Source: Lentisphaerota bacterium (GTDB lineage: Bacteria; Verrucomicrobiota; Lentisphaeria; Victivallales; Victivallaceae). Taken from it: DNA of 43,662 nt. The DNA lies in the NCBI GenBank assembly GCA_015061495.1, contig SUWL01000015.1, positions 1 through 43,662 of the forward strand. The letters run 5' to 3'. Of the stretch, positions 1 through 43,662 are shown piece by piece; the first letter of the stretch is position 1, and every line of letters starts with the position of its first letter. The notes below the pieces were generated by a model that worked only from the letters and a program-made list of their open reading frames with translations, searched no databases and was not told the origin of the DNA. The position numbers and the translations under genes are program-made.

Positions 1-302
1 GGATGAGAAGAGTATTTCTCCCATCCCTCGGCAAAAGTCAACTGCATTGCCCGTTTGGAAAAACCTTTGATCGCATTGATCTGGGCAAATGCCACTTCCT
101 GATTGGGAGCTTCGTAAACCGCATCCAAATCAGCAGCCTTCTGAATAGCTTCCGCTTCATCTGTTGTTTTCAGAGCAAATTCCTTGCGGACACCATTAGT
201 GATCGTCAGACGGTAGTAGTAGTTGCCGCCTTTAGCTTTTTTGCGAAGTTTGCCACGAAGTTCTTTCATCCGTTTGGAAATCCGTTTTTGTTCCTGTTTC
301 AT
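1..302 (-). CDS. Integrase (tyrosine recombinase-like), N-terminal part, runs off the window
   Basis: The first 100 codons of a minus-strand gene begin at an ATG at 302 and continue past base 1. The product starts MKQEQKRISKRMKELRG, is very basic, and then has a G-N-Y-Y-Y-R-L-T-I-T stretch and the pattern K-T-T-D-E-A-E-A-I, followed by a segment opening with L-T-F-A-E-G-W-E. This resembles the N-terminal arm-binding and start of the core-binding (SAM-like) domain of phage-type integrases; the catalytic R-H-R-Y part lies outside the window. The gene starts 111 bp from the 3' end of a tRNA-Glu gene and points away from it, the classic arrangement for an element integrated in a tRNA 3' end. No strong ribosome binding site is visible. 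The family assignment is inference from pattern and context. Confidence 0.6.
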   Translation of the reverse strand, partial: MKQEQKRISKRMKELRGKLRKKAKGGNYYYRLTITNGVRKEFALKTTDEAEAIQKAADLDAVYEAPNQEVAFAQINAIKGFSKRAMQLTFAEGWEKYSSH

Positions 303-412
303 AAATACATAACCTGTTTTGGCAGATTATGGCACAATATAGCATTGAAATATCCCAAAAGCAACGAAAACGGGGAAAAAATGGGGAAGATTCAGAAATT
401 TAAGCAAAAAAA

Positions 413-488
413 TGGCATCTCCAATGGGATTCGAACCCATGTTGCCGGGATGAGAACCCGGTGTCCTAGGCCTCTAGACGATGGAGAC
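413..488 (-). tRNA. tRNA-Glu (anticodon CTC)
   Basis: The reverse strand folds as a 76-nt cloverleaf including an encoded CCA (413-415). Acceptor GTCTCCA pairs with TGGAGAT (a G-U closing pair), the anticodon stem CCGGG/CCCGG holds the loop TTCTCAT with anticodon CTC, and the T-arm carries GGGTTCGAATCCC. The D-arm matches bacterial tRNA-Glu (GTCTAGAGGCC). Its 3' end faces the integrase gene at 1-302, so it is the likely attachment site of an element to the left. It is divergent from gltX, which encodes the synthetase that would charge it. Confidence 0.95.
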
Positions 489-507
489 ACGTTCTTAACA
501 CAGACAA

Positions 508-536
508 AATATATCGCAAAACATGCCGATTGTCAA
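508..536 (-). promoter_or_regulatory. Promoter of tRNA-Glu
   Basis: On the minus strand TTGACA (531-536) is followed by 17 bp and TATATT (508-513). The predicted start lies about 12 nt upstream of the mature tRNA 5' end at 488. Confidence 0.85.
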
Positions 537-555
537 GCAAGATTGCGAATAAAAG

Positions 556-584
556 TTGAAAATATCACAAAATAAGGTTATATT
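556..584 (+). promoter_or_regulatory. Promoter of gltX
   Basis: TTGAAA (556-561), 17 bp, TATATT (579-584). It is back to back with the tRNA-Glu promoter, with only 19 bp between the two -35 boxes. The start codon of gltX is at 630. Confidence 0.8.
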
Positions 585-629
585 ATGAAGAAATAGTAAC
601 TTTGTTTCATAATTATAAGGATTACGATC

Positions 630-2078
630 ATGTCAGAAGTTCGCACCCGTTTTGCACCGAGTCCAACCGGTTTCATGCATGTTGGAAATTTACGTACCGC
701 GTTATATGCCTGGCTGCTGGCCCGTTCCGAGGGGGGAAAATTCATTCTCCGCATTGAAGACACCGACCAGGCGCGTTATGTGGAAAATGCCGTAGACGTG
801 ATCTATGCCACGCTTAAAAGTGCCGGTTTGGAACATGATGAAGGTCCGGATAAAGATGGCGGATTCGGTCCTTACATCCAGAGTGAACGCAAGCATCTCT
901 ACCGGGAATATGCTGAAAAACTGGTTGAATCCGGCAATGCATACTACTGTTTTTGCGGCAAATGCGAAGAAGAGAGTGACGAAGAGGTGCATGTCGCGTC
1001 TGAATTGTGTCCCTGTGCCGTCATGGATGCTGCCGAAGCGGCTGCCAAAGCTGCGTCCGGAGTGCCGCATGTGATCCGTCAGCGCATCGACCGGAGCAAG
1101 GTCAGCACCTTTACAGATGCGGTTTTTGGTGAGATCCAGATCGAGAACAAGGTTCTGGACGATCAGATCCTGCTCAAACAGGACAACATGCCGACCTACA
1201 ATTTCGCCAATGTTATCGACGATCACCTGATGAATATCACGCATGTAGTGCGCGGATCGGAATATCTTTCCAGTACGCCGAAATACAACTTGCTGTATGA
1301 AGCATTCGGCTGGGAGATCCCGACTTACGTGCATTTGCCGCTGATCATGGGGCGGGATGCCGAGGGGAATGTTTCCAAATTGAGCAAGCGTCACGGATCG
1401 GTAAGTTTTGAAAATCTGGTCAGTGAGGGGTATCTGCCGGAAGCGATCGTCAACTACATCGCCCTGCTAGGCTGGTCACCGAAAAGCGACCGGGAAATAT
1501 TCACCCTTGCCGAACTTGGTGAAGCATTCCGCATCACCGGTTTGAACAAATCTCCGGCGGTATTTGATTATGACAAACTGCGCTGGATGAATTCAGAGTA
1601 CATCAAGGCACTTCCGGCAGAAAAATTTGCCGCCGCTGCCAAACCGTTTGCCGGTATTGCCGGAACTGTTCTGGAAGAAAAATGGGAAATGATCGCCGCA
1701 CTGCTCCACGGCAGAACGGAAGTATTGAGCGCAATTCCGGAAAAGATCGGCTTTTTGCTGGAACAGCCGGAATTCGGCGTGGAACTTTTCAACCACAAAA
1801 AGAGCAAAAGCGATCCGGAAAACAGCCGGACCGATCTGCCGGAACTGCGCAGCCGCCTCGCCGCACTTGAGGTGTGGAATGCGGAAAATATTTCCGGCGT
1901 ATTGAGCAGTTTCGCCGCTGAAAAAGAGATCAAAGCCGGCCGTCCCATGTGGCAGGTGCGGATCGCGGTTTCCGGCTGCGCTGTCACCCCCGGAGGTCCC
2001 GGAGAGATCATGGAGATCCTGGGAAAAACGGAATCTTTGCGCCGGATCGATGCATCTTTGCAAAAACTTCAGGCATAA
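630..2078 (+). CDS. gltX: Glutamyl-tRNA synthetase
   Basis: Class I aminoacyl-tRNA synthetase of 482 residues that charges tRNA-Glu with glutamate in the cytoplasm. The N-terminus R-F-A-P-S-P-T-G carries the HIGH-type motif as HVGN (residues 17-20), and the second ATP-binding signature appears as KLSKR near residue 250. A Cys-rich stretch around residue 110 (C-F-C-G-K-C followed by C-P-C) matches the zinc-binding insert seen in many bacterial GluRS. Length fits the family. The ATG at 630 follows a clear promoter (556-584) and AAGGA at about 617. It is divergent from tRNA-Glu and upstream of cstA, which has its own promoter. Identity is secure. Confidence 0.97.
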   Translation: MSEVRTRFAPSPTGFMHVGNLRTALYAWLLARSEGGKFILRIEDTDQARYVENAVDVIYATLKSAGLEHDEGPDKDGGFGPYIQSERKHLYREYAEKLVESGNAYYCFCGKCEEESDEEVHVASELCPCAVMDAAEAAAKAASGVPHVIRQRIDRSKVSTFTDAVFGEIQIENKVLDDQILLKQDNMPTYNFANVIDDHLMNITHVVRGSEYLSSTPKYNLLYEAFGWEIPTYVHLPLIMGRDAEGNVSKLSKRHGSVSFENLVSEGYLPEAIVNYIALLGWSPKSDREIFTLAELGEAFRITGLNKSPAVFDYDKLRWMNSEYIKALPAEKFAAAAKPFAGIAGTVLEEKWEMIAALLHGRTEVLSAIPEKIGFLLEQPEFGVELFNHKKSKSDPENSRTDLPELRSRLAALEVWNAENISGVLSSFAAEKEIKAGRPMWQVRIAVSGCAVTPGGPGEIMEILGKTESLRRIDASLQKLQA

Positions 2079-2081
2079 GAT

Positions 2082-2110
2082 TTGCAGATATGGCAGCGGC
2101 GCACTATATT
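2082..2110 (+). promoter_or_regulatory. Promoter upstream of the cstA operon
   Basis: TTGCAG (2082-2087), 17 bp, TATATT (2105-2110), starting directly after the gltX stop codon and 64 bp before the cstA start. Confidence 0.65.
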
Positions 2111-2174
2111 ATGTTTATGAACCGCTGCGTACTGCCGGATATATGGCACAAATAAAAAGGAGTTGAGGGTAAAA

Positions 2175-3668
2175 ATGAAGTTGTTTCTTACCGGATTGCT
2201 GATTTTGGCAGCAGGATATTTCCTGTACGGATCGATCGTTAAAAAGATCATCAGACCCGATGACCGCCAGACCCCGGCATTGACCAGTTTTGACGGGGTG
2301 GATTATCTGGTGCTGCCGAATTGGAAAAATATGCTGATCCAGCTGCTGAATATCGCCGGTATCGGACCGGTCATCGGCGTGATCGGCGGGATCCTTTTCG
2401 GAGATATCGTCTTTATCATCATCCCGGTCGGCTGTGTACTGATGGGAGCGGTGCATGATTTCATCGCCGGTATGATGTCCATACGCAACAACGGTGCGAA
2501 CCTGACGGAATTGATCCGCCTTACCGCCGGAAAACATCTTTACCGGATCTTTTCGGCGTTTCTGGTGATCGCACTGCTGCTGGTAGTTGCGGTATTCATC
2601 AATGTTCCGGCGAAACTCTCATCCGGATTGCTCGGCGGCGGAAACAGCGCATTTTTCTGGAGTGTGATCGGCATATTCATCTACTATATCTGCGCCACGA
2701 TGTTTCCGGTGGACAAGATCATCGGCAAAGTCTATCCGATATTCGGGGCATTGCTGCTGCTGGGAACTGCCGGTCTGCTGGTCATGCTGATGATCAAAGC
2801 AGTGCAGGACCCGTCATTGCTCGTTGAGAGCGAAGCATTTAAAAGCAAAATGTTCACCGCATCTGACCACAAGCCGATTTTGCCGCTGCTGTTTGTAACT
2901 ATCGCCTGCGGTATACTTTCCGGATTTCACGCTACGCAGGCGCCGATCGTTGCCCGGACGATCAAAAGTGAAAAAGAGGCATTCGGAGTCTTTTTCGGCA
3001 TGATGATCGTTGAAGGATTCATCGCCATGGTCTGGTCGGCAGGCGCACTGGCGATCTACAACATGTACCCTGAACTCATCGGCACCGACCCCAATGGAGT
3101 GCTGGCAAAAATCACCAATACCTTCCTCAAAGGGAACTTTTCCACGGTGGTGGTATTGAGTGTGATCGTGCTGGCGATCACCAGCGGAGATACCGCCATG
3201 CGCAGTTTGCGTTTGAGTCTGGCGGAGATGTTTCACATCGACCAGAAACCGCTGCTGCCCCGGATAATGCTGGTGCTGCCGCTGATCGTGATCACTGCGG
3301 GACTGCTTTTCTGGAGCAATAAAGACGGCGGCAGTTTCCAGAAACTCTGGACATATTTCGCCTGGAGCAATCAGGTCATTGCCGCCTTTGCGCTGCTGGC
3401 GGCCGCCATTTGGCTTTTTGCGCAAAAGCGTCCGGCATTCATCGCGGTCATGCCGGGGATGTTCATCACCTTTATCGTGGCGACTTACATCCTCTGGATC
3501 AGCCCGGAACACGGCGGTCCGGTGGGGTTGGGACTGGAACTTTATGATGCCTATATGATCGCGGCATTTATTGCAGTATGCACCTTTGCCTGGGCAAAAG
3601 TACGTGCCGCCGAGTTGGAAGATAAATTTCAAAACAATGCAGATTTATGGAAAAAAACGGAAAAATAA
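2175..3668 (+). CDS. cstA: CstA family carbon-starvation / peptide-pyruvate transporter
   Basis: Inner-membrane protein of 497 residues with about a dozen hydrophobic segments. The family signature region near the N-terminus is visible (S-F-D-G-V-D-Y near residue 41, then I-A-G-I-G-P-V-I-G with G-A-V-H-D-F). CstA/BtsT proteins take up peptides or pyruvate under nutrient limitation. It is shorter than the roughly 700-residue E. coli protein and belongs to the compact form found in many anaerobes. The ATG at 2175 is chosen over an in-frame TTG at 2163 because GAGGG sits at 2165-2169. The 3' end overlaps the next gene by 22 bp, so the two are probably co-translated. The substrate cannot be read from sequence. 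Confidence 0.88.
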   Translation: MKLFLTGLLILAAGYFLYGSIVKKIIRPDDRQTPALTSFDGVDYLVLPNWKNMLIQLLNIAGIGPVIGVIGGILFGDIVFIIIPVGCVLMGAVHDFIAGMMSIRNNGANLTELIRLTAGKHLYRIFSAFLVIALLLVVAVFINVPAKLSSGLLGGGNSAFFWSVIGIFIYYICATMFPVDKIIGKVYPIFGALLLLGTAGLLVMLMIKAVQDPSLLVESEAFKSKMFTASDHKPILPLLFVTIACGILSGFHATQAPIVARTIKSEKEAFGVFFGMMIVEGFIAMVWSAGALAIYNMYPELIGTDPNGVLAKITNTFLKGNFSTVVVLSVIVLAITSGDTAMRSLRLSLAEMFHIDQKPLLPRIMLVLPLIVITAGLLFWSNKDGGSFQKLWTYFAWSNQVIAAFALLAAAIWLFAQKRPAFIAVMPGMFITFIVATYILWISPEHGGPVGLGLELYDAYMIAAFIAVCTFAWAKVRAAELEDKFQNNADLWKKTEK

Positions 3669-4984
3669 CCGTTGAATTCGGTAAAAAATACGAGGATCTG
3701 AAACTCCTTAAACGCCGCTGGTTTCCGCTGTGGAAACTGGATGGGTATGTCCTCAAGGAATTCCTCATCAAATATGCGATTTTGATGCTGGTTTTTGTCC
3801 TGTTGTTCATTTTGAGCGATGTGTACCGGGACATCCAGGATTTTCTGGATGCCAATACTTCGTGGCAGATGATTGTGCTTTATCTGCTGTACCGGCTGCC
3901 GAGCAATATCTGTTTCGTCATGCCCATATCGATGCTGCTGGGGTGCATGTGGACGATGGCGACATTCGGCAAAAATCTGGAAGTCACGGCGATGCGGGCA
4001 TCCGGAGTGTCGCTTTTCCGTTGCGGCGGAGCGATTTTTGCAGTCGGACTGCTGATGAGCGGTGTGAATATTTACTTCAACGAATTGCTGATCCCCAAAA
4101 CTTCGGTAATGGCGGAAAATGTCTTTGCCGACACGACCCGTTCAAAGAAAAACAGTAAAAAACTTCTGACTTACAAGAGCGATGACGGAACCAGACAGTG
4201 GCTGTTTCAGCTTTTTGTTGCCGGAGATGTGCAGGAAAATGTGACGGTCAAAACCACCTGGTCACCCATGCTGCAGGATAAATTGCTCGGTGATCCCGCC
4301 GCTCCGGAATATGAGAAAAAACTTCAGCAGGTGTTAAGCAGTCATTATCCGACGCTTCCCCGGGATGAAAAACAGCGGCAGGCAGCGGTAAAACGGCTGT
4401 TCTTTGAGCGGAAACTGGATTTCGACATCAAAGAGGCATATTACGATTACGAAAAGAGCGAATGGGTCTTTGCCTCCGGAACATTTGTCAGTTATGACCG
4501 GATTGAGGATACGCTTTTCAAAGCGTCCCGGGGAACGATGCTGCTCCATCAGCCGGTCGAATTCAAAGGACTGCGTTTCAACCGGCATGAAATCAAGGAG
4601 CGGCCGCAGGATATTCTCAATGCGGTCAAGGAAAAGGACAACCTCTCCACTCCGGTGATATTGCAGATATTGCGCGACCATCCCAATATGCCGGAAAAAG
4701 TCAGGTGTATTTATGAAACGGTGCTTTACTACCGTCTGGCATTTCCGTGGTCATGTTTTCTGGCGGTATTTCTGGGAGTGCCGCTGGCGACCCGCAATGA
4801 ACGCACCGGCAGCATGCTGGCGATGATTTCAGCGATCGCCCTGATCGTGATCTACATCGTAGTTGCCCAGCTGTTTCTGATGATCGGCAAGAGCGGTGCG
4901 CTTGATCCGATGATCTGCGGATTGGCTCCGACAATCGCCTTTATCGTTGCCGGAGCGATCAAAATCGTGCATGACCGGGTGTAA
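3647..4984 (+). CDS. LptF/LptG family LPS-export permease
   Basis: 445-residue membrane protein of the YjgP/YjgQ family, the transmembrane component that works with LptB to extract lipopolysaccharide from the inner membrane. A helix around residues 45-62 and two further helices (residues 85-130) precede a long periplasmic beta-rich domain (residues 150-340), and three helices close the protein, the expected order for LptF/LptG. The motif R-A-S-G-V-S at about residue 119 is typical of the coupling region. The start lies inside cstA. Only one such permease is in the window, so whether it plays the LptF or LptG role is open. Together with lpxK it indicates an LPS-bearing outer membrane. Confidence 0.87.
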   Translation: MEKNGKITVEFGKKYEDLKLLKRRWFPLWKLDGYVLKEFLIKYAILMLVFVLLFILSDVYRDIQDFLDANTSWQMIVLYLLYRLPSNICFVMPISMLLGCMWTMATFGKNLEVTAMRASGVSLFRCGGAIFAVGLLMSGVNIYFNELLIPKTSVMAENVFADTTRSKKNSKKLLTYKSDDGTRQWLFQLFVAGDVQENVTVKTTWSPMLQDKLLGDPAAPEYEKKLQQVLSSHYPTLPRDEKQRQAAVKRLFFERKLDFDIKEAYYDYEKSEWVFASGTFVSYDRIEDTLFKASRGTMLLHQPVEFKGLRFNRHEIKERPQDILNAVKEKDNLSTPVILQILRDHPNMPEKVRCIYETVLYYRLAFPWSCFLAVFLGVPLATRNERTGSMLAMISAIALIVIYIVVAQLFLMIGKSGALDPMICGLAPTIAFIVAGAIKIVHDRV

Positions 4985-4988
4985 GATC

Positions 4989-5804
4989 ATGGAGCTGTTT
5001 GATACGCACTTTCACTTCAGCGGTGAAGAGAGTTTTGAGGAGTTCATCACCCGTTGTCAGGCTGATTTGCGAACCGCCGGAGCCGGATTTGCGCCCTGCC
5101 CCGACCGGCTGCTGATGCTCTGTGCCGGAGCGGACCATCAGGAATCGCTCCGGGCGCAGGAGTTTGCCGCCAGGTATCCGGACGTGTATTTTGCCTGCGG
5201 CATCCATCCTCATGCAGCGACGGAATATCTGGAGTGCCCGCAGGATTTTTCCGGCTTCAAAAATGACCGTAAACTGCTGGCCGTCGGAGAGATCGGTCTG
5301 GATTATTTTTACGATTTTTCCGATCCGGCAAGTCAGAAAAAGGTTCTTGAAGAATTTCTGGAACTGGCATTGCAGTGGCAGAAACCGGCGATGCTTCACC
5401 TGCGGGATAAGGATGATACATTTCAAGCGTACCAAGATGCGCTGGAAATGTTGACCGGTTTCGCCGGAGCGGGGGGGAGATTTGTCATCCACTGCTACGC
5501 CGGAAACCGGGATTATGCGGAAAAATTTCTGGCTCTGGGCGGTTATTTCGGCGTGACCGGGATGTATACATTCAAAGCGGCATCCAACATCCGGGAAGTG
5601 ATCTCGCAGATCCCGGACGACCGGCTGCTGATCGAAACGGATGCGCCTTATCTGACACCGGTTCCTTACCGGGGCAAAAGCAATACCCCCGGCATGGTGG
5701 CACTGGTTGCCCGGGCATTGGGATGCGACCGGCAGATGACACCGGAAACTGCCGCAGAACTTTTTACCGGCAACGGAAAACGATTTTATCAGATTGGAGA
5801 ATAG
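4989..5804 (+). CDS. tatD: TatD family metal-dependent hydrolase (DNase)
   Basis: 271-residue TIM-barrel hydrolase. The N-terminal metal ligands are in D-T-H-F-H (residues 5-9), the first-third region has C-G-I-H-P-H-A, then G-E-I-G-L-D-Y, and the C-terminal signature E-T-D-A-P-Y-L-T-P-V-P-Y-R-G-K-S-N is intact. Family members are deoxyribonucleases, some acting in DNA repair or quality control of D-aminoacyl products; the precise substrate here is unknown. The ATG at 4989 is preferred to upstream in-frame codons because it gives the canonical start and avoids a long overlap with the permease gene, which ends at 4984. It is in the middle of a tight + strand operon. Confidence 0.9.
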   Translation: MELFDTHFHFSGEESFEEFITRCQADLRTAGAGFAPCPDRLLMLCAGADHQESLRAQEFAARYPDVYFACGIHPHAATEYLECPQDFSGFKNDRKLLAVGEIGLDYFYDFSDPASQKKVLEEFLELALQWQKPAMLHLRDKDDTFQAYQDALEMLTGFAGAGGRFVIHCYAGNRDYAEKFLALGGYFGVTGMYTFKAASNIREVISQIPDDRLLIETDAPYLTPVPYRGKSNTPGMVALVARALGCDRQMTPETAAELFTGNGKRFYQIGE

Positions 5805-5807
5805 ATT

Positions 5808-6353
5808 ATGGTTTTGATGCTGGAATCAATCGCCGCACTGGTGACCGCCGTTTTTCTGGTGCAGTTGATATTGCGCCTGACGGAAGACCGGTTGCCGCAA
5901 GCGGAAAAACTTTGCCGCAACCGGGTTGCCGGAATCATTTTTTCCTTGCCGTGTGCGCTGCTCTGTGTGCCGCTGGCAATGCCGGTTTCACCGGGATTTC
6001 TGATTTTCTGGCTCTATCCGATCGCCGTGGCACTGCCGGTGCTGTCCTACTTTTATATTGATCATTACGCGTCGCGGGGATTTTCCTTTTTTCTCATTCT
6101 GCTGGCTTATGATATCATTCACGGCGCATTTGAACTGCACCTGCCAGGTGCCGCGGTGATAACTGTGCTGGCACTGCTGTACGGTTCCGGAGGCATCTGG
6201 CTCGCCGCGCAACCGTACATACTGCGGGATATATTCCGCAAGTGTGCGGTTTCTGAAAAATGGAGATACACCTTTGCCGCACTTGCCGCGCTGTGGGGTG
6301 CCATGTCACTGTACATATTGATAACCATGATTTACGGAGTCGTTGCCAAATGA
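5808..6353 (+). CDS. Multi-pass membrane protein, function unknown
   Basis: 181-residue hydrophobic protein with about five predicted membrane helices (near residues 5-25, 42-60, 63-82, 88-104 and 110-140, with a last one near 152-178). I do not recognise a family. It starts 3 bp after tatD and ends in an ATGA overlap with hisC, so translation is probably coupled to both. No catalytic motif or signal peptide beyond the first helix is visible. Confidence 0.75.
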   Translation: MVLMLESIAALVTAVFLVQLILRLTEDRLPQAEKLCRNRVAGIIFSLPCALLCVPLAMPVSPGFLIFWLYPIAVALPVLSYFYIDHYASRGFSFFLILLAYDIIHGAFELHLPGAAVITVLALLYGSGGIWLAAQPYILRDIFRKCAVSEKWRYTFAALAALWGAMSLYILITMIYGVVAK

Positions 6354-7408
6354 AGTCCTATTTCCGAAAAGAGATCGATGCCATCGCCGGATATGCCCCC
6401 GGTGAACAGCCTAAAATTACCAATCTGATCAAACTCAATACCAACGAAAATCCCTATCCGCCTTCACCGGAAGTCGTGAAAGTGCTGCGGAACTTTGACC
6501 CGGCACGGCTGCGCCGTTATCCGGATCCGGCGGCAGACGGCTTGCGGGATCTGTTTGCCGCTTCAGTAAATATGAAGCGGGACAATGTCATTGTCGGCAA
6601 TGGTTCAGATGATCTGTTGACGATGATTTTCCGGGCGTTCACCTCGCCGGAGTTGAGTGTGGCGGTCTTTGAACCGACCTATTCGCTCTATCCGGTACTG
6701 GCGGCGATGCAGGGTGCGGAAGTGATCCGCATCCCGCTGGACCAGGAGACCTTTGATTATCCGGTCAATGCCGTGGAACTTGCCGGAAACGCCAATTTGC
6801 TGATCATCACCCGTCCCAATGCCCCGACCGGCAACTGCGCTTCCCGGGAACTGGTACGCAATATCTGCCGGGATTTTGACGGCATCGTGCTGATCGATGA
6901 AGCATACAGCGACTTTGCTCCGGATAATTGTGCGGATTTTGCCGCTGAATTTGGCAACGTGCTGGTGATGAGGACATTTTCCAAAGGTTCGTCCATGGCG
7001 GGATTGCGTTTGGGGTATGCATTCGGCAGTGAAATACTGATCGCCGGACTGATGAAACTCAAAGACTCCTACAATGTGGATATGCTGTCACAAGAACTTG
7101 CCAAAGCGAACTTCATGGATCACGGATACCGGGATCAATGCGTCCGGAAAATCATTGCCGACCGGGAAAAACTGGCGGCAGATCTGCTGAAACTCAACTT
7201 CAAGGTCGTTCCCAGTGCCGCCAACTTCCTCTTTGCCGCTCCGCCGGACGGCGACGGAGAAAAGGCATTTAAGATCCTGCGGGAAGCGGCAGTCATCGTC
7301 CGCTACTTCCCCGGAGAGGTAACCGGGAAATATTTGCGTATAACCATCGGCACGCCGGAAGAAAATGCCCGGTTGCTGGAAGTGCTGGAGAAACATTACG
7401 CCCGATGA
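6350..7408 (+). CDS. hisC: Histidinol-phosphate aminotransferase
   Basis: 352-residue fold-type I PLP enzyme that converts imidazole acetol-phosphate to histidinol phosphate in histidine synthesis. Visible hallmarks are L-N-T-N-E-N-P-Y-P-P-S-P at the N-terminus, the R-Y-P-D-P substrate-region motif, R-P-N-A-P-T-G-N, and the PLP lysine in F-S-K-G-S-S-M-A-G-L-R-L-G-Y (Lys about 212). Start and stop are set by ATGA overlaps with both neighbours (6350 and 7405). No other his genes are near, so it could also serve as a general aromatic or phosphonate aminotransferase, but HisC is the closest match. Confidence 0.9.
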   Translation: MKSYFRKEIDAIAGYAPGEQPKITNLIKLNTNENPYPPSPEVVKVLRNFDPARLRRYPDPAADGLRDLFAASVNMKRDNVIVGNGSDDLLTMIFRAFTSPELSVAVFEPTYSLYPVLAAMQGAEVIRIPLDQETFDYPVNAVELAGNANLLIITRPNAPTGNCASRELVRNICRDFDGIVLIDEAYSDFAPDNCADFAAEFGNVLVMRTFSKGSSMAGLRLGYAFGSEILIAGLMKLKDSYNVDMLSQELAKANFMDHGYRDQCVRKIIADREKLAADLLKLNFKVVPSAANFLFAAPPDGDGEKAFKILREAAVIVRYFPGEVTGKYLRITIGTPEENARLLEVLEKHYAR

Positions 7409-8187
7409 AAAAATTTTGCTGCCTGATCGTTTCGCTTATCACCGCTGCCATATCGTGCGCCGGAACCGGTACAGCTCCGGCGGTACGGATGATCGATGCC
7501 ACCGGCGGTGCGCCGATGGAGGTATTCATTTCAGCGGCAATGGAGTTGGCTTCTGCGGGAAAAATGAACATCTCCATGCAGCGCGGTCTGCCTTCAAAAG
7601 CGCTTGACATGCTGGATAAAAACGAGGTCGATGCAGTGATTTGCGACCGCCGTTTTGCCGGGAACCGGCAGCAGATACCGCTGGCTGCCGAAGCATTGGC
7701 GCTGTATGTCAGCAGTGTGAATCCGGTCAGGGATCTTTCTCCAGAACAGGCGGCAGAAATATTGACTCGCGCCCGTCCGGTATGGAGCGCCTACAACCGT
7801 TTGAATATGGATATCCAGCGGATCGCACTGCGCAATGATCTTGCCGGCGGGCGGCTGCTGCGCCGGATTTTCGGCAACCGCAAGTTTGACAGCGAAATAT
7901 TTTTTGTCCGCAGTCAAACTTCCGGCTATGCATTTGTCAACTCGGCATCGCTCTTTTTTGCGCCATTCGTCCCGCTGCCGCCGTCCGCAGTAAAAATGGT
8001 GCCGGTCAACGGCGTGATACCGACCACCCGGACGGTCAGATCCGGGAAATATCCCCTGTCCATGCACTATGTGATCGTTACCGCAAATAAAAATTCCGAT
8101 ATTGATAAATTGGTAAAATTCATCGCTTCTGAAAACAAATACCGTCAGCAGATGCAGAATTCCGGTTTGATCGTGCTGCTGCCGTAA
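7405..8187 (+). CDS. PstS-like periplasmic substrate-binding lipoprotein
   Basis: 260-residue secreted protein. The N-terminus has a short basic tip, a hydrophobic core and A-I-S-C, a plausible lipobox ending at Cys 18. The rest resembles the phosphate-binding (PstS/PBP-like) fold: a segment with L-S-P-E-Q-A-A-E-I-L resembles the loop seen in PstS-like proteins, and the C-terminal Y-P-L-S-M-H-Y-V-I-V-T is typical. No permease or ATPase genes accompany it, so it may be a free-standing binding or sensing protein. It is translationally coupled to hisC by an ATGA overlap and followed by rnr. The ligand is not predictable. Confidence 0.68.
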   Translation: MKKFCCLIVSLITAAISCAGTGTAPAVRMIDATGGAPMEVFISAAMELASAGKMNISMQRGLPSKALDMLDKNEVDAVICDRRFAGNRQQIPLAAEALALYVSSVNPVRDLSPEQAAEILTRARPVWSAYNRLNMDIQRIALRNDLAGGRLLRRIFGNRKFDSEIFFVRSQTSGYAFVNSASLFFAPFVPLPPSAVKMVPVNGVIPTTRTVRSGKYPLSMHYVIVTANKNSDIDKLVKFIASENKYRQQMQNSGLIVLLP

Positions 8188-8208
8188 CATAACAGTGGAG
8201 GTCATGGT

Positions 8209-10122
8209 ATGAAAAAAGAACGAAAACTCCGCCTGCGCCGCATCGCCGCCAGAGCCGCCGCCCGCCGGGAAGAGCGTGAAGGAGAAACTTTGACCGGGAT
8301 CATTCACATGACCCCGACAGGATTCGGCTTCGTTACCCCGGACGGCGCCACTGAAAATGCTGAAGATATCTTTGTCCCCGCCAAATTCACCGGATACGCG
8401 CTGGACAGCGATCAGGTCAAAATCAAACTGATGCCGCCGCGCAAGGGCCACCCGGAAGATCTGGAACGCGGACCGGTCGGCAAAGTCGTGGAAATACTCC
8501 GCCGGGAACGGGAGAGTTTCGTCGCAGAATTGCTCCACGGTTCCTTCGTTTCTCCGCTCAACACCCGGCTGCCGGAAATCGTTTCCATCCACGGTTCCCG
8601 CAACGGTGCCGAACGCGGCGACTGGGTCAGAATCGAGTGCGAAACCGGACGGGACGGCGAACTTACCGGCAGAATCAGCAAAGTCATCGGCAAATCCGGC
8701 ATGATCACCGCTGATCTGGATGCCGTTATGGAAGAATTCGATCTGCCGGGCAAATATTCCGAATCCGACGAAGCGGCAAGTGCCCTTATTGAACCTGCGG
8801 AAATTCCCCGCAAAGATCACTCTTCCATCTTTGTATTGACGATCGACCCCTTTGATGCCAAAGACTTTGACGATGCGCTTTCAGTCACCGCCGAAGCCGA
8901 CGGCACTTTCACGGTCGGCATCCACATCGCGGATGTCGCCGCCTACATCCGCCCCGGCAGCAAATTTGACAAAGCTGCCAAAATGCGGGCATTCAGCTGT
9001 TATCTGCCCGGGCGCACACTGCCGATGCTTCCGGCGGCACTAACTAAAAAAATCAGCATGCAGCAGGATCAAAATTCCATGGCGCATTCGGTCTTTCTCA
9101 AAGTTGACAGCGAGGGAAAAGTCCTTTCCGGATACCGTGAACACTCCATTATCAAAGTCGCCCAGCGTCTGGATTACGACGAAGTGCAGAAATTCATCGA
9201 CCACGGCGAGATCCCCGCTCATTGGCTGAAAAAAACCGCTCCGGCTCTGGAACTGCTCATCAAAGTCGTGCGCCAAATGCGGAAGTTCCGTGCCGAAACC
9301 GAAGAATTCATCGACCTGCCGCTCCCGGAAATACGGGTGATCTGCGACGAGGAAAAAAATACCGTTACCGGTATCGAAAAACGCGTTTCCCGCGAATCCG
9401 AACAACTCGTTGAAGAGTGCATGCTCGCCGCCAACCAATTCGTCGGCAGAGAGATGCCGCAGAAATCCATCGCCGGTATTTACCGCATCCACCCCGAACC
9501 GGATGCAGAAAAAACCATGGAATTTTCCGAGATCATGCACGATTCATTCAACCTTCCCGCCGGTGATATTTCCGACCGCAAATATTGCCGCCAATTCATC
9601 GCCTCTCTGCCTGATGATGACAATAAAAATCTCATTCTGGGCATAATCCTGCGCTCCATGGCACGGGCATCGTACAGCGTCAAGGGGGAACTGCACTTCG
9701 CACTGGGCAAAACATTTTATGCCCACTTCACCAGTCCCATCCGGCGTTACACCGATTTGACCGTGCATCAGCAGCTGTGGAATGCCGACTGCAATTCCCG
9801 TACCCGCAACGCTTCAAATCTCCAGCCGGTAGCAGATTACTGTTCGGAAACCGAGGAGAAGATCGACGGCGCATGTTTCGCCGCCAATGACCGGCTGAAA
9901 CTCCGGATGGTCGAGGAGATAATTGCCCGTGATCCCGGCAGAATATTCAACTGCATCGTCACCCGGGTACTCAATTCCGGGATCCAGGTGGAATTGCCGG
10001 AATACGCCCTCTACGCCTTTGTCAATGATGAGGATCTTAAAGCTCCGCTCTCAACGTTCAGCATCGGTTCCAGAGTTGACATCCGGGCTTACCGGCTCAA
10101 CTTCCCCGGGAAACGCAAATAA
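8209..10122 (+). CDS. rnr: Ribonuclease R family 3'-5' exoribonuclease
   Basis: 637-residue RNB-domain exoribonuclease that degrades RNA, including structured RNA. Order: basic N-terminus, cold-shock/OB segment with G-F-G-F-V-T-P-D-G (about residue 43), RNB catalytic domain with D-P-F-D-A-K-D-F-D-D-A (conserved aspartates about residues 214-222) and the R-Y-T-D-L motif (about 512), then an S1-type OB segment. The S1 domain ends abruptly at P-G-K-R-K and lacks the long basic tail of E. coli RNase R. The ATG follows GGAGG at 8196-8200. The last 72 bp overlap the antisense 3' end of the BASS transporter gene. Confidence 0.93.
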   Translation: MKKERKLRLRRIAARAAARREEREGETLTGIIHMTPTGFGFVTPDGATENAEDIFVPAKFTGYALDSDQVKIKLMPPRKGHPEDLERGPVGKVVEILRRERESFVAELLHGSFVSPLNTRLPEIVSIHGSRNGAERGDWVRIECETGRDGELTGRISKVIGKSGMITADLDAVMEEFDLPGKYSESDEAASALIEPAEIPRKDHSSIFVLTIDPFDAKDFDDALSVTAEADGTFTVGIHIADVAAYIRPGSKFDKAAKMRAFSCYLPGRTLPMLPAALTKKISMQQDQNSMAHSVFLKVDSEGKVLSGYREHSIIKVAQRLDYDEVQKFIDHGEIPAHWLKKTAPALELLIKVVRQMRKFRAETEEFIDLPLPEIRVICDEEKNTVTGIEKRVSRESEQLVEECMLAANQFVGREMPQKSIAGIYRIHPEPDAEKTMEFSEIMHDSFNLPAGDISDRKYCRQFIASLPDDDNKNLILGIILRSMARASYSVKGELHFALGKTFYAHFTSPIRRYTDLTVHQQLWNADCNSRTRNASNLQPVADYCSETEEKIDGACFAANDRLKLRMVEEIIARDPGRIFNCIVTRVLNSGIQVELPEYALYAFVNDEDLKAPLSTFSIGSRVDIRAYRLNFPGKRK

Positions 10123-10986
10123 CTGGATGGAATTCCACAAATTGTGGCAGAGTACGTAAAATACTGTCGCCAATGCCGCTTCGCCGGAGGCGTACTGCAA
10201 GGCAAGGTAAAGAGCAAAGGTCGTGTTTTTCTGCCCCAGCATCTGGGAACTTTCCCGGCGGAACCTGCCCGTAAGCAGGTAGCCGAGCGCAAAATTCATT
10301 ATGCAGATCACCACCGCAATGATACCGGTAATCGCGATCATACCCGCTCCGGCATCACTGCGGTCAAAGTAACTGCGCGCGATACCAGCCATAATGAATA
10401 ACGACAGCGACCAGAGCGAAAGTGAAAACATTTTCAACTTGCCCAGATGTTTCATTATCCCCGGGAAAATTTTCCCCGTGATCTGCGCCAGCAGCAGCGG
10501 CAGCACGATCACCGTCACCAGCGATTGCGCTACCTGATAGAAAAATGCAACAGTAAAATCCCCCGTTATCAGCGGTAAAAGTCCCAGCAGTGCCAGCGAA
10601 ATACCCGCATTGCTGATCACAAACGCAGTGACCGCAAATCCGACATTGCCGTTCAACAAAGAAACTATCACTGCCGATGCCGCCGCCGTCGGCGCAATGC
10701 CGGTAAAAAATGCCGCCTGCGCCGGTATGACCGTACCCGGACACAGATATTTCAATAGATAAAACGGTACCACCCCGAGCAATATGTTGGCTGCCAGCAG
10801 TATGCCATGCTCTTTACGGGGCTTCAAATCAGCAAACCGGATCTGAAGCACGTTGATAAAAATCATTACACACAACGCCCAGCGGATGACATTGTACGGC
10901 GGATACGCCAGAATTTTCACCTCCGGAAAAAACATCCCGACTGCCAGAGGCACTACCAGCATCGCCGGACGGATTAATTTTTTCAT
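10051..10986 (-). CDS. BASS family (bile acid:sodium symporter-like) transporter
   Basis: 311-residue integral membrane protein with about nine to ten hydrophobic helices. The pattern G-I-A-P-T-A-A-A-S-A-V-I-V-S-L-L-N-G-N around residue 95 matches the substrate/sodium-binding crossover region of BASS proteins, and a second half repeats the architecture with N-F-A-L-G-Y. Family members import organic anions with sodium; the substrate here is unknown. The start at 10986 is chosen because AAGGTG lies just upstream; in-frame extension upstream runs into dispersed repeat copy A. The gene appears to be transcribed from a promoter inside that repeat (11085-11113). The 3' end overlaps rnr tail to tail. 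Confidence 0.78.
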   Translation of the reverse strand: MKKLIRPAMLVVPLAVGMFFPEVKILAYPPYNVIRWALCVMIFINVLQIRFADLKPRKEHGILLAANILLGVVPFYLLKYLCPGTVIPAQAAFFTGIAPTAAASAVIVSLLNGNVGFAVTAFVISNAGISLALLGLLPLITGDFTVAFFYQVAQSLVTVIVLPLLLAQITGKIFPGIMKHLGKLKMFSLSLWSLSLFIMAGIARSYFDRSDAGAGMIAITGIIAVVICIMNFALGYLLTGRFRRESSQMLGQKNTTFALYLALQYASGEAALATVFYVLCHNLWNSIQLFAFPGEVEPVSPDVNSGTDAER

Positions 10987-11017
10987 GATCACCTTTCTGC
11001 TCATTTTGTCATGCTTG

Positions 11018-11303
11018 GGTAATGTCCCGAATTTTGTGAAACTCACATTCAACAACCGTTGCTTGCGATAATCGTAAACATAAAAATATATCACAAACAT
11101 GATGATTTATCAACCGCACAATAACGGTTTGCTCCTATCGGCTTGCCACGGCGCAGTGAAACGGAGACGGGGGAATGCAGTGCGCTCCTCCTTCGCCGAA
11201 ACTCCGGCGGACAAGGTGTACTGTTTATAAAATCAAAAACTGCCCCTTACCCGCAATACGCCTCCGCCGGGATGAATGCATCACAACAAATGAGACAATA
11301 ACC
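11018..11303 (-). mobile_element. Dispersed repeat copy A (MITE-like), carries outward promoter
   Basis: 286-bp copy of a short element seen also at 22290-22453 and 23997-24184. Ends are imperfect inverted repeats: GGTAATGTCCCGAATTTTGT on the left and, read inward from the right, GGTTATTGTCTCATTTGTTG. The flanks ATGCTTG (11011-11017) and ATGTTTG (11304-11310) differ at one position and look like a target duplication. A conserved inner block (GGCGCAGTGAAACG) is shared by all copies. No transposase is encoded. It sits upstream of the BASS gene. Confidence 0.65.
11085..11113 (-). promoter_or_regulatory. Outward promoter in repeat copy A
   Basis: On the minus strand TTGATA (11108-11113), 17 bp, TATATT (11085-11090), pointing at the BASS transporter gene whose start is about 92 bp downstream of the predicted transcript start. 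Confidence 0.7.
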
Positions 11304-11378
11304 ATGTTTGAAATATACTGCAGCATACGGCATTTTTCAACCGGATACAATAAGTATCGACAGATTTGCAAACTATCC

Positions 11379-11407
11379 TTGAAAAATTACACCCCTGGGG
11401 TTATATT
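11379..11407 (+). promoter_or_regulatory. Promoter of the NifU-like/GGGtGRT operon
   Basis: TTGAAA (11379-11384), 17 bp, TATATT (11402-11407), followed by a leader of about 55 nt and GGAG at 11454-11457 before the start at 11468. The stretch 11304-11378 between the repeat and this promoter holds nothing I recognise. Confidence 0.8.
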
Positions 11408-11467
11408 ATAACCACGGTTATATGGTTTTCCGTCAAACTATCAACATATAAATGGAGATGTGAACAA

Positions 11468-12172
11468 ATGAGTTGTCCGTATCAGTGCTCACATGAAGTT
11501 GAGCAGATGTGCCGCGTCGCCAAAGGCGTCAAGCACGGTCCGGCACCCATCCCCGAAGAGGGCAAATGGGTCAAGTCCAAACAGATCAGCGATATTTCCG
11601 GCCTCACCCACGGTATCGGCTGGTGCGCCCCGCAGCAGGGCTGCTGCAAATTGACGCTCAACGTCAAAGACGGCGTTATTCAGGAAGCCCTCGTCGAAAC
11701 CCTCGGCTGCTCCGGTATGACCCACAGCGCCGCTATGGCTTCCGAGATCCTGCCCGGTAAAACCATCCTCGAAGCTCTCAACAGCGACCTCGTCTGCGAT
11801 GCGATCAACGTCGCTATGCGCGAACTTTTCAAACAGATCGTCTACGGCCGCACCCAGACCGCTTTCAGCGAAAACGGCTTGCCCATCGGCGCCGGTCTCG
11901 AAGACCTCGGCAAAGGCCTGCGTTCACAGGTCGGCACCATGTTCTCCACCGCCGAAAAAGGCCCCCGCTATCTGGAAATGGCTGAAGGTTACGTCCTCGA
12001 AATCGGTCTGGATGCCAATGACGAGATCATCGGTTACAAATTCGTCCACCTCGGCAAAATGATGGAAGCTATCCGCAACGGCGTCTGCCCCGGTGAAGCT
12101 TTCGAGAAAAATGTCAAAACCTACGGTCGTTTTGACGAAGCCGTCAAAACCATTGATCCGCGCAAAGAATAA
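11468..12172 (+). CDS. NifU-N-like iron-sulfur scaffold-like protein
   Basis: 234-residue protein related to the NifU/IscU N-terminal scaffold fold. The core signature G-C-S-G-M-T-H-S-A-A-M-A-S-E-I-L-P-G-K-T (about residues 78-97) parallels the G-C-G...S-S-M..S-E...G-K-T pattern of scaffold proteins. Other cysteines are in the N-terminus (Cys 3, 7, 15), in W-C-A-P-Q-Q-G-C-C-K (about 55-64) and in V-C-D-A (about 109), enough to hold a cluster. It is 12 bp upstream of the GGGtGRT gene, and this pairing is known in anaerobes, but the pathway served is undescribed. The codon choice (CTC, CCC, CGC, GTC rich) suggests strong expression. An upstream in-frame extension to 11366 is rejected because it crosses the promoter. 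Confidence 0.8.
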   Translation: MSCPYQCSHEVEQMCRVAKGVKHGPAPIPEEGKWVKSKQISDISGLTHGIGWCAPQQGCCKLTLNVKDGVIQEALVETLGCSGMTHSAAMASEILPGKTILEALNSDLVCDAINVAMRELFKQIVYGRTQTAFSENGLPIGAGLEDLGKGLRSQVGTMFSTAEKGPRYLEMAEGYVLEIGLDANDEIIGYKFVHLGKMMEAIRNGVCPGEAFEKNVKTYGRFDEAVKTIDPRKE

Positions 12173-12184
12173 GGAGTTCTGACC

Positions 12185-13183
12185 ATGAGTGTGAAATTTG
12201 AAGGTTATGAGCGCCGGATCGCCAAAATTGAAAAGGCTCTTAAAGAATTCGGTATTGAATCCCTCGAAGCTGCCCGCGATATCTGCCTCGCTAAAGGCGT
12301 CGATGTCGAATCCATCGTCCGCGGTGTCCAGCCCATCGCTTTTGAAAACGCCGTCTGGGCCTACACCCTCGGCGCCGCTATCGCTATCAAAGCCGGTGCT
12401 AAAACCGCCGCTGAAGCCGCCGAAAAAATCGGTCTGGGCCTGCAGGCTTTCTGCATCCCCGGTTCCGTAGCCGACAGCCGCGAAGTCGGTATCGGTCACG
12501 GTAACCTCGCCGCTATGCTCCTGCGCGAAGAAACCAAATGCTTCTGCTTCCTCGCCGGTCACGAATCTTTCGCCGCCGCTGAAGGTGCCATCGGTATCGC
12601 CAAAACCGCTAACAAAGTCCGCAAAGAACCCCTCCGGGTCATCCTGAACGGACTCGGTAAGGATGCCGCTTATATCATCAGCCGTATCAACGGATTCACT
12701 TTCGTCGAAACCGAATACGATTACTACACCGGCGACCTCAAAATCGTTGAGGAAAAACCCTTCTCCAACGGTCCCAAAGCCGCCGTTAAATGCTACGGCG
12801 CCGATGACGTTTCCGAAGGCGTGGCAATCATGATCAAAGAGGGCGTGGATGTCTCCATCACCGGTAACTCCACCAACCCCACACGCTTCCAGCACCCCGT
12901 CGCAGGTACCTATAAGAAATGGGCTATCGAACACGGCCGCAAATACTTCAGCGTCGCTTCCGGCGGCGGTACCGGACGTACCTTGCACCCGGATAATATG
13001 GCTGCCGGTCCCGCCAGCTACGGCATGACCGATACCATGGGACGTATGCACGGCGATGCCCAGTTCGCAGGTTCTTCCAGCGTGCCGGCTCACGTTGAAA
13101 TGATGGGCCTCATCGGTATGGGCAATAACCCGATGGTCGGTGCTTCCGTCGCCGTCGCCGTCGCCGTTTCCGAAGCCCTCTGA
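12185..13183 (+). CDS. GGGtGRT family protein, function unknown
   Basis: 332-residue protein named for its motif, present here as S-G-G-G-T-G-R-T-L-H-P at about residues 258-268. Other conserved-looking blocks are G-S-V-A-D-S-R-E-V-G-I-G-H-G-N (about 94-108), C-F-C-F-L-A-G-H-E-S-F (about 119-129) and I-S-R-I-N-G-F-T-F-V-E-T-E (about 166-178). No signal peptide; the glycine-rich motif could bind a nucleotide or phosphate, which is inference. It shares an operon and codon style with the upstream NifU-like gene (GGAGT at 12173-12177 precedes its ATG). Its stop codon is overlapped by a perfect 12-bp hairpin that begins the tandem repeat array. Confidence 0.88.
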   Translation: MSVKFEGYERRIAKIEKALKEFGIESLEAARDICLAKGVDVESIVRGVQPIAFENAVWAYTLGAAIAIKAGAKTAAEAAEKIGLGLQAFCIPGSVADSREVGIGHGNLAAMLLREETKCFCFLAGHESFAAAEGAIGIAKTANKVRKEPLRVILNGLGKDAAYIISRINGFTFVETEYDYYTGDLKIVEEKPFSNGPKAAVKCYGADDVSEGVAIMIKEGVDVSITGNSTNPTRFQHPVAGTYKKWAIEHGRKYFSVASGGGTGRTLHPDNMAAGPASYGMTDTMGRMHGDAQFAGSSSVPAHVEMMGLIGMGNNPMVGASVAVAVAVSEAL

Positions 13184-13209
13184 CTTTCTTTTCACGAGAA
13201 AAGAAAGTC
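13182..13209 (+). terminator. Perfect hairpin overlapping the GGGtGRT stop codon
   Basis: GACTTTCTTTTC and GAAAAGAAAGTC form a 12-bp stem with loop ACGA, beginning on the second base of the TGA stop. No U-run follows, so it may stabilise the mRNA end rather than terminate. The same hairpin, intact or eroded, opens each unit of the array. Confidence 0.4.
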
Positions 13210-13254
13210 AGCCAAAGAAAAGCGAAAAACGCTTTTTGAAAAAAAGCTTGGCAA

Positions 13255-13288
13255 AAACCCCCGTGTGCATTCCAGCGCATGGGGGTTT
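13255..13288 (+). terminator. Terminator-like hairpin after the GGGtGRT operon
   Basis: AAACCCCC (13255-13262) and GGGGGTTT (13281-13288) flank an 18-nt loop that pairs further in part, followed by CCCTTTTC. A second copy is in the next array unit near 13670-13703. Confidence 0.45.
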
Positions 13289-14498
13289 CCCTTTTCACGA
13301 GAAAAGAAAGTCAGCCAAAGAAAAGCGAAAAGTCGCGGCGGCTCCGCTCGCTTGCGGTGAATACAGTGCGAGGTAAGGTCGCCGTTAAACCGGGGCAACA
13401 GTGAAGGAGTGCAGCATACCTGCATGACTGAACTGTTGCCGCTGGTTTGACAAGAGATTACCCGCAATGCTTTCACCGCCTTGATCGGGCGGGCGGGCAA
13501 GCCTCCCTTAACGGGGGTTCTGCCCCCGTACCCCCGAACGCTGGTTAAGAAAGACAGTTGTATACAAACCTCCCTTACGTTTTATAACGTTTGAGAGACT
13601 TTCTTTTCACGAGAAAAGAAAGTCAGCAAAGAAAAGCGAAAAACGCTTTTTGAAAAAAAGCTCGGCAAAAACCCCCGTGTGCATTCCAGCGCATTGGGGG
13701 TTTTCCTTTCACGGGAAAAGAATAGTTCGCAAAGAAAAGCGAAAAGTCGCGGCGGCTACGCTCGCTTGCGGTGAATACAGTGCGGGGTAAGGTCGCCGTT
13801 AAACCGAGGCAACGGCGAAGAAGTGCAGCATGCCTGCATGACTGAACTGTTGCCGCAGGTTTGACAAGAGATTACCCGCAATGCTTTCACCGCCTTGATC
13901 GGGCGGGCGGGCAAGCCTCCCTTAACGGGGGCTCTGCCCCCGTACCCCCGAACGCTGGTTAAGAAAAACAGTTGTATACAAACCTCCCTTACGTTTTATA
14001 ACGTTTGGGGGTTTTTCTTTTCACGGGAAAAGAGTAGTTCGCAAAGAAAAGCGAAAAGTCGCGGCGGCTACGCTCGCTTGCGGTGAATACAGTGCGGGGT
14101 AAGGTTGCCGCTGGTTTGACAAGAGATTACCCGCAATGCTTTCACCGCCTTGATCGGGCGGGCGGGCAAGCCGCCCTTAACGGGGGTTCTGCCCCCGTAC
14201 CCCCGAACGCTGGTTAAGAAAGACAGTTGTATACAAACCTCCATTACGTTTTATAATGTTTGGGGTTTTTCTTTTCACGGGAAAAGAATAGTTCGCAAAG
14301 AAAAGCGAAAAGTCGCAGCGGCTCCGCTCGCTTGCGGGTGAATGCAGTGCGAGGTAAGGTCGCCGTTAAACCGGGGCAACAGTGAAGGAGTGCAGTATAC
14401 CTGCATGACTGAACTGTTGCCGCTGGTTTGACAAGAGATTACCCGCAACGCGCCACCGTCAGTATGAATGCATCACAACCAATGGGACAATAACAAAT

Positions 14499-14525
14499 AA
14501 GGACACTGGCAAAACCAATGTCCTT
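14499..14525 (-). terminator. Terminator of tRNA-Asp
   Basis: AAGGACACTGG and CCAATGTCCTT form an 11-bp stem with one mismatch around CAAAA. Read on the minus strand it lies just past the tRNA 3' end and is followed by T-rich TATTTGTTATTG. Confidence 0.55.
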
Positions 14526-14536
14526 TTGTAAAAATA

Positions 14537-14613
14537 TGGCGAGAGAGACGGGACTCGAACCCGCAACATCCACCGTGACAGGGTGGCACTCTAACCAGTT
14601 GAGCTACTCCCCC
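14537..14613 (-). tRNA. tRNA-Asp (anticodon GTC)
   Basis: 77-nt cloverleaf on the minus strand with encoded CCA (14537-14539). Acceptor GGGGGAG pairs with CTCTCTC (two G-U pairs), the anticodon stem CCACC/GGTGG encloses CTGTCAC with anticodon GTC, and the T-arm is GCGGGTTCGAGTCCCGT. The discriminator G fits aspartate tRNAs. Confidence 0.95.
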
Positions 14614-14776
14614 GCGCCATTTCTTTAATCAACCGTTGATTGCATCGTTTGCTTTCAACATTTACTTAAAATACATCCATTTTAAAAAAATGCAAGCGGA
14701 TTTTGCGATAAAAGCGAAAAAAAAACGACTTTTTTGCCCGTTTTGGCAAATAACCGTAAAAAAACGCATTTTCAGG

Positions 14777-14805
14777 TTGACATTTACAGCCGAATGCAGT
14801 ATCTT
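14777..14805 (+). promoter_or_regulatory. Promoter of the FKBP gene
   Basis: TTGACA (14777-14782), 17 bp, TATCTT (14800-14805). The gene starts at 14854 with AAGGAAAGGA just upstream. Confidence 0.75.
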
Positions 14806-14853
14806 TAACAGATGTATTGCCCCGGTATTATATAATCAAGGAAAGGAAGTATC

Positions 14854-15483
14854 ATGGGTATTGAATTGAAAAGTGATTCCGACCGTCTCTCCTACGCGTT
14901 GGCGATGAATTTCGCCATCAGCATCAAGCAGCTGCCGGTCAAAGTCGATCTGCCGTTTCTCGGCAATGCGGTAGCCGATCTGCTCAATGGCGGCGAATTG
15001 CTCTTGAGCAATGCTGAATACGGCGATCAGATGCGGAAACTCCAGCAGATGCTGCAGGAGGTCGAAGAGAAAAAGAATGCCGCCAGCGAAGAGATCCTCG
15101 CCGCTGAAAAGAAGTTCTTTGAAGAAAATGCCAAAGTTCAGGGCATGGTCACCACCAAAAGCGGCTTGCAGTATCAGGTACTGGTCGAGGGCAGCGGTGA
15201 AAAACCCGGCTTGCGGGACACTGTCAAAGTCCATTATGAAGGCAAATTGCCCAATGGTAAAGTTTTTGACAGTTCCATCGCCCGCGGCGAACCGATCGAA
15301 TTCCCGGTCGATCAGGTGATCCCCGGTTGGACGGAAGCTCTGCAGCTGATGAAAGTCGGAGCCAAATACCGGCTTTTCATCCCTTCCAAGCTCGGCTACG
15401 GCGCACACGGTGCCGGTAATGCCATCCCGCCGCACTCCTCGCTGATCTTTGAAGTGGAACTGCTCGGGGTCCGCAAAAACTGA
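14854..15483 (+). CDS. FKBP-type peptidyl-prolyl cis-trans isomerase
   Basis: 209-residue folding catalyst. Residues 1-95 form a helical domain ending in a likely coiled coil ([12 protein letters not shown]), as in the dimerising domain of FklB/Mip proteins. Residues 100-207 are the FKBP domain with [29 protein letters not shown] and the closing [12 protein letters not shown]. There is no signal peptide, so it is probably cytoplasmic like FklB. It is a single-gene unit with its own promoter and a strong terminator. Confidence 0.92.
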
Positions 15484-15500
15484 CCGGACAAACGGTATAT

Positions 15501-15540
15501 AAAATGGGCTGTTGCTTTTTTGCAACAGCCCATTTTGTTT
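15501..15540. terminator. Bidirectional terminator between FKBP gene and nrdD
   Basis: Perfect 15-bp stem AAAATGGGCTGTTGC / GCAACAGCCCATTTT with a T-rich loop, followed by GTTTTC on the + strand and TATATACC on the minus strand. It can stop both convergent transcripts. Confidence 0.9.
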
Positions 15541-15572
15541 TCGCAAGAGCTTGAAATTGCCTCTGCCGATGA

Positions 15573-17972
15573 TTATTTGCCGTCAATATATTTGCGGATG
15601 GCGGAAATACCGGCAAGTTTTTCGGCGGCATTGCCGTTGGCAACTACCAGCGTCGGAGCCTGGGTGATGCCGTACTGACGGGCTTTTTCCGGTTCCTGAT
15701 CGGCAACGACCACATCGTAGACGATACCGGCTTTATCCAGGAACGTTTTGGCGATCCGGCAGTTGGGGCAGGTGGTGGTGGTAAAGAGCGTCAATTTGTC
15801 CGCACTGACAAAGAGATCATCGCTCTGCGGCGGAGCCTGAACCAGTGCCGCCGTGCAGGAGCAGCCGCCGACTTCACTGCCGATGCCGAATTCCCGTTTG
15901 ATCGCGGTATTGGCATTGTAGACTTTGCGGTCTTTGTACTCCTGGGTTTTGCCGTCGTTCCAGTTCTGCACCGGGCGGTAATAACCGGTGATGCGGCTGT
16001 AAACTTCGGTTCTGCTGCCGCAATCCGGGCATTTGAATTCCTCTCCGGCAATATAACCGTGGTTGTGGCAGATGGAGTAGGTCGGAGACATGGTGTAGTA
16101 GGGCAAACGGTAATTTTCGGCGATTTTGCGCACCAGATTTGCCGCAGCCTGCCAATCGGGGAGTTTTTCTCCGAGGAAGGCGTGGAAAACGGTACCGCTG
16201 GTGTAAAGTGTCTGCAGTTCGTCCTGCACATCCAGTGCCGAGAAGATATCATCGGTATAGCCGACCGGCAGGTGGGAGCTGTTGGTGTAGTACGGAGTAC
16301 CGTTTTCGTTGGCAGTGACGATGTCGCCGAAGCGGTTTTTGTCATGTTTTGCCAGACGGAAACTGGTGGATTCCGCCGGGGTGGCTTCCAGGTTGTAGAG
16401 GTCGCCGTACTGTTCCTGATAGTCCGAGAGGCGTTCACGCATGTGGTTGAGAACATCTTTGGTGAATTGCTGGGCGGCGGGATCGGTGAGATCTTTTTTC
16501 AACCATTTGGCATTGAGACATGCTTCATTCATACCGACCAGACCGATGGTGGAGAAGTGGTTGTCGAATTTGCCCAGATAGCGTTTGGTGTAGGGATAAA
16601 GCCCCTCATCCAGCAGTTTGGAGATGACTTCACGTTTGATTTTCAGCGAACGTGCGGAAATATCCATCATGTGATCCAGCCGTTCGTAGAAGTCCGCTTC
16701 ATTTGCGGCGAGGTAGGCGATCCGGGGCATATTGATGGTGACCACGCCGATGGAACCGGTACTTTCACCGGAACCGAAAAATCCGCCGGATTTTTTCCGC
16801 AGTTCCCGCAGATCCAGCCGCAGACGGCAGCACATGGAGCGGATGTCGCTGGGTTCCATATCGCTGTTGACGTAGTTGGAGAAGTACGGAGTACCGTATT
16901 TGCTGGTCATTTCAAAGAGCAGTTTGTTGTTTTCGGTTTCGCTCCAGTCAAAGTCCCGGGTGATGGAGTAGGTCGGGATGGGATACTGGAAACCGCGTCC
17001 CTGGGCATCGCCCTCGATCATGGTTTCGATGAATGCCCGGTTGACCATATCCATCTCTTTTTTGCAGTCTTTGTATTTGAAATCGACCTCTTTACCGCCG
17101 ATGATGCAGTTCTGTTCGGCGAGGTCCGCGGGAACCGTCCAGTCCAGCGTGATATTGGAAAACGGCGCCTGGGTACCCCAGCGGGAGGGGGTATTCACAC
17201 CGAAAATAAACGATTCGATGCATTTTTTGACCTGATTGTAATCCAGATTGTCAACTTTGACAAAGGGAGCCAGATAGGTATCAAAGCTGCTGAATGCCTG
17301 TGCGCCTGCCCATTCATTCTGCATGATGCCGAGGAAGTTGACCATCTGGTTGCAGAGCGTGGCGAGGTGGGAAGCCGGAGCGGAAGTGATTTTGCCCGGT
17401 ACGCCGCCGAGTCCTTCCTGGATAAGCTGTTTGAGCGACCATCCGGCGCAATATCCGGTCAGCATGGAGAGGTCGTGCAAATGGATATCGGCATTGCGGT
17501 GAGCGTTACCGATTTCATCATCGTAAATTTCAGAAAGCCAGTAATTGGCGGTGATCGCTCCGCTGTTGGAGAGGATGAGACCGCCGACGGAGTAGGTGAC
17601 CGTGGAGTTTTCTTTCACGCGCCAGTCGTTGATTTTGACATAATCATCCACGGTCTTTTTGAAGTCGAGGATGGTGGATTGGGCATTGCGCAGTTTTTCG
17701 CGCTGGCGGCGGTAGAGGATGTACGCTTTGGCGACATCGGCATAACCGGCCTGCACGAGAACGGATTCCACGCTGTCCTGGATATCTTCAACGGCGATCA
17801 GACCTTCTTTGATTTTGGGTTCAAAGTCGGCAGTTACCTTAAGTGCGATGAAGTCGATGATCGACTGGTTGTACTGTTTTTCCTGGGCTTCAAACGCCAT
17901 TTTTACGGCGTCTGCGATCTTTTTGAGATCGAAATCGATGTTTTTACCGTTGCGCTTCTGTACCTGATACAT
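15573..17972 (-). CDS. nrdD: Anaerobic (class III) ribonucleotide reductase fused to a glutaredoxin-like domain
   Basis: 799-residue glycyl-radical enzyme making dNTPs without oxygen. Order: N-terminal ATP-cone (residues 1-90, starting V-Q-K-R-N-G), the RNR barrel with candidate radical cysteines in M-C-C-R-L-R-L-D-L (about 382-390), a zinc site (C635, H638, C648, C651) and the glycyl radical loop R-I-T-G-Y-Y with G663. Unusually, a further 75 or so residues form a thioredoxin fold with CPNC (735-738) and the cis-proline segment Q-A-P-T-L-V-V. A C-S-C pair (704/706) lies between the two parts. The first zinc pair is C-x2-H instead of C-x2-C. The fusion suggests redoxin rather than formate as reductant (NrdD2-like), which is inference. 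It is downstream of nrdG. Confidence 0.95.
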   Translation of the reverse strand: MYQVQKRNGKNIDFDLKKIADAVKMAFEAQEKQYNQSIIDFIALKVTADFEPKIKEGLIAVEDIQDSVESVLVQAGYADVAKAYILYRRQREKLRNAQSTILDFKKTVDDYVKINDWRVKENSTVTYSVGGLILSNSGAITANYWLSEIYDDEIGNAHRNADIHLHDLSMLTGYCAGWSLKQLIQEGLGGVPGKITSAPASHLATLCNQMVNFLGIMQNEWAGAQAFSSFDTYLAPFVKVDNLDYNQVKKCIESFIFGVNTPSRWGTQAPFSNITLDWTVPADLAEQNCIIGGKEVDFKYKDCKKEMDMVNRAFIETMIEGDAQGRGFQYPIPTYSITRDFDWSETENNKLLFEMTSKYGTPYFSNYVNSDMEPSDIRSMCCRLRLDLRELRKKSGGFFGSGESTGSIGVVTINMPRIAYLAANEADFYERLDHMMDISARSLKIKREVISKLLDEGLYPYTKRYLGKFDNHFSTIGLVGMNEACLNAKWLKKDLTDPAAQQFTKDVLNHMRERLSDYQEQYGDLYNLEATPAESTSFRLAKHDKNRFGDIVTANENGTPYYTNSSHLPVGYTDDIFSALDVQDELQTLYTSGTVFHAFLGEKLPDWQAAANLVRKIAENYRLPYYTMSPTYSICHNHGYIAGEEFKCPDCGSRTEVYSRITGYYRPVQNWNDGKTQEYKDRKVYNANTAIKREFGIGSEVGGCSCTAALVQAPPQSDDLFVSADKLTLFTTTTCPNCRIAKTFLDKAGIVYDVVVADQEPEKARQYGITQAPTLVVANGNAAEKLAGISAIRKYIDGK

Positions 17973-18037
17973 TTTTCTCTACCTGACCTTTCCTTTTTTT
18001 CCTGAATACCTGAACTTTTATAAAATCTCTTATCCTG

Positions 18038-18727
18038 TCACCTGCCGCGGATCGCCGCTGCAGGAATAAATTTCCTTGCTTCATCCAGAAATTCCGCCAG
18101 CTTCTCATCGCTGACCGCAAAATCGGCGGCATCCCCGGCAAGGATATCTCCGGAATCCTTGAAACCCTGCAAAAAATACCTTTCCGTACCGGCAAGCCAC
18201 TGTCCGATGGCGGTGAAATCCGCTTTTTCATGCAGATTGCCCGTCACCGTAGTGCGGAACTCATATTCAATATTGCTGTTTTTGAGCAATCCGACACTCC
18301 GGCGGACTTTTTCCAGTACCGCAGTTCCGCTGGTCAAATCGTACTTTGCCGGCGAATTTTTGATATCCATCGCAACGTAATCGACGGCATTTTCCGCCAG
18401 CACTTCTGCCAGACGCTCCGGGAACGAACCGTTGGTATCCAGTTTCACCTTGTACCCCATCGCTTTTGCCGCCTGCATCAGCAGGATGCTCTCTTCGTGG
18501 AGCAGCGGTTCACCGCCGGTCAGACAGATGCCCTCCAGACGGCTGCCGCGGTTTTCCAGAAACTCCAGGATTTCTGCAAAACTGTATTCCAATGCTCCCG
18601 GATCGCCCGTCACCAATGCCGCATTATGACAAAACGGACAGCGGAAATTGCACCCGCAAGTAAATACCGTACAAGCCAGTTGTCCGGGATAATCCAGCAA
18701 CGTCAATTTCTGCAAGCCGAAACGCAT
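18038..18727 (-). CDS. nrdG: Anaerobic ribonucleotide reductase activating protein (radical SAM)
   Basis: 229-residue radical SAM enzyme that places the glycyl radical on NrdD. The 4Fe-4S cluster motif is C-G-C-N-F-R-C-P-F-C, with C26, C30 and C33 in C-x3-C-x2-C spacing, followed by T-G-G-E-P-L-L for SAM binding and K-L-D-T-N-G. It is longer than the E. coli NrdG (about 154 residues) and is the type with a fuller radical SAM barrel, often annotated as activating protein. It precedes nrdD by 65 bp on the same strand, and its promoter carries NrdR-like boxes. Confidence 0.93.
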   Translation of the reverse strand: MRFGLQKLTLLDYPGQLACTVFTCGCNFRCPFCHNAALVTGDPGALEYSFAEILEFLENRGSRLEGICLTGGEPLLHEESILLMQAAKAMGYKVKLDTNGSFPERLAEVLAENAVDYVAMDIKNSPAKYDLTSGTAVLEKVRRSVGLLKNSNIEYEFRTTVTGNLHEKADFTAIGQWLAGTERYFLQGFKDSGDILAGDAADFAVSDEKLAEFLDEARKFIPAAAIRGR

Positions 18728-18777
18728 AAATATGCTCTTTTTTTATCTATTTTCCGTAAGACTAAAAAGCCCGTTTA

Positions 18778-18793
18778 CCACAATATATAGTAA
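18778..18793. promoter_or_regulatory. NrdR-box-like operator 1
   Basis: The core CAATATATAG (18781-18790) fits the known NrdR consensus core CWATATATWG exactly. It lies about 32-47 bp downstream of the predicted nrdG transcript start. Confidence 0.65.
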
Positions 18794-18809
18794 ACGGCTG
18801 AAAACTATC

Positions 18810-18825
18810 GCACAATATCTTGTTG
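18810..18825. promoter_or_regulatory. NrdR-box-like operator 2
   Basis: The core CAATATCTTG (18813-18822) matches nine of ten positions of the NrdR core. It is exactly 32 bp (three helical turns) from box 1 and covers the predicted nrdG transcription start, a layout suited to repression. Confidence 0.65.
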
Positions 18826-18831
18826 TTTCTC

Positions 18832-18859
18832 AATATATCACCACAATGGAATATTGCAA
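18832..18859 (-). promoter_or_regulatory. Promoter of nrdG-nrdD
   Basis: On the minus strand TTGCAA (18854-18859), 16 bp, TATATT (18832-18837). NrdR-like boxes follow directly. The rest of the interval up to the next gene at 19141 (18860-19055) shows no gene or clear site. Confidence 0.65.
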
Positions 18860-19055
18860 GTGGGAAAACGTAAAAAAAACGTTTTTTTTATGCCTTTCAG
18901 GGAGGCTTCAGCGGCGGGCTGATACAATAATGCATAGCGGATTGACCGCCGCTCCGGCAGAGGCGTTGAGCGGTCGGCAAACCGTCATAAAATGCGGATT
19001 TCGCCTGTCAGAGGCATTTTTTTGCAAAATATACAGATTTTTTTTTGATTCCGGC

Positions 19056-19082
19056 TTGCTTTTTTATCTGTTTGCGTATACT
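19056..19082 (+). promoter_or_regulatory. Possible promoter of the membrane-anchored orphan
   Basis: TTGCTT (19056-19061) and TATACT (19077-19082) with only 15 bp between them, weaker than the other promoters in the window. Confidence 0.35.
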
Positions 19083-19140
19083 GTATAGCCAGAACGCGCG
19101 CGGTGCGCTTAAACAACAACCCTATCAGGAGAAAAAAACT

Positions 19141-19848
19141 ATGATGTGGATCGGTATTGTCATCATGGCCATCGGTTTTATCGGTGTCTGTGTATTCGCG
19201 AAAATGAAACAGCAGCCCCCCGCCGCAGGTTCTGCGGTTCTGATGCTCATCGGTCTGGGTATCTATATGTATCTGTACCTGAATCCGCCGCCGGATCGTT
19301 CGGGTGAATATTTCAGCATGGCTGTCGCCGCCAAGGTCGCCGCCCTGCCCGAAACCAAAGATGCCAAAGCATGGATCGCCCATGATGTCACCGGTGAATA
19401 TTACACCAACATCCAGGAGGCTTACAAAAATGCCGGCGGTCAGGCCGCATGGGTCGCTGTTTCCGAACCGGATTCCGGCATGTTCAGCATGGACAAATTC
19501 AAAGAGGAACTTAAAAAGTACACCAAGGATGATGTCGTGATCATTGACGTTTCCGTTACGGAATATTCCAGCGACCTCAAAAAACTGCTCAAGGATGCCA
19601 ATTGTCCCAAATTCTTCTTTACCAACAATGCCTGTACTTTCATGGGCTTCAGGGCTTCTGAAGTTGAAAAATTGCTCAAAGACGGCAAAATCGTCGGTAT
19701 CGTCGCTTATCAGCAGAATATCGACAACAAATTCAAACCCAGCAAAAGCGATCTGGAAGAAGCATTCAGCAAACGTTATGTCATTATCAACAAAGACAAC
19801 TTCAAAGACAACAAGGTCTCTCTCGGTCTTGAAGAATCCAAGAAGTAA
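19141..19848 (+). CDS. Membrane-anchored protein of unknown function
   Basis: 235-residue protein with two N-terminal membrane helices (about residues 3-21 and 29-47), a short P-P-P-D-R linker and a soluble domain of about 185 residues. The domain reads like an alpha/beta fold (D-D-V-V-I-I-D-V-S-V, then K-F-F-F-T-N-N-A-C-T-F-M-G-F) but I do not recognise a family. AGGAG is about 9 bp upstream of the ATG, and a second ATG follows directly. It has its own terminator (19864-19908). Codon use is like that of the well-expressed genes nearby. Confidence 0.8.
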   Translation: MMWIGIVIMAIGFIGVCVFAKMKQQPPAAGSAVLMLIGLGIYMYLYLNPPPDRSGEYFSMAVAAKVAALPETKDAKAWIAHDVTGEYYTNIQEAYKNAGGQAAWVAVSEPDSGMFSMDKFKEELKKYTKDDVVIIDVSVTEYSSDLKKLLKDANCPKFFFTNNACTFMGFRASEVEKLLKDGKIVGIVAYQQNIDNKFKPSKSDLEEAFSKRYVIINKDNFKDNKVSLGLEESKK

Positions 19849-19863
19849 TTTGTGTTGACTGTC

Positions 19864-19908
19864 AAGGGGCTGCTGCCAAACCTCACGGGGATGCAGCACC
19901 CCTTTTGT
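19864..19908 (+). terminator. Terminator of the membrane-anchored orphan
   Basis: AAGGGGCTGCTGC pairs with GCAGCACCCCTT, interrupted by one C-C mismatch, followed by TTGTTTTT. Confidence 0.8.
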
Positions 19909-19950
19909 TTTTACTGGAAAAATAAGCTGCAAAAGAAAAAGAGGTAATTC

Positions 19951-20454
19951 ATGGTCACTCTCAAAACTTCCAAAGGCGATATCAAAATCGAACTCGATGC
20001 CGCCGCCGCACCTGAAACGGTCAAAAACTTTCTCGCTTATGTCAATGAGGGCTTTTATAATGGAACCATCTTTCACCGGGTCATCCCCGGATTTATGATC
20101 CAGGGTGGCGGATTCGACACCGGTTTCACCCAGAAACCAGCCAAAGCTCCCATCAAAAACGAAGCTGCCAACCAGCTGCCCAATAAACGCGGCACGATCG
20201 CAATGGCGCGCACGCAGGTGGTGGATTCTGCGACCTGCCAGTTTTTCATCAATCTGGTGGACAATGATTTTCTCAACTTCAAAGCTCCGCTGCCGCAGTA
20301 CTACGGTTACTGTGTTTTCGGCAAGGTCGTTGAAGGCATGGAGGTAGTTGATGCCATTGCCGCTGTGGAGACCTCTTCCCGGGGGATGCATCAGGATGTT
20401 CCCGTTGAAAATGTCACCATTCTTGAAGCGGTAGAAGATGGCAAAGCTGAATGA
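19951..20454 (+). CDS. ppiB: Cyclophilin-type peptidyl-prolyl cis-trans isomerase
   Basis: 167-residue cyclophilin that speeds proline isomerisation. Hallmarks are [13 protein letters not shown] (residues 47-59) with the catalytic arginine, C-Q-F-F-I-N-L and the closing region [10 protein letters not shown]. There is no signal peptide, so it is cytoplasmic. AGAGGT precedes the ATG. The 3' end overlaps the SDR gene by 17 bp, so the two are likely one operon. Confidence 0.94.
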
Positions 20455-21166
20455 TCCGGTTGCGGTGATCACCGGTGCCGGCGGTGGTATCGGCAGAGCC
20501 ATTGCCGGAAAACTTGCCGCTTCCGGCATCCGGATCGTCCTGCTTGGCGGCAACAATCCTGCCAGGCTGGAAGAGACCCGGCAAATCGTGGAAAAGTATT
20601 CCGGTGCAGCTGTGATCCCCGGAGATCTTACCGATGACGGTTTTATCAACGCAGTTGCGGACAAAGTGGCTGCTGCATTCGGCAAAGCGGATATATTGAT
20701 CAACAATGCCGGGGTCGCCCAGAGTACTGCATTTGAAAATATTTCGCCTGCCGAATACGATAAAATAATGGCGATCAACTGCCGTGCGCCCTTTTTCATC
20801 ACGCAGAAAATGCTGCCGCTGTTGAAAAAATCTCCGGCGGCGACCATTATCAATATCGCTTCGGTAGTTGCGCACGCCGGTTATCCGCTGCAGAGCGTTT
20901 ATACCGCATCCAAACATGCGATGCTGGGCTTTACCAAATCGCTTGCCAAAGAGTATTACCGGGATAACATCCGGGTACATGCCATCTGTCCCGGCGGGGT
21001 CTACACGGATATGATCCGGATTTCCCGTCCGGATCTCTCTCCGGAAGGGATGATCATGCCGGATGAAATCGCTGAAATCGTCCACTTTTTCCTTGCCAAC
21101 CGGGGCAATGCCGTCATTGACGAGATCGTTGTCCACCGGGTCAACAAGGAGCCGTTTCTGAACTGA
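20438..21166 (+). CDS. Short-chain dehydrogenase/reductase (SDR)
   Basis: 242-residue NAD(P)-dependent oxidoreductase. The cofactor motif T-G-A-G-G-G-I-G is at residues 12-19, N-N-A-G near 89-92, the catalytic serine in N-I-A-S and the Y-x3-K pair at Y155/K159 (Y-T-A-S-K). The C-P-G-G segment follows. The substrate is unknown; classical SDRs of this size include FabG-like ketoacyl reductases and sugar alcohol dehydrogenases. The ATG lies inside the end of ppiB. Confidence 0.9.
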
Positions 21167-21208
21167 AGATCCCGTTCACAGGCAAATGGGATCGGTATAA
21201 AAAACGTT

Positions 21209-21251
21209 ATTGTCCCGGTTATTGTGATCGCTTCACAACAACCGGGACAAT
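21209..21251 (+). terminator. Long hairpin after the SDR gene, built from repeat-end sequence
   Basis: ATTGTCCCGGTT-A-TTGTGA and TCACAA-C-AACCGGGACAAT form a 19-bp stem with one A-C mismatch and loop TCGCT, followed by TATTTTCAC. Both arms resemble the end of the dispersed repeat (GTTATTGTCCCATTGGTTGT in other copies). It may stop the SDR transcript and the opposing LamG/nitroreductase transcript. Confidence 0.7.
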
Positions 21252-21340
21252 TATTTTCACTTTATGCAAGCAGGAGCAGGCGTGAGAGTGGAAAAATCCC
21301 CCTTTTTTCCGCAGCCCGTTTATTTTGCAGCTGCCGCCAA

Positions 21341-21709
21341 TCAAAGAGCGGTCAACTTCACATCATCGATCAGTCCGGTGAATGTTCCGTAACTTGAACC
21401 GACCCGGTCACCGATCGCCAGACGCTGGGTAGCGGGCAGCGGAGTTGCCGGGATGATACCGGTGCGGAAAGTTTTACCGTCCATTGCCATGGTAAGTTTT
21501 CCTTCGGCGGTGAGGAGGATTTTCAATTCGTGCCACTTCCCGTCGGCGAAATTTGCGGGGGCATCGGCGATGATGGTGGAAACTTTATTGCCGTTGCCAA
21601 GCGAAATACTGAAAACCAGTTTATTGGTGTTTGACCGCCGCAGAGCATATACTTCTGAAAACGGCTGATTTTCTCTGACAGGAATGTGAATTGCGGCGAA
21701 TTGCTTCAA
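21341..21709 (-). pseudogene. LamG/concanavalin-like domain fragment
   Basis: 122 codons open from a TTG at 21709 that overlaps the nitroreductase stop as TTGA. The sequence reads as the C-terminal half of a LamG-type beta-sandwich domain: W-H-E-L-K-I-L-L-T-A-E-G-K-L-T-M-A-M-D-G-K near residues 57-80 and G-T-F-T-G-L-I-D-D-V-K-L at the end. It lacks the first half of the domain and any signal peptide, though such domains are normally secreted. I think it is the tail of a larger gene lost by deletion; a translated small protein is possible. Confidence 0.5.
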
Positions 21710-22260
21710 TATTTGTTAAAGGAGCAGACCGCATCAAAATCCTTCCGGGTCTTATTTACCGGTTTGAACCCGTCAGCCGCATGTCCGACCGCCAGCACCA
21801 GCCGGGCTTCATGGCCGCGGGGGATGCCGAAATACTCTTCCATTTTAGCCTGATCATTCATGCCGATCATACAGGTATCCAGCCCCAGAGCAAATGCCTC
21901 ATGGCACATATTCATACATGCCGCGCCGATATCGCCGGGAGCGAAACGCTGGGAATCCTGATAATGATCGATGACCGAGGACATCACTTTTGCCGGTTCT
22001 TCCACCAATATGATAAAAGCGGGCACCTGATGGCGCCACGGCGCACCGGTGACACCTTTACCGACAACGATGGCATCACACAACTTTTCTTTGGCTTCCG
22101 GAGAATCCACCACGATGAATTTCCACGGCTGGGAGTTGCAGCCGCTGGGTGAAAGTCTGCCGGCTTCCACGATTTTCATCAACTCTTCCCGGGTAACGCC
22201 TTTTTCCGGATCGTAAGCGCGGCAGCTGTACCGCCGGTTCATCATTTCGAGGAAGTCCAT
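21706..22260 (-). CDS. Nitroreductase family protein
   Basis: 184-residue FMN-dependent oxidoreductase. The N-terminal R-R-Y-S-C-R-A-Y-D (residues 9-17) and S-P-S-G-C-N-S-Q-P-W-K-F-I-V-V-D (about 37-52) are the FMN-binding signatures, and G-L-D-T-C-M-I-G matches the mid-protein motif. Family members reduce nitro, quinone or enone groups; the natural substrate is unknown. AAGGAG precedes the ATG at 22260. It appears to be driven by the consensus promoter in repeat copy B, about 52 bp upstream. Confidence 0.9.
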   Translation of the reverse strand: MDFLEMMNRRYSCRAYDPEKGVTREELMKIVEAGRLSPSGCNSQPWKFIVVDSPEAKEKLCDAIVVGKGVTGAPWRHQVPAFIILVEEPAKVMSSVIDHYQDSQRFAPGDIGAACMNMCHEAFALGLDTCMIGMNDQAKMEEYFGIPRGHEARLVLAVGHAADGFKPVNKTRKDFDAVCSFNKY

Positions 22261-22289
22261 CTGTTATTCTCCTTATATCTGTTTGAGTA

Positions 22290-22453
22290 CAGTCCCGAAT
22301 TTGGAATCGCAATATAAGAATATACCACAAACATCATGTTTTGTCAACTGTGCAATAACGTTTTGATCCGGTCGGATTGCCACGGCGCAGTGAAACGAAG
22401 ACGGGTGGATGCAGTGCGATCCTCTTTCACCAAAGGCTTCGGCGGAACTCTGA
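22290..22453 (-). mobile_element. Dispersed repeat copy B (degenerate), carries outward promoter
   Basis: About 160 bp matching copies A and C, with the core GCCACGGCGCAGTGAAACGA intact. The gene-proximal terminal repeat is damaged (CAGTCCCGAATTTGG, with about 35 bp missing after it) and the far end is lost. The remaining non-coding stretch 22454-22666 shows nothing I recognise. Confidence 0.6.
22319..22347 (-). promoter_or_regulatory. Outward promoter in repeat copy B
   Basis: On the minus strand TTGACA (22342-22347), 17 bp, TATATT (22319-22324), the strongest match of the three repeat copies. It points at the nitroreductase gene. Confidence 0.75.
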
Positions 22454-22666
22454 AGTCCATCTTGCCCTGAAAAAATCACTGTTTTTTCGTATTTCCCTCT
22501 GGATTCCGGTACTCTGTGGCACATCATAAACCAATTTGCGGCATCCAGATTCCGGGGAAGAAATGAAAAAAATCCACACATCACGGAAAAAACCGGGAAG
22601 ATTCGGGGAAGTTTTTGTATATTAAAATAACCGCATGAATACAACCGTGTGATTACTTAAAATCCC

Positions 22667-23830
22667 TCATTTTATGGGTATAATTTCTGCGGTATTGACA
22701 AAATTTACTGCCGCCGGATTGCCGGAGCGTTTCAAATCTCCGGCATAAATAACCGTCCCCTTTTCGATTTTCGCATCCCGCTCCGCAAAAGATTTCAGAT
22801 GATTTGCAAAATCCGATGACCAGGTGCGGGCAGATTTGATCTCGTATGGATAAATCTTGCGTTCAGCGGCAATCAGCATATCGATCTCAAAACCACGCTG
22901 ATCCCTGAAAAAGTACATATCGGGCGTATTACCGGCATTGAGCCGTGCTTTCAAGGCTTCAATGATGACCATATTTTCAAAAAGATTGCCGATCAAAGGG
23001 TCTCGTTTAACCATATCAGCAGATTTGATTCCGATCAGCCACGCGGCAAGTCCCGGTTCAGTAAAATAGAGTTTCGGAGTTTTGACCAGACGCTTGCCGA
23101 AGTTTTCAAAATATGGCGGCAGTCTGAAAACTATGTAACTTGCTTCCAGAATATTCAGCCACTCTTTGAGGGTCTTGGCACTTACTCCGATATCATCAGA
23201 TAAACTGTTGAGGTTGAGAAGTTGTCCGACCCGACCGGCAAGCAATCGTACAAATACTTCAAACTCATGTTGATGCTGCAAATTGATCAACTGCCGTACA
23301 TCACGCTCAACATAGGTGGCAAAGTAGTTGGAGTATTCCAGTTCCGCATCAGCTTCCGGTAAAGCGTAAAGTTTAGGCAGGAATCCACGATGCAGCAAGG
23401 TATCCCGATCCAACGGACAGCCGCAGTTGGCAAGTTCGGCAATGGAGAGCGGCAGTAATTGCAGAATGCCGGTCCGTCCGGCCAGAGATTGACTGATTTC
23501 AACTTTAAGTTTGGGTTGATGGCTTCCGGTCAGAACGTACTGCCCAAATTTGCGGTCGCGGTCGACAATAACCTGAATATAGCTCAACAATGCCGGAACC
23601 CGCTGCACTTCATCAATAATCAACGGAGAAGGATGATCTGCCAGAAAACCTTTGGGATCTTCAGTTGCATACGCACGGATTTCAGGATCTTCCAGATTTA
23701 CATAATCATAGCCTTGAAAATAATGTTGTGCCAAAGTCGTTTTGCCGGACTGCCGGGGACCGGTGATGGTAATGATCGGAAATTGTGCTGCCAAACGCTG
23801 CAGCTGCCCTTCTATAAAACGCTGAATCAT
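22667..23830 (-). CDS. AAA ATPase with DUF4143 domain
   Basis: 387-residue ATP-binding protein. Walker A is G-P-R-Q-S-G-K-T-T (about residues 23-31) and Walker B P-L-I-I-D-E-V-Q-R-V-P (about 69-79), then Y-V-L-T-G-S-H-Q as sensor. The C-terminal half has E-Y-S-N-Y-F-A-T-Y-V-E-R-D-V and a nuclease-like F-F-R-D-Q-R-G-F-E-I-D-M-L, typical of the AAA_14/DUF4143 family. These proteins are widespread, often single genes and of unclear role, some suspected to be linked to toxin-antitoxin or mobile DNA. AGGAGG precedes the start, and a promoter with an inverted repeat lies just upstream. Confidence 0.88.
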   Translation of the reverse strand: MIQRFIEGQLQRLAAQFPIITITGPRQSGKTTLAQHYFQGYDYVNLEDPEIRAYATEDPKGFLADHPSPLIIDEVQRVPALLSYIQVIVDRDRKFGQYVLTGSHQPKLKVEISQSLAGRTGILQLLPLSIAELANCGCPLDRDTLLHRGFLPKLYALPEADAELEYSNYFATYVERDVRQLINLQHQHEFEVFVRLLAGRVGQLLNLNSLSDDIGVSAKTLKEWLNILEASYIVFRLPPYFENFGKRLVKTPKLYFTEPGLAAWLIGIKSADMVKRDPLIGNLFENMVIIEALKARLNAGNTPDMYFFRDQRGFEIDMLIAAERKIYPYEIKSARTWSSDFANHLKSFAERDAKIEKGTVIYAGDLKRSGNPAAVNFVNTAEIIPIK

Positions 23831-23859
23831 CTTGAAACCTCCTATAGTGTCCAGTGGCT

Positions 23860-23887
23860 AATATAACATCATTTGTGTAAATTTCAA
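23860..23887 (-). promoter_or_regulatory. Proximal promoter of the AAA ATPase gene
   Basis: On the minus strand TTGAAA (23882-23887), 16 bp, TATATT (23860-23865), with an inverted repeat over its -35 region. Confidence 0.65.
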
Positions 23888-23912
23888 CCTTTAACTTCAG
23901 AATTTACACAAA
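23872..23912. promoter_or_regulatory. Inverted repeat at the AAA ATPase promoter, possible operator
   Basis: TTTGTGTAAATT (23872-23883) and AATTTACACAAA (23901-23912) are perfect 12-bp inverted halves separated by 17 bp, one half overlapping the -35 box. It could be an operator or the remains of an insertion-element end. Confidence 0.5.
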
Positions 23913-23996
23913 AACGGCTGTCCGAGGTTTATGGCAGAACTCTGAATAAAAATATAAAAATTGAAAAACGGAGTTGAAAATAGAATCGTATTTCCT

Positions 23997-24184
23997 GGTA
24001 ATGTCCCAAGTTTTGTGAAACTTACATTTAAGATCCGCTGCCCGCGATAATCGCAATATGAGAATACATCACAAACATCATGTTTTGTCAACTGTGCAAT
24101 AACGTTTTGATCCGGTCGGCTTGCCACGGCGCAGTGAAACGAAGACGGGTGGATGCAGCGCATCACAACAAGTGGACAATAACC
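23997..24184 (-). mobile_element. Dispersed repeat copy C (MITE-like), carries outward promoter
   Basis: 188-bp copy with both ends: GGTAATGTCCCAAGTTTTGT on the left and GGTTATTGTCCACTTGTTGT read inward from the right. Compared with copy A it lacks about 95 bp near the right end. Flanks ATTTCCT (23990-23996) and ATTTATT (24185-24191) match at five of seven positions. Sequence 24192-24380 upstream of the prepilin promoter shows nothing else. Confidence 0.65.
24063..24091 (-). promoter_or_regulatory. Outward promoter in repeat copy C
   Basis: On the minus strand TTGACA (24086-24091), 17 bp, TGTATT (24063-24068), pointing at the AAA ATPase gene about 230 bp away. Confidence 0.55.
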
Positions 24185-24380
24185 ATTTATTAAGCATACC
24201 GCAATCGGTGTTTTCTGCAAAAACATGGTTCATTCCGCGGCAAGCTTATCCACGTTTTGCACTCTGACTGTTTGAGTGGTCAAACAATTTTATTTTGAAA
24301 TGTAAATTTTTTAAAGCACCGGATAAAATCTCAAATAGTGATATTTTTCAACAAAAGTTATATCGATGCTCCGGATTTGT

Positions 24381-24409
24381 TTGCTTTTGAAGGTAATTTT
24401 GTGTAAAAT
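24381..24409 (+). promoter_or_regulatory. Promoter and leader of the prepilin gene
   Basis: TTGCTT (24381-24386), 17 bp, TAAAAT (24404-24409). The leader to the ATG at 24489 contains two small hairpins, AGTAC/GTACT (24421-24437) and AGCGG/CCGCT (24446-24460), before AAAGGA. Confidence 0.55.
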
Positions 24410-24488
24410 ATGTTTTAGCGAGTACGAAATATGTACTGAAAAAGTAGCGGGAGTTCCGCTGAAAAACAAAAGAAAGGAAAAACAACAA

Positions 24489-25160
24489 ATGAAAAAGAGT
24501 CGTGGATTCACTCTTATCGAGCTGCTGGTCGTGATCGCGATCATCGCCATCCTGGCTGCAATCCTGCTGCCCGCCCTGCAGAAAGCCCGTGAAAGCGGCC
24601 GTCGCGGCAGCTGCACCAACAACCTGAAACAGATCGGCAACGCTCTGGAATTCTACACCCAGACCTCCACCGGTCAGCTCCGTCCCCATGGCTTCGCCAA
24701 AAAACTGGTGAATGATGCCGCTGAAGAGGCAGAGATCAGCGAAGATGCAGACGGTGCTGCCGCAGCAATGGAAGTCCTCCGTTCCAATGGTCACCTGACC
24801 GACCACAAAGTTTTCGTCTGCCCCTCCGCTACGGCTTCTGCCGGCGAGGATAAAGAGTCCCTGACCTACGATAATGGAACCGAAGCCACTCTGACCTATG
24901 GCTATGTCTATGTCGACAGCCAGTACAGCAGTGCTTCCGCGGTTTCCGCTGACGTCCTCAACAACAAAGCAAATGGTGCAGCACCGGAGGCGGAAGGCAA
25001 AATCTCTGCTTCCAACCACACCGACTTCGGTAACTTCCTCTATGCTGACGGTCACGTCAAAGGCTATGCTGCCACCAAATGGTACAGCAAATCCAACATC
25101 GGTGTGAAAGCCAACAGCACCACATATCAGGTTTGGCCGAACAAAACCTATGCTGAATAA
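24489..25160 (+). CDS. Type II/IV secretion-like prepilin (PVC-type, H-x9-DG)
   Basis: 223-residue protein with a type III signal: MKKSRG followed by [16 protein letters not shown], to be cut by prepilin peptidase after Gly 6, with Glu at +5. The hydrophobic helix (residues 7-29) leads into [12 protein letters not shown] and C-T-N-N-L-K-Q-I-G. The C-terminal [14 protein letters not shown] is the H-x9-DG motif of pseudopilin-like proteins common in Planctomycetes and Lentisphaerae, where dozens of paralogs occur per genome. No pilus assembly genes are near. Upstream in-frame extension to 24366 is rejected because it crosses the promoter. Codon use suggests good expression. Confidence 0.93.
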
Positions 25161-25190
25161 TTTCAGCTGTTGACAGTAAGTCAAAAACTC

Positions 25191-25220
25191 AAAAGGCAGG
25201 GTTTGATCCCTGCCTTTTTT
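25191..25220 (+). terminator. Terminator of the prepilin gene
   Basis: Perfect 11-bp stem AAAAGGCAGGG / CCCTGCCTTTT with loop TTTGAT, running into a T-run. Confidence 0.93.
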
Positions 25221-25309
25221 GTGCCGTAAAAACGGAAACTGGCGTTTTGTACGGATGGGTACGGGTAATTTAATTACGGAAAAATCTGAAGCGTGGCATA
25301 GCGGTGACA

Positions 25310-25490
25310 AACTCTAATGGTTTGCATCATAGTGTATGCATACAAGCGGGTTGCAGGACAAATCAGGTGGCGGCAGGATGTAAGGCACGGTACGGGGAAC
25401 TCCCACCGGTGCGGCAACCGCACCGGATCAATCCTGCTTTGGCTTGTATACAACTTTTGCGCGACAGTATGCGGCAATTTTTTATTTTTG
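25310..25490 (+). ncRNA. Candidate structured RNA between prepilin gene and uvrA
   Basis: The interval has nested pairing: CAAAC/GTTTG hairpin (25310-25326), outer stem ATACAAGC (25340-25347) with GCTTGTAT (25442-25449), middle stem GCAGGAT (25373-25379) with ATCCTGC (25431-25437), and an inner perfect hairpin CCGGTGCGG-CAA-CCGCACCGG. A weak stem TTGC/GCAA then runs into TTTTTT, ending at the uvrA 3' end. I see no match to a known riboswitch, SRP, 6S or RNase P RNA. The strand is uncertain. Bases 25221-25309 hold nothing else. Confidence 0.35.
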
Positions 25491-28328
25491 GGGCAAGTAC
25501 TGCCGCAAAAATCTGCCGGTGTGCGAAGTGCGATGTTTTGCCACCTCTTCCGGAGTGCCGGAAACGACCAGTTTGCCTCCGGCGTCGCCGCCTTCCGGTC
25601 CCATATCCAGAATATAGTCCGCGGTTTTGATCACATCCAGATTGTGTTCGATAACGATCACACTGTTTCCCATGTCCCGCAGGCGGAAAAGCACTTTGAG
25701 CAGCTGGTCGATATCCGCCAGATGCAACCCGGTGGTCGGTTCATCCAGAATGTAGACCGTATGTCCCCGGGGCACCCGGGAAAGTTCTGCCGCCAGTTTC
25801 ACCCGCTGCGCTTCACCGCCGGACAGCGTGGTGGCACTCTGCCCCAGTTTGAGATAACCCAGTCCCACATCCTGCAAGGTCTGCAATTTCCGTTTAAGCG
25901 GAGTGATCGTGGAAAAAAGTTCCACTGCCTGATCGATGGATAAATCGAGGATTTCAGCGATATTCAGCCCCTTGTAACGCACCATCAGCGTTTCATTGTT
26001 GAAGCGTTTGCCGCCGCATGCCGAACAGGTGACACTGGCATCGGCAAGAAACTGCATTTCAATGCGCTTGACCCCATCGCCGGCACACTCTTCACAGCGG
26101 CCGCCTTTGACGTTGAAACTGAATCTGCCGGGAGAATACCCCCGCATTTTGGCTTCCGGAAGTTCCGCAAAAAGTTTGCGGATAATGTCAAAAGCCCCGG
26201 TGTAAGTCGCCGGATTGGAACGCGGCGTGCGTCCGATGGGACTCTGGTCGATGACGATCGCTTTGTCCACATGCTCCAATCCGTCAACTCCGGCACACGC
26301 TCCCATGGGTTCATCATTGATATTGCAGGCGGCATTGAGCGCACGCACCAGAATACCGTTGATCAGAGAAGATTTGCCTGAACCGGAAACTCCGGTGACA
26401 CAGGTGAATACCCCAAGCGGGATCTTGACGGTGACATTTTTCAGATTGTGGAACTTCGCCTTTTTGATGGTGAGGAAGTTCCCGTTTCCGGCAAGTCTTT
26501 CTCCGGGTACGGCGATCGCTTTGCGGCCTGCCAGATAATCTCCGGTAAGCGAACGGGGGAAACCGGGGATCTCCGCCGGAGTACCTGCCGCCACGACTTC
26601 GCCGCCGTTGACTCCGGCTCCGGGGCCGAGGTCGATCAGATAATCTGCCCGGGCAATGGTATCCAGATCGTGTTCCACAACGATCACGCTGTTGCCCAGA
26701 TCCCGGAGTTTTTCCAGTGTGGCAAGCAGCATGTCATTGTCCCGCTGATGCAGACCGATGGATGGTTCATCGAGGATGTAAAGCACGCCGACCAGCCCGC
26801 AGCCGAGCTGGGTGGCAAGCCGGATACGCTGCGCTTCCCCTCCGGAGAGCGTACTGCTCACCCGGTCAAGCGTCAGATAGTTCAGCCCCACATCACAGAG
26901 AAAAGTCAACCGGCTGTGGATCTCTCTGATCACATCGGCGGCAATGACCGAATGTTCTTTATTCAACTGCAAAGTCGCGACGAATTCTCTGGCATCGCTG
27001 ATGCTCATCGCATTGAATTGCGCCAGATTTTTGCCGCCGACCGTGACTGCCAGTGCCGCAGGATTGAGCCTTGCGCCGTGACACTCCGGACAGGTGCGCG
27101 GGCTCTGGTAAGCGGCGAGTCTTTCCCTTACGGAATCGGATTCCGTTTCCATCATGCGGCGGCGCAAATTTTCCAGCACTCCCTCAAATGGTTTTGCCCA
27201 ATGGTACTTTTTGCCGTGCATATAGTAATCGAATTCCAGATTTTTTTCACCGGTACCGTAGAGCAGCTGCTGCCGGAATTGATCGGGCAGTTTCTCAAAA
27301 GGAGTGCTTAAAAGAGAGGTGTCGCCGAATTGTTCTGCAAATTTGCGCAGCATCATATTGTAATATATAATAAGATGCCGGGGACCGCGCCGCCAGCCGG
27401 GGATCGCGCCGTTTTTAATGGACAGCGAAGGATCGGGAACCACCTTTTCCGGATCCATACACAACTGCACCCCCAATCCGTTGCAGCATTTACAGGCACC
27501 GTAAGGGGAGTTGAAACTGAAGTTGCGCGGCAGCATTTCTCCGAAAGATATCCCGCAATCGACACAGGCAAGTTTTTCGCAGAAAGAACGCTCTTCGGAA
27601 GTGCCGTCCTTTTCCAGCAATGCAGTCAGCACGCCGTTGCCGTGTTTCAAAGCGGTTTCCACGGAATCGGTCAGCCGGGAACGGTCGATGGAACCGGTTT
27701 TCAACCGGTCCACGACCGCTTCGATGGTGTGCCGCTGATTCTTTTCCCGGATGCCGTCGAAATCCTCCAGCATGATCACTTCACCGTCGATACGGGCGCG
27801 GACAAAGCCGTCGGCACGCAGTTTGTCCAGAATATCCCGGTGTTCACCCTTTCTGCCGGAAACCACCGGAGCAAGGATGCTCATTTTGTAACCGTCAGGC
27901 AGGTCAAGCAGCTGTAACGTGATCGCTTCGGCGGATTGGGAAGCAAGTTCTTTGCCGCATTCCGGACAGTGCGGAATGCCGCAGTGGGTGTAGAGCAAAC
28001 GCAAATAGTCGTAGATCTCGGTAACGGTCGCCACCGTGGAACGGGGAGTGCCGCCGGCACTGCGCTGTTCGATGGCGATTGCCGGAGCGAGCCCTTCGAT
28101 ATGATCGACTTTGGGCTTTTGCATCAGATCGAGGAACTGCCGGGCATAAGCGGAAAGGCTCTCCACATAACGCCGCTGCCCCTCGGCATAGAGGGTGTCA
28201 AATGCCAGCGATGACTTGCCCGAACCGGACAAACCGGTGATGACCACCAGTTTATTGCGGGGAATCGTCAGGTCAAAATTTTTCAGATTGTGCTGGGACG
28301 CACCTTTTATAACGATATCGCCAGCCAT
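25482..28328 (-). CDS. uvrA: Excinuclease ABC subunit A
   Basis: 948-residue DNA damage recognition ATPase of nucleotide excision repair, close to the 940 residues of the E. coli protein. It has two ABC modules: Walker [10 protein letters not shown] (about 32-40) with signature [12 protein letters not shown] in the first, and G-V-S-G-S-G-K-S-S with [12 protein letters not shown] in the second. Zinc-binding Cys pairs are visible (C-V-D-C and C-K-C-C in the first half, C-E-E-C and C-S-A-C in the second). It is the last gene of the lpxK-led minus operon, 3 bp after the NUDIX gene. Confidence 0.97.
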
Positions 28329-28331
28329 GAC

Positions 28332-28910
28332 TCACCACTGAAAAGCCCGGAACGCCAATGCAGTATAGATTTTGCTGTCGATCCCGCACCCGGCAGCTTC
28401 CATTTGAGCTACGAAATCAGCCAGAGCGTCGATTTTCACCCGGAAAACTTCGATATTTTCGCACTCTTCCTGATGGTTCCCCGGGAGCATACATTGCGGA
28501 TATCTGCTCCCGTCAATCTCCATAGCGGCAAGGACGATGGATTCACCGGTCATCCCCGGTGAACTGAATCCGCCTTCAGTGGTATAAAGCACTTTGCCCT
28601 CAAATCCGGTCTCTTCATAAAGTTCCCGGATGGCGGTCGTTTCCGCACTCTCTCCGGGATCGATCAGACCGGCGGGGAACTCCACCATCAATTTCCCGGC
28701 AGGCGGGCGGAACTGCCGGACGAGAATGATCTCATTATCCGGCACGATTTTTGCCACGATAAAAACCGCATGAGCTTCACCGGTCGAACCGGTACGGTCA
28801 ACCGCTTCCCAGTGGCGGGCAACGCCTTTGGCATCGGTATAATAGATCTTTTTATATGCGAGAAATTTCCCGCTGCAAAGCAATTCACTGCGGTCGATAC
28901 GGGCATCCAT
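28332..28910 (-). CDS. NUDIX hydrolase (ADP-ribose pyrophosphatase-like)
   Basis: 192-residue hydrolase of nucleoside diphosphate derivatives. The full NUDIX box G-x5-E-x7-R-E-x2-E-E-x-G is present (G-L-I-D-P-G-E ... R-E-L-Y-E-E-T-G-F, about residues 80-102). The preceding [18 protein letters not shown] fits the ADP-ribose/ADP-sugar pyrophosphatase branch. It starts 1 bp after the ABM gene ends and 3 bp before uvrA, in the same operon. Confidence 0.9.
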
Positions 28911-28911
28911 C

Positions 28912-29205
28912 TTATTTTATTTCCTTCAAAAATCTGCCGTGCGGCTCACCGGCGAGCAGACCGGCCCGGTCAGCCAGAAACTTCTGCAAATGCGCGGTTG
29001 CCATGTGGCTGTCCAAAGCAGCGGCATCCTGCCACTGCTCGTAAATGATAAATTCATCCGGATCATCGGTCGCATGGGGACGGTAACAGATATTTCCGGG
29101 TTCTTTGACGGTTTCGGCGGCAAGTTCGGCAAGAGCGGCGGCAAGTTCGGCGCCTTTGCCTCTGGCGGCATTGACGGGACAAAGCAGTGTTATGACTTCC
29201 GGCAT
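28912..29205 (-). CDS. ABM-domain (antibiotic biosynthesis monooxygenase-like) protein
   Basis: 97-residue dimeric ferredoxin-like fold protein. It shows C-P-V-N-A-A-R-G-K-G-A-E-L-A-A-A-L, C-Y-R-P-H, F-I-I-Y-E-Q-W-Q-D-A-A-A-L-D-S-H and H-L-Q-K-F as in YgiN/LsrG-like proteins, which include quinol monooxygenases and autoinducer-degrading enzymes. The ATG at 29205 is chosen over a TTG at 29220 because GAGGT lies 5 bp upstream. The substrate is unknown. Confidence 0.82.
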   Translation of the reverse strand: MPEVITLLCPVNAARGKGAELAAALAELAAETVKEPGNICYRPHATDDPDEFIIYEQWQDAAALDSHMATAHLQKFLADRAGLLAGEPHGRFLKEIK

Positions 29206-29212
29206 GATGACC

Positions 29213-29869
29213 TCACTCAAAAATCAATTGACCGAATTCATCGGGCAGATGGAAACTCAAGTGGCTCAAATGCACCCAGCTCAACCAGGTCGGATGAGAA
29301 CACTTGTCGGCACATTTGGAGAAGTTCGCCGTCCAGGTTTTGCCGGACAACTCCTTGTCCCACGCCGCCCATTTCCGGAAAAATGCCACCGGAATGGAGA
29401 AGCCCAGATACCAGGTGACCGGTTCAGTGATCTCTTCGGTGATCATCCGGGGCAGAGTATGATAACGTTTGACAGCCGCCAGATCCTCATCGGGGATGAC
29501 CACATAATCTTTTTCATGGATATTGCGGCAGCGCCAGAGCAGCATCGTACCGCCGCAATTCATTTCAAAATTGAAGTAATATTCGCACCCCTCGGGTTTG
29601 ACAAAGAATTCCACACAACTGTCCCGGCAGACCTGATGCTGATTTTCCGTAGCGCGGGCGACCACATAGCGGTCCTCCACCCGGAAAAGCCCGCAAATAT
29701 GTTCATTATCGTGAAGCATTTTGATCTGAACCAGCGGGGTGTGGTCACTGTTTTTGTCGGGAAAGCCGTAATCGACGTCGGCGATTTGCGCATCTTTCCA
29801 GATGCCGGAATCCCAACCGGCATCAAGAGCGATCGGAACGGCAGATTTTTTTACGGTGAAAGATTTCAT
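29213..29869 (-). CDS. CBM9-like carbohydrate-binding domain protein
   Basis: 218-residue protein matching the family-9-like carbohydrate-binding fold seen in many Bacteroidetes and Lentisphaerae proteins: W-D-S-G-I-W-K-D-A near residues 19-27, a segment L-F-R-V-E-D-R-Y-V, C-V-E-F-F-V-K-P (about 84-92), Y-F-N-F-E-M-N-C-G-G and a closing W-T-A-N-F-S-K-C-A-D with S-W-V-H-L-S. It has no signal peptide, so a secreted role is unsure. It overlaps the STN-domain gene upstream by 4 bp (ATGA). Its role among housekeeping genes is unexplained. Confidence 0.78.
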   Translation of the reverse strand: MKSFTVKKSAVPIALDAGWDSGIWKDAQIADVDYGFPDKNSDHTPLVQIKMLHDNEHICGLFRVEDRYVVARATENQHQVCRDSCVEFFVKPEGCEYYFNFEMNCGGTMLLWRCRNIHEKDYVVIPDEDLAAVKRYHTLPRMITEEITEPVTWYLGFSIPVAFFRKWAAWDKELSGKTWTANFSKCADKCSHPTWLSWVHLSHLSFHLPDEFGQLIFE

Positions 29870-30306
29870 TTCTGTACTCCTTTACTGACATATTTATGGA
29901 TAAATTCCACATGATCTTTTTTAACTTCGTAATCGCATCCGGACTGTTTTTTCAACTCATCAAGCACCTGCCGGAGCGTAACGTTTTTCATATTGAGTCG
30001 GATTGGCGGCAATTTCTCCAAACGCATGTATTTCTGATAGTGCGCCGGGTGTTTTTCCCGGAGAAAGACCACTTTGACCCCGGTCCCGGAGGGATCGAAA
30101 CGGCTGCTGTAACGGCTGATTTCCGTAACGCAAAGCTCAAATGCGAGGTCGTTGACTGCGATTTTCGGGAAAACGATGGTATCCAGTTTTTTCTCGATGA
30201 TCACATGTCTGACTGCAGCCGGCTTGACCGGCTGGCGGTTTTGGGCATCAAGGGTCAGCGGCAGAAAAAACATCGGCAGTGCCAGCAGGCTCATCAGAAA
30301 TTTCAT
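29866..30306 (-). CDS. Small secreted STN-like domain protein
   Basis: 146-residue exported protein. A signal peptide (residues 1-21, M-K-F-L-M-S-L-L-A-L-P with D-A-Q at the end) precedes a domain ending in I-R-L-N-M-K-N-V-T-L-R-Q-V-L-D-E-L-K-K-Q-S-G-C-D-Y-E, which matches the short domain found at the N-terminus of secretins and TonB receptors. Here the domain stands alone with no secretin part. The ATG at 30306 follows AGGAA and gives the signal peptide; an upstream in-frame extension is rejected. It overlaps the CBM9-like gene by 4 bp. Confidence 0.72.
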   Translation of the reverse strand: MKFLMSLLALPMFFLPLTLDAQNRQPVKPAAVRHVIIEKKLDTIVFPKIAVNDLAFELCVTEISRYSSRFDPSGTGVKVVFLREKHPAHYQKYMRLEKLPPIRLNMKNVTLRQVLDELKKQSGCDYEVKKDHVEFIHKYVSKGVQK

Positions 30307-30351
30307 AAGATGCGTTCCTTTCCGGTTTGGTATTGTTTTGATACGGATCAT

Positions 30352-31314
30352 TTATTTAAGTCCTACGGCAGTGCGCACCTTATCCAGCGTCACGCTGGCG
30401 GCGGCACGGGCGCGTTCTCCATTTTTGCGGAGCAGTTCTTCCACGAAGTCCAGATTGGCTTCCAATTCAGCACGGCGGGCGCGCATGGGAGCGAAAAACT
30501 CCCACATCTTTTCAAACAACTCCTGTTTGGCGTGACCGTAACCGTAATTTCCGGCACGGTATTTCTCTTTCATCGTCTCCAATTCCGTTTCGCTGGCAAA
30601 GAGTTTGTACAGAGCCACGACATTGCATGATTCAGGATCTTTGGGCTCTTCCAGACCTTTACAGTCGGTGACGATGCTCATCACAGTCTTGCGCAAAGCC
30701 TTTTCCTTGCCGAAAATTGGAATGGTGTTGTTGTAGCTTTTGGACATTTTCTGCCCGTCCAGCCCCGGAACGATGGCGACCTGATCGGGGATGTAACCGT
30801 CGGGGATGGTGAATATTTCGCCGTATTCGTTATTGAATTTAATGGCGAGATCCCGGGTTATTTCCAAATGCTGTTTCTGATCTTTGCCCACGGGCACCAG
30901 ATTGGCGTTGTAAAGCAGGATGTCCGCCGCCATCAGCACCGGATAGGAAAACAATCCGTTATTAGGCAGGAAACCTTTGGCGATCTTGTCTTTGTAACTG
31001 TGGGCGCGCTCGAGGAAACCCAACGGAGTAACGGTGTTGAGGATCCACATCAATTCGCAAACTTCCGGAACGGCGGACTGCCGGAAAAAGACGGTCTTAT
31101 CCGTATCCACGCCGCAAGCGAGGAAATCCAGCGTCAGATTGATGATGCGTTCCCGGAGCTGTGCCGGTTCAGGATTGGTGGTAAGGGCGTGATAATCGGC
31201 AATAAAGAGGAACGATTCGCCCTTTTCCTGCAAGTCGCAAACCTGCCGCATGGCTCCGAAATAGTTGCCCAGATGGGGAATCCCGGAGGGCTGAATACCG
31301 GTTAAAATTCTCAT
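30352..31314 (-). CDS. trpS: Tryptophanyl-tRNA synthetase
   Basis: 320-residue class I synthetase that charges tRNA-Trp. G-I-Q-P-S-G-I-P-H-L-G-N (residues 6-17) holds the HIGH-type motif and K-M-S-K-S (about 194-198) the second signature; D-I-L-L-Y and G-K-D-Q-K-Q-H (about 131-150) fit the tryptophan site region. Length is normal for the family. It lies 26 bp after galK in the minus operon. Confidence 0.96.
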   Translation of the reverse strand: MRILTGIQPSGIPHLGNYFGAMRQVCDLQEKGESFLFIADYHALTTNPEPAQLRERIINLTLDFLACGVDTDKTVFFRQSAVPEVCELMWILNTVTPLGFLERAHSYKDKIAKGFLPNNGLFSYPVLMAADILLYNANLVPVGKDQKQHLEITRDLAIKFNNEYGEIFTIPDGYIPDQVAIVPGLDGQKMSKSYNNTIPIFGKEKALRKTVMSIVTDCKGLEEPKDPESCNVVALYKLFASETELETMKEKYRAGNYGYGHAKQELFEKMWEFFAPMRARRAELEANLDFVEELLRKNGERARAAASVTLDKVRTAVGLK

Positions 31315-31340
31315 GATATCTCTGACTTTCTCTCAATAAA

Positions 31341-32492
31341 TTATTTGACGATCGAAGCACCGTCACCGAGCGAACAGATGAATACTTCCGCTTCGATGCC
31401 GGTACGTTTGAAATATTCGGCTTTGACTCTTGCCGCGTAGTCTGCCGCATCATCGGCTTTGACCAGATGGATGGTGATCCCTCCGAAACCGCCTCCGGAA
31501 AGACGCGCTCCCAGACATGCCTCATCATGGCGGGCGATATCCACGAGGATATCCAGTTCCGCAGTGCTGTTTTCAAAGTTGCTGATACTCGAATCGTGGG
31601 AATCAAAGAGCAGTTCTCCGAAGCCTCTGACATCTCCGGCAGCGAGCAGTCCGGCGGCTTTTTTCACCCGGTCGCACTCCCCGGTGACGTGGCAGGCACG
31701 GCAGAATTCACGATTTGAAAGATGCTGTTTTGCCGCCAGCAGCTGTTCCGGGGTGATATCCCGCAAAGTCCGGCTGCCGGGGTAGATACCGGCAAGGATC
31801 CGGGCGGCATTTTCGCAATCTTCCCGGCGGACATTGTAATCGGAATCCACCAGCGTATGTTTTTTCATGGAGTTGATCACCACAAAAACGTAACCGGCTG
31901 GCAAAGCGTGCGTACCGAGAACTTCCACACTGCGGAAGTCGCTCATGATGATCGAATCTTTTTTGCCGAAAAGCGAACTGAACTGATCCAGCAGTCCGGT
32001 TTTCAGACCGAGGAAGTTGTTTTCTACCCCCTGCCCGGCACGGGCAAGTTCCGCGCGGTCGATGGCAAATCCGGCATATTCCGTAAATGCCAGACCGCAG
32101 GCGACCTCCAGCGCAGCCGAACTGCTCATACCGGCAGACAGCGGCACACTGCTCTCCAATCCGGCATTGAAGGCGAAAGGTTTGAAGCCTCTTTTGCGCA
32201 ATTCATTGAGCATACCGATGATGTATTTACTGCCGTTGCGCGGCGGTTTCTCATCCAGTGCAGCAAGATCGAAACTCATCTCTTTGCCTTCCCGGAAATC
32301 CATCACCCGGCAGCAAGTTCCCGATACCGGAGCGAGGACAAATTTCGTCGTCTGCCCCACTGCGCAGGAAAGGACAAAACCTTCGTTGTAGTCAGTGTGA
32401 TTGCCCAGCACTTCCAATCTGCCGGGTGCTTGCGCCGCGACTGCCGGAGCAACGCCGAAGTGCGCGGTGAATTTTTCCATAAGCTGCTGCAT
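31341..32492 (-). CDS. galK: Galactokinase
   Basis: 383-residue GHMP kinase that phosphorylates galactose at C1 in the Leloir pathway. The sugar-binding signature appears as G-R-L-E-V-L-G-N-H-T-D-Y-N-E-G (residues 24-38), with Asn where most galactokinases have Glu before His. The ATP motif is P-L-S-A-G-M-S-S-S-A-A-L (about 116-127), and the C-terminal G-A-R-L-S-G-G-G-F-G-G motif is intact. The Asn substitution could shift sugar preference to a related substrate. No galT or galE is in the window. Confidence 0.88.
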   Translation of the reverse strand: MQQLMEKFTAHFGVAPAVAAQAPGRLEVLGNHTDYNEGFVLSCAVGQTTKFVLAPVSGTCCRVMDFREGKEMSFDLAALDEKPPRNGSKYIIGMLNELRKRGFKPFAFNAGLESSVPLSAGMSSSAALEVACGLAFTEYAGFAIDRAELARAGQGVENNFLGLKTGLLDQFSSLFGKKDSIIMSDFRSVEVLGTHALPAGYVFVVINSMKKHTLVDSDYNVRREDCENAARILAGIYPGSRTLRDITPEQLLAAKQHLSNREFCRACHVTGECDRVKKAAGLLAAGDVRGFGELLFDSHDSSISNFENSTAELDILVDIARHDEACLGARLSGGGFGGITIHLVKADDAADYAARVKAEYFKRTGIEAEVFICSLGDGASIVK

Positions 32493-32507
32493 GAATAATA
32501 TCTCCTG

Positions 32508-33680
32508 TTACATGAAACAAATTCTTGAAATACATTGATTGAAACTCTCCTGACCGCTCAAAATGTCGATCTGGATGCGCAAATAGAATATCGGCACATC
32601 ACAACGGTCAAGCCGGGGGATGCGCACCGCATCTTTTTCAGTGGTGACGATCATCTCCGCACCGGCGGCTTTTGCCTGATTGACGAAATCGATGATCTCC
32701 TGCTGGGTGTAGCGGTGGTGGTCGGCGAAGTGGTCACGCAGCACCAGTTCCGCCCCGAAATCTTCCAGAAAACTCTCAAAACTGTCCGGACGGGCGATCG
32801 CCGACAACGCTGCGACTTTTGCCTGTTTCAGCGTGGAGAGCGGCAAAATCTCCTTGCTTGCCAGCTTTACCAGATGCTGGGGCTTGTGGCAGCACTCGAT
32901 GATCTCGGCGCGCCGGGTGTGGCGGCGGAGAAAACGCTTGAGATGTTCATTTTTGTGACTGCCGTCGGATTTGGTGAGAAAAATGTAATCGGCACGGCGG
33001 ATATTTTTGATCGGTTCCCGCAGAATGCCCCGCGGCAGCACATGACCGTTGCCGAATGGATCACTGGAATCCACCAGCACGATATTGATGTGCGGTTTCA
33101 GCATCAGATACTGGAAGCCGTCATCCAGAATGATCACGTCACTTTGAAAATTGTCGATCGCATAGATCCCCGATTTGACCCGGTCCTTATCCACGACCAC
33201 TGCCACATCCGGCAGATTGGATGCCAGCATATACGGTTCATCCCCGGCATACTCCGAATTGAGCAGCAAATTGGTACCGTCCGAAACCACTTTAGGCGGG
33301 GTTTCCACTTTATGGTGGCGGAAAAAGTGAGCAAGTTTTTCACCGAAAGTCCGCTTTTTGCTCCGGTATCCCCGGCTTAAAATGGCGACTTTTCTGCCGT
33401 TGGCAGAGAGCGTGCGGGCAAAGACCTCCACCACCGGAGTTTTACCGGTGCCGCCGCAGCTCAAGTTGCCGATACTGACCACCAGACAGCCCAGTGCATG
33501 ATTGCGGATCACCCGCTTGTCGTACATCCACACCCGGAACTGTACCGCCATCCGGTAAAAACGCGATGCCACAAAGAGCAGATTTATCAGCGCACGGTCA
33601 AACCACCGCCGCCGTCTGCCGGACATCACCTCCAGGAAGTATTGTTCCAGATGTTCTGTATCAAGTTTGAATTTATGCAT
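32508..33680 (-). CDS. lpxK: Tetraacyldisaccharide 4'-kinase (lipid A synthesis)
   Basis: 390-residue membrane-associated kinase adding the 4' phosphate of lipid A. The P-loop [13 protein letters not shown] (about residues 72-84) and S-R-G-Y follow an N-terminal hydrophobic stretch, and I-L-D-D-G-F-Q-Y (about 180) is the family hallmark; V-T-T-E-K-D-A-V near the C-terminus is also typical. It is the first gene of an eight-gene minus operon with its own promoter. Its presence shows a lipid A-containing outer membrane. Confidence 0.94.
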
Positions 33681-33723
33681 TTTTCAATCAATAAAACCGT
33701 AAATCGCCTTTGCCAGTATTAAT

Positions 33724-33752
33724 AATATATAACATAATTCCGTTTCGTGCAA
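33724..33752 (-). promoter_or_regulatory. Promoter of the lpxK-uvrA operon
   Basis: On the minus strand TTGCAC (33747-33752), 17 bp, TATATT (33724-33729). I see no other clear promoter between here and uvrA. Confidence 0.75.
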
Positions 33753-33761
33753 GGTGCAGAG

Positions 33762-33790
33762 TTGAAATTTTGTCATTTCGGTGTTACATT
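33762..33790 (+). promoter_or_regulatory. Promoter of the mutM operon
   Basis: TTGAAA (33762-33767), 17 bp, TACATT (33785-33790). It diverges from the lpxK promoter with 9 bp between the -35 boxes. Confidence 0.75.
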
Positions 33791-33832
33791 AATCAGTGAA
33801 GGAAAGAGTTTGCAATACCAATGGAGGAAAAA

Positions 33833-34654
33833 ATGCCCGAACTTCCGGAAGCAGAAACCATCGGCAGGGCACTCAACAGTGCGCTCGCCGGGAAAACCAT
33901 CGTCAAAGTGGAAGTATTCACTCCGGCAATGCGTACCTCCCTTGTGCCGCTGACCACCGCCGGACTGGAAGGCTTGAATTTCGTTCAAGTCCGCCGCCGG
34001 GGACGGTATCTGCTGGCGGATCTCTCGGATTCCCGGGCACTGCTGATGCACTTCGGCATGTCCGGTGTGGTCAGAGTTGAATCCGCTGCCATCCCCAGAA
34101 GAAAGCATGAACATGTCTTTATCCACCTCTCGGACGGCAATATTTTCCGCTTTGAATGCACCCGCAGATTCAGCATGCTCGAAGTTTGTGTTCCCGATTC
34201 CTCCGGCATCCCCGCCAAACTCAAAGATCTGGGTGCGGAACCCTTGAGTGATGAATTTACCGGCAAGGGCTTTTTTGATGCCTGCCGCAAACGGAACGTA
34301 CCGGTGAAAAATCTGCTGATGGATAATGCCATTGTCACCGGCATCGGCAATATTTATGCGGTGGAAACGCTCTTTGCATCCCGGGTCGATCCCCGGAAAC
34401 CGGGCAGCAAAATCACCCTGCCGGAGTGCGAAAAGATCGTTGCAAATGCCAAAAAGATCCTGCTGGCATCCATTGACCGGGGCGGCACGACCATTTCCGA
34501 CTTCCGCCATGTTGACGGCAGTGAAGGTAAATTCGTATTGGATCTGCAGATCTACGGCAAAGACGGGCAGCCTTGCCCGGTCTGCGGTTCGACCATAACG
34601 TCCGTCCGTATCGGCGGCAGATCAAGCTGTTTTTGCCCGGAGTGTCAAAAATGA
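33833..34654 (+). CDS. mutM: Formamidopyrimidine-DNA glycosylase
   Basis: 273-residue base-excision repair enzyme that removes oxidised purines such as 8-oxoguanine and nicks the abasic site. The mature N-terminus P-E-L-P-E gives the catalytic proline (Pro 2) and Glu 3; Lys 57-equivalent sits in R-R-G-R-Y-L-L; the helix-two-turn-helix and a C-terminal zinc finger (C-P-V-C and C-P-E-C) complete the enzyme. The ATG at 33833 follows GGAGG at 33824-33828 and is chosen over 33821 because Pro must be residue 2. It starts a nine-gene + operon. Confidence 0.96.
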   Translation: MPELPEAETIGRALNSALAGKTIVKVEVFTPAMRTSLVPLTTAGLEGLNFVQVRRRGRYLLADLSDSRALLMHFGMSGVVRVESAAIPRRKHEHVFIHLSDGNIFRFECTRRFSMLEVCVPDSSGIPAKLKDLGAEPLSDEFTGKGFFDACRKRNVPVKNLLMDNAIVTGIGNIYAVETLFASRVDPRKPGSKITLPECEKIVANAKKILLASIDRGGTTISDFRHVDGSEGKFVLDLQIYGKDGQPCPVCGSTITSVRIGGRSSCFCPECQK

Positions 34655-35127
34655 AAAAACTTCTCATCCATTTCCTTACAGTGCTGACAGTTGCGCTTTT
34701 ATCAACATCCTGTGCCGGATTCAAAAAGCAGGAGATCAAACTGCGGGAATTTTCCCGGGAGGATGAAAATCTCGCCCGGACAAAAGCAGCCGTTTTCGCA
34801 GAAGCCTTCATTCAGGCTCTGAAAAATAATGACTTCGCCATCTGGCAGAAGCATCTCCCCGCATCACCGTCACCGGAAAAACAGATCACCGGAGAAAAAT
34901 TCACCGCCATGCGCCGGGAACTGCTTGATCACTTCGGCACATTCGTGTCCGGCAGATATCTCGGAGATATCACCGACGGAAATCTGCGCACCTATCTCTG
35001 GAAACTGACCTTTTCCGGAAAAAAACAGGATAAAAACGTCATACATGAAATAATATATTTTGTCCGGGTTTTCTGCGAGGAGGGAAAACCGCCGACAATA
35101 AGCCGATTTGGAGTAAAACTGCTTTGA
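34651..35127 (+). CDS. Predicted lipoprotein, function unknown
   Basis: 158-residue exported protein. The N-terminus has K-K, a hydrophobic core and the lipobox S-T-S-C with Cys 22 as the lipidated residue. The rest (residues 30-158) is charged and alpha/beta in character, with A-E-A-F-I-Q-A-L-K-N-N-D-F near residue 50, reminiscent of NTF2-like or DUF4878-type small domains, though I cannot assign one. It overlaps mutM by ATGA and the next gene by TTGA. Confidence 0.78.
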   Translation: MKKLLIHFLTVLTVALLSTSCAGFKKQEIKLREFSREDENLARTKAAVFAEAFIQALKNNDFAIWQKHLPASPSPEKQITGEKFTAMRRELLDHFGTFVSGRYLGDITDGNLRTYLWKLTFSGKKQDKNVIHEIIYFVRVFCEEGKPPTISRFGVKLL

Positions 35128-35921
35128 TTTACAGAAAATTTGTCGAACAGGAGGAGTCGCTCGTCCCCGAAAACCGCCGCCGGCGTAAAATTGAGCATAC
35201 CGAAAAAGTTCCCCGTAAACGCGGTCGTAAAAAATGTCCCATGACCCTGCGTAATTACCTCTTTCTGCGTGCCCTCTATCTGGCGGCACGGGACGGGGAC
35301 ACCTCCTCCAGGGAGGGTTTCGCAGAAGCTCTCGGACTGTCGTACAAACTGGTCAACACCATGGCATCTGCATTTGAACGCATCCACCCGGATATCTGCA
35401 AAGCGCAGGCAAAACTGCAGCAGGAACGGGATGATGCATTCTGCCGCCCGGAAAATCTCACCGCCGTCCCCATGCTGGAGATCGACGATATCCTGCAACG
35501 TGACTACCGGGAAAAAGCCCCCCTTGAGGGAAAAAAAGCCGCCGCGATCGTCAAAGAACCGCGCTTCGGAGAAAGACTCCATTACTTCGGATTTTTCATG
35601 CCGGACGGCTGTATGGTCAATGACGGCATCTGCAAAGGCGACAAGATCATCGCCGCATCCAATGTGCGCCCGACCAACGGAGATCTGGTCGCCTGCCGGA
35701 TCCCCGGATTGCACACCGTCACCGTCCGCCGTTACGTCACAACCGGCAATCCGGCGCTGTTCGACCTTTACGAGGGCGGCACCATCAATCCCATGCCGAC
35801 AGTCTGGAGCGATAATGCGATCTACGGTGTGGTCGTGGAAGTGCAGCGTTCCTACTGGCCGCGCCGGCTGCCGCTGCAAGATCTTCCGGAAAAATACCGG
35901 AGAGAGGAGTTGCCATGGTAA
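35124..35921 (+). CDS. LexA/S24-like protein with altered catalytic dyad
   Basis: 265-residue protein. A basic N-terminus (residues 17-37) precedes a possible helix-turn-helix (about 40-86), then a segment that aligns with the LexA/UmuD peptidase fold: D-G-C-M-V-N-D-G-I-C-K-G-D (161-173), then N-G-D-L-V-A-C-R-I and T-V-T-V-R-R-Y. Where LexA has the serine nucleophile (G-D-S-M) this protein has Cys 163, and where LexA has the lysine (T-V-K-R) it has Arg 202. No Ala-Gly cleavage site is evident. It may be a non-cleaving regulator. The TTG start at 35124 overlaps the previous stop as TTGA, with GGAG at 35110-35113; the first ATG is too far in. Confidence 0.7.
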   Translation: MIYRKFVEQEESLVPENRRRRKIEHTEKVPRKRGRKKCPMTLRNYLFLRALYLAARDGDTSSREGFAEALGLSYKLVNTMASAFERIHPDICKAQAKLQQERDDAFCRPENLTAVPMLEIDDILQRDYREKAPLEGKKAAAIVKEPRFGERLHYFGFFMPDGCMVNDGICKGDKIIAASNVRPTNGDLVACRIPGLHTVTVRRYVTTGNPALFDLYEGGTINPMPTVWSDNAIYGVVVEVQRSYWPRRLPLQDLPEKYRREELPW

Positions 35922-36316
35922 AGAATTTTCTCATCATGTTTCTGGCATTTGCCGCTCTGACCGCATGGGCGGACGACAACGTTTACATCTGCCGCAAATG
36001 CCGCACTGTCACCATCAAAGAAACCACGCCGTCATACAGTTACTGTCCGGCAAAAAATTCTCATCAGTGGTTTCGCGCCGCCGTTGCCGGCAATGATATC
36101 TATCAATGCCGCAAGTGCCGTCTGGTACTTTTTTCCCGGGGGCTGCCATCGTACTCATACTGCTTTGCCGGCAACAGTCACAGCTGGCACAAACTCGGCA
36201 TCCTCGGGCCGGAACACTATCTCTGCCGCAAGTGCAATATCCAGCTGCACACCAAAGGCCGTCCCTCATACAGCGGCTGCCGCAATAACAGTTCGCATCA
36301 ATGGCACAAACTTTAA
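35915..36316 (+). CDS. Secreted protein with three CCCH zinc-ribbon-like repeats
   Basis: 133-residue protein with a signal peptide (residues 1-20, ending A-W-A-D). The mature part is three tandem modules of about 37 residues, each Y-x-C-R-K-C-x9-P-S-Y-S-x-C-x5-H-x-W. Spacing is identical in all three: C-x2-C, 14 residues, C, 5 residues, H. This geometry suggests one bound metal per module. I do not recognise a named family. The ATG overlaps the end of the LexA-like gene by 7 bp and follows GAGGAG, so the two are co-translated. Confidence 0.82.
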   Translation: MVKNFLIMFLAFAALTAWADDNVYICRKCRTVTIKETTPSYSYCPAKNSHQWFRAAVAGNDIYQCRKCRLVLFSRGLPSYSYCFAGNSHSWHKLGILGPEHYLCRKCNIQLHTKGRPSYSGCRNNSSHQWHKL

Positions 36317-36328
36317 GGAATTTTGGAT

Positions 36329-36847
36329 ATGAACGAAAAACTCGACTACATTTTCCGCAGGAGAAGTATCCGCAACTACACCGGAGAAATGCTCCGGCCT
36401 GAACACTTTGAACACCTGCTTCAAGCTGCCATGGCAGCCCCGTCAGCCCGCTGCTGTGATCCGTGGGAATTTGTCATCATCGACAACCGTCCCGCCCTTG
36501 ACCGACTCGCGCAGCTGCTGCCCAACGGTCCGTTTCTCAAGGAGTGCGGCGGAGCCATACTCGTCTGCGGCGACCTCAAAAAAGCCTATCAGGAATCCCT
36601 CTCTTACCTGCTGCAGGATTGCACTGCCGCCCTGCAGAATATTCTGCTTGCCGCCCCCGCGCTGGACTTGGGCGGCTGCTGGCTGGGTATCCACCCCAGA
36701 GAAGAGCGCATCAGTGCGGTAAGAGAGCTGTTCACCCTGCCGGCAAATATCATCCCGGTCGGCTGCTGTGCGTTGGGATTTCCGGCGGCAGAGCTGCCGC
36801 CGCGCACCCGTTACGATCTGACAAAAATTCACAACAACCATTGGTAA
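36329..36847 (+). CDS. Nitroreductase family protein
   Basis: 172-residue FMN-dependent oxidoreductase, a different branch from the one at 21706-22260. The signatures R-R-S-I-R-N-Y (residues 12-18), A-A-P-S-A-R-C-C-D-P-W-E-F-V-I-I-D (about 38-54) and L-G-G-C-W-L-G-I (about 115-122) are visible. Small nitroreductases of this type often act on NAD(P)H-linked reduction of unknown metabolites. AAGGA lies 9 bp before the ATG at 36329; an in-frame TTG 6 bp upstream is less likely. Confidence 0.88.
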   Translation: MNEKLDYIFRRRSIRNYTGEMLRPEHFEHLLQAAMAAPSARCCDPWEFVIIDNRPALDRLAQLLPNGPFLKECGGAILVCGDLKKAYQESLSYLLQDCTAALQNILLAAPALDLGGCWLGIHPREERISAVRELFTLPANIIPVGCCALGFPAAELPPRTRYDLTKIHNNHW

Positions 36848-36865
36848 TCAAGGATCTCATCAACT

Positions 36866-37507
36866 ATGGCAATCGTTATTTCTTACATTGAAGAACTCAA
36901 GCGTAAAGCAATCCATCTCTCATCATTGTGGATAGTGGCGGCAACCTTGCTGCTCCCGGCGTTTTTCTCCTGCGGCAGATGGATAAGCTGTATTCTTTTT
37001 GCCGGTCTGCTGATTTTCACGCTCTATGTCGAGCATGACTACGCCAACGGCGGCAAATATCTGGGCAGATTGTACGGCAAACTTTTCAGCAAAATGCTGC
37101 GCAAAGAGATCCGTCCGGGTATGTGGATCGTTTCCGGAGGTTCGTTTGTACTTGCCGCCGCCTTGCTGGTCAATCTGCTGTTTCCGCCGCAAGTTGCCGC
37201 AGTATCGCTGGTCGTGATGCTCATCGGGGATACAGCGGCCGCTCTGATCGGCAGGAAATTCGGCAAACATCCCGCGCCCAACGGCAAATCGGTGGAGGGT
37301 GTCGCCGCTTTTATCATCGCCGGTTATGCGGCTTTTGCGGCAGTTTCGGCGATTGCCGGAGCGCCGTGTTTCTTTTATCTTGCCGGTATTCCGGCAGTCC
37401 TGCTTGCCGCAGCGGCTGAACTTTTTGAAAAGCAGCTGCATTTGGATGACAACTTCTCCATTCCGCTGTGTACCGGCGGCATGGTGATGCTTTTTTCGCT
37501 TTTCTGA
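36866..37507 (+). CDS. Diacylglycerol/polyprenol kinase family membrane protein
   Basis: 213-residue membrane protein with about six helices. It starts with E-L-K-R-K-A-I-H-L (residues 9-17) and carries M-L-I-G-D-T-A-A-A-L-I-G-R-K-F-G (about 117-132) and N-G-K-S-V-E-G, the signatures of the dolichol kinase/phytol kinase/CTP-dependent diacylglycerol kinase family. It probably phosphorylates a prenol or lipid alcohol using CTP. The exact substrate is unknown. Confidence 0.82.
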   Translation: MAIVISYIEELKRKAIHLSSLWIVAATLLLPAFFSCGRWISCILFAGLLIFTLYVEHDYANGGKYLGRLYGKLFSKMLRKEIRPGMWIVSGGSFVLAAALLVNLLFPPQVAAVSLVVMLIGDTAAALIGRKFGKHPAPNGKSVEGVAAFIIAGYAAFAAVSAIAGAPCFFYLAGIPAVLLAAAAELFEKQLHLDDNFSIPLCTGGMVMLFSLF

Positions 37508-37522
37508 CCGGCGGGACACCTG

Positions 37523-38263
37523 ATGGATCACAATGCCGACCAGCTGATTCTGCCGGAAATACTCCAACAGTATGACCGCTTGTCCCATGCGGGAAATTTT
37601 TCTGCCGCCGGAGAGTTTTTACGCACTGTGCTTGCCAGGGCGCAGGCGGCGAATGAATGCAGCATCCAGTTGACCGTTTTAAGTGAAATGATGGGACTTT
37701 ACCGCATGGCCGGCGACAGAGAACGGACTTTGGAAGCGGTGGAAAAGGGGCTGGCTCTGTTGGAAACAATGGATCTTGCCGACCCGGTAAGCGGCGGAAC
37801 CATCCTGATCAATGCTGCGACTGCTTTGCAGGCGATCGGTATGGTTCCCCGGGCGCTGCTGCTTTACCGGCGGGCGGAAGAGATCTACCGGGACTCCTTG
37901 AAATCCGATGATCCGCTGCTGGCGGGATTATTCAACAATATGGCGGCAGCTTATGAAAAAAACGGCGACCGTCAAACCGCGGAAAAACTCTATTTGCAAG
38001 CTCTGGATATCCTGCAGCAGTGCGGTATAAAGACCGATTCGGCGGTAACGTACATCAATCTTGCCGTTTTATATGCCGCATGCGATCCGGAACTTTGTCA
38101 AAACTGTCTGGATGCCGCCAATATGCTGCTGGATGATCCGGCGCTCGCCCGTGACAGTTACTATATGCACACCTGCGGCAAATGTATTCCGGTATTCCGG
38201 ATGCTGGGCAGAGAAGCTCTGGCGGATAAATTTCAATCTTACCTTGACCGGATGCAGTTATGA
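37523..38263 (+). CDS. Tetratricopeptide repeat protein
   Basis: 246-residue soluble protein made of helical TPR-like repeats, clearest in N-N-M-A-A-A-Y-E-K-N-G-D-R-Q-T-A-E-K-L-Y (about residues 134-153) and the segments before and after. No enzyme motif. It overlaps the DUF4037 gene by ATGA, and the pair TPR plus DUF4037 recurs in other anaerobes, so it probably acts as its partner or scaffold. Confidence 0.82.
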   Translation: MDHNADQLILPEILQQYDRLSHAGNFSAAGEFLRTVLARAQAANECSIQLTVLSEMMGLYRMAGDRERTLEAVEKGLALLETMDLADPVSGGTILINAATALQAIGMVPRALLLYRRAEEIYRDSLKSDDPLLAGLFNNMAAAYEKNGDRQTAEKLYLQALDILQQCGIKTDSAVTYINLAVLYAACDPELCQNCLDAANMLLDDPALARDSYYMHTCGKCIPVFRMLGREALADKFQSYLDRMQL

Positions 38264-39192
38264 GAGCTTTGGATGTTGCTGAAAAGTGGTATTTTGACCT
38301 GCTTGCTCCGGCATTGGAAGCGGAATTCGGAGAAGTTTCCGCCCGGATCGCCGCCGGAGTTGCCGGCAGGGGATCACAATGTTTCGGATATGACGATGAA
38401 GTTTCCCGGGACCATGACTACGGTATCGGGCTGTCGCTCTGGCTGACGGATGAAGATGATTTGAAATATGCGATCCCCATCCACCGGACATTTCAGAAGC
38501 TCCATCGGGAACTGCCTGAAATATTCACCGCTTCCCGGCGCAGTGCCCATGGATATTGCGAAGAGGGCGTGACCACGATTTCCGCTTTTTACCGCCGCCA
38601 CACCGGTTCTCCGGGAGTGCCGGAAACTTTTGAGCAGTGGCTTGCCACGCCTGCTTATGCCTTTGCCGAAGCGGTCAACGGCAAAGTTTTCAGCGATATC
38701 CACGGTGAATTTTCCCGCATCCGCCATGAAATAAAATTCAACATGCCCGAAAATGTCCGGCTGAAAAAACTCTCTTTTCACACCATCATGGCGGCACAAA
38801 GCGGGCAATACAACTTTCCCCGCTCCCTGAAACACGGCGAAACTGGCGCCGCCATGCTGGCGCTGACAGATTTCGTCCGTCACGCTTCAGAAATGGTCTT
38901 TTTGCTCAATCACACCTTTGCCCCCTATTACAAGTGGATCTTCCGGGCGATGAGCGAATTGCCGCACCTCGGAGAAGTTTCCGGTATATTGCAGGAACTG
39001 CTTACCGCTCCGACCCCGTTGGAGCAAAAAAATGCCGCGGTGGAAGCGATCGCCGCCATTTTTGCCGGAGAACTGCAGAATCAACAGCTGTGCGCAGACA
39101 ACGGCACTTTTCTGGAGCCTTATGCCTTTGAATTACAAAACCGGATAACCGACCGCCGCCTGCGGGAGTGCCACATTATGCAGGAGTACTGA
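38260..39192 (+). CDS. DUF4037 protein (nucleotidyltransferase-like)
   Basis: 310-residue protein with G-V-A-G-R-G-S-Q-C-F-G-Y-D-D-E-V-S-R-D-H-D-Y-G (about residues 33-55), the DUF4037 signature that resembles the G-S...D-x-D metal site of nucleotidyltransferases. The central region has S-D-I-H-G-E-F and R-H-E-I-K-F, and the C-terminal half is helical. Activity is not established. It overlaps the TPR gene and is 3 bp before the glycosyltransferase gene. Confidence 0.78.
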   Translation: MRALDVAEKWYFDLLAPALEAEFGEVSARIAAGVAGRGSQCFGYDDEVSRDHDYGIGLSLWLTDEDDLKYAIPIHRTFQKLHRELPEIFTASRRSAHGYCEEGVTTISAFYRRHTGSPGVPETFEQWLATPAYAFAEAVNGKVFSDIHGEFSRIRHEIKFNMPENVRLKKLSFHTIMAAQSGQYNFPRSLKHGETGAAMLALTDFVRHASEMVFLLNHTFAPYYKWIFRAMSELPHLGEVSGILQELLTAPTPLEQKNAAVEAIAAIFAGELQNQQLCADNGTFLEPYAFELQNRITDRRLRECHIMQEY

Positions 39193-39195
39193 CAC

Positions 39196-40299
39196 ATGGG
39201 AAAAAGACCGGCAAAACTGCTTTATTTGTCTCCGATAAGTTGGAATTTTCTCAAAGCCCGCCCGCAATTTATCGCCGGATATGCCGCTGAAAACGGTTTT
39301 GAAGTAACTTATCTTGCCCGGACACCGTGGGGTAAAGGGCTGATCCGTTCCCGCCGGGAGCGGCTCAGCAAAACGCTGACTGCGGTGAATATTTGCGTTC
39401 TGCCGCTGGCGCTGCGCTTTTTACTTATCGAAAAATTCAACAACTTCCGTTTGAAACGGCTGATCGCCAGAGAAAAATTCGACCTGATCATCGTCGGAGA
39501 CCCCCGGCTGACCGGCGCACTGCCGGATCAATGTCCGGTACCGGTGATTTTTGACTGCATGGACAAAAATCCGGATTTCTACACCGGCAAAATTCAGGAA
39601 TACGTGCGTTCTCAAGAAGATAATTTGTGCCGTATTGCCGCCGGGATCGTGGTTTCGGCACAAAAACTCCGGGATATTCTGGTGGCGGAATATGCAATTT
39701 CGCCGGACAAAATTTCCATCGTCCGCAATGCCGCCGCCGATGATTTTCTGACTGCTCTGCCGGACTTTCCGGCAGATGAGCTTCCTCCTGCCGATCTGCT
39801 CTATACCGGTACGATCGATCACTGGTTCGACTGGGAAGCAGTCGTCAATTTCGCCCGGCAGTACCCGGAATACACCATCCGGATCGCCGGACCGCTGGCA
39901 AGCCAAGTGCCGGATGATCTGCCGGATAATATCGAATTGTACGGCAAAGTCCCCCATTCGCGAATTGCGGCACTGATCCGCCGCGCCCGGCTGATGATCA
40001 TTCCTTTTGTCAAAAATCCGCTGATCGAAGCGGTCGATCCGGTCAAACTCTACGAGTATCTGGCTCTGGGCAAACAGGTGCTTTCGGCGCACTGGGATGA
40101 ATTGGATTCTTTCCTCCCGCAAAAACGATTGCACTTTTACCGCCGAAGTGAGGAATTCGCATCTATTGCCGCCGGAATATTGGACGATAAAACATGCGGA
40201 CATGAAACTCCGGATCAGGAATTCCACGCCTGCAACAACTGGAACAGCCGCGGCAAAGCCTTTTTTAACTTTGTCCGCCGGCTGACCGGTATCGATTGA
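39196..40299 (+). CDS. Glycosyltransferase (GT4-like)
   Basis: 367-residue GT-B fold enzyme. The N-terminal half has F-D-L-I-I-V-G-D-P-R-L-T and F-D-C-M-D, and the C-terminal half L-L-Y-T-G-T-I, a G-K-V-P-H-S-R-I-A segment and the donor-binding D-P-V-K-L-Y-E-Y-L-A-L-G-K-Q-V-L-S-A (about residues 283-300). It may act in surface polysaccharide synthesis; acceptor and donor are unknown. AGGAG at 39182-39186 inside the previous gene precedes its ATG. It is the last gene of the mutM-led operon. Confidence 0.88.
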   Translation: MGKRPAKLLYLSPISWNFLKARPQFIAGYAAENGFEVTYLARTPWGKGLIRSRRERLSKTLTAVNICVLPLALRFLLIEKFNNFRLKRLIAREKFDLIIVGDPRLTGALPDQCPVPVIFDCMDKNPDFYTGKIQEYVRSQEDNLCRIAAGIVVSAQKLRDILVAEYAISPDKISIVRNAAADDFLTALPDFPADELPPADLLYTGTIDHWFDWEAVVNFARQYPEYTIRIAGPLASQVPDDLPDNIELYGKVPHSRIAALIRRARLMIIPFVKNPLIEAVDPVKLYEYLALGKQVLSAHWDELDSFLPQKRLHFYRRSEEFASIAAGILDDKTCGHETPDQEFHACNNWNSRGKAFFNFVRRLTGID

Positions 40300-40347
40300 G
40301 ACTTCAGGCGATCAGTTCAAATTTACTGTAAAAAATCAGATCAGAAC

Positions 40348-40375
40348 TTGAAAAGCGGAAAAAAAACACTATATT
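40348..40375 (+). promoter_or_regulatory. Promoter of tmRNA
   Basis: TTGAAA (40348-40353), 16 bp, TATATT (40370-40375), about 33 bp before the mature tmRNA 5' end. Confidence 0.8.
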
Positions 40376-40408
40376 ATGTCCTTGAGTAATTGCGAAAAGC
40401 AAAATGCC

Positions 40409-40766
40409 GGGGGTGTTCCGGATTCGACCGGCGAAGGCACTGGGTAGATTGCATGCCGAGGATGACCGTTGGCCTCGTTAATCACCGGTTAAAACAATAA
40501 CTGCGAACGAAGAGTACGCATTGGCGGCATAATCCCGCCACGTCGCTGCGCCTGACCGGGTGCTAAGGTGTAAGCGGCGTCAATCAGCGCCCTGGCATAA
40601 ACTTCCGGCATTCGGAGTTTTTGCGAGATCAAAGAATGCCTGTTCTGAAGAATCGCCTGTCCATTGGCGAAACAGAGGACGAAAAACAATTGAAGATGGA
40701 ACAAGCATGTAGATGTCTTCATCATACCTCGTCGGGACGCGGGTTCAACTCCCGCCACCTCCACCA
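40409..40766 (+). ncRNA. ssrA: Transfer-messenger RNA (tmRNA)
   Basis: 358-nt tmRNA that rescues stalled ribosomes. The 5' GGGGGTG pairs with CACCTCC near the 3' end, giving the G3-U70 pair recognised by alanyl-tRNA synthetase, and ACCA is encoded. The T-arm is GGGTTCAACTCCC. The tag frame begins at GCG (40503) and reads ANEEYALAA with TAA at 40530-40532. It is one-piece, with pseudoknot-like pairing around the tag. Confidence 0.96.
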
Positions 40767-40777
40767 GAATTTATTAA

Positions 40778-40820
40778 TTGCCAAGGGTTTATAAATAAAA
40801 CCCCTGGCAATTTTCTTTTT
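40778..40820 (+). terminator. Terminator of tmRNA
   Basis: TTGCCAAGGGTTT pairs with AAACCCCTGGCAA (one mismatch) around ATAAATA, followed by TTTTCTTTTT. Confidence 0.9.
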
Positions 40821-41110
40821 ATAGTGCTTTCAGTTGCAGGCACTTACGGCTTTTCTGCGGAGAGCAAGAGACTGCTATTCTCAACGCTGAACCATTCCGG
40901 CAACAGCATTTTGCACCACTATTCCGGCAAAAGTCTCTGAAACGCTCTGGACGCAAGTCCTTGGAACATTGTGGTTTATTATCAACAATTTACAAAAATC
41001 GGAGTTTCAAGGACTTGGTGTATCAAATAGACGGTGCAAAAGTTGGTTTTTCGCCACTCCTGCTCCGTCTTTTAATTTGCCAAAGTGAAGTCCTTGCCTT
41101 ATTTTTATAT
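40821..41110. other. Non-coding stretch with repeated CAAGGACTT nonamer
   Basis: No gene is seen. It contains three copies of the nonamer CAAGGACTT or its complement (40955, 41008, 41088), two of which form a 10-bp inverted pair CAAGTCCTTG/CAAGGACTTG. Base composition turns AT-rich from here. Confidence 0.5.
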
Positions 41111-41139
41111 TTGAAAAATCGTTTCGTCAGTGTTATATT
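41111..41139 (+). promoter_or_regulatory. Promoter of the Sel1-repeat gene
   Basis: TTGAAA (41111-41116), 17 bp, TATATT (41134-41139). It matches the chromosomal promoter style of the window. Confidence 0.75.
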
Positions 41140-41177
41140 CTCTCTTGAGAAGTTTCAAATGAAAGGAACAAGGGAAA

Positions 41178-41942
41178 ATGGGGAAATCTTTTATTGTTTT
41201 CATTACACTTTTTACAGTAATTATTTCTGGATGTGACGGCAACGACATTAAATGCGAAAATAGTTCCACCGATACTCCTCCGAGTCCGAAGAGTAAAAAT
41301 CATCGTATTGTTGCGGAACAAGGGGATGCGGCCGCACAATATAAACTGGGGAAAAGTTATGCTGATGGTAATGGTGTGATAAAGGATGTAGATGAAGCTG
41401 CAAAATGGTTTCGTAAAGCTGCTGAACAAAATTATGCCCCAGCACAAAATTCTTTAGGAACATGTTATTCAAAAGGGATTGGAGTACCCCAATCCTATGA
41501 CAAAGCGTTTGAATGGTTTCGTAAAGCTGCTGAACAAAATTATGCCCCGGCACAATACAATTTAGGTATGTGTTATGCTACAAATAGAGGAAGAGTAACT
41601 GGAAGGGCTTTTGATGATAATAATGAAGCTGTGAAATGGTTTCATAAAGCTGCTAAAAATGGAGATGTTATGGCACAATATACTCTTGGGCGGTTTTATG
41701 AATACGGAGGCATAAAAAATATGACTAATATACATGAAAACCATATTGAGGCTGTAAATTAGTATAGAAAAGCTGCCGAACGGGGACATAGTAGAGCACA
41801 GCGCAACTTGGGGCGATGTTACTTGGAAGGCAAAGGGATTGCCCAAAATAAGACCGAAGCAATAAATTGGTATAGAAAAGCAGCAATACGTGGAGACTCC
41901 TATTCAAAAAAAATACTGAATGATCTCGGTGAAGTATGGTAA
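41178..41942 (+). pseudogene. Sel1-repeat lipoprotein gene with an internal stop
   Basis: The reading frame encodes a lipoprotein signal (M-G-K-S-F then I-I-S-G-C, Cys 19) and about six Sel1-type helical repeats (A-A-K-W-F-R-K-A-A-E-Q and variants). A TAG at 41760-41762 (codon 195) interrupts it, but the same frame continues for 59 more codons to TAA at 41940. The stop replaces the tryptophan expected in E-A-V-N-W-Y-R-K-A-A, as the next repeat has E-A-I-N-W-Y-R-K-A-A, so TGG became TAG by one base. The truncated 194-residue form might still function. Sel1 proteins mediate protein contacts. Confidence 0.85.
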
Positions 41943-41981
41943 AAATAATTTTTAATCCTTGGTCTTCCATTATAGTATTTC

Positions 41982-42005
41982 AGCCACTCTGATGAGTGGC
42001 TTTTT
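41982..42005 (+). terminator. Terminator after the Sel1 gene
   Basis: Perfect 8-bp stem AGCCACTC/GAGTGGCT with loop TGAT, followed by TTTTCTGG. Confidence 0.85.
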
Positions 42006-42098
42006 CTGGAAAACTTTCAGCTCAAAAAGCATTTTTTATCATCCGTCTCGCTTGAAATGTGCCTAAAACTATAAAAAACTTCAGCCAAAGGTAAGCTC

Positions 42099-42278
42099 TT
42101 ATCTTTTATTTTTCTGACTGTTTTGCAGATGCGTCATACCGTATTTGAGAATCTGTTCTTTTGAACCAAGAATCTCCCACATGATGATAAGCTCTTTGTA
42201 TAGCGGTTTTCCGTTTTCATCTTCCGCACTGAATATTTTTGAAACCGTGTTTTTGTAAATACCGACTGTAAAAAAACT
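42099..42278 (-). pseudogene. Coding fragment, C-terminal piece of an unknown gene
   Basis: A minus-strand frame without a start reads T-V-S-K-I-F-S-A-E-D-E-N-G-K-P-L-Y-K-E-L and ends at TAA (42099-42101); upstream it hits TGA at 42279-42281. The composition is protein-like (codon use normal, charged/hydrophobic balance) but there is no plausible start. It is probably what remains of a degraded gene. Confidence 0.35.
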
Positions 42279-42279
42279 T

Positions 42280-42349
42280 CAAGGACTTGAAAAAGAGCGT
42301 TCCGGAAGTGCCAGCAAGTCCTTGAAAAATGATAACTCCGCAAGGACTT
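42280..42349. repeat. Cluster of CAAGGACTT nonamers with 12-bp inverted repeat
   Basis: Three nonamer copies at 42280, 42316 and 42341. TTCAAGGACTTG (42278-42289) and CAAGTCCTTGAA (42315-42326) are perfect inverted halves 25 bp apart. Confidence 0.7.
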
Positions 42350-42425
42350 ATTTGCATATTTTGAGCAGAAAGTTTGTCGGAATATCAACTCTGCATACCA
42401 GTAAAAGTGCGGCAAACTCCCGCTG

Positions 42426-42544
42426 TCAAGGATTGGAGTTTACTGCTGTTCCCCTGACAGGCATTGTCCTGTAAAAACCAACTTTTTTCACTTCCATTTC
42501 TTTCCCTTATAAGAGTCTGAAGCAGAGATTTTCGGTTTCGCCAT
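42426..42544 (-). other. Two tiny overlapping ORFs after a strong ribosome binding site
   Basis: On the minus strand GGTGGAGG (42552-42559) is 7 bp before an ATG at 42544 that opens 18 codons (MAKPKISASDSYKGKKWK), ending at 42488. An overlapping ATG at 42497 opens 23 codons beginning M-E-V-K-K-V-G-F-Y-R-T-M-P-V-R and ending at 42426. They may be short peptides or the broken start of a lost gene. Confidence 0.3.
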
Positions 42545-43085
42545 CTGTTAACCTCCACCATTTGTAAAAAGTACGGAATCAAGTCTCAAGGATTTGGTTC
42601 CGTTTTTATTTATGCATTAAGCATTGGACTGTAATGAGTTAGCGGCAAACTAAGTGTTTGCCCGCCATTAATCTCCCTAATGGTAATTTTTACGGAATTC
42701 AATGAAAAAGAGAGAGGATTTTCTCTTTTTTTCTATTTTTGGTTCAGGACCTCGTCCTAAGGTCTGATTGATACGGCGCAGGGCTTGATTTTCAGAAATT
42801 CACACATTTGCCAGGCAAATCATCAAACTTCCGACAGTCTTATAAATTCCCTGACAAAAGTTCGCAGATTGTTATATCGGTAGGCTTTGGAAACAGTAAT
42901 TATGTCAAAAATCTGCATCCATCAGTTGTAAATGCTTGCAACTGACGTTATATTACCTTTGAGATGGTTGATTTGAATATGAAGAATGAATTATTAAAAA
43001 GTTTCTGACACTTTGGTTGTTTTTTTGATTTCGGTAAGCTGCTTTGGCAATGTGGGCGTTTTCGGGCCATTTTGACAATGGAATG
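42545..43085. other. Non-coding, AT-rich stretch with hairpins and a solitary promoter
   Basis: No convincing gene. It holds GGCAAAC/GTTTGCC (42644-42662), CCATTA/TAATGG (42665-42683), a terminator-like AAAAAGAGA/TCTCTTTTT (42705-42730) running into T-rich sequence, and a promoter at 42926-42954 followed only by a 14-codon frame. Confidence 0.5.
42926..42954 (+). promoter_or_regulatory. Orphan promoter
   Basis: TTGTAA (42926-42931), 17 bp, TATATT (42949-42954). No clear gene follows before the next promoter at 43086. Confidence 0.5.
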
Positions 43086-43114
43086 TTGGAACTCGTTTAT
43101 CCAAGGGTTATATT
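43086..43114 (+). promoter_or_regulatory. Promoter at the small RHH-like gene
   Basis: TTGGAA (43086-43091), 17 bp, TATATT (43109-43114). The -10 box directly abuts the apparent ATG at 43115, so the transcript would start inside the frame unless this promoter is not the one used. Confidence 0.55.
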
Positions 43115-43252
43115 ATGGCAGAACGTCATCTTGAAAACATCACCGTTACGATGACAAAGGAAAAAAAGAAAGCCTTGAAGCAGGCAGCGCTTGGTAATGA
43201 CGTCTCTGTCTCTGCTCTGATTAGGCTTTGGCTGGAGAAAGTATCAGGCTGA
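43115..43252 (+). CDS. Small ribbon-helix-helix-like protein
   Basis: 45-residue protein: a strand-like I-T-V-T-M-T (residues 9-14), then K-E-K-K-K-A-L-K-Q-A-A (helix) and V-S-V-S-A-L-I-R-L-W-L (second helix), the layout of CopG/Arc-type DNA-binding proteins, as in antitoxins and plasmid regulators. No ribosome binding site precedes the ATG, and the promoter -10 box ends right before it. Either the start is further in (an ATG at 43151) or transcription begins elsewhere. No toxin partner is recognised next to it. Confidence 0.55.
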   Translation: MAERHLENITVTMTKEKKKALKQAALGNDVSVSALIRLWLEKVSG

Positions 43253-43306
43253 GAGAGAACAGAGTAATTGAGAGTTCAACAAATCGGTATTTGTGGAGGT
43301 CTTGAG

Positions 43307-43662
43307 ATGATTGAGATAAAAGAAACAACTATCAAAGATATTGATAATATTCAAAGACTTTGGGCTGATGGAGATGTTATGCGGTTTGTTGGATTCCCTA
43401 ATGGATTACACCAAACAAACGAAGAAATGAAAGGTTGGTTTCGGTGGGTTGAATCCAACCGGCCTGTTCTGAATCACTACTCGATATTTGAAGATGGGAA
43501 CTATTGTGGTGAATCATTCTATGAGATTGATGAAGAACATCATAGCGCTGCATTGGACATCAAGCTATTTGAATTTGCGCGTGGACGTGGAATTGCAACG
43601 GCAGGATTATCCTATGCAATCGAAGAAGCATTCCAAAACGGTGCAGAAATTGTCTGGGTCAA
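43307..43662 (+). CDS. GNAT family N-acetyltransferase, partial at window end
   Basis: The first 118 codons of an acetyltransferase using acetyl-CoA. The N-terminus M-I-E-I-K-E-T-T-I-K-D-I-D-N-I-Q-R-L-W fits the family start, and the acetyl-CoA loop appears as R-G-R-G-I-A-T-A-G-L (about residues 91-100, the R/Q-x2-G-x-G/A motif). The C-terminus lies beyond the window. GGAGG (43295-43299) is 7 bp before the ATG. Substrate unknown; the W-A-D-G-D-V-M-R-F-V segment resembles RimJ/RimL-like members. Confidence 0.85.
   Translation, partial: MIEIKETTIKDIDNIQRLWADGDVMRFVGFPNGLHQTNEEMKGWFRWVESNRPVLNHYSIFEDGNYCGESFYEIDEEHHSAALDIKLFEFARGRGIATAGLSYAIEEAFQNGAEIVWV

Follow-up and report, generated by a model that had tools for sequence, protein, structure and literature searches.

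Among the described families, the Zn_ribbon_8/FmdB domains (PF09723, TIGR02605) come close to the protein analysed here, P0001, as they share with it the YxCxxCG knuckle, the P-x-x-x-x-C spacing and the small size of the ribbon. However, Zn_ribbon_8/FmdB domains have two CxxC knuckles, whereas the second knuckle in every module of the P0001 family is C-x5-H-x-W. Rubredoxin-like domains (RUBY_RBDX, NF045720) are likewise small metal ribbons with a CxxC knuckle, but their site consists of four cysteines that bind iron, whereas the modules of P0001 combine three cysteines with one histidine and are arranged in tandem with a shared strand. Eukaryotic CCCH fingers of the tristetraprolin type, which have the spacing C-x8-C-x5-C-x3-H, also occur in tandem with three cysteines and one histidine per module and differ from P0001, where the spacing is C-x2-C-x14-C-x5-H. 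At the level of gene organization, the phage defence system Brig3-BapA of the UDG superfamily, in which BapA is a two-beta-barrel DNA glucosyl hydrolase (PMC13160076), pairs a UDG-superfamily gene with an accessory gene in a two-gene unit within a defence island, an arrangement shared by some relatives of the module. Unlike the module, BapA is not a zinc ribbon, and it was rejected as an unrelated protein; moreover, the gene for P0001 has no adjacent UDG gene.

How does this locus compare with these systems? The gene for P0001 lies in a stretch of 43,662 nucleotides from a Lentisphaerota bacterium (GCA_015061495.1, contig SUWL01000015.1), hereafter called the window, and an earlier note had described its product as three identically spaced CCCH modules following a signal peptide. 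Translation confirms this arrangement, the leader being judged by eye (Table 1). All three modules fit [YFW]-x-C-x2-C-x9-P-x4-C-x5-H-x-W at a 39-residue period and yield the consensus Y-x-C-R-K-C-x9-P-x4-C-x5-H-x-W, reading YICRKC-x14-C-x5-HQW, YQCRKC-x14-C-x5-HSW and YLCRKC-x14-C-x5-HQW, respectively. The distance from HxW to the first cysteine of the next module is always 12 residues and the period exactly 39 residues or 117 bp; 13 positions are identical in the three copies, and identity to module 1 is 55% for module 2 and 42% for module 3. Two matches to the tandem DNA pattern of the module are present in the window, against none in 100 dinucleotide-preserving shuffles. All nine cysteines of P0001 occupy module positions, three per module, and its sequence contains no His- or Cys-rich tracts beyond the modules. 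The module part carries a net charge of +14 (K+R minus D+E), the family median being +6. The leader comprises an MVKN n-region, a hydrophobic core and, by eye, an AWA-D cleavage-type site, and a hydrophobic leader is retained in the homologues; from these sequence features P0001 is very likely exported. Elsewhere the window contains a tmRNA gene and two tRNA genes.

Table 1. Position of the gene for P0001, its parts and other features of the window
Feature	Coordinates	Strand	Remarks
LexA/UmuD-like (S24) gene, upstream neighbour of the CCCH gene	35124..35921	+	Overlaps the CCCH ORF by 7 bp
Overlap of LexA-like and CCCH ORFs	35915-35921		ATGGTAA
ORF encoding P0001, the probably secreted CCCH protein with three modules	35915..36316	+	133 aa; translation starts MVKNFLIMFLAFAALTAWADDNVYICRKC
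Signal peptide, about residues 1-20	35915..35974	+	MVKNFLIMFLAFAALTAWAD; likely cut after AWA; by eye; leader in homologues
Module 1, residues 23-52	35981..36070	+	C26, C29, C44, H50; W52
Module 2, residues 62-91	36098..36187	+	C65, C68, C83, H89; W91
Module 3, residues 101-130	36215..36304	+	C104, C107, C122, H128; W130
Nitroreductase gene	36332-36847		
tmRNA gene	40409-40766	+	Rfam 178 bits
tRNA gene	416-488	-	
tRNA gene	14540-14613	-	

The earlier note had also raised the possibility of a new zinc-ribbon family, and this suggestion stood: no entry in Pfam, NCBIfam, PHROG or the PDB covers the whole module, and no curated family searched describes it. Zn_ribbon_8 gives weak matches with 35 of 71 relatives (scores listed, 13.7-21.5 bits, versus a cut-off of 34.4), which points in the same direction as a zinc-ribbon reading, and does not match P0001 even at E 10. 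DUF7695 (PF24749) matches 12 of the 71 relatives, one of them, L093, at 28.1 bits versus a cut-off of 25 over 22 of 58 profile positions, and does not match P0001; identity with this family was rejected as a partial match and cross-hit. The second zinc finger of IFT121 (PF23145, Zf_2nd_IFT121), a eukaryotic ciliary family, matches residues 20-45 of P0001 at 26.4 bits versus a cut-off of 25, but the match ends before the histidine ligand and 66 of the 71 relatives have none (5 of 71 match), so that it is read as a cross-hit to the short knuckle and identity was rejected. The PDB was searched by sequence, using P0001, one of the two-module relatives and a profile of the family as queries, and gave no convincing match. 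With the predicted structure described below, the best Foldseek match in the PDB had an E of 2.4, and VIA-align gave no match with a Z as high as 2; the weak Foldseek matches (E above 2) were to single zinc ribbons, rubrerythrin, rubredoxin and zinc subunits of RNA polymerase and are not evidence alone. The literature search likewise brought up no description of the module. The kind, a zinc ribbon, is already known, and neither the tandem Cys3His family nor the exported form with three modules nor the recurrent nuclease and UDG context was found described in the libraries and papers searched.

AlphaFold2, provided with an alignment of 25 three-module proteins, returns a model of P0001 with a mean pLDDT of 90.4 and a pTM of 0.78 that beyond the leader contains strands only. 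Since the strand behind each HxW and the first strand of the following module are continuous (residues 52-65 and 91-104), the model suggests that P0001 is a rigid rod. Each module contains an odd number of cysteines and all nine lie within modules, which favours one Cys3His metal site per module over disulfides. As three cysteines cannot pair into disulfides and the fourth invariant ligand is a histidine, ligand conservation and cysteine parity make zinc the likely metal. A zinc-ribbon fold is therefore quite probable. The resemblance to a metal ribbon remarked upon in the earlier note is borne out by the invariance of the CCCH ligands and the confident all-beta prediction, with zinc as the presumed metal.

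Homologues of P0001 from the same taxonomic family are 33-53% identical to it, and the clear ones consist of a hydrophobic leader and two or three modules. A search of 100 related genomes gave significant matches in 11, including the genome of the window itself and two marginal cases. Matches occur in 15 of 387 genomes phylum-wide (E 1e-5), and within the genus 5 of the 34 genomes carry the gene, so that its distribution is patchy. Scanning 84,980 bacterial and archaeal species with a fixed one-module DNA pattern yielded at least 118 matching stretches, and the module is found in at least about 120 proteins from at least nine bacterial phyla and one huge phage. The matches listed include Bacteroidota, Lentisphaerota, other Verrucomicrobiota-like groups, Spirochaetota, Desulfurobacteriaceae, Lachnospiraceae, Hydrogenedentota, Planctomycetota, Elusimicrobiota and Gammaproteobacteria. 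The phage, an uncultured one with a genome of 636 kb (LR756504.1), encodes a leader-plus-two-module protein (L014:7929-8216) close to a DNA ligase gene. In viral contigs the tandem pattern without Lys matched 15 times, the sole real ORF (L021) being the same sequence as LR756504, and a module-profile scan of these contigs gave no match; nor did the plasmids searched contain a relative of the module. Because the one-module pattern itself selects one perfect module per locus, conservation was judged on two sets, the homologues found independently of the pattern and those modules of each protein that the pattern had not selected, and the six positions C, C, P, C, H and W hold in both. They are invariant in the 71 proteins aligned and throughout the modules of the 25 three-module proteins, the spacing of 14 is kept in 259 and the spacing of 5 in 260 of 268 modules, and the 14/5/12 arrangement is nearly constant. 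Cysteines and histidine, on whose conservation the earlier note had made its reading depend, are completely conserved in the homologues of P0001.

Where in the cell do the relatives reside? Most complete two-module proteins (43/53) lack a leader, and a hydrophobic leader precedes 30 of 36 three-module proteins, 16 of these 30 having an alternative internal start that makes the leader ambiguous. From their sequences, two-module relatives mostly look cytosolic and three-module forms often secreted. The remark in the earlier note that such modules are unusual outside the cytoplasm is thus fair for this module, although secreted three-module forms recur in rumen Bacteroidales and Lentisphaeria. 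Other architectures occur as well. In Chitinophagaceae and relatives a leader and an SH3 domain (SH3_3 match, E 3.3e-8) are followed by a transmembrane segment and two modules (L032, L033, L072, L084, L092, L110, L183), and by positive-inside reasoning these modules would face the cytoplasm. One form is lipoprotein-like (L180), and a set of secreted low-complexity proteins rich in proline, glutamine and arginine ends in two divergent modules (L169-L175: L169, L170, L171, L174, L175), with tandem paralogues in two genomes (G252 and G268).

What could such a module be used for? The genes next to the relatives provide a lead. Among 49 non-redundant same-strand immediate downstream neighbours are GmrSD_N (5), PDDEXK_4 (5), UDG (3), PLDc_2 of the PLD type (2), and DUF1643, RNase_T and an SNF2/ResIII helicase (one each), and among 40 upstream neighbours PDDEXK_4 and GmrSD_N (two each) and SNase, Endonuclease_NS and Methylase_S (one each). 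In a control set of 90 distal genes of these loci GmrSD_N, PDDEXK_4, UDG, PLD and DUF1643 are not among the top families, where up to one of each is possible as single-member families are not all listed; HsdM and integrase genes do occur among the distal genes. Within about 250 bp of a module gene lie 10 of 13 GmrSD-like, 14 of 16 UDG-A and 7 of 8 UDG-B ORFs as well as about half of the 24 PDDEXK_4 ORFs, almost all of the nearby ones in the fetched loci being encoded on the strand of the module gene. The hosts with DNA-acting neighbours include Hymenobacter, Tenacibaculum, Bizionia, Algoriphagus, Verrucomicrobiaceae, Planctomycetota and a spirochaete, and the 36 loci with adjacent DNA-acting genes are redundant, falling into 10 clusters (single linkage at 70% identity). 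Examples of presumably cytosolic pairs are Hymenobacter fodinae, where a PD-(D/E)XK gene accompanies the module gene (L101), Algoriphagus vanfongensis, where a UDG-like gene does so (L118), and Bizionia, with a GmrSD-like gene (L095). In the same taxonomic family as the window, the gene of a secreted module protein follows an SNase gene at a distance of 6 bp in one genome (L037) and is overlapped by an upstream Endonuclease_NS gene in another (L076). PADLOC models matched by neighbours include SspE, HEC-05, HEC-06, PDC-S26 and DrmC. An out-of-sample check did not yield an independent replication, because the loci were largely from contigs already in the set, L181, L182 and L185 lying on those of L122, L048 and L070, respectively; the four new loci had no nuclease or other DNA-acting neighbour. 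Two UDG-superfamily-like families with motifs such as LLVVGESHY and VMFLLKD recur beside module genes in several phyla (L042, L059, L064, L070, L075, L088, L094, L109, L111, L118, L128, L129). A non-nuclease context was also observed, with a leader-plus-two-module protein adjoining the gene of a conserved corrinoid (B12-binding) protein (L065, L113, L138).

The nuclease context of the relatives suggests that the module may help enzymes that cut or edit DNA. Each module of P0001 probably binds one zinc through three cysteines and one histidine, so that the protein would be a stiff and strongly basic rod of three ribbons, located in the periplasm or extracellularly. With less support, this rod would act as an adaptor for nucleic acid, another polyanion or a partner protein, and would assist a DNA-acting enzyme. 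Such a reading is based on the GmrSD-like, PD-(D/E)XK and PLD nucleases and UDG-superfamily proteins adjoining the relatives and on the SNase and the DNA/RNA non-specific endonuclease in the two genomes of the same family. Taken as a whole, an exported basic zinc-ribbon rod that assists a DNA-acting enzyme by binding nucleic acid, another polyanion or a partner falls just short of an even chance; an adaptor function for nucleic acid or polyanion in particular, derived from the neighbours of the relatives, is a tentative assignment. Fold and export are well supported, whereas ligand and enzyme link are drawn from the relatives. Against an adaptor speaks that the neighbours of the CCCH gene in the window are the LexA-like gene and the nitroreductase gene, without an adjacent nuclease. 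Furthermore, many of the neighbouring nucleases are cytosolic and some of the module proteins next to them bear a leader, so that the partners may occupy different compartments. The redundancy of the loci, the four new loci with no DNA-acting neighbour and the empty fold searches of the PDB also weigh against it. As to a role in phage defence, many relatives are located with defence genes and the gene in the window is not.

Alternatively, P0001 may be a rigid zinc-ribbon spacer or an adaptor between proteins of the envelope with no role in nucleic acid binding, and the nucleases would be adjacent because of shared mobile or defence islands. The patchy distribution (1-4% of genomes), the SH3-transmembrane, lipoprotein-like and low-complexity secreted architectures, and the distal HsdM and integrase genes are consistent with this; however, DNA-acting genes concentrate at the adjacent same-strand position instead of being spread across the loci, and the enzyme families next to the module vary while the module persists, which leaves the spacer appreciable but rather unlikely. 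A more far-reaching version of the enzyme link, in which the module is an accessory subunit shared by unrelated DNA-acting defence or processing enzymes (GmrSD-like, PD-(D/E)XK, UDG-like, PLD) and the exported form serves to catch DNA that is entering or lies outside the cell, for the benefit of a secreted nuclease in some species, is unlikely as stated. Metal buffering or storage in the periplasm, which the earlier note had proposed and which a small exported protein with three likely metal sites and invariant CCCH ligands might bring to mind, did not withstand the comparison. P0001 has one four-ligand site per 39 residues and no further tracts of histidine or cysteine, the invariant, structural-looking tryptophan and proline and the linker spacing indicate a fold, no metal transporter or metalloregulator is among the recurrent neighbour families, and patchiness within the genus would be odd for metal housekeeping; storage is hence quite improbable. 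Even less probable is that P0001 is a redox or disulfide protein, or carries electrons like a rubredoxin, perhaps acting with the downstream nitroreductase. The CxxC motifs in an oxidising compartment, the nitroreductase gene and the very weak Foldseek matches to rubrerythrin and rubredoxin would fit, but three cysteines and one invariant histidine per module resemble neither pairwise disulfides nor a four-cysteine rubredoxin site, two genomes (G020, G028) have the nitroreductase and lack the CCCH gene, and a third (G011) has no nitroreductase gene between the CCCH and kinase-like genes.

Could P0001 then be a functional partner of the LexA-like protein, as the earlier note had suggested from the close pairing of the genes? 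The overlap that it reported is real: the CCCH start codon lies within the last LexA-like codons, and a Shine-Dalgarno-like AGAGGAG is found just upstream of it inside the LexA-like gene, which together imply translational coupling. In addition, the order LexA-like gene followed by CCCH gene recurs in G007 and G011. The orthologue in G007 (L141:4887-5318) is frameshifted within modules 2-3, through either decay or an assembly error. The syntenic locus of MutM, DUF3887-like lipoprotein, LexA-like and dolichol-kinase-like genes, with the MutM glycosylase gene two genes upstream of the CCCH gene in the window, is found in 8 genomes of the genus; however, the CCCH gene is present at 3 of these 8 LexA-like loci and missing from the other 5, homologues outside the genus have other neighbours and none beside a LexA-like gene, and the two proteins should reside in different compartments, one in the cytosol and the other exported. 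The pairing reflects local history and no conserved unit, and the partner is not obligate, so that a shared function has become highly improbable. The LexA-like S24 protein itself has a cysteine in a PD-(N/G)-C-M motif in all seven aligned copies of the genus. By eye, this cysteine is apparently at the position of the S24 catalytic serine and an arginine at that expected for the catalytic lysine, and because of these replacements the protein is probably not self-cleaving. Its profile finds no relative in the PDB at E 0.01.

The preferred reading of P0001 as an exported adaptor rod is testable, since the named cultured strain Victivallis vadensis DSM 14823 carries a three-module homologue (L124). 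In the module, an invariant metal-site signature is conserved across at least nine phyla and recurrently linked to nucleases and enzymes of the base-excision type, and it is undescribed in the curated libraries searched. If the module serves those enzymes as an adaptor, several candidate defence genes would become approachable together, and its exported form would be a further example of a stable zinc ribbon that functions outside the cytoplasm.
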